Shown here piece after piece: positions 1 to 64,000 of a DNA stretch of 64,000 nt. Position 1 is the stretch's first letter. Each line of letters begins with the position of its first letter. Location of the stretch: NCBI RefSeq assembly GCF_001700505.1, contig NZ_MAPV01000094.1, positions 1-64,000 of the forward strand, in the 5' to 3' direction. The translations under genes and the position numbers were made by a program. The notes beneath the pieces are model-generated. The model ran no database searches and was not told where the DNA came from. It saw nothing but the letters and a program-made list of their open reading frames with translations. This DNA is from Streptomyces mutomycini. Its GTDB lineage: Bacteria; Actinomycetota; Actinomycetes; Streptomycetales; Streptomycetaceae.

Positions 1-29
1 CGCCGCCGGAAAAGGGCACCGCCGGGAAA

Positions 30-68
30 GGCCGGTGGGCCGCACCCCTCGGGTGCGGCCCACCGGCC
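30..68. terminator. Strong stem-loop terminator after the DUF3710 gene
   Basis: A perfect 18-bp stem (30-47 pairs with 51-68) closes a 3-nt CTC loop. It lies just beyond the stop codon of the minus-strand DUF3710 gene, so it probably ends the thioesterase/dut/DUF3710 operon. Being symmetric, it could also stop transcription arriving from the left edge of the window. Confidence 0.8.
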
Positions 69-87
69 GGAACGGACTGCGGTGCGG

Positions 88-852
88 TCAGCGCACCTCG
101 GTGATCTCGGGCCCGCGCTGGAGCTGGCCCATGCCCCCGGAGAACTTCGAGCTCTCCTGGTCCTCCTGCTGCACGCCCTCGGGCACCATCTGGGCGTCTT
201 CGGGAAGCTTGAGGACGATCGGGTCGCGCGGTGCCATGGGGCCGTCACCGCGGACGACGACGGTGTCCCGGAAGACCGTCTCCAGCAGCCCGGCGGCCTC
301 CGGCTGCACCGCGCCCTGGCCGGAGATCACTCCGCGCAGGAACCAGCGCGGACCGTCGACGCCGACGAAGCGCACCAGCTGTACGCCGTTCTTCCCGTCG
401 GGAAGCTGTACGGGGACCTGGGCGCGAAGTTCCCAGCCCAGCGGGCCCTCGACCTCGTCGATGATCCCGCCCTGCTGGGTGATGCCCGAGGCGATCTCCT
501 CGCGCACCTCACCCCAGATTCCTTCCTTCCTGGGGGCGGCGAAGGCCTGCAGCTGCACCGCGCTGTCGCGCAGCACGACGGTGGCCGCGACGATCGCGTC
601 GCCGGCGACCTCCACCCGGAGCTCCATGCCCTCGACCCCGGGCACGAAGATGCCGCCCAGGTCCACCCGGCCCTCACCGGGCCGGGAGACCTCGGAGATG
701 TCCCACGGCCCGTCCGGGCGGGGGGCCGGCGGAAGGTTCGTGCGGCGCGAGCCGCTCCCGGTGTCGTCGAGCTCGTCGGCGACCTGCTCGGCCTCGCGCG
801 CTTCGTCCGCCGTGTTTTCGGCGGAACCACTGTTCTTGCGACGTCCGAACAC
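88..852 (-). CDS. DUF3710 domain-containing protein
   Basis: A 254-residue cytosolic protein with an acidic, charged N-terminus (about residues 1-45) followed by a beta-rich domain typical of the actinobacterial DUF3710 family, whose role is not known. The open frame extends upstream, but the GTG at 850-852 (reading VFGRRK) is preserved behind a GGAAGGA ribosome site and clears dut. It is the last gene of a minus-strand operon: dut ends at 854, leaving one base between the genes, so translation is probably coupled. In many actinomycetes this gene sits beside dut, but the sequence does not say what links them. Family assignment is by pattern memory. Confidence 0.82.
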   Translation of the reverse strand: MFGRRKNSGSAENTADEAREAEQVADELDDTGSGSRRTNLPPAPRPDGPWDISEVSRPGEGRVDLGGIFVPGVEGMELRVEVAGDAIVAATVVLRDSAVQLQAFAAPRKEGIWGEVREEIASGITQQGGIIDEVEGPLGWELRAQVPVQLPDGKNGVQLVRFVGVDGPRWFLRGVISGQGAVQPEAAGLLETVFRDTVVVRGDGPMAPRDPIVLKLPEDAQMVPEGVQQEDQESSKFSGGMGQLQRGPEITEVR

Positions 853-853
853 G

Positions 854-1381
854 TCAACGTCCTTCCCGGTCGGGTACGACCGAAGCGTAGCTGTTCCCAC
901 CCTGGGTGTTACCGCCCGTGACGCCGTCCACTGCGGCATGACCGCCGGTGGATCCGAAGCCCCCCTCGGCCCGCGCCGAGCCCGGAAGCTCCGTCACCTC
1001 GTGGAAGCGCACCTTCTCGACCTGCTGGACGACCAGTTGGGCAATCCGGTCGAACCGTTCGAACCTCACGGTCTCGCGTGGGTCGAGATTGACCACGATG
1101 ACCTTGATCTCTCCACGGTACCCGGCATCGACCGTCCCCGGGGCGTTCACGAGGGCCAGTCCGCAGCGGGCCGCGAGGCCCGAACGGGGGTGCACGAAGG
1201 CCGCGTAGCCGTCGGGCAGCGCGATCGACACCCCGGTGGGGAGGACCGCCCGTTCGCCCGGGGCGAGCTCGGCGGCCTCGGTGGTGACCAGGTCGGCACC
1301 GGCGTCGCCCGGGTGTCCGTAGCCGGGAATCGGCACGTCCGGGTCGACCCGGCGGATGAGTACGTCGACGGGGTGGCGCAT
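854..1381 (-). CDS. dut: dUTP diphosphatase (dUTPase)
   Basis: Hydrolyses dUTP to dUMP and pyrophosphate, keeping uracil out of DNA and feeding thymidylate synthesis. All five trimeric dUTPase motifs are visible: GDAGADL (25-31), PRSGLAAR (65-72), NAPGTVDAGYRGE (79-91, with Asp85 the expected catalytic base), DRIAQLV (111-117) and the mobile RAEGGFGSTG arm (137-146). At 175 residues it is slightly longer than minimal bacterial enzymes because of a Gly/Asn-rich tail after the arm. The ATG overlaps by one base the TGA of the thioesterase gene upstream, and the stop is one base from the DUF3710 start, so the three genes form one operon. Confidence 0.95.
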   Translation of the reverse strand: MRHPVDVLIRRVDPDVPIPGYGHPGDAGADLVTTEAAELAPGERAVLPTGVSIALPDGYAAFVHPRSGLAARCGLALVNAPGTVDAGYRGEIKVIVVNLDPRETVRFERFDRIAQLVVQQVEKVRFHEVTELPGSARAEGGFGSTGGHAAVDGVTGGNTQGGNSYASVVPDREGR

Positions 1382-1965
1382 CAGGGGTTCACCTCGAAGG
1401 CACGGGCACGCCGGATCTGGTCCGGGTCGGACATCGCGGCCTGGATCTCCTCCGGCCGTCCGTTGTCGATGAAGTGCTCCACCTTGACCTCGATGAAGAG
1501 GGCTTCCGCACGGACCGCGACGGGCCCCTCCGGGCCGCCGGTCCGCCCCGTCGCACGGCAGTAGATCTTCCGGCCGTGCACGGCGGTGACCTCGGCCTCC
1601 AGGAAGAGCACCGTGTCCACCGGCACCGGCAGGACGTAGTCGGTCTCCAGCCGTCCGGTCACCGCGATGACCCGCAGCAGCCAGCTCAGCGCGCCGAGCG
1701 TCTCGTCCATCGCCGTGGCGAGGACACCGCCGTGGGCCAGTCCCGGGGCCCCCTGGTGGGCGGGCTTCACGGTGAACTCGGCGGTGACGCTCACGCCTTC
1801 TCCGGCCGTCGCCTGGAGGTGCAGTCCGTGCGGCTGTCCGCCACCGCAGCCGAAACAGTGTTCGTAGTGGGAGCCGAGGAGCGCCCCTGGCGCCGGGGCG
1901 TCGGGATGGCGGACAGGCTTCACCGCGTCGGCGGGGGGTGTCAGACGTGCAGATGTTCCACTCAC
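1381..1965 (-). CDS. PaaI-type hotdog-fold thioesterase
   Basis: A 194-residue hotdog-fold protein related to PaaI acyl-CoA thioesterases. The core HGG motif sits in LAHGGVLATAMDETLG, which forms the central helix and active-site rim. A Cys-rich patch, HYEHCFGCGGG, precedes it, as in many actinobacterial members. The open frame runs to 2145, but the GTG at 1963-1965 has AAGG about 10 bases upstream, and a longer start would overlap the divergent DUF3093 gene. It is first in the operon with dut and the DUF3710 gene. The acyl-CoA substrate cannot be read from sequence. Confidence 0.85.
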   Translation of the reverse strand: MSGTSARLTPPADAVKPVRHPDAPAPGALLGSHYEHCFGCGGGQPHGLHLQATAGEGVSVTAEFTVKPAHQGAPGLAHGGVLATAMDETLGALSWLLRVIAVTGRLETDYVLPVPVDTVLFLEAEVTAVHGRKIYCRATGRTGGPEGPVAVRAEALFIEVKVEHFIDNGRPEEIQAAMSDPDQIRRARAFEVNP

Positions 1966-2023
1966 AGGCGCAGACCTTACCCGCGCGCCCGGCCGCGGGG
2001 CGCGCCGTGCCAAGCTTGCCTTC

Positions 2024-2479
2024 ATGCAGCCTTCCGCACCCCCCTTCGACGAACGTCTCACAGCGCCCCGTTCGTGGTGGCTCATCGCCTTCGGGATCGG
2101 CGTCGCGTGCGCGCTGATGTTCCTGCCGCTCGGCGCCCTGCCCATGCTCGGCGCCCTGGTCGCCGGTACGGCCGCGGCGTGCGCGGGCGTGAGTTCCTAC
2201 GGCTCCGCGCGTATCCGCGTCGTGGCGGGCGCCCTCGTCGCGGGCGATGCCCGTATCCCCCTGGAGGCGCTCGGCGACGCCGAGGTGCTGGACGGGGAGG
2301 AGGCGCGCGCCTGGCGCTCGTACAAGGCGGATCCCCGCGCGTTCATGCTGCTGCGCAGCTATGTCCCGACCGCGGTGCGGGTGAAGGTCACGGACCCGGC
2401 CGACCCGACGCCGTACGTCTATCTGTCGACGCGGGAGCCGCAGGCTCTGGTGGCTGCCCTCGCGCCCGTACCCGCCTGA
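2024..2479 (+). CDS. DUF3093 domain-containing membrane protein
   Basis: A 151-residue protein starting FDERLTAP, the usual opening of DUF3093 proteins. Two adjacent hydrophobic segments (about residues 18-36 and 38-58) form a membrane hairpin, followed by a soluble beta-rich domain ending in a YLSTREPQALVAAL helix. It is divergent from the thioesterase/dut operon, with 58 bases between starts that must hold both promoters. It ends 11 bases from the convergent gene at 2491. The family is conserved in Actinobacteria beside dut; its role is unknown. Confidence 0.82.
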   Translation: MQPSAPPFDERLTAPRSWWLIAFGIGVACALMFLPLGALPMLGALVAGTAAACAGVSSYGSARIRVVAGALVAGDARIPLEALGDAEVLDGEEARAWRSYKADPRAFMLLRSYVPTAVRVKVTDPADPTPYVYLSTREPQALVAALAPVPA

Positions 2480-2490
2480 CGGACGGCTGT

Positions 2491-3447
2491 TCAGCGGCCG
2501 GGGTCGTCGTGGCCCTCGGGCAGCTCCGCGGGGGGTTCCGCGGGCTTCAGCGGAGGAAGCTCCGGGAGGCGGTCCCAGGGGACCTGCTGGCGCCGCAGGT
2601 CGCTCCTGACCCGGTCGGCCAGCTTTCTGGTGTCCCTGCGGTTCATCACAGCGCCGATGACGGCGCCGATCATGAACGGGATGAGGTTCGGCAGGTCGCG
2701 CACGATGCGCTTCATGATCTGCTGGCGCAGTTCGCGCTTCATCTGTCCGCCCAGTGCCGCGTTGAGCGTGGTGGGGCGTGAGACGTCGATGCCGCGTTCC
2801 TCGGTCCAGGACGTCAGATACGCGGTGCTGCGCTGGCCGAGGTTACCGGGAGGGCGTTGGCCGTAGACCTCGTGGAGCTCGGCGACGAGCTTGAGCTCGA
2901 CGGTGGCCACTCCGGTGATCTCGGCCGCCAGCTCGGCGAGCATGGCGGGGGGTACGGGCATCATCGCCGCCGCCCCGATGCCCGCGCCGACGGTCGCCGT
3001 GGCGTTGCAGGCGCCCGCGACGAGTTTGTCGGCGAGCTCTTCGGGGCCGAGGCCGGGGAACTGCCTGCGCAGGGTGGCGAGGTCGCGTACGGGGACCCGG
3101 GGAGCTGTGTCGATGATGCGGTCGGCCACCAGGGCGACCGCGGCCGCGGCGCTCTCGCCGCTTCTGCGTACGCCTCGTCTCAGTGTGTGCAGACGGCCGG
3201 AGCCCTCGGGGGGCTGTGCCGGTCCGTCCTGTCCGGGTCCGGGTGGCCGGTCGGCCGCCCCTACCGCTTCGAGCGAGGCCGGACGGCCTCGCTCGTCGTC
3301 AGGTGTGCCGCCGGGAGAGGCAGGCAGGGCGGCCTGGTGCTCGGCAGTGGGGCTCTCGCCCTCCGCCGGGCCTGCGCCGCCCTGATGTGCCTCCGACGAC
3401 TTCGTGCGCCGCAAGCGCCGCTTCCGGAACGGTGTGTCGCCTGCCAC
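2491..3447 (-). CDS. Unknown protein with a glycine/alanine-rich membrane-associated core
   Basis: A 318-residue protein of unknown function. Residues 1-95 are charged, low-complexity and Pro/Gly-rich. The core (about 100-280) has a short hydrophobic Gly/Ala stretch (CNATATVGAGIGAAAM) followed by PPAMLAELAAEITGVATVELKLVAE, then a second hydrophobic patch (LIPFMIGAVIGAVMN). The layout recalls EcsC-family proteins, but I could not confirm that. The C-terminus is Pro-rich. It is transcribed away from DUF4193, 12 bases after that gene starts its own stop region, so co-transcription with DUF4193 is possible. The start at 3447 is the first in frame and was not independently verified. Confidence 0.6.
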   Translation of the reverse strand: MAGDTPFRKRRLRRTKSSEAHQGGAGPAEGESPTAEHQAALPASPGGTPDDERGRPASLEAVGAADRPPGPGQDGPAQPPEGSGRLHTLRRGVRRSGESAAAAVALVADRIIDTAPRVPVRDLATLRRQFPGLGPEELADKLVAGACNATATVGAGIGAAAMMPVPPAMLAELAAEITGVATVELKLVAELHEVYGQRPPGNLGQRSTAYLTSWTEERGIDVSRPTTLNAALGGQMKRELRQQIMKRIVRDLPNLIPFMIGAVIGAVMNRRDTRKLADRVRSDLRRQQVPWDRLPELPPLKPAEPPAELPEGHDDPGR

Positions 3448-3459
3448 GGCCGGCCTGCC

Positions 3460-3756
3460 TCAGTCGCAGTCGCGGCAGATGGGCTGACCGTTCTTCTCGC
3501 GCGCCAGCTGGCTGCGGTGGTGCACGAGGAAGCAGCTCATGCAGGTGAACTCGTCGGCCTGCTTGGGCAGGACCCGCACGGCAAGCTCTTCGTTGGACAG
3601 GTCTGCGCCGGGCAGCTCCAGTCCCTCTGCCGCGTCGAACTCGTCCACGTCGACGGCGGATGCCGTCTTGTCGCTCCGGCGAGCCTTGAGCTCTTCGAGG
3701 CTGTCCTGGTCCACGTCGTCGTCGGTCTTGCGTGGGGTGTCGTAATCCGTTGCCAT
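3460..3756 (-). CDS. DUF4193 domain-containing zinc-ribbon-like protein
   Basis: A 98-residue acidic protein of the actinobacterial DUF4193 family. The N-terminal half is Asp/Glu-rich; the C-terminal half carries FTCMSC and, 20 residues on, CRDCD at the very end, a four-cysteine pattern suggesting a bound zinc. I start it at the ATG 3754-3756 (MATDYDTP) rather than 3774 because GGAGAG lies 8 bases upstream and MATDYDTP is the usual family opening. The unknown gene at 2491-3447 follows 12 bases later in the same direction. Function is unknown; a nucleic-acid or protein-binding role is only a guess from the ribbon. Confidence 0.85.
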   Translation of the reverse strand: MATDYDTPRKTDDDVDQDSLEELKARRSDKTASAVDVDEFDAAEGLELPGADLSNEELAVRVLPKQADEFTCMSCFLVHHRSQLAREKNGQPICRDCD

Positions 3757-4161
3757 GTTCGCTCTCCCCCTCATGGGTGTCTGCGGTGTCTCAGCGCACG
3801 TAACGCGTGAGAGGCCGGACTTGTGCCCGACCTGAGGCGGAGATTTTGCCTCACATCAAGGTCTGTTACTCAATCGACACCCAACCGGATCTCTCGCGAG
3901 CGATCAGCTTGGGTGGCGATGGGGACCGTACACGGTCCGATCACTGCTGTTCACGGGCGCCACCCCGTGTACTTCCCGTGATATCACCCCCTGAAAACCC
4001 GGACGTTTCCAGGCTTTCGGGCAAAGACGTGATGACGGAGAGTAGAAGGACCTGAAATCGCTTCTGTGATCGATCACACAGGGGTGAAGTGAGCACAGGG
4101 CACTAAAATTCCGCCCAAAGCGAACAGAGGGATCCAATACGGCTTCACACCGTGAAGCCTC
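3757..4161. other. 405-bp intergenic region before DUF4193, of lower GC
   Basis: No credible gene. Open frames at 3807-4055 (plus) and 3904-4137 (minus) lack ribosome sites and family resemblance. On the minus strand TTGAGT (3868-3873) and CAAAAT (3843-3848) with a 19-base spacer form a weak candidate promoter for DUF4193, giving a leader of about 80 nt. The left end of the cutS terminator hairpin lies at 4141-4159. Confidence 0.4.
4141..4159 (-). terminator. Small hairpin after cutS
   Basis: GGCTTCAC and GTGAAGCC form a perfect 8-bp stem with a 3-nt loop, two bases past the cutS stop codon on the minus strand. It is short for a Streptomyces terminator and has no clear U-tract, so it could instead protect the 3-prime end of the transcript. 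Confidence 0.5.
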
Positions 4162-5403
4162 TCAGGCCGGCAGGGTGACGCGCATCACGAGACCACCGCC
4201 TTCGCGGGGCTCCGCGATGATACGGCCTCCGTGTGCCCTCGCGACGGATCGCGCGATCGACAGGCCGAGTCCCACCCCCTTGTCACTGCCCGTTCGCTCC
4301 GTGCGCAGCCGCCTGAACGGCTCGAAGAGGTTGTCGATCTCGTAGGCGGGCACCACGGGCCCGGTGTTCGAGACCAGCAGGAGTGCCTGCCCGTGCTGGA
4401 GCTCGGTGGTGACCTCCACCCAGCCGTCCTGCTCCACGTTGTAGCGCACGGCGTTCTGCACGAGGTTCAGCGCGATGCGCTCCAGCAGGACACCGTTGCC
4501 CTGGACGACGGCCTGGGCACGCTCGCCCCGTATGTCGACCCCCTTCGCCGACGCCTCGGCCCTGGTCTGGTCGATGGCACGGTCGGCGACCTCGGCCAGG
4601 TCCACGGGTTTGCGTTCCACGATCTGGTTGTCGCTGCGGGCGAGGAGCAGGAGCCCTTCGACCAGCTGCTCGCTGCGCTCGTTCGTGGCCAGGAGCGTCT
4701 TGCCCAGCTGCTGCAGCTCCGGCGACGCCTCCGGGTCGGAGAGGTGGACCTCCAGGAGGGTGCGGTTGATCGCGAGGGGGGTGCGCAGCTCGTGCGAGGC
4801 GTTGCCCACGAACCGCTGCTGGGCGGTGAACGCCCTTTCCAGGCGGTCCAGCATCTCGTCGAAGGTGTCCGCGAGCTCCTTGAGCTCGTCGTCCGGGCCG
4901 TCCAGCTCGATGCGTCGGGTCAGGTCCGTGCCGGCCACCCTGCGGGCGGTGCGGGTGATCCGGCCCAGCGGGGACAGGACGCGGCCGGCCATGGCGTAGC
5001 CGAACGCGAAGGCGATGATGCTGAGGCCCACGAGGGCCAGCAGCGCCCGGTTCAGCAGGCTGTCGAGGGCGTGCTGGCGCTGAGCCGCGGTGCAGTCCTT
5101 GATCGCCTCGTTGAGCTGGCTGTTGTTGAGCGCGGAGCCGAGTTGCGGGCACATGTCGCTGGAGATCTGCACGTTGGTGCCCTTGACCTGGAATGCAAGG
5201 CCCCCCGCGTCGTGCAGGGCCTGGGCGGCCAGCATGTAGATGATCGAGAGCAGCAGGATGCCCGCGATCAGGAACATCCCGCCGTACAGCAGCGTGAGCC
5301 GTATCCGGATGGTCGGACGCAGCCACGGGTAGGGAGCCTCCTGCTGTTTGGGCTCCCAGGTCGGTTTCGGAGGCGTCGCGACAGGGCCCGGGGAGGCTGC
5401 CAT
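4162..5403 (-). CDS. cutS: CutS-type sensor histidine kinase
   Basis: The 413-residue membrane kinase partner of CutR. Segments in order: Pro-rich cytosolic tail, TM1 (about 36-59), an extracellular sensor loop (60-119) with exactly two cysteines, Cys85 and Cys104, TM2 (120-139), HAMP (140-192), HisKA with phospho-acceptor His204 in GNASHELRTPL, and a HATPase with NLVQNAVRYN and GVGLGLSIA. The frame runs to 5460, but the ATG at 5401-5403 has GAGGG six bases upstream and leaves a 7-base gap after cutR, so I prefer it. In Streptomyces CutRS has been linked to copper or secretion-stress physiology; the paired cysteines fit a thiol/disulfide sensor. Confidence 0.88.
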   Translation of the reverse strand: MAASPGPVATPPKPTWEPKQQEAPYPWLRPTIRIRLTLLYGGMFLIAGILLLSIIYMLAAQALHDAGGLAFQVKGTNVQISSDMCPQLGSALNNSQLNEAIKDCTAAQRQHALDSLLNRALLALVGLSIIAFAFGYAMAGRVLSPLGRITRTARRVAGTDLTRRIELDGPDDELKELADTFDEMLDRLERAFTAQQRFVGNASHELRTPLAINRTLLEVHLSDPEASPELQQLGKTLLATNERSEQLVEGLLLLARSDNQIVERKPVDLAEVADRAIDQTRAEASAKGVDIRGERAQAVVQGNGVLLERIALNLVQNAVRYNVEQDGWVEVTTELQHGQALLLVSNTGPVVPAYEIDNLFEPFRRLRTERTGSDKGVGLGLSIARSVARAHGGRIIAEPREGGGLVMRVTLPA

Positions 5404-5410
5404 CACGCCC

Positions 5411-6064
5411 TCAGATCCGGTATCCGGAACCGGGGACGGTGACGATGACGGGTGGCTCACCGAGCTTGCGGCGCAAGGTCATGACCGTCACCCGCACCAC
5501 GTTGGTGAACGGGTCGGTGTTCTCGTCCCACGCCTTCTCCAGCAGCTGCTCGGCCGAGACGACCGCGCCCTCGCTGCGCATCAGGACCTCCAGCACGGCG
5601 AACTCCTTGGGCGCCAGCTGGATCTCCTGCTCGTCCCGGAAGACCTCGCGGCGGTTGGGGTCGAGCTTGATGCCGGCCCGCTCCAGCACGGGCGGCAGGG
5701 CCACCGTGGTGCGGCGCCCCAGGGCTCGCACCCGCGCCGTCAGCTCGCTGAAGGCGAAGGGCTTGGGCAGGTAGTCGTCCGCTCCGAGCTCCAGGCCCTC
5801 CACCCGGTCGCTGACGTCACCGGACGCGGTGAGCATCAGCACGCGGGTGGGCATGCCGAGCTCGACGATCTTGCGGCAGACGTCGTCCCCGTGGACCACC
5901 GGGAGATCCCGGTCGAGCACGACGACGTCGTAGTCGTTGACCCCGACGCGCTCCAGGGCGGCCGCTCCGTCGTAGACGACGTCGACGGCCATGGCCTCCC
6001 GGCGCAGCCCGGTGGCCACCGCATCGGCGAGCAGCTGCTCGTCCTCGACGACGAGTACGCGCAC
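5411..6064 (-). CDS. cutR: CutR-type OmpR-family response regulator
   Basis: A 217-residue DNA-binding regulator. The receiver domain (1-115) has the acidic pocket E7/D8, phospho-acceptor Asp51 in VVLDRDLP, and the conserved Lys in DDYLPKPF. The C-terminal winged helix (about 125-217) ends in NVVRVTVMTLRRKLGEPPVIVTVPGSGYRI, the hallmark of the OmpR/PhoB class. It is first in a two-gene minus-strand operon with cutS, 7 bases apart. From memory, this pair was among the first two-component systems described in Streptomyces. The 362-bp leader upstream contains a stem-loop at 6098-6123. Confidence 0.9.
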   Translation of the reverse strand: MRVLVVEDEQLLADAVATGLRREAMAVDVVYDGAAALERVGVNDYDVVVLDRDLPVVHGDDVCRKIVELGMPTRVLMLTASGDVSDRVEGLELGADDYLPKPFAFSELTARVRALGRRTTVALPPVLERAGIKLDPNRREVFRDEQEIQLAPKEFAVLEVLMRSEGAVVSAEQLLEKAWDENTDPFTNVVRVTVMTLRRKLGEPPVIVTVPGSGYRI

Positions 6065-6426
6065 GGCGCAGTCCTTCCCTAGATCTCCGAAAAACGACGA
6101 GCGGCCCTCGTTCCGGCCGCTCGCCGCACGTCAGCGGCACCGACTGTGCGCGTCCATCCTGCCCGCAACGCGCATAAACCGGCGGTAAGACGACGCGGCC
6201 CGGAACGCTGCTCCATGGAAATGATCGGATTTCCGGGCCAGTTGAGGTTTCTCGCGGGCCCGCGACGGGGAGGACGCTCTCACACCCGCGATCACGCCCT
6301 GCATGTGGCGTACCACAGCCCGTCCTGCTTCCAGAGGGACTGCGTGATCACCCGCGCTCCGGCCCACGTGCCGGAGGACCACCGGGCACAGCCCCGTGCC
6401 ACCGACCCACGACGAGGGGGCGCTTC
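6065..6426. other. 362-bp divergent promoter region of cutR and the 57-aa gene
   Basis: Holds promoters for cutR (minus) and the small gene at 6427 (plus). Apart from the hairpin at 6098-6123 I see no repeat or box that I recognise, and no clear -35/-10 pair. Open frames crossing it are antisense shadows. Confidence 0.4.
6098..6123 (-). promoter_or_regulatory. Stem-loop in the cutR leader
   Basis: CGAGCGGCC at 6098-6106 pairs perfectly with GGCCGCTCG at 6115-6123 around an 8-nt loop, 34 bases before the cutR start codon on the minus strand. If the promoter lies upstream it would fold in the cutR 5-prime leader and could affect stability or translation. Confidence 0.4.
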
Positions 6427-6600
6427 ATGGACGCTTTCACCGCAGGCCTTCTGCAACGGATCAAGACCACCGAGTCCGACCTCACGAGGGCTCGCGAGAC
6501 GGGCGACGACTTCCTCGCGGACGTCGAGCAGGGAGAGCTGGACGACCTGCACCGCCTCGCCGCCGAGCACGGCGTGGAGATCAGCGCCACAAGCGTCTGA
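6427..6600 (+). CDS. Small conserved-looking 57-residue protein
   Basis: A 57-residue gene running from ATG 6427 to TGA 6600, with a strong GAGGGGG ribosome site eight bases upstream and a strong terminator just after. The sequence reads MDAFTAGLLQRIKTTESDL and continues as an amphipathic, acidic, mostly helical protein with no Cys and no membrane segment. GC3 is coding-like. Function is unknown. It stands alone between the cutR promoter and the convergent inositol monophosphatase-like gene. I believe a similar small gene occurs here in other streptomycetes, but this is from memory. Confidence 0.78.
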   Translation: MDAFTAGLLQRIKTTESDLTRARETGDDFLADVEQGELDDLHRLAAEHGVEISATSV

Positions 6601-6609
6601 GCCGCCACG

Positions 6610-6650
6610 AGAGGGCCCCGGGAGCCATCGCGGCTCCCGGGGGGCCCTCT
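6610..6650. terminator. Bidirectional terminator between convergent genes
   Basis: A long GC stem (GAGGGCCCCGGGAGCC against GGCTCCCGG plus GGGGCCCTC) with a 5-nt loop sits between the small gene (plus) and the inositol monophosphatase-like gene (minus), and is followed by a short pyrimidine run. Confidence 0.8.
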
Positions 6651-6703
6651 TCTCGGTTCCGGCGGCTCCTCCGGGGCTCCGCAGCGGGCTCAGGAGGCGT
6701 GCG

Positions 6704-7504
6704 TCAGTCGTGCCAGGCGCCCAGTTCCTCGAGGAGTGCCTGCAGCGGCTCGAAAACACCCGGGGTGGCCGCGACCGTCAGGTCACCGTCCGCGGGGCGC
6801 CCGGGCCGTCCCCCGGTGAGGGCACCGGCTTCCCGGGCGATGAGGTCGCCGGCCGCCACGTCCCACGGGTGCAGTCCACGCTCGTAGTAGCCGTCGAGGC
6901 GGCCCGCCGCGACGTCGCAGAGCTCGATGGCCGCCGACCCCCCGCGCCGGATGTCGCGCAGCCGCGGAATCAGCTGCCGGGCCACGGCCGCCTGACGGGT
7001 GCGGACCTCGGTGACGTAGTTGAAGCCGGTAGCCACCAGTGCCTGGTTCAGGGGCGCCGTGGGGCGGCACTTCAGCGCGTCCCCGTTCCCGTACGCGCCG
7101 CCGCCGAGCACCGCGTGGAACGTCTCGCGCCGCATCGGGGCCTCGACCACGCCGACGACACGCTCGCCGTCGCGCTCGGCGGCGATGGACACGGACCAGG
7201 TCGGGAGGCCGTAGAGGTAGTTCACCGTGCCGTCGAGCGGGTCGATGACCCACCGGATGCCACTGCTCCCCTCGGCGCTGGCGCCCTCCTCGCCGAGGAA
7301 ACCGTCCGTGGGGCGGTGTTCGGAGAGATAACCGGTGATCAGCTTCTCCGCCCGGATGTCCATCTCGGTGACGACATCGATCGGGCTGGACTTCGTCGCG
7401 GCGACCCCGAGATCGGCGGGGCGGCCGTCGCGCAGCAGCGCGCCGGCCCTGCGGGCCGCCTCCAGGGCGAGGTCGAGCAGTTCGGACAGGAGGGGGTCGG
7501 TCAC
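6704..7504 (-). CDS. Inositol monophosphatase family protein
   Basis: A 266-residue Mg-dependent phosphatase of the IMPase/FBPase/CysQ superfamily. Signature elements: EEGAS (metal-binding Glu pair), WVIDPLDGTVNYLYGLP (metal-binding Asp pair and phosphate loop) and LHPWDVAAGDLIAREAG near the C-terminus. Substrate could be inositol-1-phosphate, histidinol phosphate or another sugar phosphate. The frame stays open to 7960, but the GTG at 7502-7504 (VTDPLLSELL) has TGGAG eight bases upstream and avoids overlapping hemH. It lies 70 bases downstream of hemH on the same strand, so read-through is possible. Confidence 0.88.
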   Translation of the reverse strand: MTDPLLSELLDLALEAARRAGALLRDGRPADLGVAATKSSPIDVVTEMDIRAEKLITGYLSEHRPTDGFLGEEGASAEGSSGIRWVIDPLDGTVNYLYGLPTWSVSIAAERDGERVVGVVEAPMRRETFHAVLGGGAYGNGDALKCRPTAPLNQALVATGFNYVTEVRTRQAAVARQLIPRLRDIRRGGSAAIELCDVAAGRLDGYYERGLHPWDVAAGDLIAREAGALTGGRPGRPADGDLTVAATPGVFEPLQALLEELGAWHD

Positions 7505-7574
7505 AACGCTCCAGAGGTGGTGTCGCGGGCCGGGACGTGTATGCCGGCCCACGGCGGCGGGAGGTGCCTGCGGT

Positions 7575-8699
7575 CTAGAACGGGCTGTCGGCACCGGCGG
7601 CGGCGGGCTTGAGGGCCCTCGCGGGGCAGCAGCCCACCGGACAGAGGTCGTGCGAGGGGCCGAGCGAACCAAGGGCGCACGGTGTGACCGGCCGCTCCTG
7701 TTCGGCCGCGGCCCGCTCCAGGACGAGCTCGCGCACCGCGGCGGCGAACCGGGGGTCCGCGCCCACCGTCGCTGAGCGGCGCACCGGCAGACCGAGCTCG
7801 GCGGCCTTCGCGGTGGCCTCCGTGTCGAGGTCGTACAGCACCTCCATGTGGTCCGACACGAAGCCGATGGGGGCCATGACGACCGCCGGGACACCGTCAC
7901 CGTGGAGGGACTCCAGGTGGTCGCAGATGTCGGGCTCGAGCCAGGGGATGTGCGGGGCACCGCTGCGCGACTGGTAGACGAGCTGCCACGGGTGCTCGAC
8001 GCCCGTCTCCTCGCGTACGGCCTCGGTGATCAGCCGGGCGACGTCCAGGTGCTCGGCCACGTAGGAGCCGCCGTCGCCGTGCGTCTCCACCGGCCCGGAG
8101 GTGTCCGCCGCGGAGGTCGGGATGGAGTGTGTGGTGAACGCGAGGTGTGCCCCCGCCCTGACGTCCTCGGGGAGATCTGCCAGCGACGCCAGCACGCCGT
8201 CCACCACGGGCCGTACGAAGCCGGGGTGGTTGAAGTAGTGCCGCAGCTTGTCCACCCGGGGCACCGGGAGCCCCTCCGCCTCCAGGACGGCCAGCGACTC
8301 CGCCAGGTTCTCGCGGTACTGGCGGCAGCCCGAGTACGAGGCGTAGGCGCTGGTGGCGAGCACGGCGATCCGACGGCGGCCGTCCGTGATCATCTCGCGG
8401 AGGGTGTCGGTGAGGTAGGGGGCCCAGTTGCGGTTGCCCCAGTACACCGGCAGTTCGAGGCCGTGATCCGCGAAGTCCTTGCGCAGCGCGTCCAGCAGCG
8501 CCCTGTTCTGCGCGTTGATGGGGCTTACGCCGCCGAAGAGGAAGTAGTGCTTGCCGACCTCCTTGAGCCGTTCTTCGGGGATGCCCCGGCCGCGCGTCAC
8601 GTTCGCCAGGAACGGGACCACGTCGTCGGGGCCTTCGGGGCCGCCGAAGGAGAGCAGCAGCAGAGCGTCGTAGGGAGCGGGATCACGCAGATCGGACAT
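7575..8699 (-). CDS. hemH: Ferrochelatase (coproporphyrin-type), probable Fe-S enzyme
   Basis: Inserts ferrous iron into the porphyrin ring; in Actinobacteria the substrate is normally coproporphyrin III. The 374-residue protein opens [17 protein letters not shown], carries [16 protein letters not shown] in the middle, the catalytic His region LAFTTHSIP, and the [16 protein letters not shown] signature. The C-terminus has [20 protein letters not shown]; together with the mid-protein Cys this resembles the [2Fe-2S] ligand set known in actinobacterial ferrochelatases. I start at ATG 8697-8699 ([10 protein letters not shown]), the usual opening; the frame itself runs 39 codons further. Confidence 0.93.
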
Positions 8700-8844
8700 G
8701 CACCCGATCCTGCCACCCGCCACCGACAGTCCCGCGACCGCCGTCGGCGGGTCGTCACGGGCGCCGGCCCCCGTGACGACCGCGGGCGGAGCCGTAAGCT
8801 GTGACGGCCCTTGCACACCTGACAGGCTTCCCCGGAGCTCCCCC

Positions 8845-10089
8845 TTGCCCAGCCCCTACCGCGCCATATTCGCCGCCCCCGGAAGCCGGGAGTTCTCGGC
8901 GGCCGGATTCTTCGGCCGGATGCCGCTGTCCATGATGGGGATCGGCGTGGTGACGATGGTCTCCCAGCTCACCGGCCGCTACGGGCTGGCGGGTGCGCTC
9001 TCCGCGACGCTCGCCATGGCTGCGGCCGTCATGGGGCCCCAGGTCTCGCGGCTGGTCGACCGGCACGGGCAGCGCCGCGTGCTCCGCCCCGTCACACTGT
9101 TCGCGGCCGCCTCGGTCGCTGGGCTGCTGGTCTGCGCCCAGCAGGGGCTGCCCGACTGGACCCTGTTCGTCTTCGCCGCGGGCGCCGGCTGCGTCCCGAG
9201 CGTGGGATCGATGGTCCGGGCACGCTGGGCCGAGATCTACCGGGATTCCGGGCGCCCGCTGCACACCGCGTACGCGTGGGAGTCGATCGTCGACGAGGTG
9301 TGCTTCATCTTCGGGCCCATCGTCTCCATCGGCCTTTCCACCGTGTGGTTCCCCGAAGCGGGGCCCCTGCTGGCCGGTGTGTTCCTGGTGACCGGTGTCT
9401 TCTGGCTGACCGCCCAGCGCGCCACCGAGCCCCGGCCGCACCCGAAGGAGCACCACACCGGCGGCTCGGCGCTGCGCTCGCCCGGACTCCGGGTGCTGGT
9501 GGTCACCTTCGTCGCCACCGGGGCGATCTTCGGAGCGGTGGACGTGGTGACGGTGGCCTTCGCCGAGGAGCGCGGCCACAAGGCGGCGGCGAGCCTCGTG
9601 CTCGCGGTCTACGCCCTGGGCTCGTGCCTCGCCGGAGCGGTCTTCGGCCTGCTGGACCCCCGGGGGAAACCGTCCACCAGGTGGCTAGCCGGGGTGTGCG
9701 CGATGGCCGTGAGTATGATCCCCCTCCAACTGGCCGGGAGCCTGCCGTTCCTGGCCGTGGCGCTCTTTGTCGCGGGCCTCGCCATCGCACCGACGATGGT
9801 CACCACGATGGCCCTCGTCGAACGGCACGTGCCGCGCACCCGGCTGACCGAGGGCATGACCTGGACCAGTACCGGACTCGCGGTCGGAGTGGCGCTCGGC
9901 TCCTCTGCCGCAGGCTGGGTGGTCGACGCCTCGGGGGCCGAGGCGGGGTACGTGGTGCCCGCGGTGGCGGGAGCGCTCGCGGCCGCGGTGGGGCTACTGG
10001 GGTATCGCCGGCTCTCGGAGCCGGTTCCTACGGGAGGGCACGGGGAACATGACCGACACCTACGCACGGACGGCGAGCACGTGGCGTAA
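8845..10089 (+). CDS. MFS transporter
   Basis: A 414-residue major-facilitator permease with about 12 hydrophobic segments and a typical cytosolic loop signature [11 protein letters not shown] between TM2 and TM3. The central hydrophilic loop is short. The first reliable start is TTG at 8845 ([17 protein letters not shown]), with GGAG about 10 bases upstream; the open frame extends to 8698 across the divergent hemH promoter, which is unlikely to be translated. It overlaps the lactone-oxidase gene downstream by 41 bases, so the two are coupled and may act on the same compound. The substrate is unknown. Confidence 0.85.
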
Positions 10090-11368
10090 CTGGGCGGGGA
10101 ACGTCACCGCCCGGCCCGCGCGCGTGGAGTCCCCCGCATCCGTCGACGAGCTCGCCGACGTGCTGCGCCGGGCGTCCGGGGACGGCCTGACGGTCAAGCC
10201 CGTCGGGGCCGGTCACTCGTTCACCGCGACCGCGGCCACCGACGGGGTCCTCATACGCCCGGACCTGCTCACCGGCATCCGCGACATCGACCGTACGGCG
10301 ATGACCGTCACGGTCGAGGCCGGCACCCCGCTGAAGCGCCTCAACGCCGCGCTCGCCCGTGAGGGGCTCTCCCTCACCAACATGGGCGACATCATGGAGC
10401 AGACGGTCGCCGGCGCCACGGCCACGGGCACCCACGGCACCGGCCGCGACTCGGCGTCGATCTCGGCACAGATCCGCGCGCTGGAGCTGGTCACGGCCGA
10501 CGGCACCGTCCTGCGCTGCTCGGCCGACGAGCACCCGGACGTCTTCGCGGCGGCCAGGGTCGGGCTCGGGGCGCTCGGTGTGGTCACCGCGGTCACGTTG
10601 GCCGTGGAGCCGGTCTTCCTGCTGACCGCTCGCGAGGAGCCGATGACCTTCGACCGGGTCACGGCCGATTTCGATCAACTGGTCACGGAGAACGAGCACT
10701 TCGAGTTCTACTGGTTCCCACACACCGGCAACTGCAACACCAAGCGCAACAACCGGAGCGCGGGCCCCGCCGACCCGCCCGGGCGGGTCGGAGGCTGGAT
10801 CGAGGACGAACTCCTCTCTAACGGGATCTTCCAGGTCGCCTGCTCGGTCGGCCGGGCAGTCCCTGGGGCCATTCCCTCGATCGCCAGGATCTCCAGCCGC
10901 GCCCTGTCGGCCCGTACGTACACCGACATCCCGTACAAGGTGTTCACCAGCCCCAGGCGGGTGCGCTTCGTGGAGATGGAATACGCCCTGCCGCGCGAGG
11001 CGGCGGTCGGGGCCCTGCGTGAGCTCAGGGCGATGGTGGAGCGCTCGCCACTGCGGATCAGCTTTCCCGTGGAGGTCCGCACGGCACCCGCGGACGACAC
11101 CGCGCTCTCCACGGCCTCTGGCCGGGAGAGCGCGTACATCGCGGTCCACCTGTACCGGGGGACGCCTCACCACGCGTACTTCACGGCCGTCGAGCGGATC
11201 ATGACGGGATACGACGGGCGCCCGCACTGGGGCAAGATCCACACCCGGGACTCCGGCTACCTGGCCGGGGCCTACCCCCGGTTCGGCGAGTTCACGGCCG
11301 TACGCGACCGGCTCGACCCCGGCCGGCTGTTCACCAACGACTATCTGCGCCGCGTACTCGGGGACTGA
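10049..11368 (+). CDS. FAD-linked sugar-lactone oxidase (arabinono-1,4-lactone oxidase family)
   Basis: A 439-residue flavoprotein of the vanillyl-alcohol-oxidase superfamily. The N-terminal FAD domain (about 15-185) has VKPVGAGHSFT, where the His of GHS is the usual covalent flavin attachment site, and DIMEQTVAGATATGTHGTG. The C-terminal ALO domain ends HWGKIHTRDSGYL with RLDPGRLFTNDYL, typical of D-arabinono-1,4-lactone and L-gulonolactone oxidases. The ATG at 10049 has GGGAGGG upstream, inside the end of the MFS gene. True substrate is uncertain: family members in Streptomyces oxidise sugar lactones or alditols. Confidence 0.87.
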   Translation: MTDTYARTASTWRNWAGNVTARPARVESPASVDELADVLRRASGDGLTVKPVGAGHSFTATAATDGVLIRPDLLTGIRDIDRTAMTVTVEAGTPLKRLNAALAREGLSLTNMGDIMEQTVAGATATGTHGTGRDSASISAQIRALELVTADGTVLRCSADEHPDVFAAARVGLGALGVVTAVTLAVEPVFLLTAREEPMTFDRVTADFDQLVTENEHFEFYWFPHTGNCNTKRNNRSAGPADPPGRVGGWIEDELLSNGIFQVACSVGRAVPGAIPSIARISSRALSARTYTDIPYKVFTSPRRVRFVEMEYALPREAAVGALRELRAMVERSPLRISFPVEVRTAPADDTALSTASGRESAYIAVHLYRGTPHHAYFTAVERIMTGYDGRPHWGKIHTRDSGYLAGAYPRFGEFTAVRDRLDPGRLFTNDYLRRVLGD

Positions 11369-11393
11369 GCCCGCGGCGGCGGTCAGGACCGGA

Positions 11394-12413
11394 TCAAGGG
11401 TCCGTGTCCGTCCCGGTGCCGCCCTGCTGCTCCGGTACCTCTTCGGCGCCGGTCGGGTCCGGCGCGGCCGGGGCGGTGCCGTCGTCGCCCGGCGTGGCCG
11501 GGGTGGTGGCCTCGGGCGCCGAGGTTCCGCCGGGCGCGGAAGGCGTGGGAGCGGGGTCCCCGGCGGAGCCGTCGCTGCCGGAGGGATCGGGCCGGGCGCT
11601 GCTGTCCCCGCCCGTGCCCGTGCCGGGCGTCGTCGTGCTCGCGTCGCCCGGCGTGTTCCCGTCGCCCCGCTGACCTCCGTCGTCCTTCCGGTCCTCGTCG
11701 TCCTCCTGGCCCGTGCCGTCCGACGGCGAGGGTGAGGTCGTCCCGCCGTGGCGCTCGCCACTCACGACGGAACCTATGGTCGTCCGTCCGTCGCTTCCCA
11801 GACCGTGGCCGGAGACCATCTCGTACACGGTGACGCCTGCCATCGACAGGACGAAGACCCCGGTGGCCGCGAGGGCCGAGCGCTTCCAGCCACGGACGCG
11901 GGTGCCGTGCGTGCGGGCGTCGGAGTAGGAGTCGTCCGTGAACGCGTCGCCGGGGCGCGGGGCTCCCGGGGACGTCTCGCCGAGGGCCGGGGTGCCGTGA
12001 CGCGTCCCACCGGGCTTCGCCTCGCCCGTCCGGAGCTGTCGCAGCACAGTCGTGCGGTCCGCACCGGTCTCCACCGTGCGCAGGACCCTCGTCCCCTCGT
12101 CCTCCTGGTGCCGTCCCGCCGGGGACGTCTCCTTCGTGTGCACGGTGATCTGACGTCCCGCCGGGTGCTTCACCTGGACGGTGACCTCGCGGATCTGCTC
12201 CCCCGTGCGGCGGAAGAAGTGCTGGAAGACCGAGCCCCCGCAGGTGGCCACCACGCTCATCACGCCCGCGCCGGCGATGGTTCCGTACACGCCGAGCTGC
12301 GAGGCCATCACCGCCGCCGCGACCGCCGCGACGGCACTGCCCGCGACCTGCGGCAGGCTCAGATCGATGCGCCTTTCCTTGCGTTCCGCATCAATCTGCG
12401 GCTTCTGAACCAT
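11394..12413 (-). CDS. Unknown membrane protein with a long Pro/Ser/Thr/Asp-rich tail
   Basis: A 339-residue protein of unknown function. Residues 1-20 are charged (MVQKPQIDAERKERRIDLS), residues 20-55 form a Gly/Ala/Val membrane hairpin (AGSAVAAVAAAVMASQLG then TIAGAGVMSVVATCGG), followed by a basic region, a second membrane span (about 168-190, LAATGVFVLSMAGVTVYEMV), and a 150-residue low-complexity tail rich in G, D, S, T and P, probably outside the cell. ATG 12411-12413 has AGGGG seven bases upstream; the frame runs 59 codons further without support. It is convergent with the lactone oxidase. A surface-exposed or wall-spanning role is inferred from the tail. Confidence 0.75.
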   Translation of the reverse strand: MVQKPQIDAERKERRIDLSLPQVAGSAVAAVAAAVMASQLGVYGTIAGAGVMSVVATCGGSVFQHFFRRTGEQIREVTVQVKHPAGRQITVHTKETSPAGRHQEDEGTRVLRTVETGADRTTVLRQLRTGEAKPGGTRHGTPALGETSPGAPRPGDAFTDDSYSDARTHGTRVRGWKRSALAATGVFVLSMAGVTVYEMVSGHGLGSDGRTTIGSVVSGERHGGTTSPSPSDGTGQEDDEDRKDDGGQRGDGNTPGDASTTTPGTGTGGDSSARPDPSGSDGSAGDPAPTPSAPGGTSAPEATTPATPGDDGTAPAAPDPTGAEEVPEQQGGTGTDTDP

Positions 12414-12910
12414 GATCAGCCCCTGCTCGACAACTACCCCACCTTGCACCAGGAAGAGACATTTGAGCGAATCCAATAGTTCCGATTCTGGAGATTTTGT
12501 GAAGCAGCACACGCATCGAAGGCATTTCGAGAACAACTGGGTAATCCAACTCCTGTGCCCGGTGAGAACTTCGGCGGCGCGCCGGTCCACCCCGGTGGCC
12601 CGAATGGAGTACTGTGGCGAGCCCTGGGGCCGGACTCCCGCATGGGTGTCCGGGACTTACGGGAGGGGACCGAAGGAGGCCCCCGAACCGGCGGCGCCTC
12701 GGCATCGCACGGGCGTCTGCGACATGGAGCGGCCATCCGGTCGCCCCGCGTGGCACACAGGTGACCGTGCCATCGTGGCGTTGCAGGGCCGAGGCCCGAT
12801 ACGCCGGGTAACTTGGCAAGGTTGTGGCAGGCTGAACCCGGGCAGGTCACACTCGACTAGCGGAAGCAGCGACGCACGTGACGTCGGCAGGCACCACCCG
12901 GGAGGTTCCC
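12414..12910. other. 497-bp intergenic region between the tailed membrane gene and sepH
   Basis: Both flanking genes are divergent, so their promoters must be here. The first 130 bp are relatively AT-rich. Several open frames cross the region (for example 12412-13005 and 12657-12953), but they lack ribosome sites and coding-like composition. I recognise no known box. Confidence 0.4.
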
Positions 12911-13975
12911 ATGCCCGAACTGCGTGTCGTGGCCGTCTCAAACGACGGCACACGACTGGTGCTCAAGGCTGCGGACAGCACGGAGTACACGCTTCCGATC
13001 GATGAGCGGCTGCGTGCCGCCGTGCGCAATGACCGCGCCCGGCTGGGCCAGATCGAGATCGAGGTGGAGAGCCATCTCCGCCCACGCGACATCCAGGCGC
13101 GCATACGAGCAGGCGCCTCCGCCGAGGAGGTCGCCCAGTTCGCGGGCATCCCCGTGGACCGGGTGCGCCGCTTCGAGGGCCCCGTCCTCGCGGAGCGCGC
13201 GTTCATGGCCGAGCGCGCCCGTAAGACCCCTGTGCGCCGTCCCGGCGAGAACACCGGGCCCCAGCTCGGCGAGGCGGTGCATGAGCGGCTGCTGCTGCGC
13301 GGCGCCGACAGGGAGACCGTCCAGTGGGATTCCTGGCGCCGGGACGACGGCACCTGGGAGGTCCTCCTGGTCTACCGCGTCGCGGGCGAACCGCACTCCG
13401 CGAGCTGGACGTACGACCCGCCCCGGCGCCTGGTCCAGGCCGTGGACGAAGAGGCGCGCTCACTCATCGGTGAGACCGAGGACGTCGCCGCTCCGGAGCC
13501 GAGCTTCCCGTTCGTGCCCCGGATCGCGAGGCTGCCGCGTGACCGGCCGCTGGACCGTGCGCTGGACCGCCAGATCGAGCGGCCCGCGCCCTCCACCGCG
13601 GAGCCGGAGGAGCGCATCGGCGGTGTGTCCGCGAGCGAGCGCGACTCGCTGACCAGCCTTCTGGAGGCGGTGCCGAGCTTCCGTGGCGACATGGTCGTCC
13701 CGGAGCGGCCCTCGCAGCCCGAACCGCCCGCGCTCGAACCGGCTCCGCAGCAGGAGCCCGAGGCGGACGAGCCCCCGGCCGCGGCGGCGTCGGCCGGTGC
13801 GGGTTCCGCATACGCCGATGTACTGATGCCACGCGCGGTGGCCGGCCACCGCGACCGGCTGACCGGGACGACGGACCGTCAGGCCGAGGCGGACGGCGTA
13901 CGCCCTGGACGCCGGGCGGCGGTACCGAGCTGGGACGAGATCGTCTTCGGCACCCGCCGGAAGAAGCAGGACTGA
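12911..13975 (+). CDS. sepH: Septation protein SepH
   Basis: A 354-residue protein of the DUF3071/SepH family, known in Streptomyces and mycobacteria to bind FtsZ and promote Z-ring assembly during division. The N-terminal domain (1-175) opens MPELRVVAVSNDGTRLVL and contains a helix-turn-helix-like segment (RPRDIQARIRAGASAEEVAQFAGIPVDRVRRFEGP), the conserved feature tied to FtsZ stimulation. Residues 180-350 are a low-complexity, Pro/Glu-rich linker ending in WDEIVFGTRRKKQD. ATG 12911 has GGAGG eight bases upstream, so the earlier in-frame start at 12878 is rejected. It stands alone and is followed by a strong terminator. Confidence 0.9.
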   Translation: MPELRVVAVSNDGTRLVLKAADSTEYTLPIDERLRAAVRNDRARLGQIEIEVESHLRPRDIQARIRAGASAEEVAQFAGIPVDRVRRFEGPVLAERAFMAERARKTPVRRPGENTGPQLGEAVHERLLLRGADRETVQWDSWRRDDGTWEVLLVYRVAGEPHSASWTYDPPRRLVQAVDEEARSLIGETEDVAAPEPSFPFVPRIARLPRDRPLDRALDRQIERPAPSTAEPEERIGGVSASERDSLTSLLEAVPSFRGDMVVPERPSQPEPPALEPAPQQEPEADEPPAAAASAGAGSAYADVLMPRAVAGHRDRLTGTTDRQAEADGVRPGRRAAVPSWDEIVFGTRRKKQD

Positions 13976-13996
13976 GGACCGGCCCCAAAGCCGGGC

Positions 13997-14038
13997 GGGG
14001 TGAGGGCCCGTACGCGACTGCGTACGGGCCCTCACCCC
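13997..14038. terminator. Bidirectional terminator between sepH and the sulfurtransferase gene
   Basis: GGGGTGAGGGCCCGTACGC pairs perfectly with GCGTACGGGCCCTCACCCC around a 4-nt loop, midway between the two convergent stop codons. Confidence 0.9.
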
Positions 14039-14061
14039 GGCCGAAGCCCGGGCCGCTCCCG

Positions 14062-14889
14062 TCAGACGGGCGACGGCCCCGTGGCGACGGGCCGGGATTC
14101 GTCCGAGGACCACTCCGACCAGGACCCGGCGTACAGCGCGGCACGGTGCCCGGCGAGCTCCAGTGCCAGCACCTCATGGGCGCCCGAGACGCCGGAGCCG
14201 CAGTAGACGCCGACCTCGGTGGCGCCGTCGGCGCCCAGGGCGGCGAAGCGGGCGGCGAGAGAGCCCGGGGCCAGGAAGCGCCCGTCCTCGCCGACGTTCT
14301 GCGTGGTCGGGGCGGACACCGCACCGGGGATGTGCCCGCCGACCCGGTCGATGGGCTCGACGTCCCCCCGGTAGCGCTCCGCGGCCCGCGCGTCGAGCAG
14401 CAGCCCGGAGCAGGCGAGCTCCGCGGCGCCGTCCGCGTCCAGGAGACGGAGCGCGCCCGGCTCGGGCCGGAAATCGCCCTCGGCGGGCTCGGGGACAGTG
14501 GTGGTGAGCTCGCCGGTCCACGCGGCGAGACCGCCGTCCAGTACGCGGACATCGGGGTGTCCCGCCCAGCGCAGCAGCCACCACGCGCGGGCCGCCGCCC
14601 AGCCCTGGCCGCCGTCGTGGACCACCACCGGGGTTTCGCGCCCGACGCCGGCCCGCCGCATGACGGCGCCGAAGGCCTCCGGGTCCGGCAGTGGATGACG
14701 GCCGCCGCTGCCGGCAGGCCCCGCGAGCTCGGAGTCGAGATCGATGTACACCGCGCCCGGGAGGTGCCCGGCCTCGTAGTCGGCACGGCCGTTGGGCCCG
14801 CCGAGCTGCCAGCGGACGTCCAGGAGGACCGGGGGGCGCGGCCCAGCTGACTCGCTCATGTATTCGGATGCCGTGATGATGGGCTTCAT
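14062..14889 (-). CDS. 3-mercaptopyruvate/thiosulfate sulfurtransferase
   Basis: A 275-residue double-rhodanese enzyme that moves a sulfane sulfur from mercaptopyruvate or thiosulfate to a thiol acceptor. The inactive N-terminal rhodanese domain covers about 1-130; the C-terminal catalytic domain has Cys230 in VYCGSGVSGA. The loop CGSGVS is the mercaptopyruvate-type (CGSGVT-like) rather than the thiosulfate-type CRxGx[RT] loop, so mercaptopyruvate is the better guess. ATG 14887-14889 (MKPIITASEYM) has GAGGA ten bases upstream; the ATG three codons earlier is too close to that site. It is alone on its strand. Confidence 0.88.
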   Translation of the reverse strand: MKPIITASEYMSESAGPRPPVLLDVRWQLGGPNGRADYEAGHLPGAVYIDLDSELAGPAGSGGRHPLPDPEAFGAVMRRAGVGRETPVVVHDGGQGWAAARAWWLLRWAGHPDVRVLDGGLAAWTGELTTTVPEPAEGDFRPEPGALRLLDADGAAELACSGLLLDARAAERYRGDVEPIDRVGGHIPGAVSAPTTQNVGEDGRFLAPGSLAARFAALGADGATEVGVYCGSGVSGAHEVLALELAGHRAALYAGSWSEWSSDESRPVATGPSPV

Positions 14890-15128
14890 AGGTGCCATCC
14901 TCGCGCAGCGCCTGCCCGTGGCGGCGCCGCACCGAAAAGGATGTACCACACCAAATCAGGCCTCGGCGTGTGCGGAAGCGGGAAATCGCGGCGCGGCCGG
15001 GGTGCCTCGGGGCCCAAGTGGTGCGAGCATCTGCACGGAGCGTACGCACCCGTATCCGTACCGCTGGTCACCGCGCAGGCTTCGTCCCCCCGTAAGGCGG
15101 CCCCGATGGTACGAGAAGAGAGAAGAAG

Positions 15129-15905
15129 ATGACCGAGGCTGCCACCCGGCGCACGCCCGGAGCACCGTGCTGGGTGAGTCTGATCGTGCACGACCTGACC
15201 GCGACCCAGGAGTTCTACAGTCGCTTGTTCGGCTGGGAGTTCCGTCCTGGCCCCGAGCAACTGGGGCCCTACGTCCGGGCGCTGCTCCGCGGCAAGGACG
15301 TCGCGGGCATCGGGCAGCTTCCGCCGAGCCGGCACCTTCCGATCGCCTGGACGACCTATTTCGCCACGGAGGACGCCGATGTCACGTCGGAGTCGATCCG
15401 TTCCTGCGGCGGGACGGTGGCCGTGGGCCCCCTGGACGCCGGGAACGCGGGCCGCCTCCTGCTCGCGTCCGACCCGGGCGGCGCGGTCTTCGGTGTCTGG
15501 CAGGCCGCCGAGCACCTCGGTACCGCCCTCGCGGGCACCCCGGGCACGCCTGCGTGGAACGAGCTGGTGACCCGGGAGACCGCGTCGGTCGCCAAGTTCT
15601 ACCAGGCGGTGTTCGGATTCGGGACCGAGGCGGTCGTCTCGGCCGACTTCGACTACCAGACGCTGCACCTCGAGGGCCGGCCGGTGGCCGCTCTGCACGG
15701 CGTGGGGCACGCTCTTCCGCGCGACCGGGGCCCCCACTGGATGACCTACTTCCAGGTCGCCGACACCGACGAGGCGGCGGCCCGCGTGGTGGAGCTCGGC
15801 GGGCACGTGCTCCAGCCCCCGCGAGAGTCCTCCAGCGGCAGGCTGGCCACGGTCGCCGACCCCGAGGGTGCGGTGTTCACGATCGTCCGGCCGCCGGGCG
15901 GTTGA
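15129..15905 (+). CDS. Double-VOC (glyoxalase-fold) family protein
   Basis: A 258-residue protein made of two tandem vicinal-oxygen-chelate domains (about 12-125 and 135-255), each with the beta-alpha-beta-beta-beta repeat; the second half reads AWNELVTRETASVAKFYQAVFGF, a standard VOC opening. The conserved metal ligands are only partly recognisable, so it may be a binding protein or an enzyme of unknown reaction. An AGAGAAGAAG ribosome site precedes ATG 15129. It is the last core gene before the arsenic island: its TGA at 15903-15905 is about 15 bases from the first recognisable island sequence. Confidence 0.85.
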   Translation: MTEAATRRTPGAPCWVSLIVHDLTATQEFYSRLFGWEFRPGPEQLGPYVRALLRGKDVAGIGQLPPSRHLPIAWTTYFATEDADVTSESIRSCGGTVAVGPLDAGNAGRLLLASDPGGAVFGVWQAAEHLGTALAGTPGTPAWNELVTRETASVAKFYQAVFGFGTEAVVSADFDYQTLHLEGRPVAALHGVGHALPRDRGPHWMTYFQVADTDEAAARVVELGGHVLQPPRESSSGRLATVADPEGAVFTIVRPPGG

Positions 15906-15919
15906 GCCGGCCCGGAGAC

Positions 15920-16048
15920 ACCGCGCGGTCACGGAGCCTTCGAAGACCAGCGGCTGGAGTTCGGCGAGCGCCGCGTGCGGCCGACGGCGTATCCGGCGGG
16001 GCCGGAGCCCATGACGGTGACGTCGCGGATGTCCGCATCCGGCCTCAC
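15920..16048 (-). pseudogene. arsT: Truncated, frameshifted thioredoxin reductase remnant (arsT)
   Basis: Starting from GTG 16046-16048, which overlaps the arsC stop as GTGA, the minus strand reads VRPDADIRDVTVMGSGPAGY, the FAD-binding opening of thioredoxin reductases. It then loses frame. In the next frame it continues HAALAELQPLVFEGSV, the following segment of the same family, so one base is missing around 15975-15985. Homology stops near 15920, right beside the VOC gene; about 280 codons of a normal 320 are absent. In described Streptomyces ars clusters arsT follows arsC and is thought to supply reductant. Here it cannot make an enzyme. Confidence 0.82.
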
Positions 16049-16458
16049 CTGGACGCCTCCGGCGCGATCTCCTCGATCAGGCCCTCGACCATGGCCTTGA
16101 TCTCGTCGCGGATCGGGCGCACAGCTGCCACACCCTGGCCGGCCGGGTCCTCGAGCTTCCAGTCCAGGTAGCGCTTGCCGGGGAAGACGGGGCAGGTGTC
16201 GCCGCAGCCCATCGTGACGCAGACGTCCGATTCCCTGACCGCGTCGACGGTGAGGACCTTCGGCTGCTCGGCGGAGATGTCGATGCCGACCTCTGCCATC
16301 GCTTCGACGGCGGCCGGGTTCACCGCGTCGCCCGGGTCGGAACCCGCGGAGCGGACCTCGACGCGGCCTCCGGCCAGGTGGGCCAGCCACGCGGCGGCCA
16401 TCTGGGAGCGGCCGGCGTTGTGGACACAGACGAACAGCACAGAGGGCTTCTCGGACAT
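16045..16458 (-). CDS. arsC: Arsenate reductase, low-molecular-weight phosphatase type
   Basis: Reduces arsenate to arsenite, which Acr3 then exports. The 137-residue protein opens with the phosphatase loop VCVHNAGRSQ, whose Cys11 is the nucleophile, followed by two more cysteines in MGCGDTCP (Cys85, Cys89) expected to form the relay disulfide, and the general-acid loop DWKLEDPAGQ. This is the thioredoxin- or mycothiol-linked class. ATG 16456-16458 has GAGAG about nine bases upstream. It is divergent from arsR with 92 bp between starts, and its stop is fused as GTGA with the wrecked arsT, so its reductant must now come from elsewhere in the genome. Confidence 0.93.
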   Translation of the reverse strand: MSEKPSVLFVCVHNAGRSQMAAAWLAHLAGGRVEVRSAGSDPGDAVNPAAVEAMAEVGIDISAEQPKVLTVDAVRESDVCVTMGCGDTCPVFPGKRYLDWKLEDPAGQGVAAVRPIRDEIKAMVEGLIEEIAPEASR

Positions 16459-16497
16459 CAGGGGATCTCTCTCGTCGCACAAAGGAATCAGGCACCC

Positions 16498-16539
16498 GTG
16501 ACATCAGCACCCGGTGGTGTCAGCATTCACTGATGTGAC
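16498..16539. promoter_or_regulatory. Candidate ArsR operator between arsC and arsR
   Basis: GTGACATCAG (16498-16507) and CTGATGTGAC (16530-16539) form an inverted repeat matching at 9 of 10 positions, in the 92-bp divergent promoter. A smaller dyad, TGAT with ATCA (16531-16546), overlaps it. ArsR repressors bind such dyads over their own promoter. Assignment is by position and symmetry. Confidence 0.5.
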
Positions 16540-16550
16540 AGTATCAGCCC

Positions 16551-16859
16551 ATGATGACGTCAGTCGACACTGAACTGATCAGGGTGCTGGGTGATCCGCT
16601 CCGGCTCCGGATCGTCACCCTGCTCGCACGCGAGACGCTGTGCACCAGCCACTTGGTGGAGGAGACCGGTGCCCGGCAGACCAACCTCTCCAACCATCTG
16701 AGGGTGCTGCGCGAGGCCGGGGTCGTGGATACCGAACCGTGCGGGCGCTTCACCTACTACAAGCTCCGCCCGGACGTCATCGCCCAGCTAGCCGGCCAGT
16801 TCGCCGACCTGGCCGATTCCGCCCGTAACGCCGCCGAGAACAAGAGGGCCTGTCCGTGA
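16551..16859 (+). CDS. arsR: ArsR-family metalloregulator
   Basis: A 102-residue winged-helix repressor. It opens VLGDPLRLRIVTLL and has the recognition helix TGARQTNLSNHLRVLREAG and wing TEPCGRFTYYKL. Cysteines are Cys31 (start of alpha-3 region), Cys64 (wing) and Cys101 (C-terminus), a pattern unlike the classic ELCVCDL box and unlike the second ArsR in this island. No clear ribosome site precedes ATG 16551; translation may be leaderless or start at the next ATG. Its TGA overlaps the acr3 GTG (GTGA at 16856-16859), so arsR and acr3 are coupled. It probably represses both divergent operons. Confidence 0.9.
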   Translation: MMTSVDTELIRVLGDPLRLRIVTLLARETLCTSHLVEETGARQTNLSNHLRVLREAGVVDTEPCGRFTYYKLRPDVIAQLAGQFADLADSARNAAENKRACP

Positions 16860-17965
16860 CCCCCACCGAAGCACCCGCGACGACGACAGAGGACTCCTCG
16901 GTCGTGAGGAAGCTGTCCACCCTGGACCGCTTCCTCGCGGTCTGGATCCTCCTGGCCATGGCGCTGGGCCTCGGTCTCGGACGTCTGATCCCCGGCCTGG
17001 ACGACGCACTGGCGAAGGTGGAGATCGGTGGCATCTCGCTGCCGATCGCCGTCGGCCTGCTGATCATGATGTATCCGGTCCTGGCGAAGGTCCGATACGA
17101 CAGGCTCGACGCGGTCACCGGCGACCGCAGGCTGATGGTCTCGTCACTGGTCATCAACTGGATCATCGGCCCGGCCGTCATGTTCGCGCTGGCGTGGATC
17201 TTCCTCCCGGACCTGCCCGAGTACCGCACCGGCCTGATCATCGTCGGCCTGGCCCGCTGCATCGCCATGGTCATCATCTGGAACGACCTGGCCTGCGGCG
17301 ACCGCGAGGCCGCCGCCGTGCTGGTGGCCCTGAACTCGGTCTTCCAGGTCATCGCGTTCGGCCTGCTCGGGTGGCTCTACCTCGACCTCCTGCCCGGCTG
17401 GCTCGGCCTGGGCGAAGGCGAGACGCTCGACATCTCCATGTGGAAGATCGCCCTGAACGTCGTCATCTTCCTCGGCGTACCCCTGCTCGCCGGCTTCCTC
17501 ACCCGCCGCCTGGGCGAGAAGAAGATGGGCCGCGAGTCCTACGAGGCGAAGTTCCTGCCGAAGATCGGCCCCTGGGCCCTGTACGGCCTGCTCTTCACGA
17601 TCATCATCCTCTTCGCCCTGCAGGGAAAGACGATCACCTCGCAGCCACTGGACGTGGTCCGCATCGCGGTGCCGCTGCTCGTGTACTTCGCGATCATGTT
17701 CTTCGGCAGCTTCCTGATCGGCAAGGCCATCGGCCTGGCCTACGACCGCACCGCGACGCTGGCCTTCACCGCGGCCGGGAACAACTTCGAGCTGGCCATC
17801 GCCGTGGCCATCGCCACCTTCGGCGTCACCTCCGGCCAGGCGCTGTCCGGCGTCGTCGGCCCGCTGATCGAGGTCCCGGTCCTGATCGCCCTCGTCTACG
17901 TCGCCCTGGCCTGGCGCAGGAAGTTCGCCTCGTCCGCACTCGCGACCAGCACCACGCAGCACTGA
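16856..17965 (+). CDS. acr3: ACR3-family arsenite efflux permease
   Basis: A 369-residue arsenite exporter with about ten membrane spans, beginning LSTLDRFLAVWILLAMALG, the characteristic ACR3 opening. The family motif GLARCIAMVIIWNDLACGD is present, with the essential Cys in GLARC. The final helix pair contains AGNNFELAIAVAIATFG, also typical. It is translationally coupled to arsR through a GTGA overlap. Substrate is As(III) and possibly Sb(III), moved by the membrane potential or proton gradient. In described Streptomyces clusters the next gene is arsO; here a 100-bp structured element and only an arsO fragment follow. Confidence 0.95.
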   Translation: MTPTEAPATTTEDSSVVRKLSTLDRFLAVWILLAMALGLGLGRLIPGLDDALAKVEIGGISLPIAVGLLIMMYPVLAKVRYDRLDAVTGDRRLMVSSLVINWIIGPAVMFALAWIFLPDLPEYRTGLIIVGLARCIAMVIIWNDLACGDREAAAVLVALNSVFQVIAFGLLGWLYLDLLPGWLGLGEGETLDISMWKIALNVVIFLGVPLLAGFLTRRLGEKKMGRESYEAKFLPKIGPWALYGLLFTIIILFALQGKTITSQPLDVVRIAVPLLVYFAIMFFGSFLIGKAIGLAYDRTATLAFTAAGNNFELAIAVAIATFGVTSGQALSGVVGPLIEVPVLIALVYVALAWRRKFASSALATSTTQH

Positions 17966-17972
17966 TGCACAG

Positions 17973-18072
17973 CCTCGGCTCCCGCCCGCACCCCACCGTC
18001 CGCACTACGGCCCGCGTCGCATCCGGCTGACGGTGGGAGCAGAGCTGCGCAGGCATGCGGCGGGAGCCGAGG
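17973..18072. repeat. Nested inverted repeat downstream of acr3
   Basis: Outer arms of 14 bp (17973-17986 and 18059-18072) are perfectly complementary. Inside them, CCCACCGTC (17992-18000) pairs perfectly with GACGGTGGG (18029-18037), and GCAG-AG-CTGC forms a third small dyad at about 18040-18049. The 100-nt element lies between the acr3 stop and the arsO fragment. It could be a compound terminator, a structured 3-prime end, or the scar of a small mobile element; no target duplication is obvious. Confidence 0.6.
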
Positions 18073-18100
18073 TGCCCGGCACGGGCAGGGCGGTGACCCG

Positions 18101-18349
18101 GTGACGCGAGCGGTGGATGCAGTGGTGGCCGGCGGCGGCCAAGCAGGACTCGCCGCCGGCCACCACCTGCGCCGTCAGAACCTCGACTTCGTCATTCTCG
18201 ACGCCCAGCCCGCACCGGGTGGTGCATGGCAGCACACCTGGGACTCACTCCGCCTGCTCCCCCCGGCCGCGTACTCCTCCCTCCCGGGATGGCTGATGCC
18301 CGCCCAGGACGGGGCGGAGTACCCGGACGCGGATCACGTCGTGCGGTAC
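18101..18349 (+). pseudogene. arsO: N-terminal fragment of an ArsO-like flavin monooxygenase
   Basis: From GTG 18101 the frame encodes 83 residues clearly related to flavin-containing monooxygenases: VDAVVAGGGQAGLAAGHHL (FAD-binding GxGxxG), DAQPAPGGAWQHTWDSLRLLPPAAYSSLPGW, then PDADHVVRY. After 18349 the similarity ends; the same frame continues to 18598 as basic low-complexity sequence antisense to the second arsR gene. A full enzyme would be about 350 residues and have an NADPH site, so this is a remnant. Its place after arsR-acr3 matches arsO in the described arsRBO-arsCT layout. Confidence 0.75.
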
Positions 18350-18506
18350 CCGTGCAGGGTCGGGACGCATGGACGGCCGTCGCTGTCCGCCCGGCGCGCC
18401 AGGCGCCTGAAGGCCGCCGGCTGTTCCAGGGGCTCCGGCAACCCGTCCTCATGGCCTCGGGGACTTCCCACTGCCGGCGAAGCAGCCCCCGGCGAGGGCC
18501 GGGATA

Positions 18507-18863
18507 TCAGGCAGCGGCGGAGAGCAACTGCCCCATGGCCGCAAGCACGGAGGGCTCCACGCGGTAGTAGACCCACGTCCCACGCCGCTCGGAGGTGAGC
18601 AGGCCGGCCTCCCTCAGCTTCTTCAGGTGATGGGAAACCGTCGGCTGGGACACACCCACGTCGGAGATGTCGCAGACGCACGCCTCGCCGCCCTCGTGCG
18701 AGGCGACAGCGGAGAACAGGCGCAGGCGGACGGGGTCACCGAGCGCCTTGAACATCTTCGCCGTCCGCTCGGCCTCGTCCGCGCTCAACGGCCGTTCGGT
18801 CAGCGGCGGGCAGCACGGCGCGGCAACCGGCTCCAGCACAGGCAGCGACCTGGTATTCGACAT
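18507..18863 (-). CDS. Second ArsR-family regulator (ELCVCDL-like)
   Basis: A 118-residue winged-helix metalloregulator distinct from the one at 16551. It has an N-terminal extension with adjacent Cys17-Cys18, then MFKALGDPVRLRLFSAV, the metal-binding ACVCDI (Cys62, Cys64) and the recognition helix VSQPTVSHHLKKLREAGL. Cys pairs at the N-terminus and in CVCD recall the arsenite site described for Corynebacterium ArsR1. ATG 18861-18863 is chosen over 18881 because MSNTRSLP is a plausible opening, although the ribosome site (AGGTG) is weak. It is divergent from the flavoprotein/MFS pair, and a 19-bp repeat (18868-18886) overlaps its promoter. Confidence 0.9.
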   Translation of the reverse strand: MSNTRSLPVLEPVAAPCCPPLTERPLSADEAERTAKMFKALGDPVRLRLFSAVASHEGGEACVCDISDVGVSQPTVSHHLKKLREAGLLTSERRGTWVYYRVEPSVLAAMGQLLSAAA

Positions 18864-18867
18864 ACAC

Positions 18868-18886
18868 CTATGTTGACACACATCGA
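18868..18886 (+). promoter_or_regulatory. Operator-like 19-bp repeat, copy 1 (next to the second arsR)
   Basis: CTATGTTGACACACATCGA lies five bases upstream of the start of the second arsR gene (minus strand). It matches copy 2 (18974-18992) at 16 of 19 positions, in the same orientation. A likely binding site for the adjacent ArsR; this is inference. Confidence 0.55.
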
Positions 18887-18973
18887 ATCAGCGAGCGAGG
18901 AAGCGACAGCAGCCCGCATGCGCCGAAACGCGCCGGGGAGTACAGCACAAGACCCTTCGATTTCGATGAATGT

Positions 18974-18992
18974 CTATGTTGACGCCTATCGA
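18974..18992 (+). promoter_or_regulatory. Operator-like 19-bp repeat, copy 2 (before the flavoprotein gene)
   Basis: CTATGTTGACGCCTATCGA lies 62 bp before the flavoprotein start and repeats copy 1 with three differences (shared CTATGTTGAC and ATCGA ends). The two copies are 106 bp apart, ten helical turns, and flank the divergent promoters. Confidence 0.55.
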
Positions 18993-19053
18993 TACAGGTG
19001 CCATGCTGGCAGTGCAAGCCATCGACAGACGTCGAAGCAATCAGGGAGTCACC

Positions 19054-20451
19054 GTGAACGCGCCCACCACCGCCCTGCCCACCGTGGTGATCGGAGCCGG
19101 CCCCACCGGCCTGGCCGCCGCCGCCCACCTCACCGGGCACGGCATGGAAACCCTGGTCCTGGAGGCCGGCCCCACAGCGGGCAGCGCGGTGCGCGAGTGG
19201 GGGCACGTGCGGCTGTTCTCGACGTGGTCCGAGCTCGTGGACCCGGCCGCCGAGAAGCTCCTGTCCCCCACCGGCTGGACCGCACCCGACGGCGGCACCT
19301 ACCCCTCCGGCGCCGACTGGGTGGAGAAGTACCTCCAGCCGCTTGCCGACGTTCTCGGGGACAAGATCCGCTACGGCGCCACCGTCACAGGCGTGTCCCG
19401 CCTCGGCCGCGACCGCATCGTCGACGCGGACCGTGAGCAGCAGCCCTTCACCGTACGCATCAAGAGCGCGGACGGCACGGAGGAGCGGATTCTCGCCCGG
19501 GCCGTCATCGACGCCTCAGGCACCTGGTCCACCCCCAGCCCCATCGGCGCCGACGGGCTTCCCGCGCTCGGTGAGCACGCCGCCTCGGCCCGCATCTCCT
19601 ACCGCGTCCCCGACCTCCGGGACCCGGCCGTACGCGCCCGGTACGCCGGCAAGCGCACCGCCGTCATCGGCTCGGGTGCCTCCGCCTTCACCGCCCTCGC
19701 CTCGCTCGCCGACGTCGCGAAGGACGAGCCCGGCACCCACTCCGTCTGGATCCTGCGACGCGGGATCAGCGGCTCCACCTTCGGCGGCGGCAGCGCCGAC
19801 CAGCTCCCCGCCCGCGGCGCCCTGGGCCTGGCGGCGAAGGCCGCCGTCGATGCCGGACACGCCGATGCCGTCACCGGCTTCCGCACGGACGTCGTCGAAC
19901 GCGGTGACGACGAGCGTCTGATCCTCGTGGCTGACGACGGGCGCCGTCTCGACCCGGTGGACGAGGTCATCGTCCTGACCGGCCTGCGTCCCGACCTGTC
20001 CTTCCTGTCCGAGCTCCGCCTCGGCCTGGACGAGCGCCTGCAGGCACCGTCCGAGCTGGCCCCGCTGATCGATCCCAACCAGCACTCCTGCGGCACGGTC
20101 TACCCGCACGGGCACCGCGAGCTTTCCCACCCCGAAGCCGGGGTCTACCTCGTCGGCATGAAGTCCTACGGCCGCGCCCCGACCTTCCTCGCCATGACCG
20201 GATACGAGCAGGTCCGCTCCGTCACCGCCGCCCTCGCCGGTGACATGGAGTCCGCCGACCGCGTCGAACTCACCCTCCCCGAGACCGGAGTCTGCGGCGG
20301 GGCCGGACTCTTCGACGACCCCTCCGCAGGAGAAGCGGACGGCGGCGGCTGCTGCGCCCCGGCGCCCGCCCTGGTGCAGATCGGCTCCTCCGCGCCCGCT
20401 TCCACCGCGGCTGCCGAGGAGCCCGCGCCGTCAGGTGGCTGCTGCGCGTGA
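19054..20451 (+). CDS. ArsO-like FAD/NAD(P)-binding flavoprotein with Cys-Cys tail
   Basis: A 465-residue two-dinucleotide flavoprotein: FAD-binding VVIGAGPTGLAAAAHL (about 13-28) and a second Rossmann motif TAVIGSGASAFTAL (about 205-218), the plan of flavin monooxygenases and disulfide oxidoreductases, but without the CxxC of the latter. The tail after residue 410 is unusual: Cys414, then vicinal Cys433-434 and a final Cys463-464, well placed to bind a trivalent metalloid. GTG 19054 has GGGAG seven bases upstream; the open frame to 18970 runs over the operator-like repeat. The stop overlaps the MFS start as GTGA. The reaction is unknown: oxidation of an arsenical or supply of a modified substrate to the pump are guesses. 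Confidence 0.85.
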   Translation: MNAPTTALPTVVIGAGPTGLAAAAHLTGHGMETLVLEAGPTAGSAVREWGHVRLFSTWSELVDPAAEKLLSPTGWTAPDGGTYPSGADWVEKYLQPLADVLGDKIRYGATVTGVSRLGRDRIVDADREQQPFTVRIKSADGTEERILARAVIDASGTWSTPSPIGADGLPALGEHAASARISYRVPDLRDPAVRARYAGKRTAVIGSGASAFTALASLADVAKDEPGTHSVWILRRGISGSTFGGGSADQLPARGALGLAAKAAVDAGHADAVTGFRTDVVERGDDERLILVADDGRRLDPVDEVIVLTGLRPDLSFLSELRLGLDERLQAPSELAPLIDPNQHSCGTVYPHGHRELSHPEAGVYLVGMKSYGRAPTFLAMTGYEQVRSVTAALAGDMESADRVELTLPETGVCGGAGLFDDPSAGEADGGGCCAPAPALVQIGSSAPASTAAAEEPAPSGGCCA

Positions 20452-21716
20452 CCGAGACCGACGCCCGCGGGGCCGCGACCGGAACAGGGGACCGGTCGCG
20501 ACCCCGGGGAGTCCTCCCGGCCCTGTGCGCCACACAGGTCACCAGCTGGGGCGTCGTCTTCTACGCCTTCCCCGTCCTCAACCCCCAGATCACCGAGAAC
20601 ACCGGCTGGCCGCCCGGGGCGACGACAGCGGCGTTCTCCCTCGCCCTGCTCATCTCCGCGTTCGCCGGAATACGGGTGGGCCGGATCATCGACCACCGTG
20701 GTCCCCGCACCGTCATGACGGCCGGCTCCGTCCTCGGCGTGCTGAGCATCCTCGTCGTCGCCGCCGCCCCGAACCTGCCTCTCTTCGCCTCCGGTTGGGC
20801 GCTGGCCGGATTCGCAATGGCGGCCACCTTCTACCAGCCCGCCTTCGCCGCGGTCACCCGCTGGTGGGCCCCCGACCACGTCCGCGCACTGACCATCGTG
20901 ACCCTCGCCGGCGGACTGGCCTCCACTCTCTTCGCACCCCTCACCGCAGCGCTGGCCGGACACCTCTCCTGGCGCATGACCTACACGGTGCTCGCCGTCC
21001 TCCTCGCCGTCGTGACGATCCCCGCCCACGCGCTGGCACTCAGAGCTCCCTGGCCCCCAGCGCCATCGCCCCCGAAAATTCACGCCGGCCAGTCCGCGAG
21101 GACGGCGGCCCACAGCCGCCCCTTCCGCATGCTCGCGGTAGCACTCACCCTCTCCGCGTTCACCGTCTCGGCCGTGGTCGTCGCCCTGGTCCCCCTCCTG
21201 CTGGAACGCGGTTACTCCACCAGCGAGGCGGCGTGGGCACTCGGACTCGGCGGCGCCGGACAGACCCTCGGACGCACCCTGTACGCAAGTCTCGCCCGCC
21301 GCACCGGAGTCACCGCCCGCACGACCACACTGATCGCACTCGGCGGCCTCACCACCGCGGCACTCGCACTCAGCCCCGGCCCTTACGGACTGCTGATCGC
21401 TCTGTCGATCGCCGCCGGGATGGTCCGGGGCAACCTCACCCTGCTCCAGGCAACTGCGATCACCGACCGCTGGGGCACCACCCACTACGGCCGCCTGTCC
21501 GGCCTCCTGGCGGCACCGACCACCACCGCCTCCGCCCTCGCCCCCTTCGCGGGCGCCGCACTGGCGATACCGCTGGGCGGCTACCCGCACGTGTTCGGAG
21601 CGCTGGCGGCGGTCTCCTCGCTCGCCTCCGCAGCCGCCCTCCGCGCGGCTCCGTACCCGCCCCGGCATCAAGCAGACGAAACCGGCAGAACATCCGGGGA
21701 CAGTGCGCCGACGTGA
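20448..21716 (+). CDS. MFS efflux transporter of the second ars module
   Basis: A 422-residue major-facilitator permease with 12 predicted spans and the loop motif GRIIDHRGPRTVM between TM2 and TM3. It starts at GTG 20448, overlapping the flavoprotein stop (GTGA), so the two are translated together. The control by a neighbouring ArsR points to a metalloid or organo-arsenical substrate; family-level homology alone does not give one. The last 49 bases overlap the convergent tdk 3-prime end (21668-21716), marking the right edge of the island. It is not an ACR3, ArsB or ArsP protein. Confidence 0.85.
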   Translation: MTETDARGAATGTGDRSRPRGVLPALCATQVTSWGVVFYAFPVLNPQITENTGWPPGATTAAFSLALLISAFAGIRVGRIIDHRGPRTVMTAGSVLGVLSILVVAAAPNLPLFASGWALAGFAMAATFYQPAFAAVTRWWAPDHVRALTIVTLAGGLASTLFAPLTAALAGHLSWRMTYTVLAVLLAVVTIPAHALALRAPWPPAPSPPKIHAGQSARTAAHSRPFRMLAVALTLSAFTVSAVVVALVPLLLERGYSTSEAAWALGLGGAGQTLGRTLYASLARRTGVTARTTTLIALGGLTTAALALSPGPYGLLIALSIAAGMVRGNLTLLQATAITDRWGTTHYGRLSGLLAAPTTTASALAPFAGAALAIPLGGYPHVFGALAAVSSLASAAALRAAPYPPRHQADETGRTSGDSAPT

Positions 21717-22318
21717 GCGGACGCGGCAGTCATACGGCGCCGGTGGTGACGGCGGCAGAGAACCTCGTAACCGATCTCGCCCATCGGCCGGTTCACATCA
21801 CCGACCACGACCTGGGCGCCCTCGACGACCATCTCGCCGTCTATGGTCCGCGCGTTGTGCGTGGCACGGGCTCCGCACCAGCACAGAGCCTCGACCTGGA
21901 GCTGCTCGATCCGGTCCGCCAGCTCGATCAGTCGCTGCGAACCGGGAAACAGCCTCGTGCGGAAGTCCGTCGTGATACCGAAAGCGAAGACGTCCATCCC
22001 CAAGTCGTCCACGACGCGCGCCAGTTGATCAATCTGGGCAGGAGCCAGGAACTGCGCCTCGTCCACGATCACGTAGTCGACCCTGCCGCCCTTGGTCAGC
22101 TGGTCAACCAGGTACGCGTAGAGGTCCATCCCCTCGTTCGCCTCGACGGCCTCCGTCACCAGACCCAGCCGTGAGGACAACTTGCCCTCACCAGCCCGGT
22201 CGTCCCGGGTGAAGATCACACCCCGGAGCCCCCGCGCCGACCGGTTGTGTCCGATCTGGAGTGCCAGAGTGCTCTTTCCGCAGTCCATCGTCCCGGAGAA
22301 GAACACGAGCTCGGGCAT
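21668..22318 (-). CDS. tdk: Thymidine kinase (type II)
   Basis: Phosphorylates thymidine to dTMP in nucleotide salvage. The 216-residue protein has the P-loop GTMDCGKST (9-17), VIVDEAQF (Walker-B-like, catalytic Glu region), the structural-zinc cysteines in ALCWCGARATH with a distal C-RRHH, and the lasso-domain signature. The last 20 residues (after HHRRR) are non-conserved and overlap the end of the MFS gene on the opposite strand by 49 bases, so they may be new sequence acquired when the island joined. ATG 22316-22318. A lone gene on its transcript with the phosphodiesterase gene 55 bp upstream. Confidence 0.92.
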   Translation of the reverse strand: MPELVFFSGTMDCGKSTLALQIGHNRSARGLRGVIFTRDDRAGEGKLSSRLGLVTEAVEANEGMDLYAYLVDQLTKGGRVDYVIVDEAQFLAPAQIDQLARVVDDLGMDVFAFGITTDFRTRLFPGSQRLIELADRIEQLQVEALCWCGARATHNARTIDGEMVVEGAQVVVGDVNRPMGEIGYEVLCRRHHRRRMTAASAHVGALSPDVLPVSSA

Positions 22319-22373
22319 GAGAAGGTGCGGGCCTTTCGGAGGTGGGTTCGGTGCGAGGTGCGGAAAACGTCGG

Positions 22374-23561
22374 CTACGAGCGTACTTCGAGGAGCGGGAC
22401 CAGTTGTTCCACGGGGGTCAGTGAACCGTGCATGCCCACCATCGCGGACTCGTGGGGCTCCTTGGCCGAAGCGGTGATCACGACGTCGTCGTGGGCGGCC
22501 GCCACCACGTCGCCGATCCTGCCGTACACCCGCTCGTCGATCCGCGGGCCGAACCAGCCGGCCGCGATGGCCTCGTCCCTGCTCGCCACCCAGAACTGCT
22601 CGCCGAGCACCTCTCGCCAGACGGTCAGCACGTCAGCCTGGGCTCCGGGGACCGCGTACACATGGCGGGCACGGCCTTCGCCGCCCAGCAGGGCGACCCC
22701 GGCGCTCAGTTCCCAGTCCTCGTCGAAGTCGATCCGGGACTGCTCGTCGAACGGGATGTCGATCATGCCGTGGTCGGCGGTGATGTACAGCGCCGAGCGC
22801 GGCGGAAGCTGCTCGGCGAGGCGCCGGGCGAGCCCGTCGACGTACATCAGCTGGCCCCGCCAGGCGTCGGAGTCCACCCCGTAGCGGTGCCCCTGGCCGT
22901 CGACCTCGCTGTAGTACGTGTAGACGAGGGACCGGTCACCGGCCGCGAGCCGCTCGGCCGCGAGGTCCATCCGGTCCTCGCCCGTGAGCCGGCCGAGGAA
23001 GGAACCACCGCTGAGCGCGACCTTGGTCAGGGGGGTCTGCTCGAAGGCTGGAGCGGAGACCTGGGCCGTGCGTACGCCGGCGGCGTCGGCGAGCTGGAAG
23101 ACGGTGGGGTGCGGCTGCCAGACCTTCGGCGCGGTCCACGGCTTCCAGCGGAGCTGGTTCATCAGCGCACCGGTCTCCGGGTTGCGCACCGTGTATCCGG
23201 GGAGGCCGTGCTCACCGGGCGGCAGGCCGGTGCCGACCGAGGCGAGGGAGGTCGCCGTGGTCGCCGGGAAGCCCGAGGTGACGGGGCGGCCGGTGCCACC
23301 GCGGGAGGTGGGGAGCAGCGAGTGCAGGAAGGGCGCCTCGTCCGGGTGTGCCTTGATCTGCTCCCAGCCGAGCCCGTCGATCAGGAAGACGCAGTTCCGG
23401 TCGGCGGGGGTGAGTTCGTCAATCGCCGCCTCGAAGCCGGGTACGCCCTGCCCGGCGACGAGCGTCGGCAGCAGATCGGCGAGCGAGCCGGTGCCGTATT
23501 CGGGTACGGGCGCGGCCTCGGGGGCGAGCAGGACGGGATCCTGCCAGGCGGGCTGGACCAT
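22374..23561 (-). CDS. Alkaline-phosphatase-superfamily phosphodiesterase/nucleotide pyrophosphatase
   Basis: A 395-residue enzyme of the type I phosphodiesterase group. Metal and nucleophile motifs are visible: VFLIDGLGW (metal Asp), TSGFPATTATSLASVGTG (Thr nucleophile region), the YYSEVDGQGHRYG metal site, and YITADHGM followed by a late MVGMHGSL His. It lacks a signal peptide, so a cytosolic role is likely; substrate unknown. Its ATG shares one base with the stop of the DUF5998 gene (ATGA-type junction at 23559-23563), so the two form an operon. Confidence 0.87.
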   Translation of the reverse strand: MVQPAWQDPVLLAPEAAPVPEYGTGSLADLLPTLVAGQGVPGFEAAIDELTPADRNCVFLIDGLGWEQIKAHPDEAPFLHSLLPTSRGGTGRPVTSGFPATTATSLASVGTGLPPGEHGLPGYTVRNPETGALMNQLRWKPWTAPKVWQPHPTVFQLADAAGVRTAQVSAPAFEQTPLTKVALSGGSFLGRLTGEDRMDLAAERLAAGDRSLVYTYYSEVDGQGHRYGVDSDAWRGQLMYVDGLARRLAEQLPPRSALYITADHGMIDIPFDEQSRIDFDEDWELSAGVALLGGEGRARHVYAVPGAQADVLTVWREVLGEQFWVASRDEAIAAGWFGPRIDERVYGRIGDVVAAAHDDVVITASAKEPHESAMVGMHGSLTPVEQLVPLLEVRS

Positions 23562-24157
23562 CAGCGGGCGGTCGCCGCTGTCACGGCCGTGGCCTCGGAG
23601 AGGGACTGCGCGAAGGCGAGGGTCTGGCGCACGGTGTCCGGGCCGTCCCCGGCCTCGCTGACGCGCAGGCTCAGGTCGTCGGCGGTGGAACTGCCGGTGT
23701 AGCCGTGGTCGGCATCGCAGTTGGGGTCACCGCATGCCGCGGGCTCCAGGTCGATACGGGACACAGCGCCCCAGCCGATGGTCAGGACGACCTCGCGGGG
23801 CAGCGTGCCGGGCACGTACTTCTCGGGGTTGGCGACCACGCGGCTGACCACGACGGACGAGATCCGGTCGAGCTTGACCGACTCGGTCGACGTCGTGGCG
23901 TACGGCGTGGGGGAACTCGTGTCGGCCGCCTGCTCGTCGGTGTGGCTGACGATGAAGCGCGTGTCCGTCAGGACGAGGACCGTGACATGGCGGCGGACCT
24001 CGTTGGAGTCGAAGGTGGTCTCCTGGTGGACCAGGTACGAAGCGACCGGCTCACCGCCGACGGCGGCCTCCACCGCCTCGGCCACGAGGGCCGGGTAGTA
24101 GCCGCTGCGCTCGATCGCCGCGCGCAGCCCCTGGGTCGTGGTACCGGTCTTTGCCAT
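23561..24157 (-). CDS. DUF5998 family protein
   Basis: A 198-residue protein of the actinobacterial DUF5998 family, function unknown. It opens TTTQGLRAAIERSGYYPALVAEAVEAA, and contains a central beta-rich part and a small Cys/His cluster, CGDPNCDADHGYTG (about 145-158), that might bind a metal. ATG 24155-24157 (MAKTG) has AGGA about nine bases upstream; the three-codon longer start is less likely. Translation is coupled to the phosphodiesterase downstream. The GNAT fusion gene ends 61 bases upstream on the same strand. Confidence 0.8.
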   Translation of the reverse strand: MAKTGTTTQGLRAAIERSGYYPALVAEAVEAAVGGEPVASYLVHQETTFDSNEVRRHVTVLVLTDTRFIVSHTDEQAADTSSPTPYATTSTESVKLDRISSVVVSRVVANPEKYVPGTLPREVVLTIGWGAVSRIDLEPAACGDPNCDADHGYTGSSTADDLSLRVSEAGDGPDTVRQTLAFAQSLSEATAVTAATAR

Positions 24158-24218
24158 GCGCACCATCCTACGGGGGGCCGGTGGCTGCCGGGGACGTCGT
24201 ACGCGGGTCCATGGGCGG

Positions 24219-27137
24219 TCAGTAGCTGGGGAGCCGGCGGGGACCGAGATCGCTGCGGGCCGGTGGCGGCGCGAGCCGGACGCTCGCTCCGAGCACCGTC
24301 AGCCCCTGCGTGGCCACGACCACGGGCTCCAGGGTGACCGAGACGACCTCGGGGTGGTCGTCGACGAGCCGGGACACCCGCAGGAGGAGTTCTTCGAGCG
24401 CCTCGGTGTCCGCCGGCGCGGAGCCGCGCCAGCCGAACAGCACCGGAGCCGCCTTGATGGAGCGGATCAGTTCGGCGGCGTCGCGGTCGGTGGCGGGCAC
24501 GAGCCGGTGGGCCGTGTCGCCCAGGAGTTCGGAGGGGGCGCCGGCCAGACCGAAGGAGAGGACGGCGCCTGCGGCGGCGTCGATGGACGCCCTGACGACG
24601 GTGTCGACGCCCCTGGGCGCCATGGCCTGGACGACTGGGCGCAGTTCGGCGGGCGTGCCGAGCAGGTCGGTCAGTTCGGCGTACGCCCGGCGCAGGGCGT
24701 CCTCGTCGACGAGGTCGAGCCGGACTCCCCCGAGGTCGGCGCGGTGCCGGAGATGGGGTGCGGTGGTCTTGAGGGCCACCGGGTAGCCGAGCTCCGCGGC
24801 GGCTGCGACGGCGGCCTCCGCCTCGGGGGCAGGCAGCGCCGGCCGTACGGTCACGCCGTAGCGGGCGAGCAGCTCGCGGGCCTCGTCGTGGGTGAGGGGG
24901 CGGCCACGCGGGTCGGGGTCCGGGCCGAGCAGCGTCTCGATCAGCCCGGCGGTGCCGTGCTCGTCGATGGTGTCGCCCAGGAATTCGGGGACTTTGCCGG
25001 GGGAGGCCGCCTGGCGCCGCCACTGGGCGTACTTCACCGCCTCGGCGAGCGCGCGGACGGCTCGCTCGGCGGCGGGGTAGGCGGGGATCCGGCCCGCGGA
25101 GGGTTCCGGGTGGCCGGCGGTGCCCGCGCCCCTTCCGGGCGCGGCCGGTGCCGGGTCGCCGGTCCGGGGCCCGCCCTCGGCCGGCGCGCCGGAGGGGGCC
25201 GGAGTGGGGAGCTGTGGCCGCCGGGCGGCCGGAGGTCCCGCCTGCCGGGGCGCGGGCGGGCCGGCGGTGCTCGTGGCGGCGGCGAGGGCCTGCGCCAGGC
25301 CGCCCATCTCCACGTGCACCACCGCCACCGGCTTGGCCGGGCCGGTGGCCGCCGCCTCCCGCAGCGCGGCCGCGAGGACCTCCCCCTCCCCGGTCTCCGC
25401 CTCTCCGTTCTCCCCCACCCAGGGGATCGCTGTCACGATCACGGCGTCGCACGTCCCGTCGGCGAGCGCCTCGGCCAGCGCGCGCCGGAAGTCCTGCGGG
25501 CCCGCCGCCGTGGTGAGGTCGCGGGGCTGGCGCGGGCGCAGTCCTTCCGCCAGGCAGGCGTCGTAGGTGAGGAGGCCGAGCGACTCCGAGTTGCCCAGGA
25601 TCGCCACCCGTGGGCCGTTCGGCAGGGGCTGGCCGGCGAGGAGCAGCCCGACGTCCGCCATCTCCGTCACCGTGTCGACGCGGATCACTCCCGCCTGGCG
25701 CATCAGAGCGGACACCGTCGCGTCGGGGATGCGGCTGACCGGTACGGCGTGGCCCTGCGGGTTGGAACCGCTGTGCCGGGCGCCCTTCACCACGACGACG
25801 GGCTTCACGGCGGCCGTCCGGCGGGCGAGCCGGGTGAACTTGCGCGGATTGCCGAGTGATTCGAGGTACAGCAGGGCGACGTCGGTGCCCTGGTCCTCGT
25901 ACCAGTACTGCAGGAAGTCGTTGCCCGAGACGTCGGCCCGGTTGCCCGCCGAGATGAAGGCCGACAGCCCCGCGCCCCTGCGGTGGAGACCGGACAGGAC
26001 GGCGATCCCGATAGCGCCGGACTGAGTGAAGAGCCCGATGCGCCCGGCCTTGGGGGACTCGGGGGCGAGGGAGGCGTTGAGGCGGACCGTGTCGGAGGTG
26101 TTGATGATGCCGAAGGCGTTCGGCCCGATGATCCGCATGCCGTACGAGCGCGCCTGCCGGACCAGTTCCCGCTGCCGCTCCCGGCCGTCGGCGCCGCGCT
26201 CGGCGTACCCGGCCGTGAGGACGACGAGCCCTTGCACCCCGTGTTCGCCGCAGTCGGCGACGGCCTCGGGCACCCGGTCCGCGGGGACGGCGACGACCGC
26301 GAGGTCGACCTGCTCGCCGATGCCGCCCACGGAGCGGTGGGCGGGCACTCCGTCGACCGTGTCCAGGCCCGGGGGGAAGGAGGTGTTCACCGCGTACGTG
26401 CGTCCGGTGAAGCCCGAGCCGAGGAGATTGCGCAGCACGGTCCGGCCCACGCCGCCGGGTTCGCGGCCGACTCCGATGACGGCGACGGACCCGGGGGCCA
26501 GCAGACGCTGGACGGAGCGCGCTTCGGCCCGCTGTTCGCGGGCGCGCTGGACGGCGAGGGACTCGGCCGTGGGCTCCAGGTCGAGGGTGAGGTGGACGGA
26601 GCCTTCCTCGAAGCTGCGCTGCTGGGTGAAGCCCGCGTCCCGGAACACCTTGATCATCTTGTTGTTGGCGGGCAGCACCTCGGCCGCGAAGCGGCGGATG
26701 CCCCGTTCCCTGGCCACCGCCGCGATGTGTTCGAGGAGGGCCGACGCCACGCCGCGGCCCTGGTGGGCGTCCTGGACGAGGAACGCGACCTCGGCCTCGT
26801 CCGCCGGGGCCGATGCGGGCCTGCCCTGCTCGTCGATCCGGTCGAAACGGACGGTGGCGATGAACTCGCCGCCGATCGTGACGGCCAGGCCCACCCGGTC
26901 GACGTAGTCGTGATGGGTGAAGCGGTGCACGTCACGGGCGGAGAGACGCGGATACGGGGCGAAGAAGCGGTAGTACTTCGACTCGTCGGACACCTGCTCG
27001 TAGAAGCTGACCAGCCGCTCGGCATCGTCCGTGGTGATGGGCCTGATGCGCGCGGTGCCACCGTCACGGAGCACCACGTCGGCCTCCCAGTGGTCGGGGT
27101 ACGCGTGATGCGGACTCTGCTCCGGAGTGGGCTCCAT
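24219..27137 (-). CDS. GNAT acetyltransferase fused to an ADP-forming acyl-CoA synthetase-like module
   Basis: A 972-residue fusion. The N-terminal GNAT domain (about 15-185) has the acetyl-CoA loop VQDAHQGRGVASALL and FRDAGF. It is followed by a CoA-binding Rossmann domain (VAVIGVGREPGGVG), a succinyl-CoA-ligase-like domain (GPNAFGIINT; FTQSGAIGIAVLSGL), a Pro/Ala-rich linker (about 655-720), and a C-terminal ATP-grasp domain (LARYGVTVRPALPAPEA; YPVALKTTAPHLRHRADLGGV). Protein acetyltransferases of the Pat family combine the same modules, often GNAT last. In the segment aligned with the catalytic His (GHAVPVSRIPDATVSALM) the His column looks displaced, so synthetase activity is doubtful. The start is ATG 27135-27137 or TTG two codons earlier; no clear ribosome site decides. 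Confidence 0.85.
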   Translation of the reverse strand: MEPTPEQSPHHAYPDHWEADVVLRDGGTARIRPITTDDAERLVSFYEQVSDESKYYRFFAPYPRLSARDVHRFTHHDYVDRVGLAVTIGGEFIATVRFDRIDEQGRPASAPADEAEVAFLVQDAHQGRGVASALLEHIAAVARERGIRRFAAEVLPANNKMIKVFRDAGFTQQRSFEEGSVHLTLDLEPTAESLAVQRAREQRAEARSVQRLLAPGSVAVIGVGREPGGVGRTVLRNLLGSGFTGRTYAVNTSFPPGLDTVDGVPAHRSVGGIGEQVDLAVVAVPADRVPEAVADCGEHGVQGLVVLTAGYAERGADGRERQRELVRQARSYGMRIIGPNAFGIINTSDTVRLNASLAPESPKAGRIGLFTQSGAIGIAVLSGLHRRGAGLSAFISAGNRADVSGNDFLQYWYEDQGTDVALLYLESLGNPRKFTRLARRTAAVKPVVVVKGARHSGSNPQGHAVPVSRIPDATVSALMRQAGVIRVDTVTEMADVGLLLAGQPLPNGPRVAILGNSESLGLLTYDACLAEGLRPRQPRDLTTAAGPQDFRRALAEALADGTCDAVIVTAIPWVGENGEAETGEGEVLAAALREAAATGPAKPVAVVHVEMGGLAQALAAATSTAGPPAPRQAGPPAARRPQLPTPAPSGAPAEGGPRTGDPAPAAPGRGAGTAGHPEPSAGRIPAYPAAERAVRALAEAVKYAQWRRQAASPGKVPEFLGDTIDEHGTAGLIETLLGPDPDPRGRPLTHDEARELLARYGVTVRPALPAPEAEAAVAAAAELGYPVALKTTAPHLRHRADLGGVRLDLVDEDALRRAYAELTDLLGTPAELRPVVQAMAPRGVDTVVRASIDAAAGAVLSFGLAGAPSELLGDTAHRLVPATDRDAAELIRSIKAAPVLFGWRGSAPADTEALEELLLRVSRLVDDHPEVVSVTLEPVVVATQGLTVLGASVRLAPPPARSDLGPRRLPSY

Positions 27138-27251
27138 GGCCAAAGCCTACGGCCCGTCGCACCGGTCGCGGCGGGATGGCGGCAGGGGCACGCTGAGGGA
27201 GCCGGCGGGCGGGCGGCGGCGCCGGGCACGGCAGTCCGGCGTGCATGAGAG

Positions 27252-27267
27252 ACTGGTCTAGACAACT
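27252..27267. promoter_or_regulatory. DasR box (dre) upstream of ptsH
   Basis: ACTGGTCTAGACAACT matches the known DasR-responsive element consensus ACTGGTCTAGACCACT at all but about one position. It lies 25 bases before the ptsH start. DasR is the GntR regulator that represses N-acetylglucosamine uptake and PTS genes; glucosamine-6-phosphate releases it. Confidence 0.85.
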
Positions 27268-27291
27268 CATCGTTACGTGAAGGGCAGAACC

Positions 27292-27573
27292 ATGGCTGAG
27301 CGCCGCGTCAACGTCGGTTGGGCCGAGGGCCTGCACGCCCGCCCCGCTTCCATCTTCGTCCGTGCCGCAACGGCCTCCGGCGTCCCCGTGACGATCGCCA
27401 AGTCGGACGGCAACCCGGTGAACGCCGCTTCCATGCTCGCGGTGCTCGGCCTGGGCGCCCAGGGTGGCGAGGAGATCGTGCTCGCGTCCGAGGCCGACGA
27501 CGCCGAGGCGGCCCTGGACCGCCTGGCGAAGCTGGTTGCCGAGGGGCTCGAGGAGCTTCCGGAGACCGTCTGA
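27292..27573 (+). CDS. ptsH: HPr phosphocarrier protein of the PTS
   Basis: The 93-residue phosphocarrier that passes phosphate from enzyme I to the sugar-specific EII proteins. The active-site loop GLHARPAS places the phospho-histidine at His15; Ser47 in NAASMLAVL corresponds to the regulatory Ser46 of Firmicutes, though Streptomyces is not known to use HPr kinase. ATG 27292 (MAERRVNVGWAEGLHARP) has GAAGGG upstream; the in-frame ATG at 27277 is rejected. The gene stands alone, under a DasR box at 27252-27267, and is followed by a good terminator. Confidence 0.95.
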   Translation: MAERRVNVGWAEGLHARPASIFVRAATASGVPVTIAKSDGNPVNAASMLAVLGLGAQGGEEIVLASEADDAEAALDRLAKLVAEGLEELPETV

Positions 27574-27606
27574 TTCCGGCAGCCCCGGACTGGAGTCTTT
27601 TCCACG

Positions 27607-27650
27607 GAAAAGCCGCGGCATCCCCCACCGGGATCCGCGGCTTTTCTGTT
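27607..27650 (+). terminator. Intrinsic terminator of ptsH
   Basis: GAAAAGCCGCGG pairs with CCGCGGCTTTTC (27607-27618 with 27635-27646), extended inside by ATCCC/GGGAT, and followed by TGTTT. Confidence 0.88.
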
Positions 27651-27755
27651 TCCGGGCCAGAGCGATGAACCAGGTGGCCGCGCCCCGGAAATCTGATTCA
27701 GGGCAGCAAAAAGAAAGCGCATCGAGAATTACTCTCTTTGTATACGGCGCAATTG

Positions 27756-28460
27756 TTAATGGCGGGCTCCCGCGGTGTTTACGGGGTGTTGCGAAGTCCT
27801 CACCCGGGCCGCCCCCGCCCCGCGCCCCGGCAGGTCCACACCCCGCAGCCGGTGGGCGGTGGTGGCGCGCTCCGCGTGCTGGGCCGCCAGCGCCCTGGCC
27901 CGTTCCGGGTCGCGGCGCGCCACGGCGTCGACCAGCGCCCCGTGCGCGGCCCAGGAGTCCGCGGGGCGGGCCGGCTGCTCGACGGCGTACATCCAGGCGA
28001 TCTTGTGCCGGAGCTGGGTGAGCAGCGCGATGAGCGCGGGGCTGCCCGAGGCCTGCGCCAGCGTCTCGTGGAACCAGCCGCCCAGGGAGCGCAGATCCTC
28101 CCCCTCGCCCCGGCGCACCCGCTCCTGCCCCAGCCTGACCAGGCCGCGAAGCACCTTCAGATGCGCCTCGGTACGGCGCTGGGCGGCCCGCGCCGCACCG
28201 AGGGGCTCCAGGAGCATCCGGATCTCGAGGAGGTCGGCGGCCTCCTGCTCCGTGGGTTCCGCGACACAGGCACCGGCGTGCCGGCGGGTGACGACGAACC
28301 CCTCGGACTCCAGGGTGCGCAGCGCCTCGCGCACGGGGACGCGGGATACGCCGTAGCGGCGCGCAAGCACCTCTTCGGTGAGGCGGCCGCCGCGCTCGAA
28401 GACACCCGAGACGATGTCGTCACGGATTGCCGTGCATACCGAATGCGCGGGAATGCGCAT
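27756..28460 (-). CDS. GntR-family transcriptional regulator (FCD type)
   Basis: A 234-residue regulator. The N-terminal winged helix (about 5-70) reads IRDDIVSGVFERGGRLTEEVLARRYGVSRVPVREALRTLESEGFV, the GntR signature, followed by an all-helical FCD ligand domain (about 80-215) with GWFHETLAQASGSPALIALLTQLR. FCD regulators usually sense organic acids. A GGAGG site precedes ATG 28458-28460. The stop is an unusual TAA in an AT-rich stretch (27700-27780). Neither neighbour is on the same strand close by, so the target cannot be inferred. Confidence 0.88.
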   Translation of the reverse strand: MRIPAHSVCTAIRDDIVSGVFERGGRLTEEVLARRYGVSRVPVREALRTLESEGFVVTRRHAGACVAEPTEQEAADLLEIRMLLEPLGAARAAQRRTEAHLKVLRGLVRLGQERVRRGEGEDLRSLGGWFHETLAQASGSPALIALLTQLRHKIAWMYAVEQPARPADSWAAHGALVDAVARRDPERARALAAQHAERATTAHRLRGVDLPGRGAGAARVRTSQHPVNTAGARH

Positions 28461-28623
28461 GTCCGAACCTCCGCCTTAATCCCCGCGAAACGCGGCCGAT
28501 CGACGCCTGTTCTGTGACTCTATTGCAACCGGCCGGAATTTCCGATGGCGGGGTGGAATCCATGGATATCTTTTGGCCGGGGGCCACTTCCGCGAGGGCT
28601 TCGGCGGGTGCCTCCCCGGGACA

Positions 28624-28660
28624 CGGCGAAGGCCCCGGCGGGTGCCGGGGCCTTCGTCGG
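28624..28660 (-). terminator. Terminator of the M23 peptidase gene
   Basis: CGAAGGCCCCGGC and GCCGGGGCCTTCG form a 13-bp stem around a GGGT loop, 22 bases beyond the M23 stop codon on the minus strand. Confidence 0.85.
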
Positions 28661-28682
28661 AGCGGTGCCGTGCGGGAAGGTG

Positions 28683-29486
28683 TCAGACCTGGACGCCGTG
28701 GGCGCGGAGGTAGGCGACGGGGTCCATGTCCGAGCCGTACTCGGGGGTGGTCCGGGCCTCGAAGTGCAGGTGCGGACCGGTGGAGTTGCCGGTCGAGCCG
28801 GAGACGCCTATCTGCTCGCCCGAGCCGACGCTCTGGCCGACGGAGACGCCGATCGAGGAGAGGTGGCCGTACTGGGTGTACGTGCCGTCCTTCATCCTGA
28901 GCACGATGTTGTTGCCGTACGCGCCGCCCCAGCCCGCCTCGACGACCGTACCGGCGCCGACAGCGACGACGGATGTGCCGGACGCCGCCTGGAAGTCCAC
29001 GCCGGAGTGGCTGCCGGAGGACCAGAGCGCCCCACCGGACTGATAGCCGGTGGTCACGTGCGAGCCGTCGACGGGGAGGTGGAAGGAGTTGAGCCGGGCC
29101 CGCTCGGCGGCGCGTGCGGCACGCGCCTTCTCCTCGCGGACCTCCTCGGCCCGGGCCTCCGCCTTGCGCTTGGCCTCGGCCTCCGCCCTGGCCTCGGCCT
29201 CCGCCCTGGCCTTCGCTTCGGCCGCGGCCTTCGCGGCCGCGTCGGCCTGGCGCTGCTGGGCCTTCGCCTGAGCCTCGATCTGGGCGGCGAGGGTGTTGTC
29301 GAGGGCGACGGTCTGGGTCAGACCGGTGGCGGCGGTGGCGGGCTCGGAGTCCGCGGCGACGGCGGGGGAGGCCGTGGCACCGATGACACCGGTGGTGGCC
29401 AGGGCCGCGATGCCGGCGACCTTGGCGCTCTTGCGCGTCAGGCGGCTCGGGGCACGGTGCTTCCCGGTGGCACGGATGAACGCCAT
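28683..29486 (-). CDS. Secreted M23 (LytM-type) cell-wall endopeptidase
   Basis: A 267-residue exported peptidoglycan hydrolase. It has a signal peptide with a long basic n-region (MAFIRATGKHRAPSRLTRKS) and cleavage near AVA-AD (about 45), a long Ala/Glu/Lys/Arg coiled-coil (about 65-130, AEAKARAEAEARAEAEAKRK), then the M23 domain (about 135-267) with zinc ligands in GSHSGVDF and the HLHFE motif of GPHLHFEAR. It would cut peptide cross-links in the wall. The leader carries a ydaO-type c-di-AMP riboswitch (29512-29665), a known arrangement for Streptomyces wall hydrolases, and expression should fall when c-di-AMP binds. Confidence 0.92.
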   Translation of the reverse strand: MAFIRATGKHRAPSRLTRKSAKVAGIAALATTGVIGATASPAVAADSEPATAATGLTQTVALDNTLAAQIEAQAKAQQRQADAAAKAAAEAKARAEAEARAEAEAKRKAEARAEEVREEKARAARAAERARLNSFHLPVDGSHVTTGYQSGGALWSSGSHSGVDFQAASGTSVVAVGAGTVVEAGWGGAYGNNIVLRMKDGTYTQYGHLSSIGVSVGQSVGSGEQIGVSGSTGNSTGPHLHFEARTTPEYGSDMDPVAYLRAHGVQV

Positions 29487-29511
29487 GGAGGGGCTTGTTC
29501 CTTTCCTTCCT

Positions 29512-29665
29512 TCTCGCCTACCGGGTTAGCTGACGGGTTCGGAGCAGGAAGGTCTCCTACGGCCCCCTCCGCCTCGTGCGAGACGCAGGGATCCGATTCA
29601 CCCCAGGGACTTCGTGGGTCCCCGGCTCCCCAGGCTCGCGCCTGACGGGGACTCGGCGATGACTG
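29512..29665 (-). ncRNA. ydaO-yuaA riboswitch (cyclic di-AMP sensor)
   Basis: Read on the minus strand, the leader contains the conserved ydaO landmarks in order: CGCCGAGTCCCCG, GAGCCGGGGACCCA, GTCCCTGGGGTGAATC, a variable arm, then CCGAACCCGTCAGCTAACC and GGTAGGCGAGAAGGAAGG. These are the core stems and the pseudoknot-forming tail of the c-di-AMP riboswitch seen before Streptomyces wall-hydrolase genes. It ends 26 bases before the M23 start. Boundaries are approximate. Confidence 0.88.
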
Positions 29666-29812
29666 TCCGGCGCCGCGGTCGCGGCTTTCGTCCGGCGGAC
29701 AGACGAGCCGACGCTAGAGCGGGCCTCTTTCGCCCACCAAACGGAAAGGGCCTTTTGTCGCACATCCCACAGGATGAACCGAACTTTCTTTGCGAAACGG
29801 ACAAATGACCGA

Positions 29813-29840
29813 ACCCCGGCGAGAAAGCGCTCGCCGGGGT
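29813..29840 (-). terminator. Terminator of the M16 peptidase operon
   Basis: ACCCCGGCGAG pairs with CTCGCCGGGGT around a 6-nt AAAGCG loop, starting 19 bases beyond the minus-strand stop at 29859. The 29666-29812 stretch between it and the riboswitch should hold the M23 promoter, of which I see no clear boxes. Confidence 0.8.
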
Positions 29841-29858
29841 CCGTCATGTCCTGTTCCG

Positions 29859-31271
29859 TCAGCCGCTGACGACCGACACCTCGCCGATGCCGAGCGCCCT
29901 CACGGGCTCCGCGATCTGCGCGGCGTCGCCGACCAGGACGGTGACGAGCCGGTCGACCGGGAAGGCGTTGACCACGGCGGCGGTCGCCTCGACGGTACCG
30001 GTCCCGGCCAGACGCGCGTACATCTGCGCCTGGAAGTCGTCCGGGAGGTGCTGCTCCACCTGGTCGGCGAGGGTGGCGGCGACGGAGGCCGCCGTCTCGT
30101 ACTTCAGCGGGGCGACGCCCACGAGGTTCTGCACGGCGGTCTCGCGCTCCGCGTCGGTGAGCCCTTCGGCAGCCAGAGTGCGCAGCACCTTCCAGAGGTC
30201 GTCGAGTGCGGGGCCGGTGGACTCCGTGTCGACGGATCCGCTGATGGCGAGCATCGCGGCGCCCGCAGCCCCTGAAGCCGATCCGGGGGCCGTCGAGCGG
30301 AGCACCTGGCCGAAGGCCCGGACGCCGTAGGTGTAGCCCTTCTCCTCGCGCAGCACGCGGTCCAGCCGGGAGGTGAGGGTGCCTCCCAGGCAGTAGGTGC
30401 CGAGGACCTGGGCGGGCCACACGCTGTCGTGCCGGTCCGCTCCGATCCGGCCGATCAGCAGCTGCGTCTGCACAGCTCCGGGACGGTCCACGATGACGAC
30501 GCGGCCGGAGTCGTCCGCGGTGATCGGAGGCACGGGCCGGGACTGGCCGGCATTGCCGGACCAGTCCCCTACGGTGTCGGCGAGCAGTGCGTCCAGGTCC
30601 ACCTCGGTGAGGTCCCCCACGACGACCGCCGTCGCGGTGGACGGACGGACATGGGCGTCGTAGAAGGCGCGCACGGCGGCGGCGTCGATCCGGCGGACCG
30701 TCTCCTCGGTGCCCAGGCGCGGACGCGACATCCTCGCCGTGGCGGGGAAGAGCTCCTTGGAGAGCTGCTTGGCGGCCCGCCGGGCCGGGTTGGCCTGCTC
30801 GTGCGGGATCTCGTCGAGCCGGTTGCCCACCAGGCGCTCGACCTCGCTCTCCGCGAAGGCCGGGGCCCGCAGGGCCTCGGCGACCAGGCCGAGGGCCTTG
30901 GCCAGCCGGGAGACCGGGACCTCCAGGGAGACGCGCAGCCCCGGGTGGTCCGCGTGCGCGTCGAGCGTGGCACCGCACCGCTCCAGCTCGGCGGCGAACT
31001 CCTCCGCGGAGTGCTTGTCCGTGCCCTCGGACAGCGCGCGCGCCATGATCGTGGCCACGCCGTCCAGGCCCTCGGGCTCGGCGTCCAGCGGGGCGTCGAG
31101 GAAGATCTCCACGGCAACGACCTGCTGGCCGGGGCGGTGGCAGCGCAGCACGGTCAGCCCGTTGGGCAGGGCGCCGCGCTCGGGCGCGGGGAAGGCCCAG
31201 GGCCTGGCCTCACCGGCGGTCGGCTGCGGGTGGTACTCCATCGCTACTCCAGTCACGGCGGCGTCGGTCAC
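29859..31271 (-). CDS. M16-family peptidase homologue lacking the zinc motif
   Basis: A 470-residue protein of the M16 (insulinase/mitochondrial processing peptidase) family. The position that holds HxxEH in active members reads differently here (LDGVATIMARALSEGT), so no zinc site is present. Conserved later motifs remain, including GGTLTSRLDRVLREEKGYTYGVRAF. It starts at GTG 31269-31271, whose GTGA overlaps the stop of the zinc-bearing partner gene. Bacterial M16B proteases commonly work as such heterodimers, with one catalytic and one structural subunit holding the Arg/Tyr pair. The open frame upstream to 31523 is antisense noise. Confidence 0.88.
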   Translation of the reverse strand: MTDAAVTGVAMEYHPQPTAGEARPWAFPAPERGALPNGLTVLRCHRPGQQVVAVEIFLDAPLDAEPEGLDGVATIMARALSEGTDKHSAEEFAAELERCGATLDAHADHPGLRVSLEVPVSRLAKALGLVAEALRAPAFAESEVERLVGNRLDEIPHEQANPARRAAKQLSKELFPATARMSRPRLGTEETVRRIDAAAVRAFYDAHVRPSTATAVVVGDLTEVDLDALLADTVGDWSGNAGQSRPVPPITADDSGRVVIVDRPGAVQTQLLIGRIGADRHDSVWPAQVLGTYCLGGTLTSRLDRVLREEKGYTYGVRAFGQVLRSTAPGSASGAAGAAMLAISGSVDTESTGPALDDLWKVLRTLAAEGLTDAERETAVQNLVGVAPLKYETAASVAATLADQVEQHLPDDFQAQMYARLAGTGTVEATAAVVNAFPVDRLVTVLVGDAAQIAEPVRALGIGEVSVVSG

Positions 31272-32629
31272 TTGTCGGCCCCCTCGTGCGCGTCGGTGCC
31301 GTCGGTCTCGTCGGTCTCGTCGACCGGTTCGACCGGCTCGTAGACCAGGACCGCACGGTTGTCGGGGCGCAGATGCGCCTGAGCGGCGGCCTTGACCTCG
31401 TCGGCCGTCACGTCGAGCACGCGGCCCACCGCGGTCAGGGCGAGCTGCGGGTCGCCGAACAGGACGGCGTACCGGCACAGTTCGTCCGCGCGGCCCGCGA
31501 CCGTGCCGAGTCGGTCCAGCCACTCGCGCTCCAACTGTGCCTGGGCGCGTTCCATTTCCTCCGGCGTGGGGCCTTCCTCGGCGAACCGGGCGAGCTCCTC
31601 GTCGACGGCGGCCTCGATCTGCGGCACCTCGACGCCACCGGACGTCTTGACGTCCAGCCAGCCCAGCGAGGGCGCGCCGGCCAGCCTGAGCAGCCCGAAT
31701 CCCGCGGCCACCGCCGTACGGTCACGGCGGACCAGGCGGTTGTGCAGGCGGGACGACTCACCGCCGCCGAGCACGGTCAGTGCCAGGTCCGCGGCGTCGC
31801 ACTCGCGCGTCCCGTCGTGCGGCAGCCGGTAGGCGGCCATCAGCGCACGCGCGGGGACCTCCTCCTGCACCACTTCGCGCAGCTGCTCGCCGATGGTCCC
31901 GGGCAGTGTGCCGTCGCGCGGGGGCTGCTTGCCGTCGTGGGAGGGGATGGAACCGAAGTACTTCTCGATCCAGGCGAGCGTCTGCTCCGGGTCGATGTCC
32001 CCGACCACGGAGAGCACCGCGTTGTTCGGCGCGTAGTACGTGCGGAAGAACGCCTGCGCGTCCTCCAGCGTCGCCGCGTCCAGGTCGGCCATGGAGCCGA
32101 TCGGCGTGTGGTGGTACGGGTGGCCCTCCGGGTAGGCGAGGGCGGTGAGCTTCTCGAACGCGGTGCCGTACGGGACGTTGTCGTAGCGCTGGCGGCGCTC
32201 GTTCTTCACCACGTCCCGCTGGTTCTCCATGGACTCCTCGTCGAGCGCGGCGAGCAGAGAGCCCATCCGGTCGGCCTCGAGCCACAGGGCCAGCTCCAGC
32301 TGGTGCGTGGGCATCGTCTCGAAGTAGTTGGTGCGTTCGAAGCTGGTCGTGCCGTTCAGGGAACCACCCGCCCCCTGCACCAGCTCGAAGTGTCCGTTCC
32401 CCTTGACCTGGCCCGAGCCCTGGAACATCAGGTGCTCGAAGAGGTGTGCAAGGCCCGTGCGTCCCTTGACCTCGTGGCGGGAGCCGACGTCGTACCAGAG
32501 GCAGACCGCGGCGACGGGGGTCAGGTGGTCCTCGGAGAGCACCACGCGCAGGCCGTTGGCCAGACGGTGCTCGGTCGCCGTCAAGCCGCCGGAACCGGCC
32601 TGGGCTGTGGCCGTGTGACCCATGGGCAT
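31268..32629 (-). CDS. M16-family zinc metallopeptidase (catalytic subunit)
   Basis: A 453-residue M16 peptidase with the inverted zinc motif HLFEH (in RTGLAHLFEHLMFQG) and the downstream metal Glu in ESMENQRDVVKNERRQR. It opens ATEHRLANGLRVVLSEDHLTPVAAVCLWYDVGSRHE. Two near start codons exist; ATG 32627-32629 has AAGGGA about six bases upstream and is preferred over the ATG two codons later. There is no signal peptide, so it should act in the cytosol, degrading peptides or processing a specific substrate. The stop is fused as GTGA to its zinc-less partner. Confidence 0.92.
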   Translation of the reverse strand: MPMGHTATAQAGSGGLTATEHRLANGLRVVLSEDHLTPVAAVCLWYDVGSRHEVKGRTGLAHLFEHLMFQGSGQVKGNGHFELVQGAGGSLNGTTSFERTNYFETMPTHQLELALWLEADRMGSLLAALDEESMENQRDVVKNERRQRYDNVPYGTAFEKLTALAYPEGHPYHHTPIGSMADLDAATLEDAQAFFRTYYAPNNAVLSVVGDIDPEQTLAWIEKYFGSIPSHDGKQPPRDGTLPGTIGEQLREVVQEEVPARALMAAYRLPHDGTRECDAADLALTVLGGGESSRLHNRLVRRDRTAVAAGFGLLRLAGAPSLGWLDVKTSGGVEVPQIEAAVDEELARFAEEGPTPEEMERAQAQLEREWLDRLGTVAGRADELCRYAVLFGDPQLALTAVGRVLDVTADEVKAAAQAHLRPDNRAVLVYEPVEPVDETDETDGTDAHEGADK

Positions 32630-32876
32630 GTACGTCCCTTCGATCGGTACAGGATTTCCTGCCGGACCTGCCACTCTAGGCAAGCGCACGGGCACCTGGC
32701 GAAGTTCCCGCCGGGTGAATGTTGTCGTAGATGCTGCCGTAAACAGGGGTTCCGCGAAGGCCCTGGGGGCCGCTTCGGACGGGTCGAGGTCGGCGCTGTC
32801 GGTGCGGCGGTCCACAATGGTCGGCGTCAGAACCTGAGGTTGCCCGACAGAATCTTGTGAAGGAGTCGCAGCCGCG

Positions 32877-35327
32877 ATGGCCCGCCGCAGCACGAAAACC
32901 CCGCCGCCGGACGACTTCGAGGAGAAGATCCTCGACATCGACGTCGTCGACGAAATGCAGGGCTCCTTCCTCGAGTACGCGTACTCGGTGATCTACTCCA
33001 GGGCTCTGCCCGACGCGCGTGACGGCATGAAGCCCGTGCACCGCCGCATCGTGTCCCAGATGAACGAGATGGGTCTGCGCCCCGACCGCGGCTATGTGAA
33101 GTGTGCCCGGGTCGTCGGCGAGGTGATGGGCAAACTGCACCCGCACGGTGACGCGTCGATCTATGACGCGCTGGTACGCATGGCACAGCCGTTCTCGATG
33201 CGCCTGCCTCTCGTCGACGGGCACGGCAACTTCGGCTCGCTGGGCAACGACGACCCGCCGGCCGCCATGCGGTACACCGAGTGCCGTATGGCCGACGCCA
33301 CGTCACTCATGACGGAGTCGATCGACGAGGACACCGTCGACTACCAGTCGAACTACGACGGCCAGGAGCAGGAACCGGTCGTCCTGCCGGCCGCGTACCC
33401 GAACCTCCTGGTCAACGGCGCTTCCGGGATCGCGGTCGGCATGGCGACCAACATGCCCCCGCACAACCTCGGCGAGGTCATCGCCGCCGCCCGCCACCTC
33501 ATCCGGCACCCGGGCGCCGACCTCGAGACACTGATGCGTTTCGTCCCGGGCCCCGACCTGCCCACCGGCGGCCGGATCGTCGGCCTCGGCGGCATCAAGG
33601 ACGCCTACGCGGCCGGGCGCGGCACGTTCAAGATCCGCGCCACGGTCGCCATAGAGAACGTGACGGCCCGCCGGAAGGGTCTCGTCGTCACCGAACTGCC
33701 CTTCGCCGTCGGGCCGGAGAAGGTGATCGCCAAGATCAAGGACCTCGTCGGCTCCAAGAAGCTCCAGGGCATCGCGGACGTCAAGGACCTCACCGACCGG
33801 GCGCACGGTCTGCGTCTGGTCATCGAGGTCAAGAACGGCTTCGTGCCGGAGGCCGTGCTGGAGCAGCTCTACAAGCTGACGCCGATGGAGGAGTCCTTCG
33901 GCATCAACAACGTGGCGCTGGTCGACGGGCAGCCGCTCACCCTGGGGCTCAAGGAGCTCCTGGAGGTCTATCTCGACCACCGCTTCGACGTGGTGCGCCG
34001 GCGCAGCGAGTTCCGCAGGACCAAGCGCCGCAACAGGCTGCACCTGGTCGAGGGCCTGCTCGTGGCGCTGCTCGACATCGACGAGGTCATCCGGGTCATC
34101 CGGGACAGCGACAACTCGGCGCAGGCGAAGGAGCGCCTGATGGAGCGCTTCTCGCTGAGCGAGATCCAGACCCAGTACATCCTGGACACCCCGCTGCGCA
34201 GGCTCACGCGCTTCGACCGGATCGAGCTGGAGACCGAGCGCGACAGGCTCAAGGAGGAGATCGCCGAGCTGACCGCGATCCTGGAGTCGGACGCGGAGCT
34301 GCGCAAGCTGGTGTCGTCCGAACTGGCCGCGGTGGCGAAGAAGTTCGGCACCGAGCGGCGCACGGTGCTGCTGGAGTCGGCGGGTTCGCAGATCGCTTCC
34401 GTGCCGCTGGAGGTCGCCGACGACCCCTGCCAGGTGCTCCTCTCCTCGACCGGCCTCCTGGCCCGGACGGCCGGCGCCGAGCCGCTCGAACAGGCCGAGG
34501 ACGCCAGGCGCGGTAAGCACGACGTGATCGTCTCGGCGGTCGCCGCCACGGCACGCGGGGACGTGGGCGCGGTGACGTCCGCCGGACGGCTGCTCCGGCT
34601 CTCGGTGATCGACCTGCCGCAGCTGCCGGACACCCATGCGGCTCCGAACCTGTCGGGCGGGGCCCAGATCTCGGAGTTCCTGAGCCTGCAGCCGGACGAG
34701 GGGCTGATCTGCCTCACCACCCTGGACGAGGAGTCGCCCGGCCTCGCCATCGGCACCGCGCAGGGGGTGGTGAAGCGCGTGGTGCCCGACTACCCGGCCA
34801 ACAAGGACGAGTTGGAGGTCATCTCGCTGAAGGACGGTGACCGGATCGTGGGCGCCACCCAGCTGCGTACGGGCGAGGAGGACCTGGTCTTCATCACGTC
34901 CGACGCGCAGTTGCTGCGCTTCCCGGCCGCGTCGGTGCGTCCGCAGGGACGCGCCGCGGGCGGCATGGCGGGCGTCAAGCTCACGGCGGGCGCCACCGTC
35001 CTCTCGTTCGCCGCGGTGGCTCCTTCGGCGGACGCCGCGGTGTTCACGGTCGCCGGGTCGCACGGCACGCTGGACGACTCCGAGCGCACCTGGAAGCTGA
35101 CCCCGTTCGACCAGTACCCACGCAAGGGCAGGGCGACCGGCGGGGTGCGCTGTCAGCGCTTCCTCAAGGGTGAGGACGTCCTGGTCTTCGCCTGGGCGGG
35201 CGAAACCCCGGCCCGGGCCGCACAGAAGAACGGCACACCGGCGGATCTGCCCGCCCCCGACCCGCGCCGTGACGGATCGGGTACGCCGATGACGAGTCCG
35301 GTCGCGGTGATCGCCGGGCCGCTGTAG
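32877..35327 (+). CDS. parC: DNA topoisomerase IV subunit A
   Basis: The 816-residue strand-cleaving subunit of topoisomerase IV, which decatenates replicated chromosomes with ParE. The N-terminal breakage-reunion domain (about 20-500) has [36 protein letters not shown] (quinolone region) and AAMRYTE, with catalytic Tyr133. A C-terminal six-bladed DNA-wrapping domain follows (about 510-790), and the tail lacks the GyrA box, supporting ParC over GyrA. AAGGAG lies upstream of ATG 32877. parE is 10 kb away (45226) on the other strand, the usual Streptomyces layout. Confidence 0.93.
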
Positions 35328-35347
35328 GACACCGGCCGGGGGCGGTC

Positions 35348-35389
35348 GGGCCTCCCGTACGGATCCTGCCTGATCCGTACGGGAGGCCC
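35348..35389. terminator. Bidirectional terminator between parC and the CobW gene
   Basis: An 18-bp perfect stem (35348-35365 with 35372-35389, GGGCCTCCCGTACGGATC and its complement) with a 6-nt loop separates two convergent genes. Confidence 0.9.
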
Positions 35390-35397
35390 CTGGTGCC

Positions 35398-36510
35398 TCA
35401 GGTCTCGTCGTCGTCCGGCGCGGCGGCCGGTGCCACGTCGTCGTCCGGCTGCCGCACGTAGCGCAGGACACCCCACATGCCGCGCTCCAGCTGCTCGGCG
35501 GCGTCCTGGTCCGCCGCGGAGGGCTGCCACGGTTCCTGGCAGCCCTCGAGTTCCTTGCGCAGCGCGTCGGCGTCGATTCCGGAGCCGATCAGCACCAGCT
35601 GGGTCAGCCGGGGTTCGTCGCGGGCCCAGCGCCGCGGTACGAAGCGCAGGAACCCGCCCACGGCGTGCAGCGCGTACCGGTTTCCGGGGTCACCCGCACC
35701 GAAGTCGGCGAATCCCTTGATCCGGTAGAGGCCCGCGGGCCTGGAGTCGAGGAAGGCCATGAAGCGGCGTGGGCAGAGCGGCACGTCGGAGGTGAAGGCG
35801 ACGCTCTCGTACGCCGCGTGCAGATGTTCCTCGTGCGTACGGTCGTCCTCGGGCAGCAGGTCCTCGAACGTCAGCTGCCGGAAGGAGTCGTCCTCGTCCG
35901 GCCGGAGCACGGGGTCGAAGAGCAGCTCCGGGTCGATCCGCCCGTAGGCGGAGCAGATGACCGCAGCCCTTCCGCCCGACGTGCCGACCGATTCCCTCAC
36001 GGCACGCAGTCGCGCGTCCGTGACCCGGTCGGTCTTGTTCAGGACGATCAGGTCGGCGACCGCGAGATGGCGGTCGATCTCGGGGTGGCGCTCCCGCGTG
36101 GCGGTGAACTCGGCGGCGTCGACGACCTCGACCAGTCCCCCGTACCGGATGTGCGGATTGTCGCTGGCCAGCAGCATCCGTACGAGCTCCTGGGGCTCGG
36201 CGAGGCCGCTCGCCTCGATGACGATCACGTCGAGCCGGGCGGCCGGCCCGGTCAGCGTCTCCAGATAGGTGTCGAGCTCGCTCGCGTCGACGGCACAGCA
36301 CAGGCAGCCGTTGCCCAGCGAGACCGTGGAACCGACCTGTCCCGCGACGGTCACGGCGTCGATCTCGATGGACCCGAAGTCATTGACGATGACGCCGATC
36401 CGGTTGCCCGCCCTGTTGCGGAGCAAGTGGTTGAGCAGTGTCGTCTTGCCGGATCCGAGGAACCCCGCAAGGACGACGACCGGGATCTGCGGGGCGCGGG
36501 GCGGGGTCAA
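35398..36510 (-). CDS. CobW/COG0523-family G3E GTPase (putative metallochaperone)
   Basis: A 370-residue P-loop GTPase: Walker [10 protein letters not shown] (16-24), the metal-binding GNGCLCCAV (CxCC motif), [10 protein letters not shown] (switch/G3E Glu), LNKTD (base specificity), and a C-terminal CobW domain (about 240-350, [18 protein letters not shown]). Such proteins insert or allocate zinc, cobalt, iron or nitrile-hydratase metal; the target here is not shown. It starts at TTG 36508-36510 with AGGAAGG eight bases upstream. The citrate synthase gene ends 21 bases upstream, so they may share a transcript. Confidence 0.9.
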
Positions 36511-36531
36511 CAGGGGCCTTCCTGGGGTGGG

Positions 36532-37695
36532 TCAGAGTGCCGGTACGGGATGCGGAGGCGGGGCCCCGACATAGCGGGCCGCCGGGCGGATGATCTTCGA
36601 GTCCTCCGCCTGCTCAAGGATATTGGCGCTCCAGCCGACCATGCGCGCGGCACAGAAGGTGGGTGTGAACATCTCGCGCGGCAGCCCGCAGAGCTCCATG
36701 ACGACACCGGCGTAGAACTCCACGTTGGTGTGCAGCTCTCGTCCCGGCTTGAGCTCGGCGAGGATCGCCTCCACCCGGTGTTCCACCTCGACGGCGAAGT
36801 CCACGAGTGGCCCGCCGAAGCTCTGGGCGACCGAGCGGAGCATGCGTGAGCGGGGGTCCTCGGTGCGGTAGACGGGGTGCCCGAATCCCATGATCCGCTC
36901 CCCCGCGAGGACGCGTTCACGGATCCAGCCGTCGATCCGGTCCGCGGTGCCGATGGCGTCCAGGGTGTCCAGCGCCCGGCTCGGCGCACCGCCGTGCAGC
37001 GGGCCGGAGAGCGCGCCGACGGCTCCGACGAGGCAGGCGGCCACGTCGGCACCGGTGGAGGCGATCACTCGAGCCGTGAACGTGGAGGCGTTGAAGCCGT
37101 GGTCGACGGTGGAGACGAGGTACCGCTCGACGGCCGCCGTCCGCGCGGCGTCCGGCTCCTCACCGGTGAGCATGTGGAGGTAGTTCGCGGCGAACGGCAG
37201 GTCGTCACGCGGCTCGACCGGCTCCAGCCCCTGTCCCAGGCGGTACAGCGAGGTCAGCACGGTGGGAACGGCGGCACACACGGCGAGCGCGTCCTCGCTG
37301 CGGCGGTCGGCGCCGATGTCGTACACCGGGCGGAACCCGGCAGAGGCCCCGAGCAGCGAGAGCGCGGTCCGCAGTCCCGCGAGCGGGCCCGAGACCACAC
37401 CTGCGCGGGCGATGGCGGGCAGCGCCTCCCGCACCTCGGAGGGCAGCCGGCGCAGGCCGGCGGTGCGGGTGGCGAAGGCGGTGCTCTCCGCCCGGCCGGG
37501 CAGCTCGCCGTGGAACATCAGGTACCAGACGTCCTCGAAGCTGCGGCTCTGCGCCAGTTCGATCGCCGAGTACTGCCGGTAGTGGTAGAAGCCCTCGCGT
37601 CCGCGCACGTCTCCGAGCGCGGTGTCGGTGACGATCACGCCGGCGAGGCCCCGGGGGGCGGCGGGCGATGCGGATTCCGTATGCGTGGCGGGCAT
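36532..37695 (-). CDS. Citrate synthase family protein (citrate/2-methylcitrate type)
   Basis: A 387-residue citrate synthase homologue. The catalytic motifs are GPLHGGAPSRAL (first His region), MGFGHPVYRTEDPRS (second His) and HTNVEFYAGVVMELCG (the acidic residue is Glu in place of the common Asp, as in many Gram-positive methylcitrate-type enzymes). It condenses acetyl-CoA or propionyl-CoA with oxaloacetate. ATG 37693-37695 has GGAGGAG upstream; the longer start at 37728 would cross a TTGA operator-like repeat. It is divergent from a second citrate synthase fused to a DNA-binding domain, and 21 bases before the CobW GTPase. Confidence 0.88.
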   Translation of the reverse strand: MPATHTESASPAAPRGLAGVIVTDTALGDVRGREGFYHYRQYSAIELAQSRSFEDVWYLMFHGELPGRAESTAFATRTAGLRRLPSEVREALPAIARAGVVSGPLAGLRTALSLLGASAGFRPVYDIGADRRSEDALAVCAAVPTVLTSLYRLGQGLEPVEPRDDLPFAANYLHMLTGEEPDAARTAAVERYLVSTVDHGFNASTFTARVIASTGADVAACLVGAVGALSGPLHGGAPSRALDTLDAIGTADRIDGWIRERVLAGERIMGFGHPVYRTEDPRSRMLRSVAQSFGGPLVDFAVEVEHRVEAILAELKPGRELHTNVEFYAGVVMELCGLPREMFTPTFCAARMVGWSANILEQAEDSKIIRPAARYVGAPPPHPVPAL

Positions 37696-37727
37696 GGCAG
37701 GTCTCTCCTCCACCGATGAGTTGTACA

Positions 37728-37780
37728 TTGATTCGACTGTCTATGATTGACTCAATACCTGTCAATGTTGATTGAATCAA
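37728..37780. promoter_or_regulatory. Three phased TTGA-type palindromes between the citrate synthase genes
   Basis: Within the 141-bp divergent region lie TTGATTCGA (37728-37736), ATTGACTCAAT (37746-37756, a perfect odd palindrome) and TTGATTGAATCAA (37768-37780, a perfect odd palindrome). Their TTGA starts are at 37728, 37747 and 37768, about 20 bp apart or two helical turns, which would put bound proteins on one face. A likely autoregulatory operator array; the binder is inferred. Confidence 0.6.
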
Positions 37781-37836
37781 TGTCAAGTCCTGTTGGCGGT
37801 GATCCGGCATCGACGGAAATGGATACGGTGGACGCC

Positions 37837-39183
37837 ATGACGCATGACTCGGCTCACGGGACCGGCACACAGGACGCGGGAGCCGAGGGGGCGGCGGCGG
37901 AACGGAGGCTCACCACCCGGGAGGCCGCCGAGCGGCTCGGCGTGAAGCCCGAGACCGTGTACGCGTACGTGAGCCGGGGGCAGCTCGCCAGCAGGCGCAC
38001 CGCCGGCGGACGCGGCAGTACGTTCGACGCCTCCGAGGTCGACGCCCTGGCCCGCCGGGCAGGACGCAGGGAGCCTTCGCCGCCCGTCGCGGGTGACCTC
38101 GTCTTCCGTACCGGGATCACGCTCATCGAGCCGGACCGCTACTACTTCCGCGGCGTCGACGCGACCGAGCTGGCCCGCCACTACGGCTACGAGGAGGTCG
38201 CCGAGTGGATCTGGACCGGTGAGCTCCGTCCCGGAACCCGCTTCACCGCCGCGCCCGAGTCGCTCGCGGCGGCGCGGCGGACCGCCGCCTCACTGCCGCG
38301 GCACAGCAGCTCGACTGACCGGCTCCGGGCCGCTGTCGCCGCCGCCGCGTCCGCCGACCCCCTGCGTTTCGACCTCTCCCCCCAGGGGGTGCTCAACAGC
38401 GCACGCACTCTCGTCCCGACCCTCGTGGACGCGCTGCCGCCGGCCGGAGAGGAGGGCGGCGAGGGCGGCTCGCTCGCCGCGCGGCTCTGGCCGAAGCTCA
38501 CCGCACGGCCCGCCGACGCGGCTTCGCTGGCCGTGCTCGACACCGCGCTCTCGCTACTGGCCGACCACGATCTCGCGGCCTCGACCCTGGCGGCACGCGT
38601 CGCCGCGTCGGCCCATGCCCACCCCTACGCCGTGGTCTCCGCGGGGCTCGGCGTGCTGGAGGGTCCGCTGCACGGCGCCGCGAGCGGACTGGCCCACCGC
38701 ATGCTCCTGGAAGTCGTGGACCGGGGTGGCGCGGCTCCGGTCGTCGCGGATCATCTGCGCGCCGGCCGGCGGGTACCGGGGCTCGGTCATCGCCTCTACA
38801 CCGCCGAGGACCCGCGGGCGGGTGCCCTGTTCGCACTGCTGGACGAGCTGCCGCACGCCGTACCGGTGATGGCGGCGGCCCGTGACGTGGTCGCGACCAC
38901 CGCTCGGCACACGCCCCTGCACGCCAACGTCGACCTGGCCCTGGCCGCCTTCTCGGTCGCCTGCGGCATGCCGGCCGAGACGGGCGAGACGGTGTTCGCG
39001 GTGTCCCGTGCGGCGGGCTGGATCGCCCACGCGATGGAGGAGTACGCGGAGAGACCGCTGCGCATGCGGCCCAGCGGTCAGTACGGCGGTCCGCGCCCGC
39101 CGCAGCCGCTGCCGCTGCCGACGGCGGAGGCGGCTGCTTCGGAGAGTGGAGCCACCGGAGCGCCCCGGCAGTCCGCAAATTAA
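37837..39183 (+). CDS. Citrate synthase with an N-terminal helix-turn-helix
   Basis: A 448-residue protein combining a DNA-binding domain and a citrate synthase. The N-terminal excisionase/MerR-like helix-turn-helix (about 25-75) reads LTTREAAERLGVKPETVYAYVSRGQL, then SRRTAGGRGSTFDASEVDAL. The synthase domain (about 90-425) keeps GPLHGAASGLAHRML, VPGLGHRLYTAEDPRAG and HANVDLALAAFS. I start at ATG 37837 (MTHDSAHG) behind ACGGTGG; ATGs at 37819 and 37747 are in frame, and the latter lies inside the palindrome array. It is divergent from a plain citrate synthase. The fusion suggests a metabolic enzyme that also regulates this pair; that is inference. Confidence 0.85.
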   Translation: MTHDSAHGTGTQDAGAEGAAAERRLTTREAAERLGVKPETVYAYVSRGQLASRRTAGGRGSTFDASEVDALARRAGRREPSPPVAGDLVFRTGITLIEPDRYYFRGVDATELARHYGYEEVAEWIWTGELRPGTRFTAAPESLAAARRTAASLPRHSSSTDRLRAAVAAAASADPLRFDLSPQGVLNSARTLVPTLVDALPPAGEEGGEGGSLAARLWPKLTARPADAASLAVLDTALSLLADHDLAASTLAARVAASAHAHPYAVVSAGLGVLEGPLHGAASGLAHRMLLEVVDRGGAAPVVADHLRAGRRVPGLGHRLYTAEDPRAGALFALLDELPHAVPVMAAARDVVATTARHTPLHANVDLALAAFSVACGMPAETGETVFAVSRAAGWIAHAMEEYAERPLRMRPSGQYGGPRPPQPLPLPTAEAAASESGATGAPRQSAN

Positions 39184-39211
39184 CTACAGCCGACCGAAAA
39201 TCTCACGGTCC

Positions 39212-40219
39212 CTACCGGGGCGGTCGGGCCGTGGAGCCCCGGACGACCAGCTCCGGCTCGAAGAGGAGCTCGTCCGAGGGCACCGTGCGCCCCCCGATCT
39301 GCACAGAGAGCAGTTCGACCGCGGCCCGGCCCATCGCTTCGATCGGCTGGCGCACCGTGGTCAGCGGCGGCTCGGTGCAGTTCATGAACGCCGAGTCGTC
39401 GTAGCCGACCACGGAGACGTCCCCCGGCACCGACAGCCCTCGGCGGCGCGCAGCGCGCACCGCGCCCAGGGCCAGCGGGTCACTGGCGCAGATGATGCCG
39501 GTGATCCCCTGGTCGAGAAGCCGCATGGCTGCGGCCTGGCCGCCCTCGAGCGAGAACATCGCACGGGCCACCCGCTCGTCCGGCACGGTCGCCCCCGACC
39601 GGGCGGCCAGCGTGCGGGCGGCGGCCAGCTTGCGCTGCGAGGGCATGTGGTCGGCCGGGCCGAGGACGAGCCCGATCCGCTCGTGACCGAGCGAGACCAG
39701 ATGGCGCCACGCCTGCTCGACGGCCACGGAGTCGTCGCAGGAGACCGCGGGGAATCCGAGGTGGGCGATGGCGGCGTTGATCAGGACGACCGGGATCTTG
39801 CGGTCGGCGAGCACCTTGTAGTGATCGTGGGGGGCGTCGGCCTGCGCGTACAGACCACCGGCGAACACCACCCCGGACACCTGCTGCTGCAGGAGGAGCT
39901 CGACGTAGTCGGCCTCGGAGACCCCGCCCTTGGTCTGCGTGCAGAGCACCGGCGTCAGTCCCTGCTGGGCGAGCGCACCGCCGACCACTTCGGCGAAGGC
40001 GGGGAAGATCGGGTTCTGCAGCTCGGGCAGGACCAGTCCGACCAGGCGGGCACGCTCACCGCGCAGTTGCGTCGGACGCTCGTAGCCGAGCACGTCCAGT
40101 GCGGACAGGACGGACTGCCGGGTGGCGTCGGAGACGCCCGGCTTGCCGTTCAGCACGCGGCTGACCGTGGCCTCGCTGACTCCTACCTTCTGGGCAACCT
40201 GAGCAAGTCGTCGCGTCAT
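39212..40219 (-). CDS. LacI-family transcriptional regulator
   Basis: A 335-residue regulator. The N-terminal LacI helix-turn-helix with hinge helix (1-55) reads LAQVAQKVGVSEATVSRVLNGKPGVS, followed by a periplasmic-binding-like sugar domain (60-330) with RLVGLVLPELQNPIFPAFAEVV and DPLALGAVRAARRRGLSVPGDVSVVGYDD. No Shine-Dalgarno is visible before ATG 40217-40219, so the mRNA may be leaderless. The upstream region holds three GCGCAA-type repeats and a CGCAA/TTGCG dyad suited to autoregulation. It converges with the citrate synthase and diverges from the sensor kinase. The sugar ligand is unknown. Confidence 0.9.
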   Translation of the reverse strand: MTRRLAQVAQKVGVSEATVSRVLNGKPGVSDATRQSVLSALDVLGYERPTQLRGERARLVGLVLPELQNPIFPAFAEVVGGALAQQGLTPVLCTQTKGGVSEADYVELLLQQQVSGVVFAGGLYAQADAPHDHYKVLADRKIPVVLINAAIAHLGFPAVSCDDSVAVEQAWRHLVSLGHERIGLVLGPADHMPSQRKLAAARTLAARSGATVPDERVARAMFSLEGGQAAAMRLLDQGITGIICASDPLALGAVRAARRRGLSVPGDVSVVGYDDSAFMNCTEPPLTTVRQPIEAMGRAAVELLSVQIGGRTVPSDELLFEPELVVRGSTARPPR

Positions 40220-40221
40220 GA

Positions 40222-40257
40222 GCGCAAGATTAGCGCAAAATCCGCAAGAATATTGCG
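40222..40257. promoter_or_regulatory. GCGCAA repeats and CGCAA/TTGCG dyad at the lacI-type promoter
   Basis: GCGCAAG (40222), GCGCAAA (40233) and CCGCAAG (40242) recur at about 10-11 bp steps just upstream of the regulator start on the minus strand. CGCAAGAATATTGCG (40243-40257) is a dyad with 5-bp arms and a 5-bp centre. Likely the autoregulatory site of the adjacent LacI protein. Confidence 0.5.
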
Positions 40258-40370
40258 TTGGAACGGATACTCATAGAACGCTCACAGACGGAGGGCGAGG
40301 AGGCAAGAGCCCTGCCCGACCGGGACGTCGACGGACGACGGGCCGGACTCCGGCCGCCGGGCCGGGCTCC

Positions 40371-40440
40371 GGCTCCGACTCCGGTTCCGGCTCCGACTCC
40401 GGTTCCTGCTCCGACTCCGGTTCCTGCTCCGGACTCCGGC
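40371..40440. repeat. 18-bp tandem repeat upstream of the sensor kinase
   Basis: GGCTCCGACTCCGGTTCC is repeated three times (40371-40388, 40389-40406, 40407-40424 with TGC in place of GGC) plus a partial fourth copy. The unit is a multiple of three and, in the kinase frame, reads PAPTPV. It may be a replication-slippage repeat. Confidence 0.85.
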
Positions 40441-40548
40441 CGCCGGACGGCCCGGGCGTCGGCGGGGGAAGGCCGTCGCCCCCGGCTTTCCCCGGCGTCC
40501 CCCGGCGGGGATTTCAGTAAGCACGGTTTGCCCCTTACCGTTCGTACG

Positions 40549-42216
40549 ATGAGCGCCCCACCGACCACCCCACGGGGACCGCGCCGGTTCGGCTGGCCGA
40601 AGCGGGTCTTCTCTCAGGTCTTGCTGATGCAGCTGGCCATCATCACCGGCGTCACGGTCCTCGTCACGGGCCTCTTCCTGGCACCGCTCAGCGCCCAGCT
40701 CGACGACCAGGCGATGCGCCGCGCCCTGGCGATCGCGCAGAGCACGGCGGCGCAGCCCCAGATCGCCGCCTCGCTGCTCAGCACCGAGCCGCGCCCGGAC
40801 GGTGCCGTCCAGGCCGCGGCGGAGCGGATCAGGCTGTCGACCGGCGCCGAATACGTCGTGATCATGGACAGGCACGGGGTGCGCTGGTCGCACACGGACT
40901 CCTCCCGCATCGGCGACGTCGTCTCCACCGATCCCAGTACGGCGCTCGCCGGCCGGTCCGTGATGGAGATCGACAGCGGCACGCTCGGACGTTCGGCCCG
41001 CGGCAAGGTACCGCTCCTCGACGAATCGGAACGGGTCGTCGGCGCCGTCTCGGTCGGCATCGCGTACGACAGCGTCCGCGCCCGGCTGCTCGCAGCGATC
41101 CCGGGGCTGCTCGCCTACGCGGGCGGCGCGCTGGCCGTGGGAGCTCTGGCCGCCTATCTGATCTCCCGGCGTCTCCAGCGACAGACCCATGACCTGGCCT
41201 TCTCCGACATCTCCGCGCTGCTGACCGAGCGCGAGGCCATGCTGCACAGCATCCGCGAGGGGGTCGTCGCGATCGACCGCACCGGACGCATCAGGCTCCT
41301 GAACGACGAGGCCCAGCGACTGCTCGGTCTCGGCCCCGGCGCCGCGGGCAGGCAGTTGGACGAGGCGCTGGGCGAGGGCCGGACCACCGACGTGCTGGCC
41401 GGGCGGGTGGCCGGCGACGACCTGGTGACGGTCAGGGGGAACCGCGTGCTGCTCGCCAACCGGATGCCGACCGACGACGGCGGGGCCGTTGCCACGCTGC
41501 GCGACCGTACGGAGCTGGAGCACCTCGGCCGCGAGCTCGACTCCACCCACGGCCTGATCGACGCGCTCCGCGCCCAGGACCACGAGCACGCCAACCGGCT
41601 CCACACCCTGCTGGGACTGCTGGAACTGGAGATGCACGACGAGGCGGTGGAGTTCGTCACCGAGGTCGTCGGCGTCCACCGGGCAACGGCGGAGCAGGTC
41701 ACCGAGAAGGTCCACGATCCCCTGCTGGCCTCACTCCTGGTCGGCAAGGCGACCGTGGCCGCTGAGCGCGGAGTCGCTCTGCGGATGGCGCCCGGGACAC
41801 TGCTTCCGGACCGGCTGGTCGACCCGCGCGGTCTCGTGACGGTCCTCGGCAATCTGGTCGACAACGCGCTGGACGCGGCCTCGGGATCGGACGCGGCGAG
41901 GATCGAGGTGGAGCTGCGGGCCGAGGACCGTACGGTGGTACTGCGGGTGCGTGACAGCGGACCCGGAGTACCGCCCGGTGACCACGAATCCATCTTCACG
42001 GAGGGCTGGTCGACCAAGGAACTCCCGGCCCACGGCAAACGCGGCCTGGGACTGCCCCTGGTACGGCGGCTCGCCGAGCGGCAGGGCGGCAGCGTGTCCG
42101 TATCGGGCTCCCCCGGGGGCGGGGCGGTGTTCACCGTCGTCCTTCCGGAGGCTCTGGGCGAACCGGACCGGCTGGGCGCCCCCTCGCGGCCCGCGACGTC
42201 AGGAGACTTGCCGTGA
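40549..42216 (+). CDS. CitA/DcuS-type sensor histidine kinase
   Basis: A 555-residue membrane kinase. After TM1 (about 20-45) comes an extracellular PAS-like sensor domain (about 46-185) with TGAEYVVIMDRHGVRWSH and the GRS(V) loop of carboxylate sensors, TM2 (about 188-208), a cytosolic PAS (about 220-320, EGVVAIDRTGRIRLLNDEAQRLLG), and the HPK7-type dimerisation helix RAQDHEHANRLHTLLGLLEL containing the phospho-His. The ATPase domain ends GKRGLGLPLVRRLAERQGGSVSV. ATG 40549 has no ribosome site and may be leaderless; the frame is open further upstream. Stop and regulator start overlap as GTGA. It probably senses a C4-dicarboxylate, citrate or acetate-like acid. Confidence 0.88.
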   Translation: MSAPPTTPRGPRRFGWPKRVFSQVLLMQLAIITGVTVLVTGLFLAPLSAQLDDQAMRRALAIAQSTAAQPQIAASLLSTEPRPDGAVQAAAERIRLSTGAEYVVIMDRHGVRWSHTDSSRIGDVVSTDPSTALAGRSVMEIDSGTLGRSARGKVPLLDESERVVGAVSVGIAYDSVRARLLAAIPGLLAYAGGALAVGALAAYLISRRLQRQTHDLAFSDISALLTEREAMLHSIREGVVAIDRTGRIRLLNDEAQRLLGLGPGAAGRQLDEALGEGRTTDVLAGRVAGDDLVTVRGNRVLLANRMPTDDGGAVATLRDRTELEHLGRELDSTHGLIDALRAQDHEHANRLHTLLGLLELEMHDEAVEFVTEVVGVHRATAEQVTEKVHDPLLASLLVGKATVAAERGVALRMAPGTLLPDRLVDPRGLVTVLGNLVDNALDAASGSDAARIEVELRAEDRTVVLRVRDSGPGVPPGDHESIFTEGWSTKELPAHGKRGLGLPLVRRLAERQGGSVSVSGSPGGGAVFTVVLPEALGEPDRLGAPSRPATSGDLP

Positions 42217-42890
42217 TCGAGGTTCTGGTGGTGGACGACGACGTACGGGTCGCCCGGATCAACGCGGCCTACGTCTCCAAGGTCCCCGGGTTCCGGGTGG
42301 CCGCCACCGCCCACTCGGCGACCGAGGCCCTCGCCAGGATCGGCGAGATGCCCATCGACCTGATCCTGCTCGATCACTACCTGCCGGACCGCAACGGCCT
42401 GGCCGTGGTCCGGGAGGTGCGCGAACTCGGTCACCACACCGACGTGATCATGGTGACGGCAGCGCGCGACGTGGCGACCGTTCGGGCGGCGATGCGCCAC
42501 GGAGCCCTCCAGTACCTGGTGAAGCCCTTCGCGTACGCCGGACTTCGCACCAAGCTGGAGGCGTACGCGGCACTGCGCCGCAGCTTCGAGGGGGGCGGCG
42601 AGGCCGAGCAGACGGAGGTCGACCGGCTGTTCGGGGCCTTGTGGGCCACCGACGGATCAGACCTCCCCAAGGGGCACTCGACGACGACCGCGGAACTGGT
42701 CCGCCAGGCCCTGCGCGCGGCCGACGGACCACTCTCCGCGCAGGAGGTCGCGGAGAGCGCCGGCATGAGCCGTCAGACGGCCCAGCGCTATCTGAAGCTG
42801 CTGGAGCGCACGGGCAGGGTGCGGCTGTCGCTCAGATACGGCGAGACGGGCCGCCCGGAACACCGGTACACCTGGGCCACCGGCTCCTGA
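42213..42890 (+). CDS. CitB/DcuR-type response regulator
   Basis: A 225-residue regulator paired with the upstream kinase through a GTGA overlap. The receiver domain (1-120) has D8-D10, phospho-acceptor Asp54 in LILLDHYLPD, and Lys in QYLVKPFAYAGL. The C-terminal helix-turn-helix (about 165-205) reads PLSAQEVAESAGMSRQTAQRYLKLLERTG, as in the CitB/DcuR group that controls carboxylate transporters. The convergent symporter gene ends 19 bases away, so that transporter is the natural target candidate. Confidence 0.9.
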   Translation: MIEVLVVDDDVRVARINAAYVSKVPGFRVAATAHSATEALARIGEMPIDLILLDHYLPDRNGLAVVREVRELGHHTDVIMVTAARDVATVRAAMRHGALQYLVKPFAYAGLRTKLEAYAALRRSFEGGGEAEQTEVDRLFGALWATDGSDLPKGHSTTTAELVRQALRAADGPLSAQEVAESAGMSRQTAQRYLKLLERTGRVRLSLRYGETGRPEHRYTWATGS

Positions 42891-42909
42891 ACCCGCCCCT
42901 CTGCGCGGC

Positions 42910-44502
42910 CTACGCGGCTCCCGCTCCGGTGAGCGACCGGACCTCCGCCTCCGCGTGTTTTGCCGGGTCGGGCGGCTCGGGTGAGGTGACGGTGCCGATC
43001 CAGCCGGCCAGGAAGCCCGCCGGGATCGACACCAGTCCCGGGTTCTCCAGGGGGAAGAGCGCGAGATCCACACCGGGGAGGAGTGAGGTGGGGCTCCCCG
43101 AGACGATCGGGGAGAGCAGGACCAGCACGACCGCGGGGATCAGTCCGCCGTAGACCGCCCAGACCGCTCCCCTGGTGGTGAAGTTCCGCCAGAACAGGGA
43201 GTAGAGCAGCGCGGGCAGGTTGGCGGACGCTGCGACCGCGAAGGCCAGACCCACCAGGAACGCGACGTTCAGATCCTGGGCGAGGAGGCCGAGAGCGATG
43301 GCCACCACCCCGATGCCCGCCGCTGCCGCCCGGGCCACGCCGACCTCGCTCCGCTGCTTGGCCCCCGGCCGCCGGAAGGAGGCGTAGAGGTCGTGGGCGA
43401 CGGATGCGGAGGAGGCGAGGGTGATCCCGGCGACGACCGCGAGGATCGTGGCGAAGGCGATGGCGGCGACGACCGCGAAGAGCACCGTGCCGCCCGTGGA
43501 ACCCTCGCCGCCCCCGAGGACGAGCGCCAGGAGCGGAACAGCGGTGTTCCCGGAGGCGTTGGACGCCCGGACGTCCGCGGAGCCGACCAGCGCGGCGGCT
43601 CCGAACCCGAGCACGATGGTCATCAGGTAGAAGCTGCCGATCAGGCCGACGGACCAGACGACGGAGCGCCGGGCCGCGCGGGCGGTGGGAACGGTGTAGA
43701 AGCGCGACAGGATGTGGGGCAGGCCCGCCGTGCCGAGGACGAGCGCCAGGCCGAGGCTGATGAAATCGAGACGCGCCGTCCAGCTCCCGCCGTACCTCAG
43801 CCCGGGCGCGAGGAAGTCCCGGCCGTGGCCGCTGCGCTCGGCTGCGGAGTTGAGCAGGGAGTTGATGTCCCCGTGGAAGCGGGCGAGGACGAGGGCGGTG
43901 AGCGCGACGGCGCCGGCCATCAGCAGGACGGCCTTGACGATCTGGATCCACGTCGTGGCGCGCATGCCGCCGAACGACACGTAGACCACCATCAGCGCCC
44001 CGACTCCGACCACCGTCCACGATCGCGCGGTGTCGCTCGTGCCGCCGAGCAGCAGTGCGACCAGGCTCCCCGCACCCACCATCTGGGCCACCAGATAGAG
44101 AACCGAGACCGTGACGGACGACGTGCCCACCGCCGTACGCACCGGACGCTCCGCTATCCGGGCCGCCACCACGTCGGCGAGGGTGAACCTTCCGCAGTTG
44201 CGGACGAGTTCGGCGACGAGAAGCAGGACGACGAGCCAGGCCACGAGGAATCCCACGGAGTAGAGCATGCCGTCGTAGCCGAAGAGGGCGATCAGCCCTG
44301 AGATGCCCAGGAAGGACGCGGCGGACATGTAGTCACCGGCGATGGCGAATCCGTTCTCCATCGGGGAGAAGAGCCTTCCGCCCGCGTAGAACTCCTCGGC
44401 GGAACCCTGTCTGTTGCGGCTGACCCAGGTGGTGATGCCGAGTGTGACGGCGACGAAGACACTGAACAGCAGCAGTGCCAGCGTCTGGTGGTCCTCCCTC
44501 AC
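42910..44502 (-). CDS. Sodium:solute symporter, acetate/monocarboxylate (ActP-like) type
   Basis: A 530-residue permease with about 13 membrane spans and signatures of the SSS family acetate group: SAEEFYAGGRLFSPMENGFAIAGDYMSAASFLGISG (TM1 region with unwound sodium site) and GTAGLPHILSRFYTVPTARAARRSV (TM5 loop typical of ActP and MctC). It takes up acetate, pyruvate or a related monocarboxylate with sodium or protons. The GTG start overlaps the stop of the DUF485 gene (GTGA at 44499-44502), so the two are coupled; DUF485 proteins are regular partners of this family. The CitA/CitB-type system lies next door in convergent orientation. Confidence 0.9.
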   Translation of the reverse strand: MREDHQTLALLLFSVFVAVTLGITTWVSRNRQGSAEEFYAGGRLFSPMENGFAIAGDYMSAASFLGISGLIALFGYDGMLYSVGFLVAWLVVLLLVAELVRNCGRFTLADVVAARIAERPVRTAVGTSSVTVSVLYLVAQMVGAGSLVALLLGGTSDTARSWTVVGVGALMVVYVSFGGMRATTWIQIVKAVLLMAGAVALTALVLARFHGDINSLLNSAAERSGHGRDFLAPGLRYGGSWTARLDFISLGLALVLGTAGLPHILSRFYTVPTARAARRSVVWSVGLIGSFYLMTIVLGFGAAALVGSADVRASNASGNTAVPLLALVLGGGEGSTGGTVLFAVVAAIAFATILAVVAGITLASSASVAHDLYASFRRPGAKQRSEVGVARAAAAGIGVVAIALGLLAQDLNVAFLVGLAFAVAASANLPALLYSLFWRNFTTRGAVWAVYGGLIPAVVLVLLSPIVSGSPTSLLPGVDLALFPLENPGLVSIPAGFLAGWIGTVTSPEPPDPAKHAEAEVRSLTGAGAA

Positions 44503-44972
44503 CGGACGGCCCCTCTTGTCATCTCCTGGGTCTCCCAGCGCAGTTCCAGAGCGGCGCGGTCCCGGTGAAGACGTGCGTGACGGGCGTACGCCCAGGTGAG
44601 CAGGAACGTGGTGAGGAACTGCCCGAGCCCCGCCACCATGGCCACGTTGAGCGCGCCGGCGACGGGACGCGCCATCAGGTCGTGCGCGGTGGTGGCCGCG
44701 ACGACGTAGGCGAGGTACCAGAGCAGGAACGCGGCAGCCGCGGGAACCACGAACCGCCGGTAGCGGCGCCGCACTTCGCGGAACGCCGGGCTGTTCTGCA
44801 CCTCCAGGTAGATCTCACCCGCGCTGTCGCGGTGCTGTTCCGCCGGCCGTGGCCGCTCGTCGGCCGCGGCCTCCAGCGCCCCGTCCGGCCGGCCCCACCC
44901 GGCGGTCGGCGCCTCGCACCACGGGTCGTCGAGCCGCGTTGCCCGGGCGCCCGACCCTGCTTCCTTCTCCAC
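44499..44972 (-). CDS. DUF485 membrane protein, partner of the symporter
   Basis: A 157-residue protein with an extended acidic N-terminus (about 1-60) and the DUF485 core: EVQNSPAFREVRRRYRRFVVPAAAAFLLWYLAYVV, a second span (MARPVAGALNVAMVAGLGQFLTTFLLTW) and YARHARLHRDRAALEL. DUF485 proteins always precede or follow acetate-type symporters and are thought to be accessory subunits. GTG 44970-44972 has GGGAG six bases upstream; TTG codons just before it are possible. The stop is fused as GTGA to the symporter start. Confidence 0.87.
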   Translation of the reverse strand: MEKEAGSGARATRLDDPWCEAPTAGWGRPDGALEAAADERPRPAEQHRDSAGEIYLEVQNSPAFREVRRRYRRFVVPAAAAFLLWYLAYVVAATTAHDLMARPVAGALNVAMVAGLGQFLTTFLLTWAYARHARLHRDRAALELRWETQEMTRGAVR

Positions 44973-45184
44973 CAACAACTCCCTTGTCCACGAGCCTTTT
45001 CGGCCGCGTAGCCAAGAATGGACAGATCTGGAAGATCCCGGGCACTTCATTCGCCGTGCTTCACCATTTCAGGTGACGGGAAGTGCCGGGCGGTTGTGCG
45101 AGCCCCGACCGTACGCATGGCGCGCGGCTCGGTTCTGTCGCGCGCTCCCGCCACGTGTTGTCACGGGACCGCCTCGGGCACAGG

Positions 45185-45215
45185 CCGTGGGTGGAGGGAA
45201 GGTCTCCACCCACGG
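45185..45215 (-). terminator. Terminator of parE
   Basis: CCGTGGGTGGAG pairs with CTCCACCCACGG around a 7-nt loop (45185-45196 with 45204-45215), starting 11 bases past the parE stop. Confidence 0.85.
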
Positions 45216-45225
45216 GTGGATGCCG

Positions 45226-47352
45226 TCAGACGTCGATACGCGAGCGGTCCAGGGTGGCGGCGGAGCTGGTGATGAACTCCTTGCGGGGGGCGACCTCGTT
45301 GCCCATCAGCAGGTCGAAAACCTGCTCGGAGGATTCCAGGTCGCCGATGTTGATCCGGCGCAGTGTCCGGTGGCGCGGGTCCATAGTGGTCTCCGCCAGC
45401 TGGTCCGCGTCCATTTCGCCGAGACCCTTGTAGCGCTGGATCGACTCCTTGAACCGGACGTTCTTGCGCTGCATCTCCAGCAGGGTCTGCCGGAGCTCGT
45501 TGTCGGAGTAGGTGTAGATGTACTTGTCCTGGCCCTTCTTGGGCTGGACGAGCTCGATCCGGTGCAGCGGGGGCACGGCCGCGAAGACCCGCCCCGCCTC
45601 GACCATCGGCCGCATGTAGCGCTGGAAGAGCGTGAGCAGCAGGGTGCGGATGTGCGAACCGTCGACGTCGGCGTCCGTCATCATGATGACCTTGCCGTAG
45701 CGTGCGGCGTCGATGTCGAAGGTCCGCCCGGAGCCCGCTCCTATGACCTGGATGATGGCCCCGCACTCGGCGTTCTTGAGCATGTCCGAGACGGACGACT
45801 TCTGTACGTTGAGGATCTTTCCGCGGATCGGCAGCAGCGCCTGGAACTCACTGTTGCGGGCCAGCTTCGCCGTACCGAGGGCCGAGTCGCCCTCCACGAT
45901 GAAGAGCTCGCTGCGCTCGACGTCGTCGCTCCGGCAGTCGGCGAGCTTCGCGGGCAGCGATGAGGACTCGAGCGCGGTCTTGCGGCGCTGCGCGTCCTTG
46001 TGCTGGCGTGCGGCGATACGGGTCCTGGCCGCGGCCACCGCCTTGTCCAGCACCGCCCTGGCCTGGGCTTTGGCATCGCGCTTCGTGGATGTCAGGAACG
46101 CCTTGAGCTCCTTGGCGACCACATTGGCCACGATCCGGTTGGCCGCCGAGGTGCCCAGCACCTCCTTCGTCTGCCCTTCGAACTGCGGCTCCGCGAGCCG
46201 TACGGTGACGACCGCGGTCAGGCCTTCGAGGGCGTCGTCCTTGACGACGTCGTCCTCGGCGACGCGCAGCAGCTTGGCGGAGCGCAGCACCTCGTTCACC
46301 GTCTTCGTGAGGGAGCGCTCGAATCCGCTGACATGGGTGCCGCCCTTGGGGGTGGCGATGATGTTGACGAAGGACTTGAGGTTGGTGTCGTAGCCCGTGC
46401 CCCAGCGCAGGGCGATGTCGACGGCCAGCTCACGGGTGACCTCGGTCGCCGTCATGTGCCCGCGGTCGTCCAGGACCGGCACGGTCTCCTTGAAGGTTCC
46501 CGTGCCGCTCAGGCGCTGAACATCGCAGACGGCCTTGTCCTGCGCCAGGTACTCGCAGAACTCGCTGATTCCGCCGTCGAAACGGAAGGTCTCCTCCGTC
46601 TTGCCCTCGCCGTCGATGCCCCGCTCGTCGCGCACGACGATGGTCAGGCCCGGCACGAGGAACGCGGTCTGGCGGGCCCGCTGGTAGAGCGTCTCCAGGT
46701 TGAGCTTCGCGTCCTTGAGGAAGATCTGGCGGTCCGCCCAGTACCGCACCCGGGTACCCGTACGCGTCTTGGGAACCCTCTTGCCCTTGCGGAGGCCGTT
46801 GGCGGGATCGAAGGGGCTGTCCGGCCCCTGCTCGGTGAACATGCCCGGGACACCGCGCCGGAAACTGATGGAGTTGGTCGCGCTGTTGCGGTCGACCTCG
46901 ACGTCGAGCCGGGCGGACAGCGCGTTCACCACCGAGGCGCCGACGCCGTGGAGGCCGCCCGACGCCGCGTAGGACCCGCCGCCGAACTTTCCGCCGGCGT
47001 GCAGTTTGGTCATGACGACCTCGATGCCGGAGAGCCCGGTCTTGGGCTCCACGTCCACGGGAATGCCCCGGCCGTTGTCCCGGACCTCCACGGAGGCGTC
47101 GTCGTGGAGGATGACCTCGATGGCGTCGCAGTAGCCTCCGAGAGCCTCGTCGACCGAGTTGTCGATGATCTCCCAGAGGCAGTGCATGAGTCCGCGGCTG
47201 TCCGTGGACCCGATGTACATCCCGGGGCGCTTACGGACCGCTTCGAGCCCTTCGAGGACGAGAAGGTGCCGCGCGGTGTAGTTGGAGCTGTCCCTGTCTG
47301 CGCCGCCTGCTCCGGTCAGCAGCGCAGTGGACGGCACGGAATCGGCGGTCAC
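45226..47352 (-). CDS. parE: DNA topoisomerase IV subunit B
   Basis: The 708-residue ATPase subunit of topoisomerase IV. The GHKL ATPase has RPGMYIGST, EIIDNSVDEALGGY, DNGRGIP, and the lid GGLHGVGASVVNAL. The transducer follows, then the TOPRIM domain with FIVEGDSALGTAK (Glu) and MTDADVDGSHI (acidic metal triad), and the closing QRYKGLGEMDADQLAETTMDP. GTG 47350-47352 has GAGGAG upstream; the open frame to 47646 is unsupported. parC is 10 kb away. The gene is assigned parE over gyrB from local context and the partner parC. Confidence 0.93.
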   Translation of the reverse strand: MTADSVPSTALLTGAGGADRDSSNYTARHLLVLEGLEAVRKRPGMYIGSTDSRGLMHCLWEIIDNSVDEALGGYCDAIEVILHDDASVEVRDNGRGIPVDVEPKTGLSGIEVVMTKLHAGGKFGGGSYAASGGLHGVGASVVNALSARLDVEVDRNSATNSISFRRGVPGMFTEQGPDSPFDPANGLRKGKRVPKTRTGTRVRYWADRQIFLKDAKLNLETLYQRARQTAFLVPGLTIVVRDERGIDGEGKTEETFRFDGGISEFCEYLAQDKAVCDVQRLSGTGTFKETVPVLDDRGHMTATEVTRELAVDIALRWGTGYDTNLKSFVNIIATPKGGTHVSGFERSLTKTVNEVLRSAKLLRVAEDDVVKDDALEGLTAVVTVRLAEPQFEGQTKEVLGTSAANRIVANVVAKELKAFLTSTKRDAKAQARAVLDKAVAAARTRIAARQHKDAQRRKTALESSSLPAKLADCRSDDVERSELFIVEGDSALGTAKLARNSEFQALLPIRGKILNVQKSSVSDMLKNAECGAIIQVIGAGSGRTFDIDAARYGKVIMMTDADVDGSHIRTLLLTLFQRYMRPMVEAGRVFAAVPPLHRIELVQPKKGQDKYIYTYSDNELRQTLLEMQRKNVRFKESIQRYKGLGEMDADQLAETTMDPRHRTLRRINIGDLESSEQVFDLLMGNEVAPRKEFITSSAATLDRSRIDV

Positions 47353-47786
47353 GCGGTTCGCTCCTCGCTGAATTTCATTTGGGGGCCCAGTGGGTGACGG
47401 GCTCGGCCTCGGTGGCCGCTGAGAGCCTACCGAGGCCTGGTAGAGCGGTTGTAACGCCACCCAGGGGGGAATCCTTATGCTAGTCCAGCCTCGCATAGAC
47501 GTTCGATCACTCCTTGGGGTGACGCGCACATCACGTTCCCTTCGAGGCATGAACCATTTAGGCTCCGGGCACGTCCTCATGAACAACCGGCAAGCCAGCC
47601 GGCGGACCGGCCCACACAAGCAACGCGAAACCGTAGCGCTACGCAATACGGCACATTCGCCGCCAACCGGTAACAGACAGCCATCCTGAGAAGAAGTTTC
47701 GAAGAAATGCCACGAGCGGGAACGTTTTCGGCCTGGTTGGATGTTGACCCTGGTACGACAGCTCGTCGAGCTAGAGAAGAGGCGAC
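47353..47786. other. 434-bp divergent region between parE and the zinc-ribbon gene
   Basis: Should hold both promoters. No recognised box or repeat; the open frame 47477-47689 lacks a ribosome site and coding character. A poly-C tract on the minus strand (GGGGGG at 47465-47470) lies about 110 bp upstream of parE. Confidence 0.4.
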
Positions 47787-48020
47787 GTGACTACTGTTCT
47801 GACCCCCGCGAGCCCGCTGACCGCAGCAGACCGCTGTGACCGTTGCGGCGCCCAGGCATATCTGCGCGTCGTCCTGATCAGCGGCGGTGAACTGCTCTTC
47901 TGTGCCCACCACGGGCGCAAGTTCGAGCCGGAACTCAAGAAGATCGCCGCGGAAATACAGGATGAGACAGATCGGCTCACTGCCGTGCAGGCCAGTGCCG
48001 CCGACGAGGAACAACACTGA
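47787..48020 (+). CDS. Small zinc-ribbon protein (DUF7455 type)
   Basis: A 77-residue protein with CDRCGAQAYLRVVLISGGELLFCAHHGRKFEPEL, a CxxC...CxxH pattern that should hold one zinc, followed by a charged helical tail. Such small proteins are conserved in Actinobacteria; the function is unknown. GTG 47787 has GAAGAGG about eight bases upstream. It ends 112 bases before the convergent secreted protease, with a hairpin between them. Confidence 0.82.
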   Translation: MTTVLTPASPLTAADRCDRCGAQAYLRVVLISGGELLFCAHHGRKFEPELKKIAAEIQDETDRLTAVQASAADEEQH

Positions 48021-48065
48021 CACCTCGCATCCACGACGAGCTATGGGCACGGTCCAGGACCGGCC

Positions 48066-48098
48066 GACGGGCGGCCTCCCCAGGGAAAGCCGCCCGTT
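48066..48098. terminator. Hairpin between convergent zinc-ribbon and protease genes
   Basis: GACGGGCGGC pairs with GCCGCCCGTTC (one G-T wobble) around a loop of about 12 nt, followed by TTCTC. Likely a shared terminator. Confidence 0.7.
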
Positions 48099-48132
48099 CT
48101 CACGTTCTCGGACGTATGCACGGTCTCCGCGG

Positions 48133-48963
48133 TCAGGTCCGGTCGGCCATCCACCGGATCGCCGCGGACACACGCGTGTACACCCCCGGGCTGCCGGGGC
48201 TCCCGCAGCCACTGCCCCACGACACGAGCCCGACGAGGCGCCCACGGGCCACCAGCGGGCCTCCGCTGTCTCCCTGGCACGCATCCCGCCCACCCGCCGT
48301 GTGACCGGCACAGAGCATCGACGATGCGTCGTAGGCGCCGCGTGTGCCGCCCGGGTACGCCTTTGTACAGTCGCTGTCCGGCAGCACCCGCACGGCGGCG
48401 GCGCGCAGCCCTGACGCGTACGCGCCGTATCCGGTGGTGTCCCCCCAGCCGTAGACCGTGGCCGGGGTCCCCGGCGCGTACGCCGCGCTCCCGGCCCCGG
48501 CCATCGGGATGACGCTGCTCTTCGGCAGCGCCCGGTCCAGGGTGAGGACCGCGAGGTCGCCGGCATTGGTCCCCGGGTCGTACGACGGATTGACCCACGC
48601 CGAACGCACCGGGATCTCCTGCCCGCCCGGCCCGCTCAGTTCGTCCCGCCCGGCGATGATCCGCAGGTCCCGGACCTCCTGGACATCGGTTCCCAGGACG
48701 TCCTCCCTCAGGCAGTGCGCGGCCGTCAGTACCTTGGCGGGTGCGATCGCCACGCCGCCGCAGAACTGGCCCGCGCGGATTCCGCCGAACCGGTCACGGC
48801 TCGACAGGGCCACGGTCCACGGGCTGTCCGCGACGGCCACGGGCCGTCCGCCGACGATGATGCTGTCCGCCGAGGCGGGCGCCGGGGGACCGAGAGGTAT
48901 CACCGCCGCAGCGACCGCCAGGGTGCAGGCGGCAGGGAGGACACGGACGAGAACGCGTGGCAT
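48133..48963 (-). CDS. Secreted trypsin-like serine protease (S1)
   Basis: A 276-residue exported chymotrypsin-fold protease. A signal peptide (1-32, ending ASAD) precedes the mature-type N-terminus SIIVGG. The catalytic triad is clear: His83 in TAAHC, Asp136 in AGDLAVLTL and Ser233 in CQGDSGGP; six cysteines could form the usual disulfides. Residue Asp227 in GGRDACQ fits trypsin-like cleavage after Lys/Arg. ATG 48961-48963 follows a GGAG site. Streptomyces release several such enzymes during growth and development. Alone on its strand. Confidence 0.93.
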   Translation of the reverse strand: MPRVLVRVLPAACTLAVAAAVIPLGPPAPASADSIIVGGRPVAVADSPWTVALSSRDRFGGIRAGQFCGGVAIAPAKVLTAAHCLREDVLGTDVQEVRDLRIIAGRDELSGPGGQEIPVRSAWVNPSYDPGTNAGDLAVLTLDRALPKSSVIPMAGAGSAAYAPGTPATVYGWGDTTGYGAYASGLRAAAVRVLPDSDCTKAYPGGTRGAYDASSMLCAGHTAGGRDACQGDSGGPLVARGRLVGLVSWGSGCGSPGSPGVYTRVSAAIRWMADRT

Positions 48964-49030
48964 GGAGGCTCCTTACGCCGAGGTGAACGTTGCCCACTCA
49001 GCGTCATCCGCTCCGGTGCCGACCGCACGC

Positions 49031-49058
49031 GGACATGGGCCGGGCCCGGCCCATGTCC
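49031..49058 (-). terminator. Terminator of hrdB (perfect palindrome)
   Basis: GGACATGGGCCGGG followed directly by CCCGGCCCATGTCC, a perfect 28-bp palindrome ten bases past the hrdB stop codon (TAG). Confidence 0.8.
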
Positions 49059-49067
49059 GTCCGCGAT

Positions 49068-50615
49068 CTAGTCGAGGTAGTCGCGCAGCACCTGCGAACG
49101 CGACGGGTGGCGCAGCTTCGACATCGTCTTGGACTCGATCTGACGGATGCGCTCGCGCGTCACCCCGTAGACCTTGCCGATCTCGTCCAGAGTCTTCGGC
49201 TGACCGTCGGTGAGACCGAAACGCATCGACACCACGCCCGCCTCACGCTCCGAGAGCGTGTCGAGCACGGAGTGCAGCTGCTCCTGGAGCAGCGTGAAGC
49301 TCACCGCGTCCGCGGGAACGACGGCCTCGGAGTCCTCGATCAGGTCCCCGAACTCGCTGTCCCCGTCCTCACCCAGCGGAGTGTGGAGAGAAATCGGCTC
49401 GCGGCCGTACTTCTGGACCTCGATGACCTTCTCGGGGGTCATGTCGAGTTCCTTGGCCAGCTCCTCCGGGGTGGGCTCACGGCCCAGGTCCTGGAGCATC
49501 TGACGCTGCACCCGCGCGAGCTTGTTGATGACCTCGACCATGTGCACCGGGATACGGATGGTGCGGGCCTGGTCGGCCATGGCGCGGGTGATCGCCTGGC
49601 GGATCCACCACGTGGCGTACGTGGAGAACTTGTAACCCTTGGTGTAGTCGAACTTCTCGACCGCGCGGATCAGGCCGAGGTTGCCCTCCTGGATGAGGTC
49701 CAGGAAGAGCATGCCGCGACCGGTGTAGCGCTTGGCCAGCGACACCACGAGCCGGAGGTTGGCCTCCAGCAGGTGGTTCTTGGCCCGGCGGCCGTCCTCG
49801 GCGATGATCTCCAGCTCGCGCTTGAGCTTCGGCGCGAGCTTGTCGGAGTTCGCCAGCTTGTCCTCGGCGAAGAGCCCGGCCTCGATGCGCTTGGCGAGCT
49901 CGACCTCCTGCTCGGCGTTGAGGAGGGGGACCTTGCCGATCTGCTTCAGGTAGTCCTTGACCGGGTCGGCCGTGGCGCCGGCGACGGCGACCTGCTGCGC
50001 AGGTGCGTCGTCCTCGTCGTCGTCGGAGAGGACGAAGCCCTTGTTCTCGCCTTCGCCCTCCTCTTCCTCACCCTTGCCGGCCTTGACCTCTTCGACCGCC
50101 TCGTCGCCGTCGAGCAGTTCGTCGTCCTGCTTGCCGGCCTTCTTCGCAGCGGTCTTCTTGACCGCGGTCTTCTTCGCGGCGGTCTTCTTGGCAACCGTCT
50201 TCTTGGCTGCCGTCTTCTTCGCGGGAGCGGCAACGGCGGCGTCGCCGGCCGCCGCGTCCGCGCCCTCGGCCGCCGGGGCGGCAGATGCCGCGACGGTCCG
50301 CGTCACGGCTGTCTTGGCCGCGACGGTCTTGGTGGCGGTGCGCTTGACCGGGCTCTTCGCTGCGACGCTCTTGCGGGCGCGCTTAGGCGACTCCGCGGCA
50401 CTGACCATCAGCGTCACACCCTCTTCCTCGAGGATCTGGTTGAGGCTGCGCAGAACGTTCTTCCACTGGGTTGGCGGAATCTGGTCAGCCTCGAAGGCCC
50501 GACGCACGTCATCGCCGGCGATCTGCCCATCAGCCTTTCCCCGCTCGATGAGCGCCATCACAGACTCGGACTCGGCGATCTCCGGCGGGAGCGTACGGGA
50601 TGTGCTGGCCGACAC
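49068..50615 (-). CDS. hrdB: Principal RNA polymerase sigma factor HrdB
   Basis: The 515-residue primary sigma-70 factor. It has an extended N-terminus, including a Lys/Ala-rich repeat stretch ([19 protein letters not shown], about 135-165) and an acidic patch (about 175-200), then region 1.2 ([29 protein letters not shown]), 2.x with [17 protein letters not shown] (-10 recognition and melting), 3 and 4.2 ([23 protein letters not shown], -35 recognition). Length and repeats match HrdB of Streptomyces. GTG 50613-50615 has AGAGG eight bases upstream. whiH is the next gene upstream on the same strand, as in S. coelicolor. Confidence 0.96.
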
Positions 50616-50938
50616 GAACAACCTCTCGGAACGATGGAAACGGCTTCCGGCCCGGCCCTGGAGAGGGCTGGAACCGACGACCGTCGACTGGGGATGTCGC
50701 CGACGGCGCGGGCTTGGCCTCAGAACTGCACAGCGCACTGTGTGGCTGCTGTATTCCTTCCGCGGCGGTCACCTCTTAAGTCATCGCACTGTTTCGAGGA
50801 GTGTTACGCCCAATTCTCGTGGCCCCAGTCACACCCCATCCGCGACAAACAGACCCAGAGGTCACATCTCCGCGCAAAGACGCCGCCGAATCACGTGGGC
50901 CGGGCGGTACACAGTGCACATACCCGGCCTTACGGCGT
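50616..50938 (-). promoter_or_regulatory. hrdB promoter and leader region
   Basis: A 323-bp gap between whiH and hrdB, both minus strand. A stem-loop CACAG-TGCG-CTGTG and a weak promoter-like pair, TTGGGC with TGCGAT 19 bases apart, occur on the minus strand. hrdB is known to be driven by more than one promoter in S. coelicolor; I cannot place them here with confidence. Confidence 0.4.
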
Positions 50939-51826
50939 TCAGTGCTCGCGAGGCGCGGGAACCACCCGTTCCCCGCCGGTGGGACCCACCAGCAGTTGCC
51001 GCATGGCGGCCTCTGCGTCTGCGGAATCACCCGACGCGAGGGCCTCGACGATCCGCGCGTGGTGGCCGAGGGACGCCTCGGCCGGCCGGTCGCAGCCGGT
51101 GACGGGACCGCCGGAGACATGCAGGGCGGCGGACACGATCCCGGAGAGGTGTTCGAGCATGCGGTTGCCCGCCGCCTGGATCAGAAGGGCATGGAACTCC
51201 GCGTCAGCCCTGGAGAACGTGAGGGAGTCCCCCTGCCCCATCGCGTGTCCCATGATCTCGATCATGTCGCCGAGGCGCTGCTGGATGTCCTCGCGCCCGT
51301 GGCCGGCTGCCAGGCGGGCGGCCAGCGGCTCGATGGTCCACCGGAGGTCTTCCAGTTCTCCGCGCTGGTCGTCACGCTGCGGGCCGAAGGCTCGCCATTC
51401 GATGATGTCGGGGTCCAGCAGGTTCCAGTCACTCACCGGCCGGACCCGGGTACCCACGTTGGGCCGGGCGCTGACCAGGCCCTTGGCCTCGAGAACGCGC
51501 AGGGATTCCCTCACAACGGTGCGGGACACCTCGAATCGCTGGCCGATCTCCTCCGGGACCAGCGGACGGTCGGCACCGAGATCACCGGAAACGATCATCT
51601 GACCGAGCTGCTGAACCAGTTGGCCGTGAAGTCCACGGCCGCGACTGGCCGTGCCGCGTCGGCCCGCCCGCCCAAGATCGGATTCGGCGCCGCCCCAGGG
51701 ACGGAGGGCGGGGCGCTCGCCGGCCGGCGTCTCGGTGTAGGGGTAGCGGTCGAGTTCGCCCGGACCGGCGAGGCCGGAGTCGGCGGAGCGGGCGGCGGTC
51801 ATCGGGGTGTGCGCAAGGGTACTCAC
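50939..51826 (-). CDS. whiH: Sporulation regulator WhiH (GntR family)
   Basis: A 295-residue GntR/FadR-like regulator, the length reported for WhiH. An N-terminal extension (1-62) precedes the winged helix: LHGQLVQQLGQMIVSGDL, EEIGQRFEVSRTVVRESLRVLEAKGLVSARPNVGTRV. The C-terminal FCD domain (about 140-280) has DAEFHALLIQAAGNRM. In Streptomyces WhiH is needed for aerial hyphae to septate into spores. The gene lies directly upstream of hrdB, as in S. coelicolor. A sigma-WhiG-like promoter (51920-51946) precedes it. GTG 51824-51826 is close to an AAGGA site. Confidence 0.85.
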   Translation of the reverse strand: MSTLAHTPMTAARSADSGLAGPGELDRYPYTETPAGERPALRPWGGAESDLGRAGRRGTASRGRGLHGQLVQQLGQMIVSGDLGADRPLVPEEIGQRFEVSRTVVRESLRVLEAKGLVSARPNVGTRVRPVSDWNLLDPDIIEWRAFGPQRDDQRGELEDLRWTIEPLAARLAAGHGREDIQQRLGDMIEIMGHAMGQGDSLTFSRADAEFHALLIQAAGNRMLEHLSGIVSAALHVSGGPVTGCDRPAEASLGHHARIVEALASGDSADAEAAMRQLLVGPTGGERVVPAPREH

Positions 51827-51919
51827 GCATCCTTGTTTCGGCGCGCCTCAGCCAGCCCTTGAGGTCTTTGCTGAAAAGCACACGAAAGGGTGATCGGCAC
51901 CCACTCCTCAATTGACGCG

Positions 51920-51946
51920 TTATCGGTAGAAATCACATCTTTTCAA
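51920..51946 (-). promoter_or_regulatory. Sigma-WhiG-like promoter of whiH
   Basis: On the minus strand ACCGATAA (51920-51927) is preceded 15 bases upstream by TTGA (51943-51946), close to the sigma-WhiG consensus TAAA-N15-GCCGATAA. It lies about 95 bp before the whiH start. whiH is an established target of sigma-WhiG in S. coelicolor. Confidence 0.65.
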
Positions 51947-51987
51947 GTGAGTTGCCTGCAAAGAGTCATCGAGCCTGGGCGATCCGG

Positions 51988-53772
51988 TCACCAACGGGCC
52001 CTGCCTCGAAGGCTGGTGAACACATACGCGCAGATCAAGGCGGACAACGACAAGGAAAGCGCCAGCCCTACGGGTTGGGCCACCACGCGTACGACGGCCA
52101 TGGCCCATCGGTCCGTCTCGTACGGCCACTGCAGCCAGCCGAGTTCACGCAGCCGGCCCGGCAGTCCGCTGATCGAACGGGCGGAGGGTCCCGCGAGGAG
52201 CTTCTGCATCAGCGGCACGACGAGCACGGGCACCGCCAGTACGGCAGCGACTCCGGCACCGGTCAGCCGGAACACGCCTGCCCCCAGCAGCCCCGCCCAG
52301 GCGCACCCGACCGACAGCCCGGCCCAACTGGCGGCGAGCTGGACCGCGTTCGCCGGAACACCGACCAAGTCGCCTCCGTAGACGAGGCGCAGAGCTTCTG
52401 CGTCCACCAGCACGGAGAGCACGGCGAGCAACAGCGCGACGCCCGCCGAGACCGACAGTTTGGCCACCAGGAGGCCGAGACGGCGCGGGACCGTCCCGCG
52501 CCCGGCGGCGAGTGCCGGGTAGCGGAACTCGTCACCGAAGGAGAGGGCGCCCAGCAGCCCGGCGGCGAACGCGGCCGGCGGAAGCGGCAGCAGATCCGGC
52601 CAGGCGACCAGCAGGTCCGGCAGCGGCGTCCTGCCGGAGCGGGCCAGCAGCACGGAGAGGCACGCGGAGACGACCAGGACGGCCGCCATGATCAGGGTGG
52701 CCGTCCGGACCCCGAAGAGGCGGCGCATCTCGTACCGGAGGGGACGAAGCGGCCCACGGGCCGGGCGCACGGAAATCGGCGGGGGCAGCTTCGAGATCGC
52801 CACGGTCGAGGCGGGCCCCGGCAGGACGGTCCTCACCGGACCACCGTCCTGGCCCCGAGCAGGACCACCACCCGGGCCCCGGGCCGGAGCGGTCACGGGG
52901 CCCGCGTCCCCGGTCTCGTCGGCGAGCTGATGGAGGGGGACACCGTGCCGGTACGCAGTGTCCCCCACCTCTGCGCAGCTGCTGCCGTACACCGACAGCC
53001 GGCTGCCGCCCTCGGCCACCACTTCGACGGAGCGCCGGGTGGCGCGCGCCTCCCGGCTCACCACGGCGGCCAGCCGGGCTGCGTGCGGGGTCCGCACGGC
53101 GACCCTCGGCCGCAGGCGGGTACGCGAGAAGTCCGCGACGTCCTGGTCGGCCACGAGGCGTCCGTCACCGATGGTGATCACACGGTCGGCCGCGCGGGCG
53201 GCCTCCTTGGGGTCGCCGGTCGTGTGCAGGACCGTGCCGCCCTCGGCGGCGTGTGCGCGGAGCAGGCCGTGGAGCCAGCTCTTCTCACGGGGTGAGAGGC
53301 CCGCCGTGGGTTCGTCGAGCACGAGCGTGTGGGGGTCGCCGAGCAGCGCGGAGGCGAGGCCGAGCCGCCGGTCCATTCCCGCCGAGAGGGTTCCGACGCG
53401 CTGGTCCCCCAGCCCTGCGAGACCGACGACGTCGAGCAGTTCGTCGGCTCGCGACGCGGGAACCCCCGCCGCGGCGCAGAGCATGCGGAGCTGTCCTCGC
53501 GCGGTACGCGCGGGATGCCCAGGCACGTCTCCGAGCAGCACCCCGACCTCCCGGGCGGGATGACCGATGCGGTGCAGCGGGCGGCCCTTGAAGTAGGTGA
53601 CGCCCCGCCCCGTCTCCAGCTCGAGCATCAGACGGAGAGCTGTGGTCTTGCCGGAGCCGGGAGCACCGAGCAATACGGTGACACTGCCGGACGGGGCTTC
53701 GAAGGTCAGGTCGTCCACGACGGGGGGACCGTCGCGGCGGGGGGCGCTGGTGAGTCCGATGGCCTGGAGCAT
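51988..53772 (-). CDS. ABC transporter with ATPase and permease in one chain
   Basis: A 594-residue fusion. The ATPase (about 1-215) has Walker A GAPGSGKTT (36-44), a degenerate signature LSAGMDRRLGLA in place of LSGGQ, Walker B LVLDEPTAG, and a divergent D-loop/His region (HTTGDP). A Gly/Pro-rich linker follows, then about six membrane spans (about 360-590). ATPase-first fusions with this order are exporter-like half transporters, but the membrane part resembles ABC-2 permeases. Substrate unknown. ATG 53770-53772. It lies upstream of whiH on the same strand, in a 161-bp gap that contains the whiH promoter. Confidence 0.82.
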   Translation of the reverse strand: MLQAIGLTSAPRRDGPPVVDDLTFEAPSGSVTVLLGAPGSGKTTALRLMLELETGRGVTYFKGRPLHRIGHPAREVGVLLGDVPGHPARTARGQLRMLCAAAGVPASRADELLDVVGLAGLGDQRVGTLSAGMDRRLGLASALLGDPHTLVLDEPTAGLSPREKSWLHGLLRAHAAEGGTVLHTTGDPKEAARAADRVITIGDGRLVADQDVADFSRTRLRPRVAVRTPHAARLAAVVSREARATRRSVEVVAEGGSRLSVYGSSCAEVGDTAYRHGVPLHQLADETGDAGPVTAPARGPGGGPARGQDGGPVRTVLPGPASTVAISKLPPPISVRPARGPLRPLRYEMRRLFGVRTATLIMAAVLVVSACLSVLLARSGRTPLPDLLVAWPDLLPLPPAAFAAGLLGALSFGDEFRYPALAAGRGTVPRRLGLLVAKLSVSAGVALLLAVLSVLVDAEALRLVYGGDLVGVPANAVQLAASWAGLSVGCAWAGLLGAGVFRLTGAGVAAVLAVPVLVVPLMQKLLAGPSARSISGLPGRLRELGWLQWPYETDRWAMAVVRVVAQPVGLALSLSLSALICAYVFTSLRGRARW

Positions 53773-53917
53773 CGCTTCTCTCGCGGAGGGTGAGACCGCT
53801 CGGCGGCAGTGTGGAGGGCCCCTGCAAGATAACGCGACATTTAAGACTTTTGGTGCACCGATGCTTCAGTGGGCGTTCCGCAGGGCCGCGCGGCATGAGC
53901 TCGCGGTCCTGGTCCGG

Positions 53918-54682
53918 TCAGACTTCCGGCCTCAGCATCGGAGGGTTGAGCACCGTCGCCGCACCGGCCCGGAACAGTTGGGCCGGGCGACCCCCCTGCC
54001 GCGTGGTCGTCCCTCCGGACGGGACCAGGAAGCCGGGCGTGCCGGTGACCTTGCGGTGGAAATTCCGGGGGTCGAGGACCACCCCCCACACCGCCTCGTA
54101 CACCCTCCGCAGCTCACCGACCGTGAACTCGGGCGGGCAGAACGCCGTGGCCAGGGAGGAGTACTCGATCTTCGAGCGGGCCCGCTCCACCCCGTCGTCG
54201 AGGATTCTCGCGTGATCGAAGGCCAGTGGCGCAGCCTGTTCGCCGTCGCGGGCGAAACCGCCCCCCGGCCCGATCAGATCGTCGACGGACGCCCAGCGGG
54301 CACTGTTCGCGTCACCGCCGGCACGCGGCGCCGGGAGGTCGGGGGCAAGCGCGAGGTGCGCGACGCTGACGACCCTCATCCGCGGGTCCCGCGCCGGGTC
54401 ACCGTAGGTGGCCAACTGTTCGAGGTGGGCGCCGTTCCCTACGGCGGGGGCGACCGGATCGTGCGCGCAGAGCCCGGTCTCCTCCGCGAGTTCACGAGCT
54501 GCCGCCGCACCGAGATCCTCATCGGCTCTGACGAACCCGCCGGGCAGCGCCCACCGCCCCTGGAACGGCGCTTCACCTCGGCGTACCACCAACGCGCAGA
54601 GCGCGTGACGTCGCACCGTGAGGACGACCAGGTCGACGGTGACAGCGAAGGGCGGGAAGGTCGACGGGTCGTAGGGCGGCAT
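53918..54682 (-). CDS. Nudix-domain transcriptional regulator (NrtR-like)
   Basis: A 254-residue protein with an N-terminal Nudix domain (about 10-150) and a C-terminal winged helix (about 165-235, [30 protein letters not shown], then [13 protein letters not shown]), the plan of NrtR-type regulators. The Nudix box is intact: Gly-x5-Glu-x7-Arg-Glu-Leu-x-Glu-Glu-x-Gly-Leu, so catalysis is possible. ATG 54680-54682 ([23 protein letters not shown]) is preferred over the open frame to 54874. A TCGTC/GACGA dyad (54694-54712) sits just upstream. NrtR proteins sense ADP-ribose-type nucleotides and control NAD genes, none of which is adjacent, so the target is unknown. Confidence 0.85.
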
Positions 54683-54693
54683 ACCGAAATCAT

Positions 54694-54712
54694 AGTCGTC
54701 TTCCTGACGATA
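54694..54712. promoter_or_regulatory. Dyad operator at the Nudix regulator start
   Basis: AGTCGTCTTCCTGACGATA has perfect TCGTC/GACGA arms around TTCCT, 12 bases upstream of the regulator ATG (minus strand). Probably autoregulatory. Confidence 0.5.
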
Positions 54713-54827
54713 AACACTCTCTTCGCGACAACGGTTCCTCGCCCGGACCCTGTTCGCGGTTTCTCCTCCCTCCAGCCGCGGTCGTCCCGGAGCAGGGTCA
54801 TCCGTCCGCCCCAGGGAGCACGGCCCG

Positions 54828-56210
54828 TCAATCGCTGCTCCTGGCACCGCGGTGGCCACGCCGCCTGGCGTCACGGGCCCGCCCCCGGCCTGCGGCTGTG
54901 CCGGGACGGGATGCGGCTCCCGGTGACGGCCGGTGCGTCATGCTCCGTTTCCCCCTCCCGGCCGGAGCGCGCCTTGGTCCCGGCGCGGCCGGAGCACGCG
55001 CGGGCCTCGGCCCTGTCCGCCGCTCCGGGCGCCGGCCGCCCTGTTCCGGAGCAGTGCTGCTGCTTCCGTCGCTGTTGCCGTCGCCGTCGCGCACGGTGCG
55101 CTCCCCACGGAGACAACGACGCAGCGTTTCCGGGTCCAGTCCCTGGTTGCATGCCTGATGCAGCAGTTGAGCGAACGTGTAGGCGGGGTCGGCCCGCAGT
55201 GCGAGCCCCAACGCCACCCTGGCGCCCGCCTCGTCGCCGGTGGACCACGACACCCACCCGGCCAGCGTGAGCGGTGCCGCCGAGTGCTCCACGTACGGAC
55301 CGACACACCGGCGGGCGAGAGCACGCCACAGCCTCAGCGCCGATCCGCCTTCGCCGCCCTCCATCCACTCGGCGGCCCTGTCCCTCGTCTCGCGGTCCTG
55401 AAGGCCGAGAATCACAGCCGCCGCCTCGTCGGCGGTGATCAGGGCGTCGTCACGGCTGTCCTCCCCCGCGGGGCCCGCCGCCGGCGCGCCCTGGAGGCGC
55501 TCCATGAGGTCACGCGCGAGCGCGAGAGTGTCGCGCGCCACCTCACCGCGACCGTCGACGTCGAGGATGCGGGACACCAGCACGGCACCCGCCGAATCCA
55601 GAGCCCGCTCCTGCTCTCGTGCCGCCGGGGACTCCCACGGCGTGAGCCCGGCCTCCATGTCCCGCAGCGATCCGCGCACCTGAACTCCGGCGTATGCCGC
55701 TGCTGCCGCCATGACCGTGGTCCCCGGCAGCGCCAGCGGATTGCCCTCGACCGGGCAGCAGCGGTCGTCGGGGCAGCAGTAGGACCAGTAACGGCCGTCG
55801 GAGATGCAGAGTGCCTCGAGCACGGGGACATCGAGCGCCCCGCAGGCGGTACGCAGGCGCTGGGCGAGCGGTCGCAGCCGTTCCATGGTCTGCGGAGCGC
55901 TCTCCCCCTCGGCCGGGTCCTGGCAGAGGAAGACGATGATCGCGTCGGGGCGGGATTCGTGCCTCTCGCTTCCCGCGATCAGGCACTGCGCCAGTTGGTC
56001 GGCGACGGGCGCCCATTCCTCGGGCTCCTGCGGGATGCCCAGCCTGAGCCGGCCGCCGAAGCGGCCCCGGCCACCGTGCAGGGCCACCATGACCACGCTG
56101 TCGTTCGGATGGAAGCCCATCAGATACGGAAGGGCGTCGGCAAGTTCGGCGGGACCGCGCAAGGTGATCTGCTGCGCGTCGGGTGCGGTGGTTTCGTCGT
56201 GCCTGTTCAT
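54828..56210 (-). CDS. DUF4192 domain-containing protein
   Basis: A 460-residue protein. The DUF4192 domain (about 10-370) opens [44 protein letters not shown], and contains a Cys/Asp cluster [16 protein letters not shown] (about 140-155) and tandem helical repeats later. The last 90 residues are basic, Pro/Arg/Gly-rich and look disordered. Function is unknown; the family is actinobacterial. ATG 56208-56210 has only a weak ribosome site. It diverges from recQ, with a palindromic pair of DnaA boxes in the 110-bp gap. Confidence 0.85.
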
Positions 56211-56247
56211 GGCACGACAGTCCCGCGGGGCGCCGATTTCCGCGACC

Positions 56248-56271
56248 CCTGTGGATAAAGTTATCCACAGG
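56248..56271. promoter_or_regulatory. Head-to-head DnaA-box palindrome before recQ
   Basis: TGTGGATAA (56250-56258) and TTATCCACA (56261-56269) are two perfect DnaA boxes in inverted orientation, 2 bases apart; two further bases on each side extend the arms to 11 bp. It lies 50 bp upstream of the recQ start and 38 bp from the DUF4192 start. Confidence 0.75.
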
Positions 56272-56320
56272 TGCCGGCCGCCGTTCGCGGTTTGTCCCGC
56301 CCATCGGGTTGCATGGGGGC

Positions 56321-58492
56321 ATGACCAACGCAGACCGCGCAGAGCTCAGAGCCTCGGCCGATTCCGTACTCGCCCGCCTGGTCGGGGACACCACCGGCGC
56401 CGCCCGGCTGCGCGAGGACCAGTGGCGGGCCATCGAGGCCCTCGTCGCCGACAAGCGCAGAGCCCTGGTCGTCCAGAGGACGGGGTGGGGCAAGTCCGCC
56501 GTGTACTTCGTGGCGACGTCGCTGCTGCGCGCGCGGGGCAGCGGACCGACGGTCATCGTCTCGCCCCTGCTCGCACTGATGCGCAACCAGGTGGCGGCGG
56601 CAGCCAGGGCGGGTATCAGCGCCCGCACCATCAACTCCTCCAACACCGAGGAGTGGGACACCGTCCAGGCCGAGGTGGCGGCGGGCGAGGTGGATGTACT
56701 GCTGGTCAGTCCGGAGCGGCTCAACAACCCCGACTTCCGGGATCAGGTGCTGCCGCGCCTTGCCGCCGCGACGGGTCTGCTGGTGGTCGACGAGGCGCAC
56801 TGCATCTCCGACTGGGGCCATGATTTCCGGCCGGACTACCGACGGCTGCGGACCATGCTCGCCGATCTGCCGGCGGGCGTTCCCGTGCTTGCCACGACCG
56901 CCACCGCCAATGCCCGCGTGACCGCGGACGTCGCGGAGCAGCTCGGCACGGGGGCCGGCACGGACGCGCTGGTGCTGCGGGGGGCGCTGGACCGGGAAAG
57001 CCTCAGCCTCGGCGTGCTTCAACTGCCCAATGCCGCACACCGCCTGGCCTGGTTGGGTGACCATCTCGGAGAGCTGCCGGGCTCAGGCATCATCTACACA
57101 CTCACGGTCGCCGCGGCCGAGGAGATCACGGCCTACCTCCGCCAGTGCGGACACCCGGTCACGTCGTACACCGGGCGGACGGAGAACGCCGACCGGCAGC
57201 AGGCGGAGGACGATCTCCTGGCCAACCGGGTCAAGGCCCTGGTGGCCACGTCCGCGCTCGGTATGGGCTTCGACAAGCCGGACCTCGGCTTCGTCGTGCA
57301 TGTGGGATCGCCGTCCTCGCCCATCGCCTACTACCAGCAGGTAGGACGTGCGGGACGTGGAGTCGAGCACGCCGAGGTCCTGCTGCTCCCCGGCAAGGAG
57401 GACGAAGCCATCTGGCAGTACTTCGCATCGGTCGCCTTCCCTCCGGAGGAACAGGTCCGGCGCACGCTCGACGTCCTCGCCCAGGCAGGCAGGCCACTGT
57501 CGCTTCCCGCCATGGAACCGCTGGTCGACCTGCGGCGCACCCGTCTCGAGACGATGCTCAAGGTGCTGGACGTCGACGGAGCGGTGAAGCGGGTGAAGGG
57601 CGGCTGGATCTCCACCGGAGAACCCTGGGCGTACGACTCCGAGCGCTACGCCTGGGTCGCACGGCAGCGGGCCGCGGAGCAGCAAGCCATGCGCGACTAC
57701 GCTTCCGGGACCGGCTGCCGCATGGAGTTCCTCCGGCGTCAGCTGGACGACGAAGAGGCCACCGCCTGCGGACGCTGTGACAACTGCGCGGGCGCACGGT
57801 TCGACGACAAGGTCTCCACGGCTGCCCTCGACGGAGCACGCGGCGAGCTCGGCAGACCCGGGGTCGAGGTGGAGCCGCGCAAGATGTGGCCCACAGGGCT
57901 CTCCGCGGTGGGGGTCGATCTCAAGGGCCGTATCCCCGCGGGTGAGCTGGCGCTTCCCGGCCGGGCTCTGGGCAGGCTCTCGGACATCGGCTGGGGGAAC
58001 AGACTCCGTCCACTGCTCGCGGCGCAGGCGCAGGACGGACCGGTCCCGGACGACGTGGCCAGCGCGGTGGTCACGGTCATCACCGACTGGGCGAAGGGGC
58101 CGGGCGGCTGGGCCACCGGGGCCCCGGACGCTGCCCCGCGGCCGGCTGGTGTGGTGACGGTCGCCTCCCGCCGCAGACCGCAGTTGGTCCACTCGCTCGG
58201 CAGCCGGATCGCGGAGGTCGGCCGGATGCCACTGCTGGGGACGGTCACCTACGCTCCGGGCAGCGAGGACCTGCTGGTCTCCCGCACCAACAGTGCGCAG
58301 CGGGTGAGGGCGTTGCACGAGGCGCTCGTCGTGGAGCCCGCACTGGCTGAGGCGCTCGCGGCCGCGGGCGGGCCCGTCCTGCTCGTGGACGATCTTTCCG
58401 ACACGGGGTGGACCCTGGCGGTCGCGGCACGGCTGCTCCGGCGTGCGGGAGCGGAGGAGGTGTTTCCGCTGGTCCTCGCAGTCCAGGCATGA
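56321..58492 (+). CDS. RecQ-type ATP-dependent helicase with a C-terminal phosphoribosyltransferase-like domain
   Basis: A 723-residue fusion. The RecQ helicase (about 20-365) has [10 protein letters not shown] (Walker A), [33 protein letters not shown] (DEAH and RecQ loop) and the second lobe QVGRAGRG. A zinc subdomain follows (about 465-490: cysteines in GCRMEF and CGRCDNCAG). Residues about 600-723 end [25 protein letters not shown], a PRPP-binding loop as in ComF and other phosphoribosyltransferases. The HRDC domain is absent. ATG 56321 follows GGGGG. It would unwind DNA for repair; a nucleotide-linked role of the PRTase part is unknown. Confidence 0.88.
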
Positions 58493-58708
58493 CGAATGGC
58501 ATCGTTCGTCGTCGAACGGGGCAGGGATATGCGTGTCATTCCGTCAGATATCCGTCAGCCGCATCAATTGCTCGTTGCCGCCTGCCGATACGACAGGAAG
58601 AATTGGAGTCGCTCCCCGCACGGTCTTTCGCGGGCCCGGAAGGGCTGTGCCGCGGCGCGTCCTCATCCCACCCTGCCCGCACCGTGGGCGCGTAGCGAAG
58701 GGAGGACC

Positions 58709-59341
58709 GTGACCTTCGGATTCGCTCCGTCCGCAGCCACGTCTCTGTCGGCGTCCGCAGGCTCCGTCAGCCACGTTGCCAGAATGCTCGAACCGGCCGA
58801 GTGGGCTGCGGCGGGCATACCCCTGCTGCGCAGTCCGCGTGAGGTGGTCAGCGGCCTCCACGCGCGGCACCGGCCGACACCGGCCACCGCCGTCGTCGCC
58901 GTCCTCGATCATGAGGAACGGCTCACGGCCAGCGCCTCGTTCGCCCGGCGGTCCACCGTCGCCACGGACGGCTGGGAGTTCCGCAACGCACTGCTCGCAC
59001 ACCTGCGCCGGGTGATTCCGCACGATCTGCGCCGCCGCACCCCGGTGCGTACGGCGATCCTCCTCTACTGCCGCGAAGGTGACGAGCGTTGGACGGAGGA
59101 GGACGGGGCGTGGATGTGGGGGCTGAGAGACGCCTGCACGCTGCACGGCCTTCGCTGCGGGGCCTACATCACCCTGACGCGTGGAGGCTGGCAGGTACTC
59201 GGCGAAGGCCGGAGCGGCCGGAGACCGACTCTGCTGTCCAGGCCGTCGGCCCTGGCGGACACCTCAACCGACCACGATCCTGTGCCGATGAGCACCGGGG
59301 GCGGGGCGGCCGAGGCGCTGAGGCGGAGCGCCGCACGGTGA
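58709..59341 (+). CDS. Unknown protein of 210 residues
   Basis: A 210-residue protein of unknown function. The middle (about 70-165) reads TAVVAVLDHEERLTASASFARR, RNALLAHLRRVIPHDLRRRTPVRTAILLYCREGDERWTEEDG, GLRDACTLHGLRCGAYITLTRGGWQVLGEG, an alternating beta/alpha pattern that distantly recalls a RadC/JAB-like fold without its metal motif. The Cys, His and Asp present do not form a known site. GTG 58709 has GGAGG upstream; the frame extends to 58496 unsupported. It follows recQ by 216 bases on the same strand and may be read from the same transcript. Confidence 0.72.
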   Translation: MTFGFAPSAATSLSASAGSVSHVARMLEPAEWAAAGIPLLRSPREVVSGLHARHRPTPATAVVAVLDHEERLTASASFARRSTVATDGWEFRNALLAHLRRVIPHDLRRRTPVRTAILLYCREGDERWTEEDGAWMWGLRDACTLHGLRCGAYITLTRGGWQVLGEGRSGRRPTLLSRPSALADTSTDHDPVPMSTGGGAAEALRRSAAR

Positions 59342-59348
59342 GACGGGA

Positions 59349-59388
59349 CGTGGGCCCCGGGCGTCCTCACGGACAGCCGGGGCCCACG
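59349..59388. terminator. Terminator between convergent unknown genes
   Basis: CGTGGGCCCCGG pairs with CCGGGGCCCACG around a 16-nt loop, between the stop at 59341 and the convergent stop at 59399. Confidence 0.85.
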
Positions 59389-59398
59389 GACCCGCGGA

Positions 59399-60037
59399 TC
59401 AGGCAGCGGCGCCGAGCGCCGAGTTGATCTTCTTCGGGTCTCCGCACACGATCAGCAGGCCGCCGGCGCGCTCCCGTACGTCGGACAGCGCACGGGCAGC
59501 GGCCTCGTCGAGGTCGCTGTTCACCGCGACGACGACCACTGAACGGGACGCGCAGCGTTCCGCGTTCGCGGTGCGGGCGAAGAACACGTCGTCACCCGCG
59601 TCGTGCTGCGCCCAGTACGTGGTCTCTCCGAAGGAGAGCTCGTGCGCGGCCCAGGGGTGCTGTTCGCCGGTGGTGAGCACCAGGATGTCGCCGGGTGACC
59701 GGCCGGAGTCGAGCAACAGGTCGACGGTCTCCTCGGCAGCGTCGATCGCGCCGTCGGCCGAGGCCGGGATGAGCTGGAACTGCGCGGCGGGACGCTCCTC
59801 CGGCGCCTTCCGCACGGCAGGGGCCGGAGCAGCGGGAGAGGCGGAAGCGGTATGCGTGCGCTGCGCCGGGGGCGCGGGCCGCGCGGGGCCGCGGCCGGGG
59901 CTTCCGGGACGCGGTGTGGCCGCGGAACGCGGACCGGGGACGGGACGGGGGGTCGACGCGGTGCGGCCGGCGGCCGGAATGACGCGGGGACCCTGGGCGC
60001 TCTCGGAAATCTGAGGCTCCTCGGGGATGAGAGGCAT
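59399..60037 (-). CDS. Unknown protein with disordered N-terminus
   Basis: A 212-residue protein. Residues 1-85 are Pro/Ala/Arg-rich and probably disordered. Residues 88-212 form a compact alpha/beta domain (FQLIPASADGAIDAAEETVDLLLDSGRSPGDILVLTTGEQHPWAAHELSFGETTYWAQHDAGDDVFFARTANAERCASRSVVVVAVNSDLDEAAARALSDVRERAGGLLIVCGD). The pattern of hydrophobic strands and the ending resemble the C-terminal domain of UvrD/Rep-type helicases, without motor motifs; I have not confirmed that. It is separated by 57 bp from rnhB on the same strand. Confidence 0.7.
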   Translation of the reverse strand: MPLIPEEPQISESAQGPRVIPAAGRTASTPRPVPGPRSAATPRPGSPGRGPARPAPPAQRTHTASASPAAPAPAVRKAPEERPAAQFQLIPASADGAIDAAEETVDLLLDSGRSPGDILVLTTGEQHPWAAHELSFGETTYWAQHDAGDDVFFARTANAERCASRSVVVVAVNSDLDEAAARALSDVRERAGGLLIVCGDPKKINSALGAAA

Positions 60038-60094
60038 GAATGGTTGTCTGTCACAGCCGACGCGAACACGTCGGCGGGTGGTACGCCTGCGCGA

Positions 60095-60805
60095 TCAGAA
60101 ATCGAAGCCGAGCTGGCCCCCGCTTTCCAATGCCGCCGCCTCGGCGGAGAACCGGACCTTCTTCAGGTGCTGCCACTTGGGCAGCGCGTCGAGGTAGGCC
60201 CAGCTGAGGCGATGGTGGGGCGTAGGCCCCCGCTCCTCCAGCGCGGCCCGGTGCACCGGTGACGGATAGCCGGCGTTCGCGCCGAAGGCGAAGTCTGCGT
60301 ACTGCCCCGTGTCCGCGCCCAGTTCGCCCATCATCGCGTCCCGGTGGACCTTGGCAATCACCGAGGCCGCCGCGACGGCGATGCAGGACTGGTCGCCCTT
60401 GATCACGGTACGGACGTTCCAGGGCGGTCCGAGGTAGTCGTGCTTGCCGTCGAGGATCACGGCGTCAGGCCGTACCGGCAGGAGCTCGAGCGCCCTGACG
60501 GCCGCGAGACGAAGAGCTGCGGTCATGCCGAGTTCGTCGATCTCCAGTGGTGAGGCATGCCCCAGCCCGAAGGCCGTGACCCACTTCTCGAGCACCGGAG
60601 CGAGTTCCGCCCGGCGCCTGGGGCTGATCAGCTTGGAGTCGGTCAGGCCCTCAGGGGGTCTGCGGAGACCGGTGACGGCGGCGCACACGGTGACGGGGCC
60701 GGCCCACGCTCCGCGTCCGACCTCATCGACACCGGCGACGGTCCTGGCACCGGACGTAGCGCGCAGTGAGCGCTCGACGGTGTGCGTGGGTGGTTCGTAC
60801 GGCAT
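60095..60805 (-). CDS. rnhB: Ribonuclease HII
   Basis: Removes ribonucleotides misincorporated into DNA and RNA of RNA-DNA hybrids. The 236-residue enzyme has [14 protein letters not shown] (Asp27, Glu28 of the catalytic DEDD set), [22 protein letters not shown] (third acidic residue region) and the C-terminal [24 protein letters not shown] 60803-60805 ([14 protein letters not shown]) has AGG about seven bases upstream. The open frame to 61228 encodes Pro/Arg/Gly-rich noise and is not accepted. It probably shares a transcript with the unknown gene downstream. Confidence 0.93.
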
Positions 60806-61274
60806 GGCGCCTGCCAGGTTACGCCGATGGGCACCGCAATAACACCCCGGGGTACCGTCCGGCAGTTCCGCACCCGCCCGGCCTCCTCCGAAGCGCCCCG
60901 AGCCGGCGCGCGGCGGGCCCGGTGGCAGCGGGCAGCCCAGGTAATTGTCCGGCGGCCGCTCGCCACAGCGCGTCGGGGCGCAACGTGGCACGGGCCTCGC
61001 CGACCGGGTCACGTTCCACAAACGCCCGCAGCGAGAGCAGGTGTTCGGAGAGCCCGGGGTGTACACCGGCGTGAGCGAGAGGTCGATCGGCTGCACAAGC
61101 GGCGGGCGGACGCGGACGGAACCGTGCGGGCCGCCTCTTCGGGGCGGCCCGCACGACGCACACGGCCCGTGAGCGGAGGACCCGCGGTTCATCACGGCCG
61201 GCCAGATCCTCGGGACGGCCCGGTTCACTACGGGGCGTCCCTCAGCACGGCTGCCAGATCAGACAGCAGTCAGC
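60806..61274. other. 469-bp gap between rnhB and the DUF4153-type gene
   Basis: No gene is supported. It holds the rnhB promoter and a hairpin at 61124-61154 that could terminate the membrane-protein gene. Open frames on both strands lack ribosome sites. Confidence 0.45.
61124..61154 (-). terminator. Candidate terminator of the DUF4153-type gene
   Basis: GTGCGGGCCGCC pairs with GGCGGCCCGCAC (61124-61135 with 61143-61154) around a 7-nt loop, 120 bases beyond the minus-strand stop at 61275. Confidence 0.6.
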
Positions 61275-63095
61275 TCAGTACGGGTCGTAGGAGTCATCCT
61301 CCTCGTATCCTTCCCGCTCGCCGGTCCCCTCGCCCAGGCGGTAGCACTCGGTCCCGTTGTTCTGTACGGGGTGCTTCTCCAGGATGTCCCGGGCCCTGAC
61401 CTCGCCCCAGCTGGAGGCGTACCACGGAGCCTCCGTGACGGTGAGGTCGCGATCGATGTTCTCCAGGGCACAGGACCTCAGCGGCTCCGGCAGCGTGTTC
61501 AGGGCCGGTACGGCATCCGCGGAGAGCCCCGCGAGGTAATCGATGTCGATCGGCTTGTCCCTGCCGTGCCGCTGGACGCTCTGTTCGGCGATCAGCCCGT
61601 CGGGCGAGACCAGCCCGAAGGCGAGAACGCCGACGGCAGCGCTCACGGCGATCGCGCGTGGCAGCAGCTTGGCTCCGAAGACGCCGGCCGCGAGGATCAT
61701 GACCAGCACCACTCCGAGCCAGAGCTCCACAGCGGCGACAGAGATCCGCAGCCGGGTCAGCCCGAAGGCGTCCACGTAGAGGTCCATGCGGCGCAGCGCG
61801 GAGGCCACGACGACGAGCGTGAGGACGCACAGGGCACCGAGGACCCCCCGGACCAGGGCCCGGTCGCGCGGTCCGCCCCGCGGGGCCCAGCGCAGGGCGA
61901 GTGCGATGACGATCAGAGTCAGCACGGTGGCCCAGAGGAGCTGCCAGAAGCCCTGGCGGGCGTATGCGGCGGGGGTCAGTCCCGTCTCCTCCAGCACCTT
62001 GTCGTACCCCCCGAGGAGCACGACGAGCTGAAGCGTGATGAAGGCGGCGAAGAGCAGGTTGAGCACGATCAGCGGAAGGGCCCACTCCGCCCTGTTCCTT
62101 GCCTTGCCCGGCCTGACGGTGATGCCGTCCCAGCGCACCGGCGCCGCAGCGCTGTACGCGGTGGCGAGCGCACCGACGAGCCCGAGCACGAAGAGGAAGG
62201 CGCGCCAGGGGCTGTCTCCGACCGACGCGTCGGGGGTCAGGCTGCCCAGCAGGTCGGCGAAGGCCGCGTCCGCCGAGGCGAAGAGCGCGCCGAACACGAC
62301 GAGCAGCACGACGGCCACCGCGGTGCTGCGCACGATGGTGCGGACTCTGCCGCGGGAGTCGTCCGCGCGGGCGCGCACCCCGTGCCACCCCCATCGCACA
62401 CCCGCCGCGACCGAGGGGAACAGCCCCACCGACCCGAGCAGCACCCCCAGCCAGCTGCGGCTGCCGTGCAGAGCGAGCGAGCCCAGGGCGAGGGCCGAGA
62501 CCACGGCGAGGAAGACCGGCCAACCCGCTTCCCGGAGCGCCGGAACCACAAGGAGCGTCAGGCCGCCCACCGCCCAGACGGCGGTCCAGGGCCGTAGCCC
62601 GCGCCGTGCCGAGCGCGCGGCGAAGAAGGCACCCAGGGCTGCGGGCAGGGCCACGATAAGCAGGTTGGGGCCAAGGCCGTCGCCGAGCAGCAGGGCGCTG
62701 AGCAGCGCCGTGGCGAGAACCGACCAGAGCGTGCCCGGCCCGATCGCGGGCGGGGAAGCGGTCCGCAGCCGGGACAGTACGCCGGGCTGCTGCTGTCCCT
62801 GCCGCTGCCGCTGCCAGACGTCGCCCGGCGGTGCCTGGAGGTAGGCGGGCACCTTCGGCACGTCCGGTCCTGCGTTCTGCGGCGGAACCGGCGGGGTGGA
62901 AGCCGGCGGGGTGGAAGCCCGTGCAAGCTGCTTCCCCGCGTCCGGCTTCGCCCCTGCCGCCTTCGCTCGGCCGGGACCTCCGGGTGCCGCCTCGTTCACC
63001 GGCTCGGGCGCGGTGCCTGACGTGGATTTCGCCGCGTCACGGGACTCCTCCGGCTTCTCGGGCCTGCTGGACGCGTCGGACGACTGATCGGACAT
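61275..63095 (-). CDS. DUF4153/DUF4173-type polytopic membrane protein
   Basis: A 606-residue membrane protein. Residues 1-115 are a charged, Pro-rich cytosolic tail ending QGQQQPGVLSRL. The rest has about ten to twelve hydrophobic spans with the loop ALFASADAAFADLLGSLTPD, followed by a soluble C-terminal segment (about 525-606) ending in DIDYLAGLSADAVPALNTLPEPLRSCALENIDRDL and an acidic tail. DUF4153/4173 proteins are widespread but uncharacterised; a relation to signalling or cell-envelope control is not shown. ATG 63093-63095 has GGGGAGGGG upstream. It diverges from no near gene and follows the ADP-ribosylglycohydrolase by 218 bp. Confidence 0.8.
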   Translation of the reverse strand: MSDQSSDASSRPEKPEESRDAAKSTSGTAPEPVNEAAPGGPGRAKAAGAKPDAGKQLARASTPPASTPPVPPQNAGPDVPKVPAYLQAPPGDVWQRQRQGQQQPGVLSRLRTASPPAIGPGTLWSVLATALLSALLLGDGLGPNLLIVALPAALGAFFAARSARRGLRPWTAVWAVGGLTLLVVPALREAGWPVFLAVVSALALGSLALHGSRSWLGVLLGSVGLFPSVAAGVRWGWHGVRARADDSRGRVRTIVRSTAVAVVLLVVFGALFASADAAFADLLGSLTPDASVGDSPWRAFLFVLGLVGALATAYSAAAPVRWDGITVRPGKARNRAEWALPLIVLNLLFAAFITLQLVVLLGGYDKVLEETGLTPAAYARQGFWQLLWATVLTLIVIALALRWAPRGGPRDRALVRGVLGALCVLTLVVVASALRRMDLYVDAFGLTRLRISVAAVELWLGVVLVMILAAGVFGAKLLPRAIAVSAAVGVLAFGLVSPDGLIAEQSVQRHGRDKPIDIDYLAGLSADAVPALNTLPEPLRSCALENIDRDLTVTEAPWYASSWGEVRARDILEKHPVQNNGTECYRLGEGTGEREGYEEDDSYDPY

Positions 63096-63313
63096 GGGAC
63101 CCCTCCCCCACCGAGGTCCGCTCGCACGGCCACATCGCGGCACGACTGCCCCGGCTTCTCTAGGCGCACGCCCACCAAGATCAATGAGGACGGCGTGGCC
63201 GAAAGACTAAGTTCCGTCCCGGCGGTTCGGACGGCCGGGGCCGCTGCTGTGTCAGGACCGTGACAGTAAGAACTGCCGATGGCTGACCGCAAGCCCGTGG
63301 GTCCGGCGGTATG

Positions 63314-64000
63314 TCAGGTACGCGCCGGAGCGAGGGGGACCCAGTCCGGCAGTTGCTCGGTGCGGGCCAGCCAGTCCGCCGGAGGGGCACCGGCCGGCTC
63401 AGCGGCGACGATTCCGCCGACGATCGCGCAGGTGGTGTCCACGTCACCGCCGGCCTGGGCCGTCACCCAGAAGGCCTGTTCGAAATCACCGAGGCTCCGC
63501 GCCGCCGACCAGAGCGCGAACGGCACCGTGTCGTGCGCACTCGTACGGCGGCCGTTGCCGAGCACCGCCGCGACCGTCCCCGCGTCCCGGTAGTCGAGCA
63601 TGTCGCGCGCTCTGCGCAGGCCGGCGCCGACGGCGCTGCGCGGCACGAGGGCGACGACACCGTCGATCAGGTCCTCCGGCGTGGGCGGCCCTCCCGGTGC
63701 GGCGACGAGGGCGGCGGCGGCCGCGACGGCCATGGCCCCCACGACGGCTTCGCGGTGCTGGTGGGTGGTGTACGAGGAGATCTCCGCCTGGTGCGTGGCC
63801 TGCTCCGGGTCGTGCGCGTACCAGGCGCCCAGCGGCGCGATACGCATCGCCGAACCGTTGCCCCAGGAGCCCTGGCCCTGGAAGAGGGCAGATGCCAGCT
63901 CACGCCAGTCGCCGCCTTCTCTCACCAGCCTGAGCAACCGGTTGACCGCGGGCCCGTAGCCCCGGTCGAAGTCGTGGTGCCGGGCGAAGGAGTGGGCGAG
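63314..64000 (-). CDS. ADP-ribosylglycohydrolase family protein (N-terminus outside the window)
   Basis: The C-terminal 228 codons of a protein whose start lies beyond position 64000. The visible part begins LAHSFARHHDFDRGYGPAVNRL and contains GQGSWGNGSAMRIAPLG, the binuclear-metal and substrate loop of the DraG/ARH group, and AGGDVDTTCAIVGGIVAAE, with the metal-binding aspartates (GxDxDT). These enzymes remove ADP-ribose from proteins or related molecules. The end is a plain TGA at 63314-63316. Partial because of the window edge, with no sign of damage. Confidence 0.88.
   Translation of the reverse strand, partial: LAHSFARHHDFDRGYGPAVNRLLRLVREGGDWRELASALFQGQGSWGNGSAMRIAPLGAWYAHDPEQATHQAEISSYTTHQHREAVVGAMAVAAAAALVAAPGGPPTPEDLIDGVVALVPRSAVGAGLRRARDMLDYRDAGTVAAVLGNGRRTSAHDTVPFALWSAARSLGDFEQAFWVTAQAGGDVDTTCAIVGGIVAAEPAGAPPADWLARTEQLPDWVPLAPART

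Follow-up and report, generated by a model that had tools for sequence, protein, structure and literature searches.

A divergent ArsR, a probable ArsV-type flavoprotein and an unnamed MFS pump in Streptomyces mutomycini

Introduction

We analysed a 64,000-nucleotide stretch of DNA from the soil bacterium Streptomyces mutomycini (the window; contig NZ_MAPV01000094.1, positions 1 to 64,000), in which an ArsR gene stands back to back with a flavoprotein gene that is coupled to an MFS gene. The locus raises the question of whether these three genes are an undescribed arsenic system, as the initial annotation proposed, or a version of a described one. arsV of Ensifer adhaerens is reportedly a methylarsenite-oxidase gene that lies between arsR and arsK, is controlled by ArsR and has a transporter gene as its neighbour; ArsW of Paracoccus reportedly exports MAs(V). 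A review names ArsV together with ArsW, ArsP and ArsK, and published work describes ArsV with ArsK or ArsW as methylarsenite oxidation and export (E. adhaerens ST2, Paracoccus sp. SY).

Results

The reading frames of ArsR, flavoprotein and MFS are all open; ArsR diverges from the flavoprotein gene, and the MFS gene overlaps the flavoprotein stop by GTGA (Table 1), both as initially read. In the neighbouring ars half, NCBIfam arsenate reductase models match arsC under their cut-offs, and the arsO remnant is 72% identical to ArsO of Streptomyces sp. FR-008 across 79 residues.

Table 1. Features of the ars locus (positions in the window)
Feature	Coordinates	Strand	Evidence
arsC, arsenate reductase, neighbouring ars half	16045..16482	-	Pfam LMWPc 71.4 bits
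arsR1	16551..16859	+	NF033788 78.7 bits, cut-off 55
acr3 arsenite pump	16856..17965	+	TIGR00832 439.6 bits, cut-off 282.8
arsO remnant, ~residues 6-84 of 356 left	18101..18349	+	NF040505 profile positions 1-79 only
ArsR/SmtB repressor (118 aa), Cys17-Cys18 and Cys62-x-Cys64	18507..18863	-	HTH_metalloreg NF033788 93.7 bits
Putative ArsR operator A, TTCGA-N22-TCGAA	18856..18887		core CTATGTTGAC at 18868-18877; arms read from sequence
Putative ArsR operator B, TTCGA-N22-TCGAT	18962..18993		core CTATGTTGAC at 18974-18983
Flavoprotein (465 aa), class B flavin-monooxygenase-like, probably ArsV-type	19054..20451	+	Pfam Pyr_redox_3 and Pyr_redox_2 above cut-off
MFS exporter (422 aa, predicted)	20448..21716	+	nearest named family ArsK, far below cut-off

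The divergent repressor exceeds the NF033788 cut-off of 55, and its best solved relative is 6j0e (E 1.6e-22), an ArsR which we take to be that of C. glutamicum. Its only cysteines are 17, 18, 62 and 64: the CVCD motif seen initially is present (Cys62-Val-Cys64-Asp), and the N-terminal pair had been overlooked. MAs(III)-selective ArsRs are reported to be marked by a C-terminal Cys pair (Cys101-102). Such a pair after the SHHL motif occurred in 0 of 60 ArsRs (the window and 59 of the best 80 of at least 588 loci), and the window ArsR, lacking it, does not look MAs(III)-selective. Exactly two copies of the CTATGTTGAC core exist in the window (expected 0.02), both between the ArsR and flavoprotein genes; putative operator A overlaps the arsR start codon, while B lies upstream of the flavoprotein gene. 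Across the organism's own genome a longer pattern matched at 0-1 mismatch at these two sites alone, with one further site elsewhere at 3 mismatches, and its backwards control gave one match; the 10-base core was present in 54 of 79 upstream regions. The two cores look like operators of this ArsR, and the divergent ArsR likely controls the flavoprotein-MFS pair.

The GTG start of the flavoprotein at 19054 is preceded by GGGAG, and several homologues align from it; an in-frame ATG at 18970 falls at a putative operator. Counted from the GTG, the only cysteines are 346, 414, 433, 434, 463 and 464: the tail positions initially listed are exact, and Cys346, in an HSCG motif, had been missed. Cys346 is invariant among the members examined, and Cys346, Cys414 and at least one CC were found in all 80 named loci, which are the best 80 of at least 588 confirmed relatives, a sample that therefore leans to Streptomyces. 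Two or more CC were present in just 31 of these 80, so the Cys463-464 pair is variable and the tail is conserved in part only; a Staphylococcus relative has a tail without CC. MerA is a flavoenzyme whose C-terminal CC tail collects thiol-loving metal; likened to it by description, the window flavoprotein has such a tail in common with MerA but differs from it in lacking the CxxC active-site pair.

The modelled flavoprotein matched both FMO and YpdA structures. The best match was YpdA, a disulfide reductase (Foldseek E 2.2e-18, Z 27.6), with FMO chains nearly as good (Z 24.4), and the protein fits the two-dinucleotide-binding FAD/NADPH monooxygenase fold, although YpdA outscores FMO. Confidence in the model is middling (pLDDT 71; <50 for residues 315-350, with Cys346, and 406-465, with the tail), so that it does not reveal where Cys346, Cys414 and the tail lie with respect to FAD; the alignment behind it was built from the window protein plus 34 loci out of the 80 named ones and is thus shallow in diversity. 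Two known enzymes were rejected: i) thioredoxin reductase (ArsT), because there is no CxxC and no Cys before residue 346, which speaks against such a role; ii) ArsO, by score (56.3 bits against the NF040505 cut-off of 425, where FR-008 ArsO scored 554.1) and by tree position. The flavoprotein resembles ArsO as an FAD monooxygenase-like gene in ars clusters, but 26 flavoproteins of Actinomycetota, alphaproteobacteria and Bacillales share one side of a 100/100 branch, with ArsO and the second oxidoreductase on the other. The root of both the flavoprotein and pump trees is not known, and TrxB, Kocuria, ArsJ and the Cytobacillus pump form long branches.

The MFS protein scored 141.9 bits against the ArsK model NF033733 (cut-off 400; Ensifer ArsK 515.3) and is 25% identical to Ensifer ArsK and 26% to the pump adjoining the flavoprotein in Neotabrizicola (Paracoccaceae). 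It resembles ArsK as an MFS pump beside the same flavoprotein family, but the score and a separate clade in the tree rule out ArsK itself; by sequence, the pump is placed in a clade of its own that has no name.

Many flavoprotein relatives end in GGC-TGA (or DGC-TGA) where others have GGCC, which resembles selenocysteine. A selenoprotein tail was rejected, as all eight searched genomes with such tails lacked a tRNA-Sec match over the cut-off of 47 bits (G006, G009, G012, G013, G021, G024, G030 and G034; best matches 44.1-45.8); G007 and G025 also have such tails and fall outside this search. Clear matches (74 and 77 bits) came only from G000 and G003, both with CC in the tail, and four more genomes barely exceeded the cut-off (47.2-48.8 bits), including G040, whose flavoprotein ends GGC-TAA. 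Besides, these genes mostly stop at TGA (76 of 79 stops read among the best 80 loci).

The initial annotation had suggested a neighbourhood search, and among the best 80 of at least 588 loci a divergent ArsR lay within 2 kb of the flavoprotein in 59 and an MFS of the window's type followed it in 28, the latter count depending on the threshold of at least 100 bits (a previous set, grouped more loosely and with genes called by a crude finder, gave 11 of 35). Some loci had less than 6 kb of flanking sequence, so that all neighbour counts are minimum values. An ArsI-type gene stood directly 3' of the flavoprotein in 17 of the best 80, preceding the pump gene where both occur; 16 of these 17 proteins carry vicinal CysCys (absent from that of L136), and the one scanned scored 198.9 bits (ArsI/CadI cut-off 116). 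TrxB was near in 9 of the best 80, some relatives adjoining both trxB and arsC. Twelve queries gave no matches at the same scores in 20 control regions of 13.4 kb, at fixed places on five congeneric chromosomes: the ars company of the flavoprotein is more than chance. The family is widespread and elsewhere in bacteria adjoins arsK, arsH, arsJ, acr3, arsC, ArsN1-like or ArsI-type genes; the ArsI-type, ArsN1a, arsH and arsJ genes found beside relatives support an organoarsenical reading. The flavoprotein occurred in 32 of 61 genomes and close MFS homologues in six (one without the flavoprotein), indicating that the enzyme is independent of the pump; 18 of 36 congeners have the flavoprotein, one copy in pieces. 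The organism's own genome gave no ArsM above cut-off and no match to one ArsI-type query in a search run without a positive control; an organoarsenical, if there is one, would thus probably have an external source.

The flavoprotein is 48% identical to the arsK-linked flavoprotein of E. adhaerens M8, indicating homology to the arsK-adjoining gene of that species. The arsR, flavoprotein and arsK genes follow one another on two E. adhaerens plasmids, where flavoprotein and arsK overlap; the three genes are also together in Rhizobium rhizogenes, and arsR-flavoprotein-MFS sets occur in Bosea, Neotabrizicola, Afipia and Shinella. None of the plasmid records listed came from strain ST2 of E. adhaerens or strain SY of Paracoccus, and the flavoprotein is probably ArsV-type as judged by architecture, species and the published ArsV abstracts. 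As reported for the ArsV gene, it has an ArsR that likely controls it and a transporter gene at its side. The window thus has in common with ArsV plus ArsK or ArsW the ArsR-flavoprotein-MFS set and the flavoprotein family of two other E. adhaerens strains. It differs in that its ArsR is divergent (theirs co-directional) and carries an N-terminal CC and CVC (a C-terminal CC in the Ensifer copy), its pump belongs to another clade and its flavoprotein tail is different.

Closer relatives lie on Streptomyces plasmids. The nearest among the records compared is pFRL5 of Streptomyces sp. F8, whose arsR2 and flavoprotein-MFS stretches each match the window at 91% DNA identity; between these two stretches it has a 1071-bp FAD oxidoreductase gene that is absent from the window. 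In strain FR-008, source of the arsRBOCT cluster (record pSSFR1, which is presumably the linear plasmid that papers name pHZ227), an arsR2-flavoprotein-MFS unit adjoins arsR-arsB-arsO and arsC-trxB; DNA identity to the window is 86% over the arsC-arsR1-acr3 stretch and 80% over flavoprotein-MFS, whereas the window lacks trxB at that place and the second FAD oxidoreductase and has a shortened arsO. The FR-008 annotation calls the two genes only "NAD(P)-binding domain-containing protein" and "MFS transporter". The flavoprotein-MFS pair of Streptomyces was not mentioned in the part of the literature searched (including PMC6514093, PMC11719878, PMC4435449, PMC9144182, PMC6205960, PMC10080717 and PMC5312570).

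Discussion

The ArsR-flavoprotein-MFS set is, in our estimate with a probability of about 0.7, an inducible ArsV-type detoxification unit. It probably represents an actinobacterial version of the described route of trivalent (organo)arsenic oxidation and export, the principle of which is probably not new. The claim of an undescribed system is not supported, since published ArsV with ArsK or ArsW has the same architecture and the chemistry proposed here; the statement that the two partners are not classic ars genes holds for ArsB, ACR3, ArsP, ArsJ and ArsH but leaves out ArsK and ArsV. The idea that a redox enzyme and a pump change and then expel a metalloid gains support from the arsenic context and the likely ArsR control. 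Several lines of evidence count against the ArsV-type explanation: i) the pump is outside the clade of Ensifer ArsK; ii) the flavoprotein mostly occurs without a window-type pump (present in 28 of the best 80 loci); iii) the best fold match is YpdA, and the model is middling; iv) the own genome gave no ArsM above cut-off and no match to the one ArsI-type query; v) the ArsR lacks a C-terminal CC.

Without arsenic, ArsR would sit on both operator-like sites and keep both directions off, and a trivalent arsenical (arsenite, antimonite or methylarsenite) at CC17-18 and CVC62-64 would release it. With NADPH and FAD, the flavoprotein would bind a trivalent (organo)arsenical via thiols, including the invariant Cys346 and Cys414, and oxidise As(III) to As(V), which would no longer cling to thiols; the flexible tail with its CC pairs may take up the metalloid and pass it on, as the C-terminal CC of MerA does. 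The MFS pump would export the arsenical, most likely the pentavalent product, and the nearby acr3-arsC half would take care of inorganic arsenic.

The flavoprotein might instead mainly oxidise antimonite or inorganic arsenite, with the pump simply exporting As(III)/Sb(III) as ArsK does. The CC and CVC of the ArsR, together with the lack of a C-terminal CC, suit a sensor of inorganic As(III)/Sb(III), and ArsK is the nearest named pump; yet the pump falls outside the ArsK clade, an acr3 arsenite pump is already next door, and the ArsI-type gene follows the flavoprotein in 17 of the best 80 loci, ahead of the pump if both occur, making this account rather unlikely. Less likely still is a thiol/disulfide reductase, YpdA-like or mycothiol-serving, that repairs arsenic-stressed thiols or frees arsenic from conjugates, the pump exporting arsenite or the conjugate. 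The fold match to YpdA, the vicinal cysteines of the tail and the trxB and arsC genes adjoining some relatives (TrxB in 9 of the best 80) agree with it. The catalytic Cys of YpdA is N-terminal, and this residue is missing from the window protein, which has no CxxC and no Cys in residues 1-345; moreover FMO structures match almost equally, and the company of ArsI, arsH and ArsN1 points to organoarsenicals.

That the operon is a decayed leftover without present function, like the adjoining cut arsO, is highly improbable: arsO is shortened, the second oxidoreductase gene is missing relative to pFRL5 and FR-008, and the window-type MFS is missing from many relatives, but ArsR, flavoprotein and MFS are intact, the DNA is 91% identical to pFRL5, and the invariant residues and both operator-like sites are kept.

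We would tentatively entertain, as a possibility we rather doubt, that the actinobacterial MFS is a new exporter family dedicated to what the flavoprotein makes, for instance an organoarsenical in its pentavalent form, and that the CC tail works as an arm which gathers the metalloid and delivers it to Cys346/Cys414 beside the flavin. In many relatives the neighbouring ArsI-type enzyme has similar C-terminal CC pairs and may therefore share this principle of capture.

The locus places a probable organoarsenical oxidase, along with a pump clade that has no name, in Streptomyces and relatives, including the FR-008 plasmid of the strain with the known arsRBOCT cluster, and the invariant cysteines and operator pair make the system directly testable. 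Should the enzyme prove to oxidise trivalent organoarsenicals, the trait could be present in about half of the searched congeners (18 of 36), which would matter for arsenic cycling and for protection from arsenical antibiotics in soil.

The second ars unit and its relatives

The second ars unit is real and arsenic-linked. The initial annotation had an ArsR diverging from a flavoprotein gene that was coupled by GTGA to an MFS gene, and this layout was confirmed. Among named families, the nearest NCBIfam models were ArsO for the flavoprotein and ArsK for the MFS, and both failed (56 bits vs 425 and 142 bits vs 400, respectively).

Features of the second ars unit and its surroundings
Feature	Position	Strand	Remark
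arsC / arsR1-acr3 unit	16045-17965		flanks the unit on one side
arsO remnant	18101-18349		adjoins intact acr3
ArsR (arsR2)	18507-18863	-	passes general metalloregulator model
Operator-like site	18856-18887		
Operator-like site	18962-18993		
Flavoprotein, 465 aa	19054-20451	+	passes general Pfam models
MFS gene	20448-21716	+	passes general Pfam models; overlaps flavoprotein gene by GTGA
Thymidine-kinase-like gene (by eye)	21668-22318	opposite	flanks the unit on the other side

The flavoprotein family is common: it was found in 32 of 61 related genomes, including 18 of the 36 from the same genus, and on plasmids (133 records) whose hosts range from Streptomyces and Rhodococcus to Ensifer, Bosea, Cytobacillus and Staphylococcus. 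The gene was fragmented in three genomes (G027, G037 and G059). Cys346 and Cys414 were invariant and Cys433 nearly invariant among 13 diverse members; moreover, in the best 80 of at least 588 confirmed relatives (“best 80 loci”, which lean to Streptomyces), the HSCG of Cys346, a constant residue missing from the initial cysteine list, and the TGVC of Cys414 each occurred in 80/80. The Cys tail proposed initially is real but its last pair is optional, since at least one CC was present in 80/80 of these loci and at least two in just 31/80. CxxC was absent from the flavoprotein, and its predicted fold was that of YpdA and flavin monooxygenases. In the tree, 26 members lay across a 100/100 branch from ArsO and the second FAD oxidoreductase (root not known; TrxB and Kocuria formed long branches). 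On the Staphylococcus plasmid SAP008A from poultry litter, ArsR and flavoprotein adjoined genes for a reverse transcriptase and a SLATT-domain protein.

Neighbourhood and pump

Neighbours in the best 80 loci (lower bounds) were ArsR (64), ArsC (43), ACR3 (34), window-type MFS (28), ArsO (28), second FAD oxidoreductase (17), ArsI-type (17), aquaglyceroporin-like (13) and TrxB (9); 12 neighbour queries at the same scores gave 0 matches in 20 control regions. A divergent ArsR lay within 2 kb in 59/80, and a co-directional MFS of this type within 900 bp in 28/80. The ArsI-type gene lay directly 3' of the flavoprotein, with vicinal CysCys in 16/17, a pair associated in the literature with trivalent organoarsenicals (PMC6514093). 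Several such proteins (L080, L083, L088 and other loci) carried extra C-terminal CC pairs resembling the flavoprotein tail. ArsN1a adjoined one relative (218.6 bits, cut-off 170), and arsH, arsJ and ArsN1-like genes (under cut-off) adjoined others. On plasmid loci L067, L068, L072 and L074, the ars units were flanked by TniQ, TniB or ATP-binding, and Mu-type transposase genes, hinting at Tn7/Tn5053-like carriage.

The window MFS shared 25% identity with Ensifer ArsK and 32% with the pump of Bosea, and actinobacterial pumps formed a clade of their own. At E <=1e-40, the 61 genomes held seven matches spread over six genomes. Five lay directly 3' of the flavoprotein; of these, the G012 match is half a gene, whose distant other half accounts for the sixth match. 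The seventh (51% identical) belongs to a genome that lacks the flavoprotein. At this threshold the MFS is therefore nearly restricted to its flavoprotein partner. The G012 halves (G012:C1:3338402-3339031 and 2995017-2995586) were 343 kb apart, as if broken by rearrangement. The majority of flavoproteins nevertheless lacked a window-type MFS, which speaks against an obligatory enzyme-pump pair; in a second family, some genomes had a looser MFS relative 3' of the flavoprotein gene.

History of the window copy

At the DNA level, the arsR2 gene and the flavoprotein-MFS pair shared 91% identity with pFRL5 of Streptomyces sp. F8, and the arsC-arsR1-acr3 half 86% with FR-008. In both of these, unlike in the window, an extra FAD oxidoreductase gene separates arsR2 from the flavoprotein; the window has 61 bases at the place of ~1.2 kb in pFRL5. 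Only the first ~80 residues of arsO were left, and no ArsO similarity was found between this remnant and arsR2. From the missing oxidoreductase, the shortened arsO and these identities, the window looks like a reduced form of the FR-008 arrangement. Set against L068 (6718-7908), window 18900-18962 lacks the second FAD oxidoreductase gene, and the two operator-like sites are still in place. Elsewhere in the host genome lies a clear tRNA-Sec match (G000:C235:64145-64236, L066; 73.9 bits), equalled among 16 genomes searched only in G003, with four more narrowly over cut-off.

Probable regulation by ArsR

The core CTATGTTGAC occurred exactly twice in the 64-kb window (expected 0.02), both inside the divergent gap, each lying, on sequence reading, between TTCGA and TCGAA/T arms with a 22-base spacing. 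Across the whole genome, the longer operator pattern (<=3 mismatches) matched the two gap sites, one exactly and the other with 1 mismatch, and a single further place with 3 mismatches, while the reversed pattern, used as control, matched once. Such near-restriction to the gap suggests that control by the arsR2 product is most likely confined to its own gap, and the unit is probably under control of its own ArsR. The core also lay within 200 bases 5' of the gene in 54/79 flavoprotein homologues.

The window ArsR has CC17-18 and CVC62-64. Among 60 ArsR (the window and 59 of the best 80 loci), N-terminal CC was present in 58 and CxC in 60, and C-terminal CC in none; the C-terminal-CC type stood beside the family in 5/5 other examples (four alphaproteobacteria and Rhodococcus opacus). 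The occurrence of one enzyme family beside two ArsR types indicates that the regulator was swapped and the flavoprotein retained. In R. opacus B4 (L069, 5025-5894), an ArsR-ArsN1a-like acetyltransferase fusion (ArsN1a-like part 140.5 bits, cut-off 170) is divergent to the flavoprotein-MFS pair.

Likeness to ArsV

ArsV reportedly comes from Ensifer adhaerens ST2, and by its abstract arsV is said usually to adjoin arsK or another transporter gene. E. adhaerens carries arsR-flavoprotein-arsK on two plasmids, with flavoprotein and arsK genes overlapping. The title of the ArsV paper describes a flavin monooxygenase oxidizing organoarsenicals and antimonite, and one passage places Paracoccus sp. SY together with the E. 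adhaerens ST2 gene arsK under a single source, the ArsV/ArsW paper. Based on the Ensifer plasmids, this title and passage and the reported arsV neighbourhood, the window flavoprotein is likely (roughly 70%) an ArsV-type oxidase, as judged by gene arrangement and description. Instead of the undescribed system envisaged initially, the second ars unit, whose pump clade had no name that we found, is of a described kind, probably that of Ensifer arsR-flavoprotein-arsK and ArsV.
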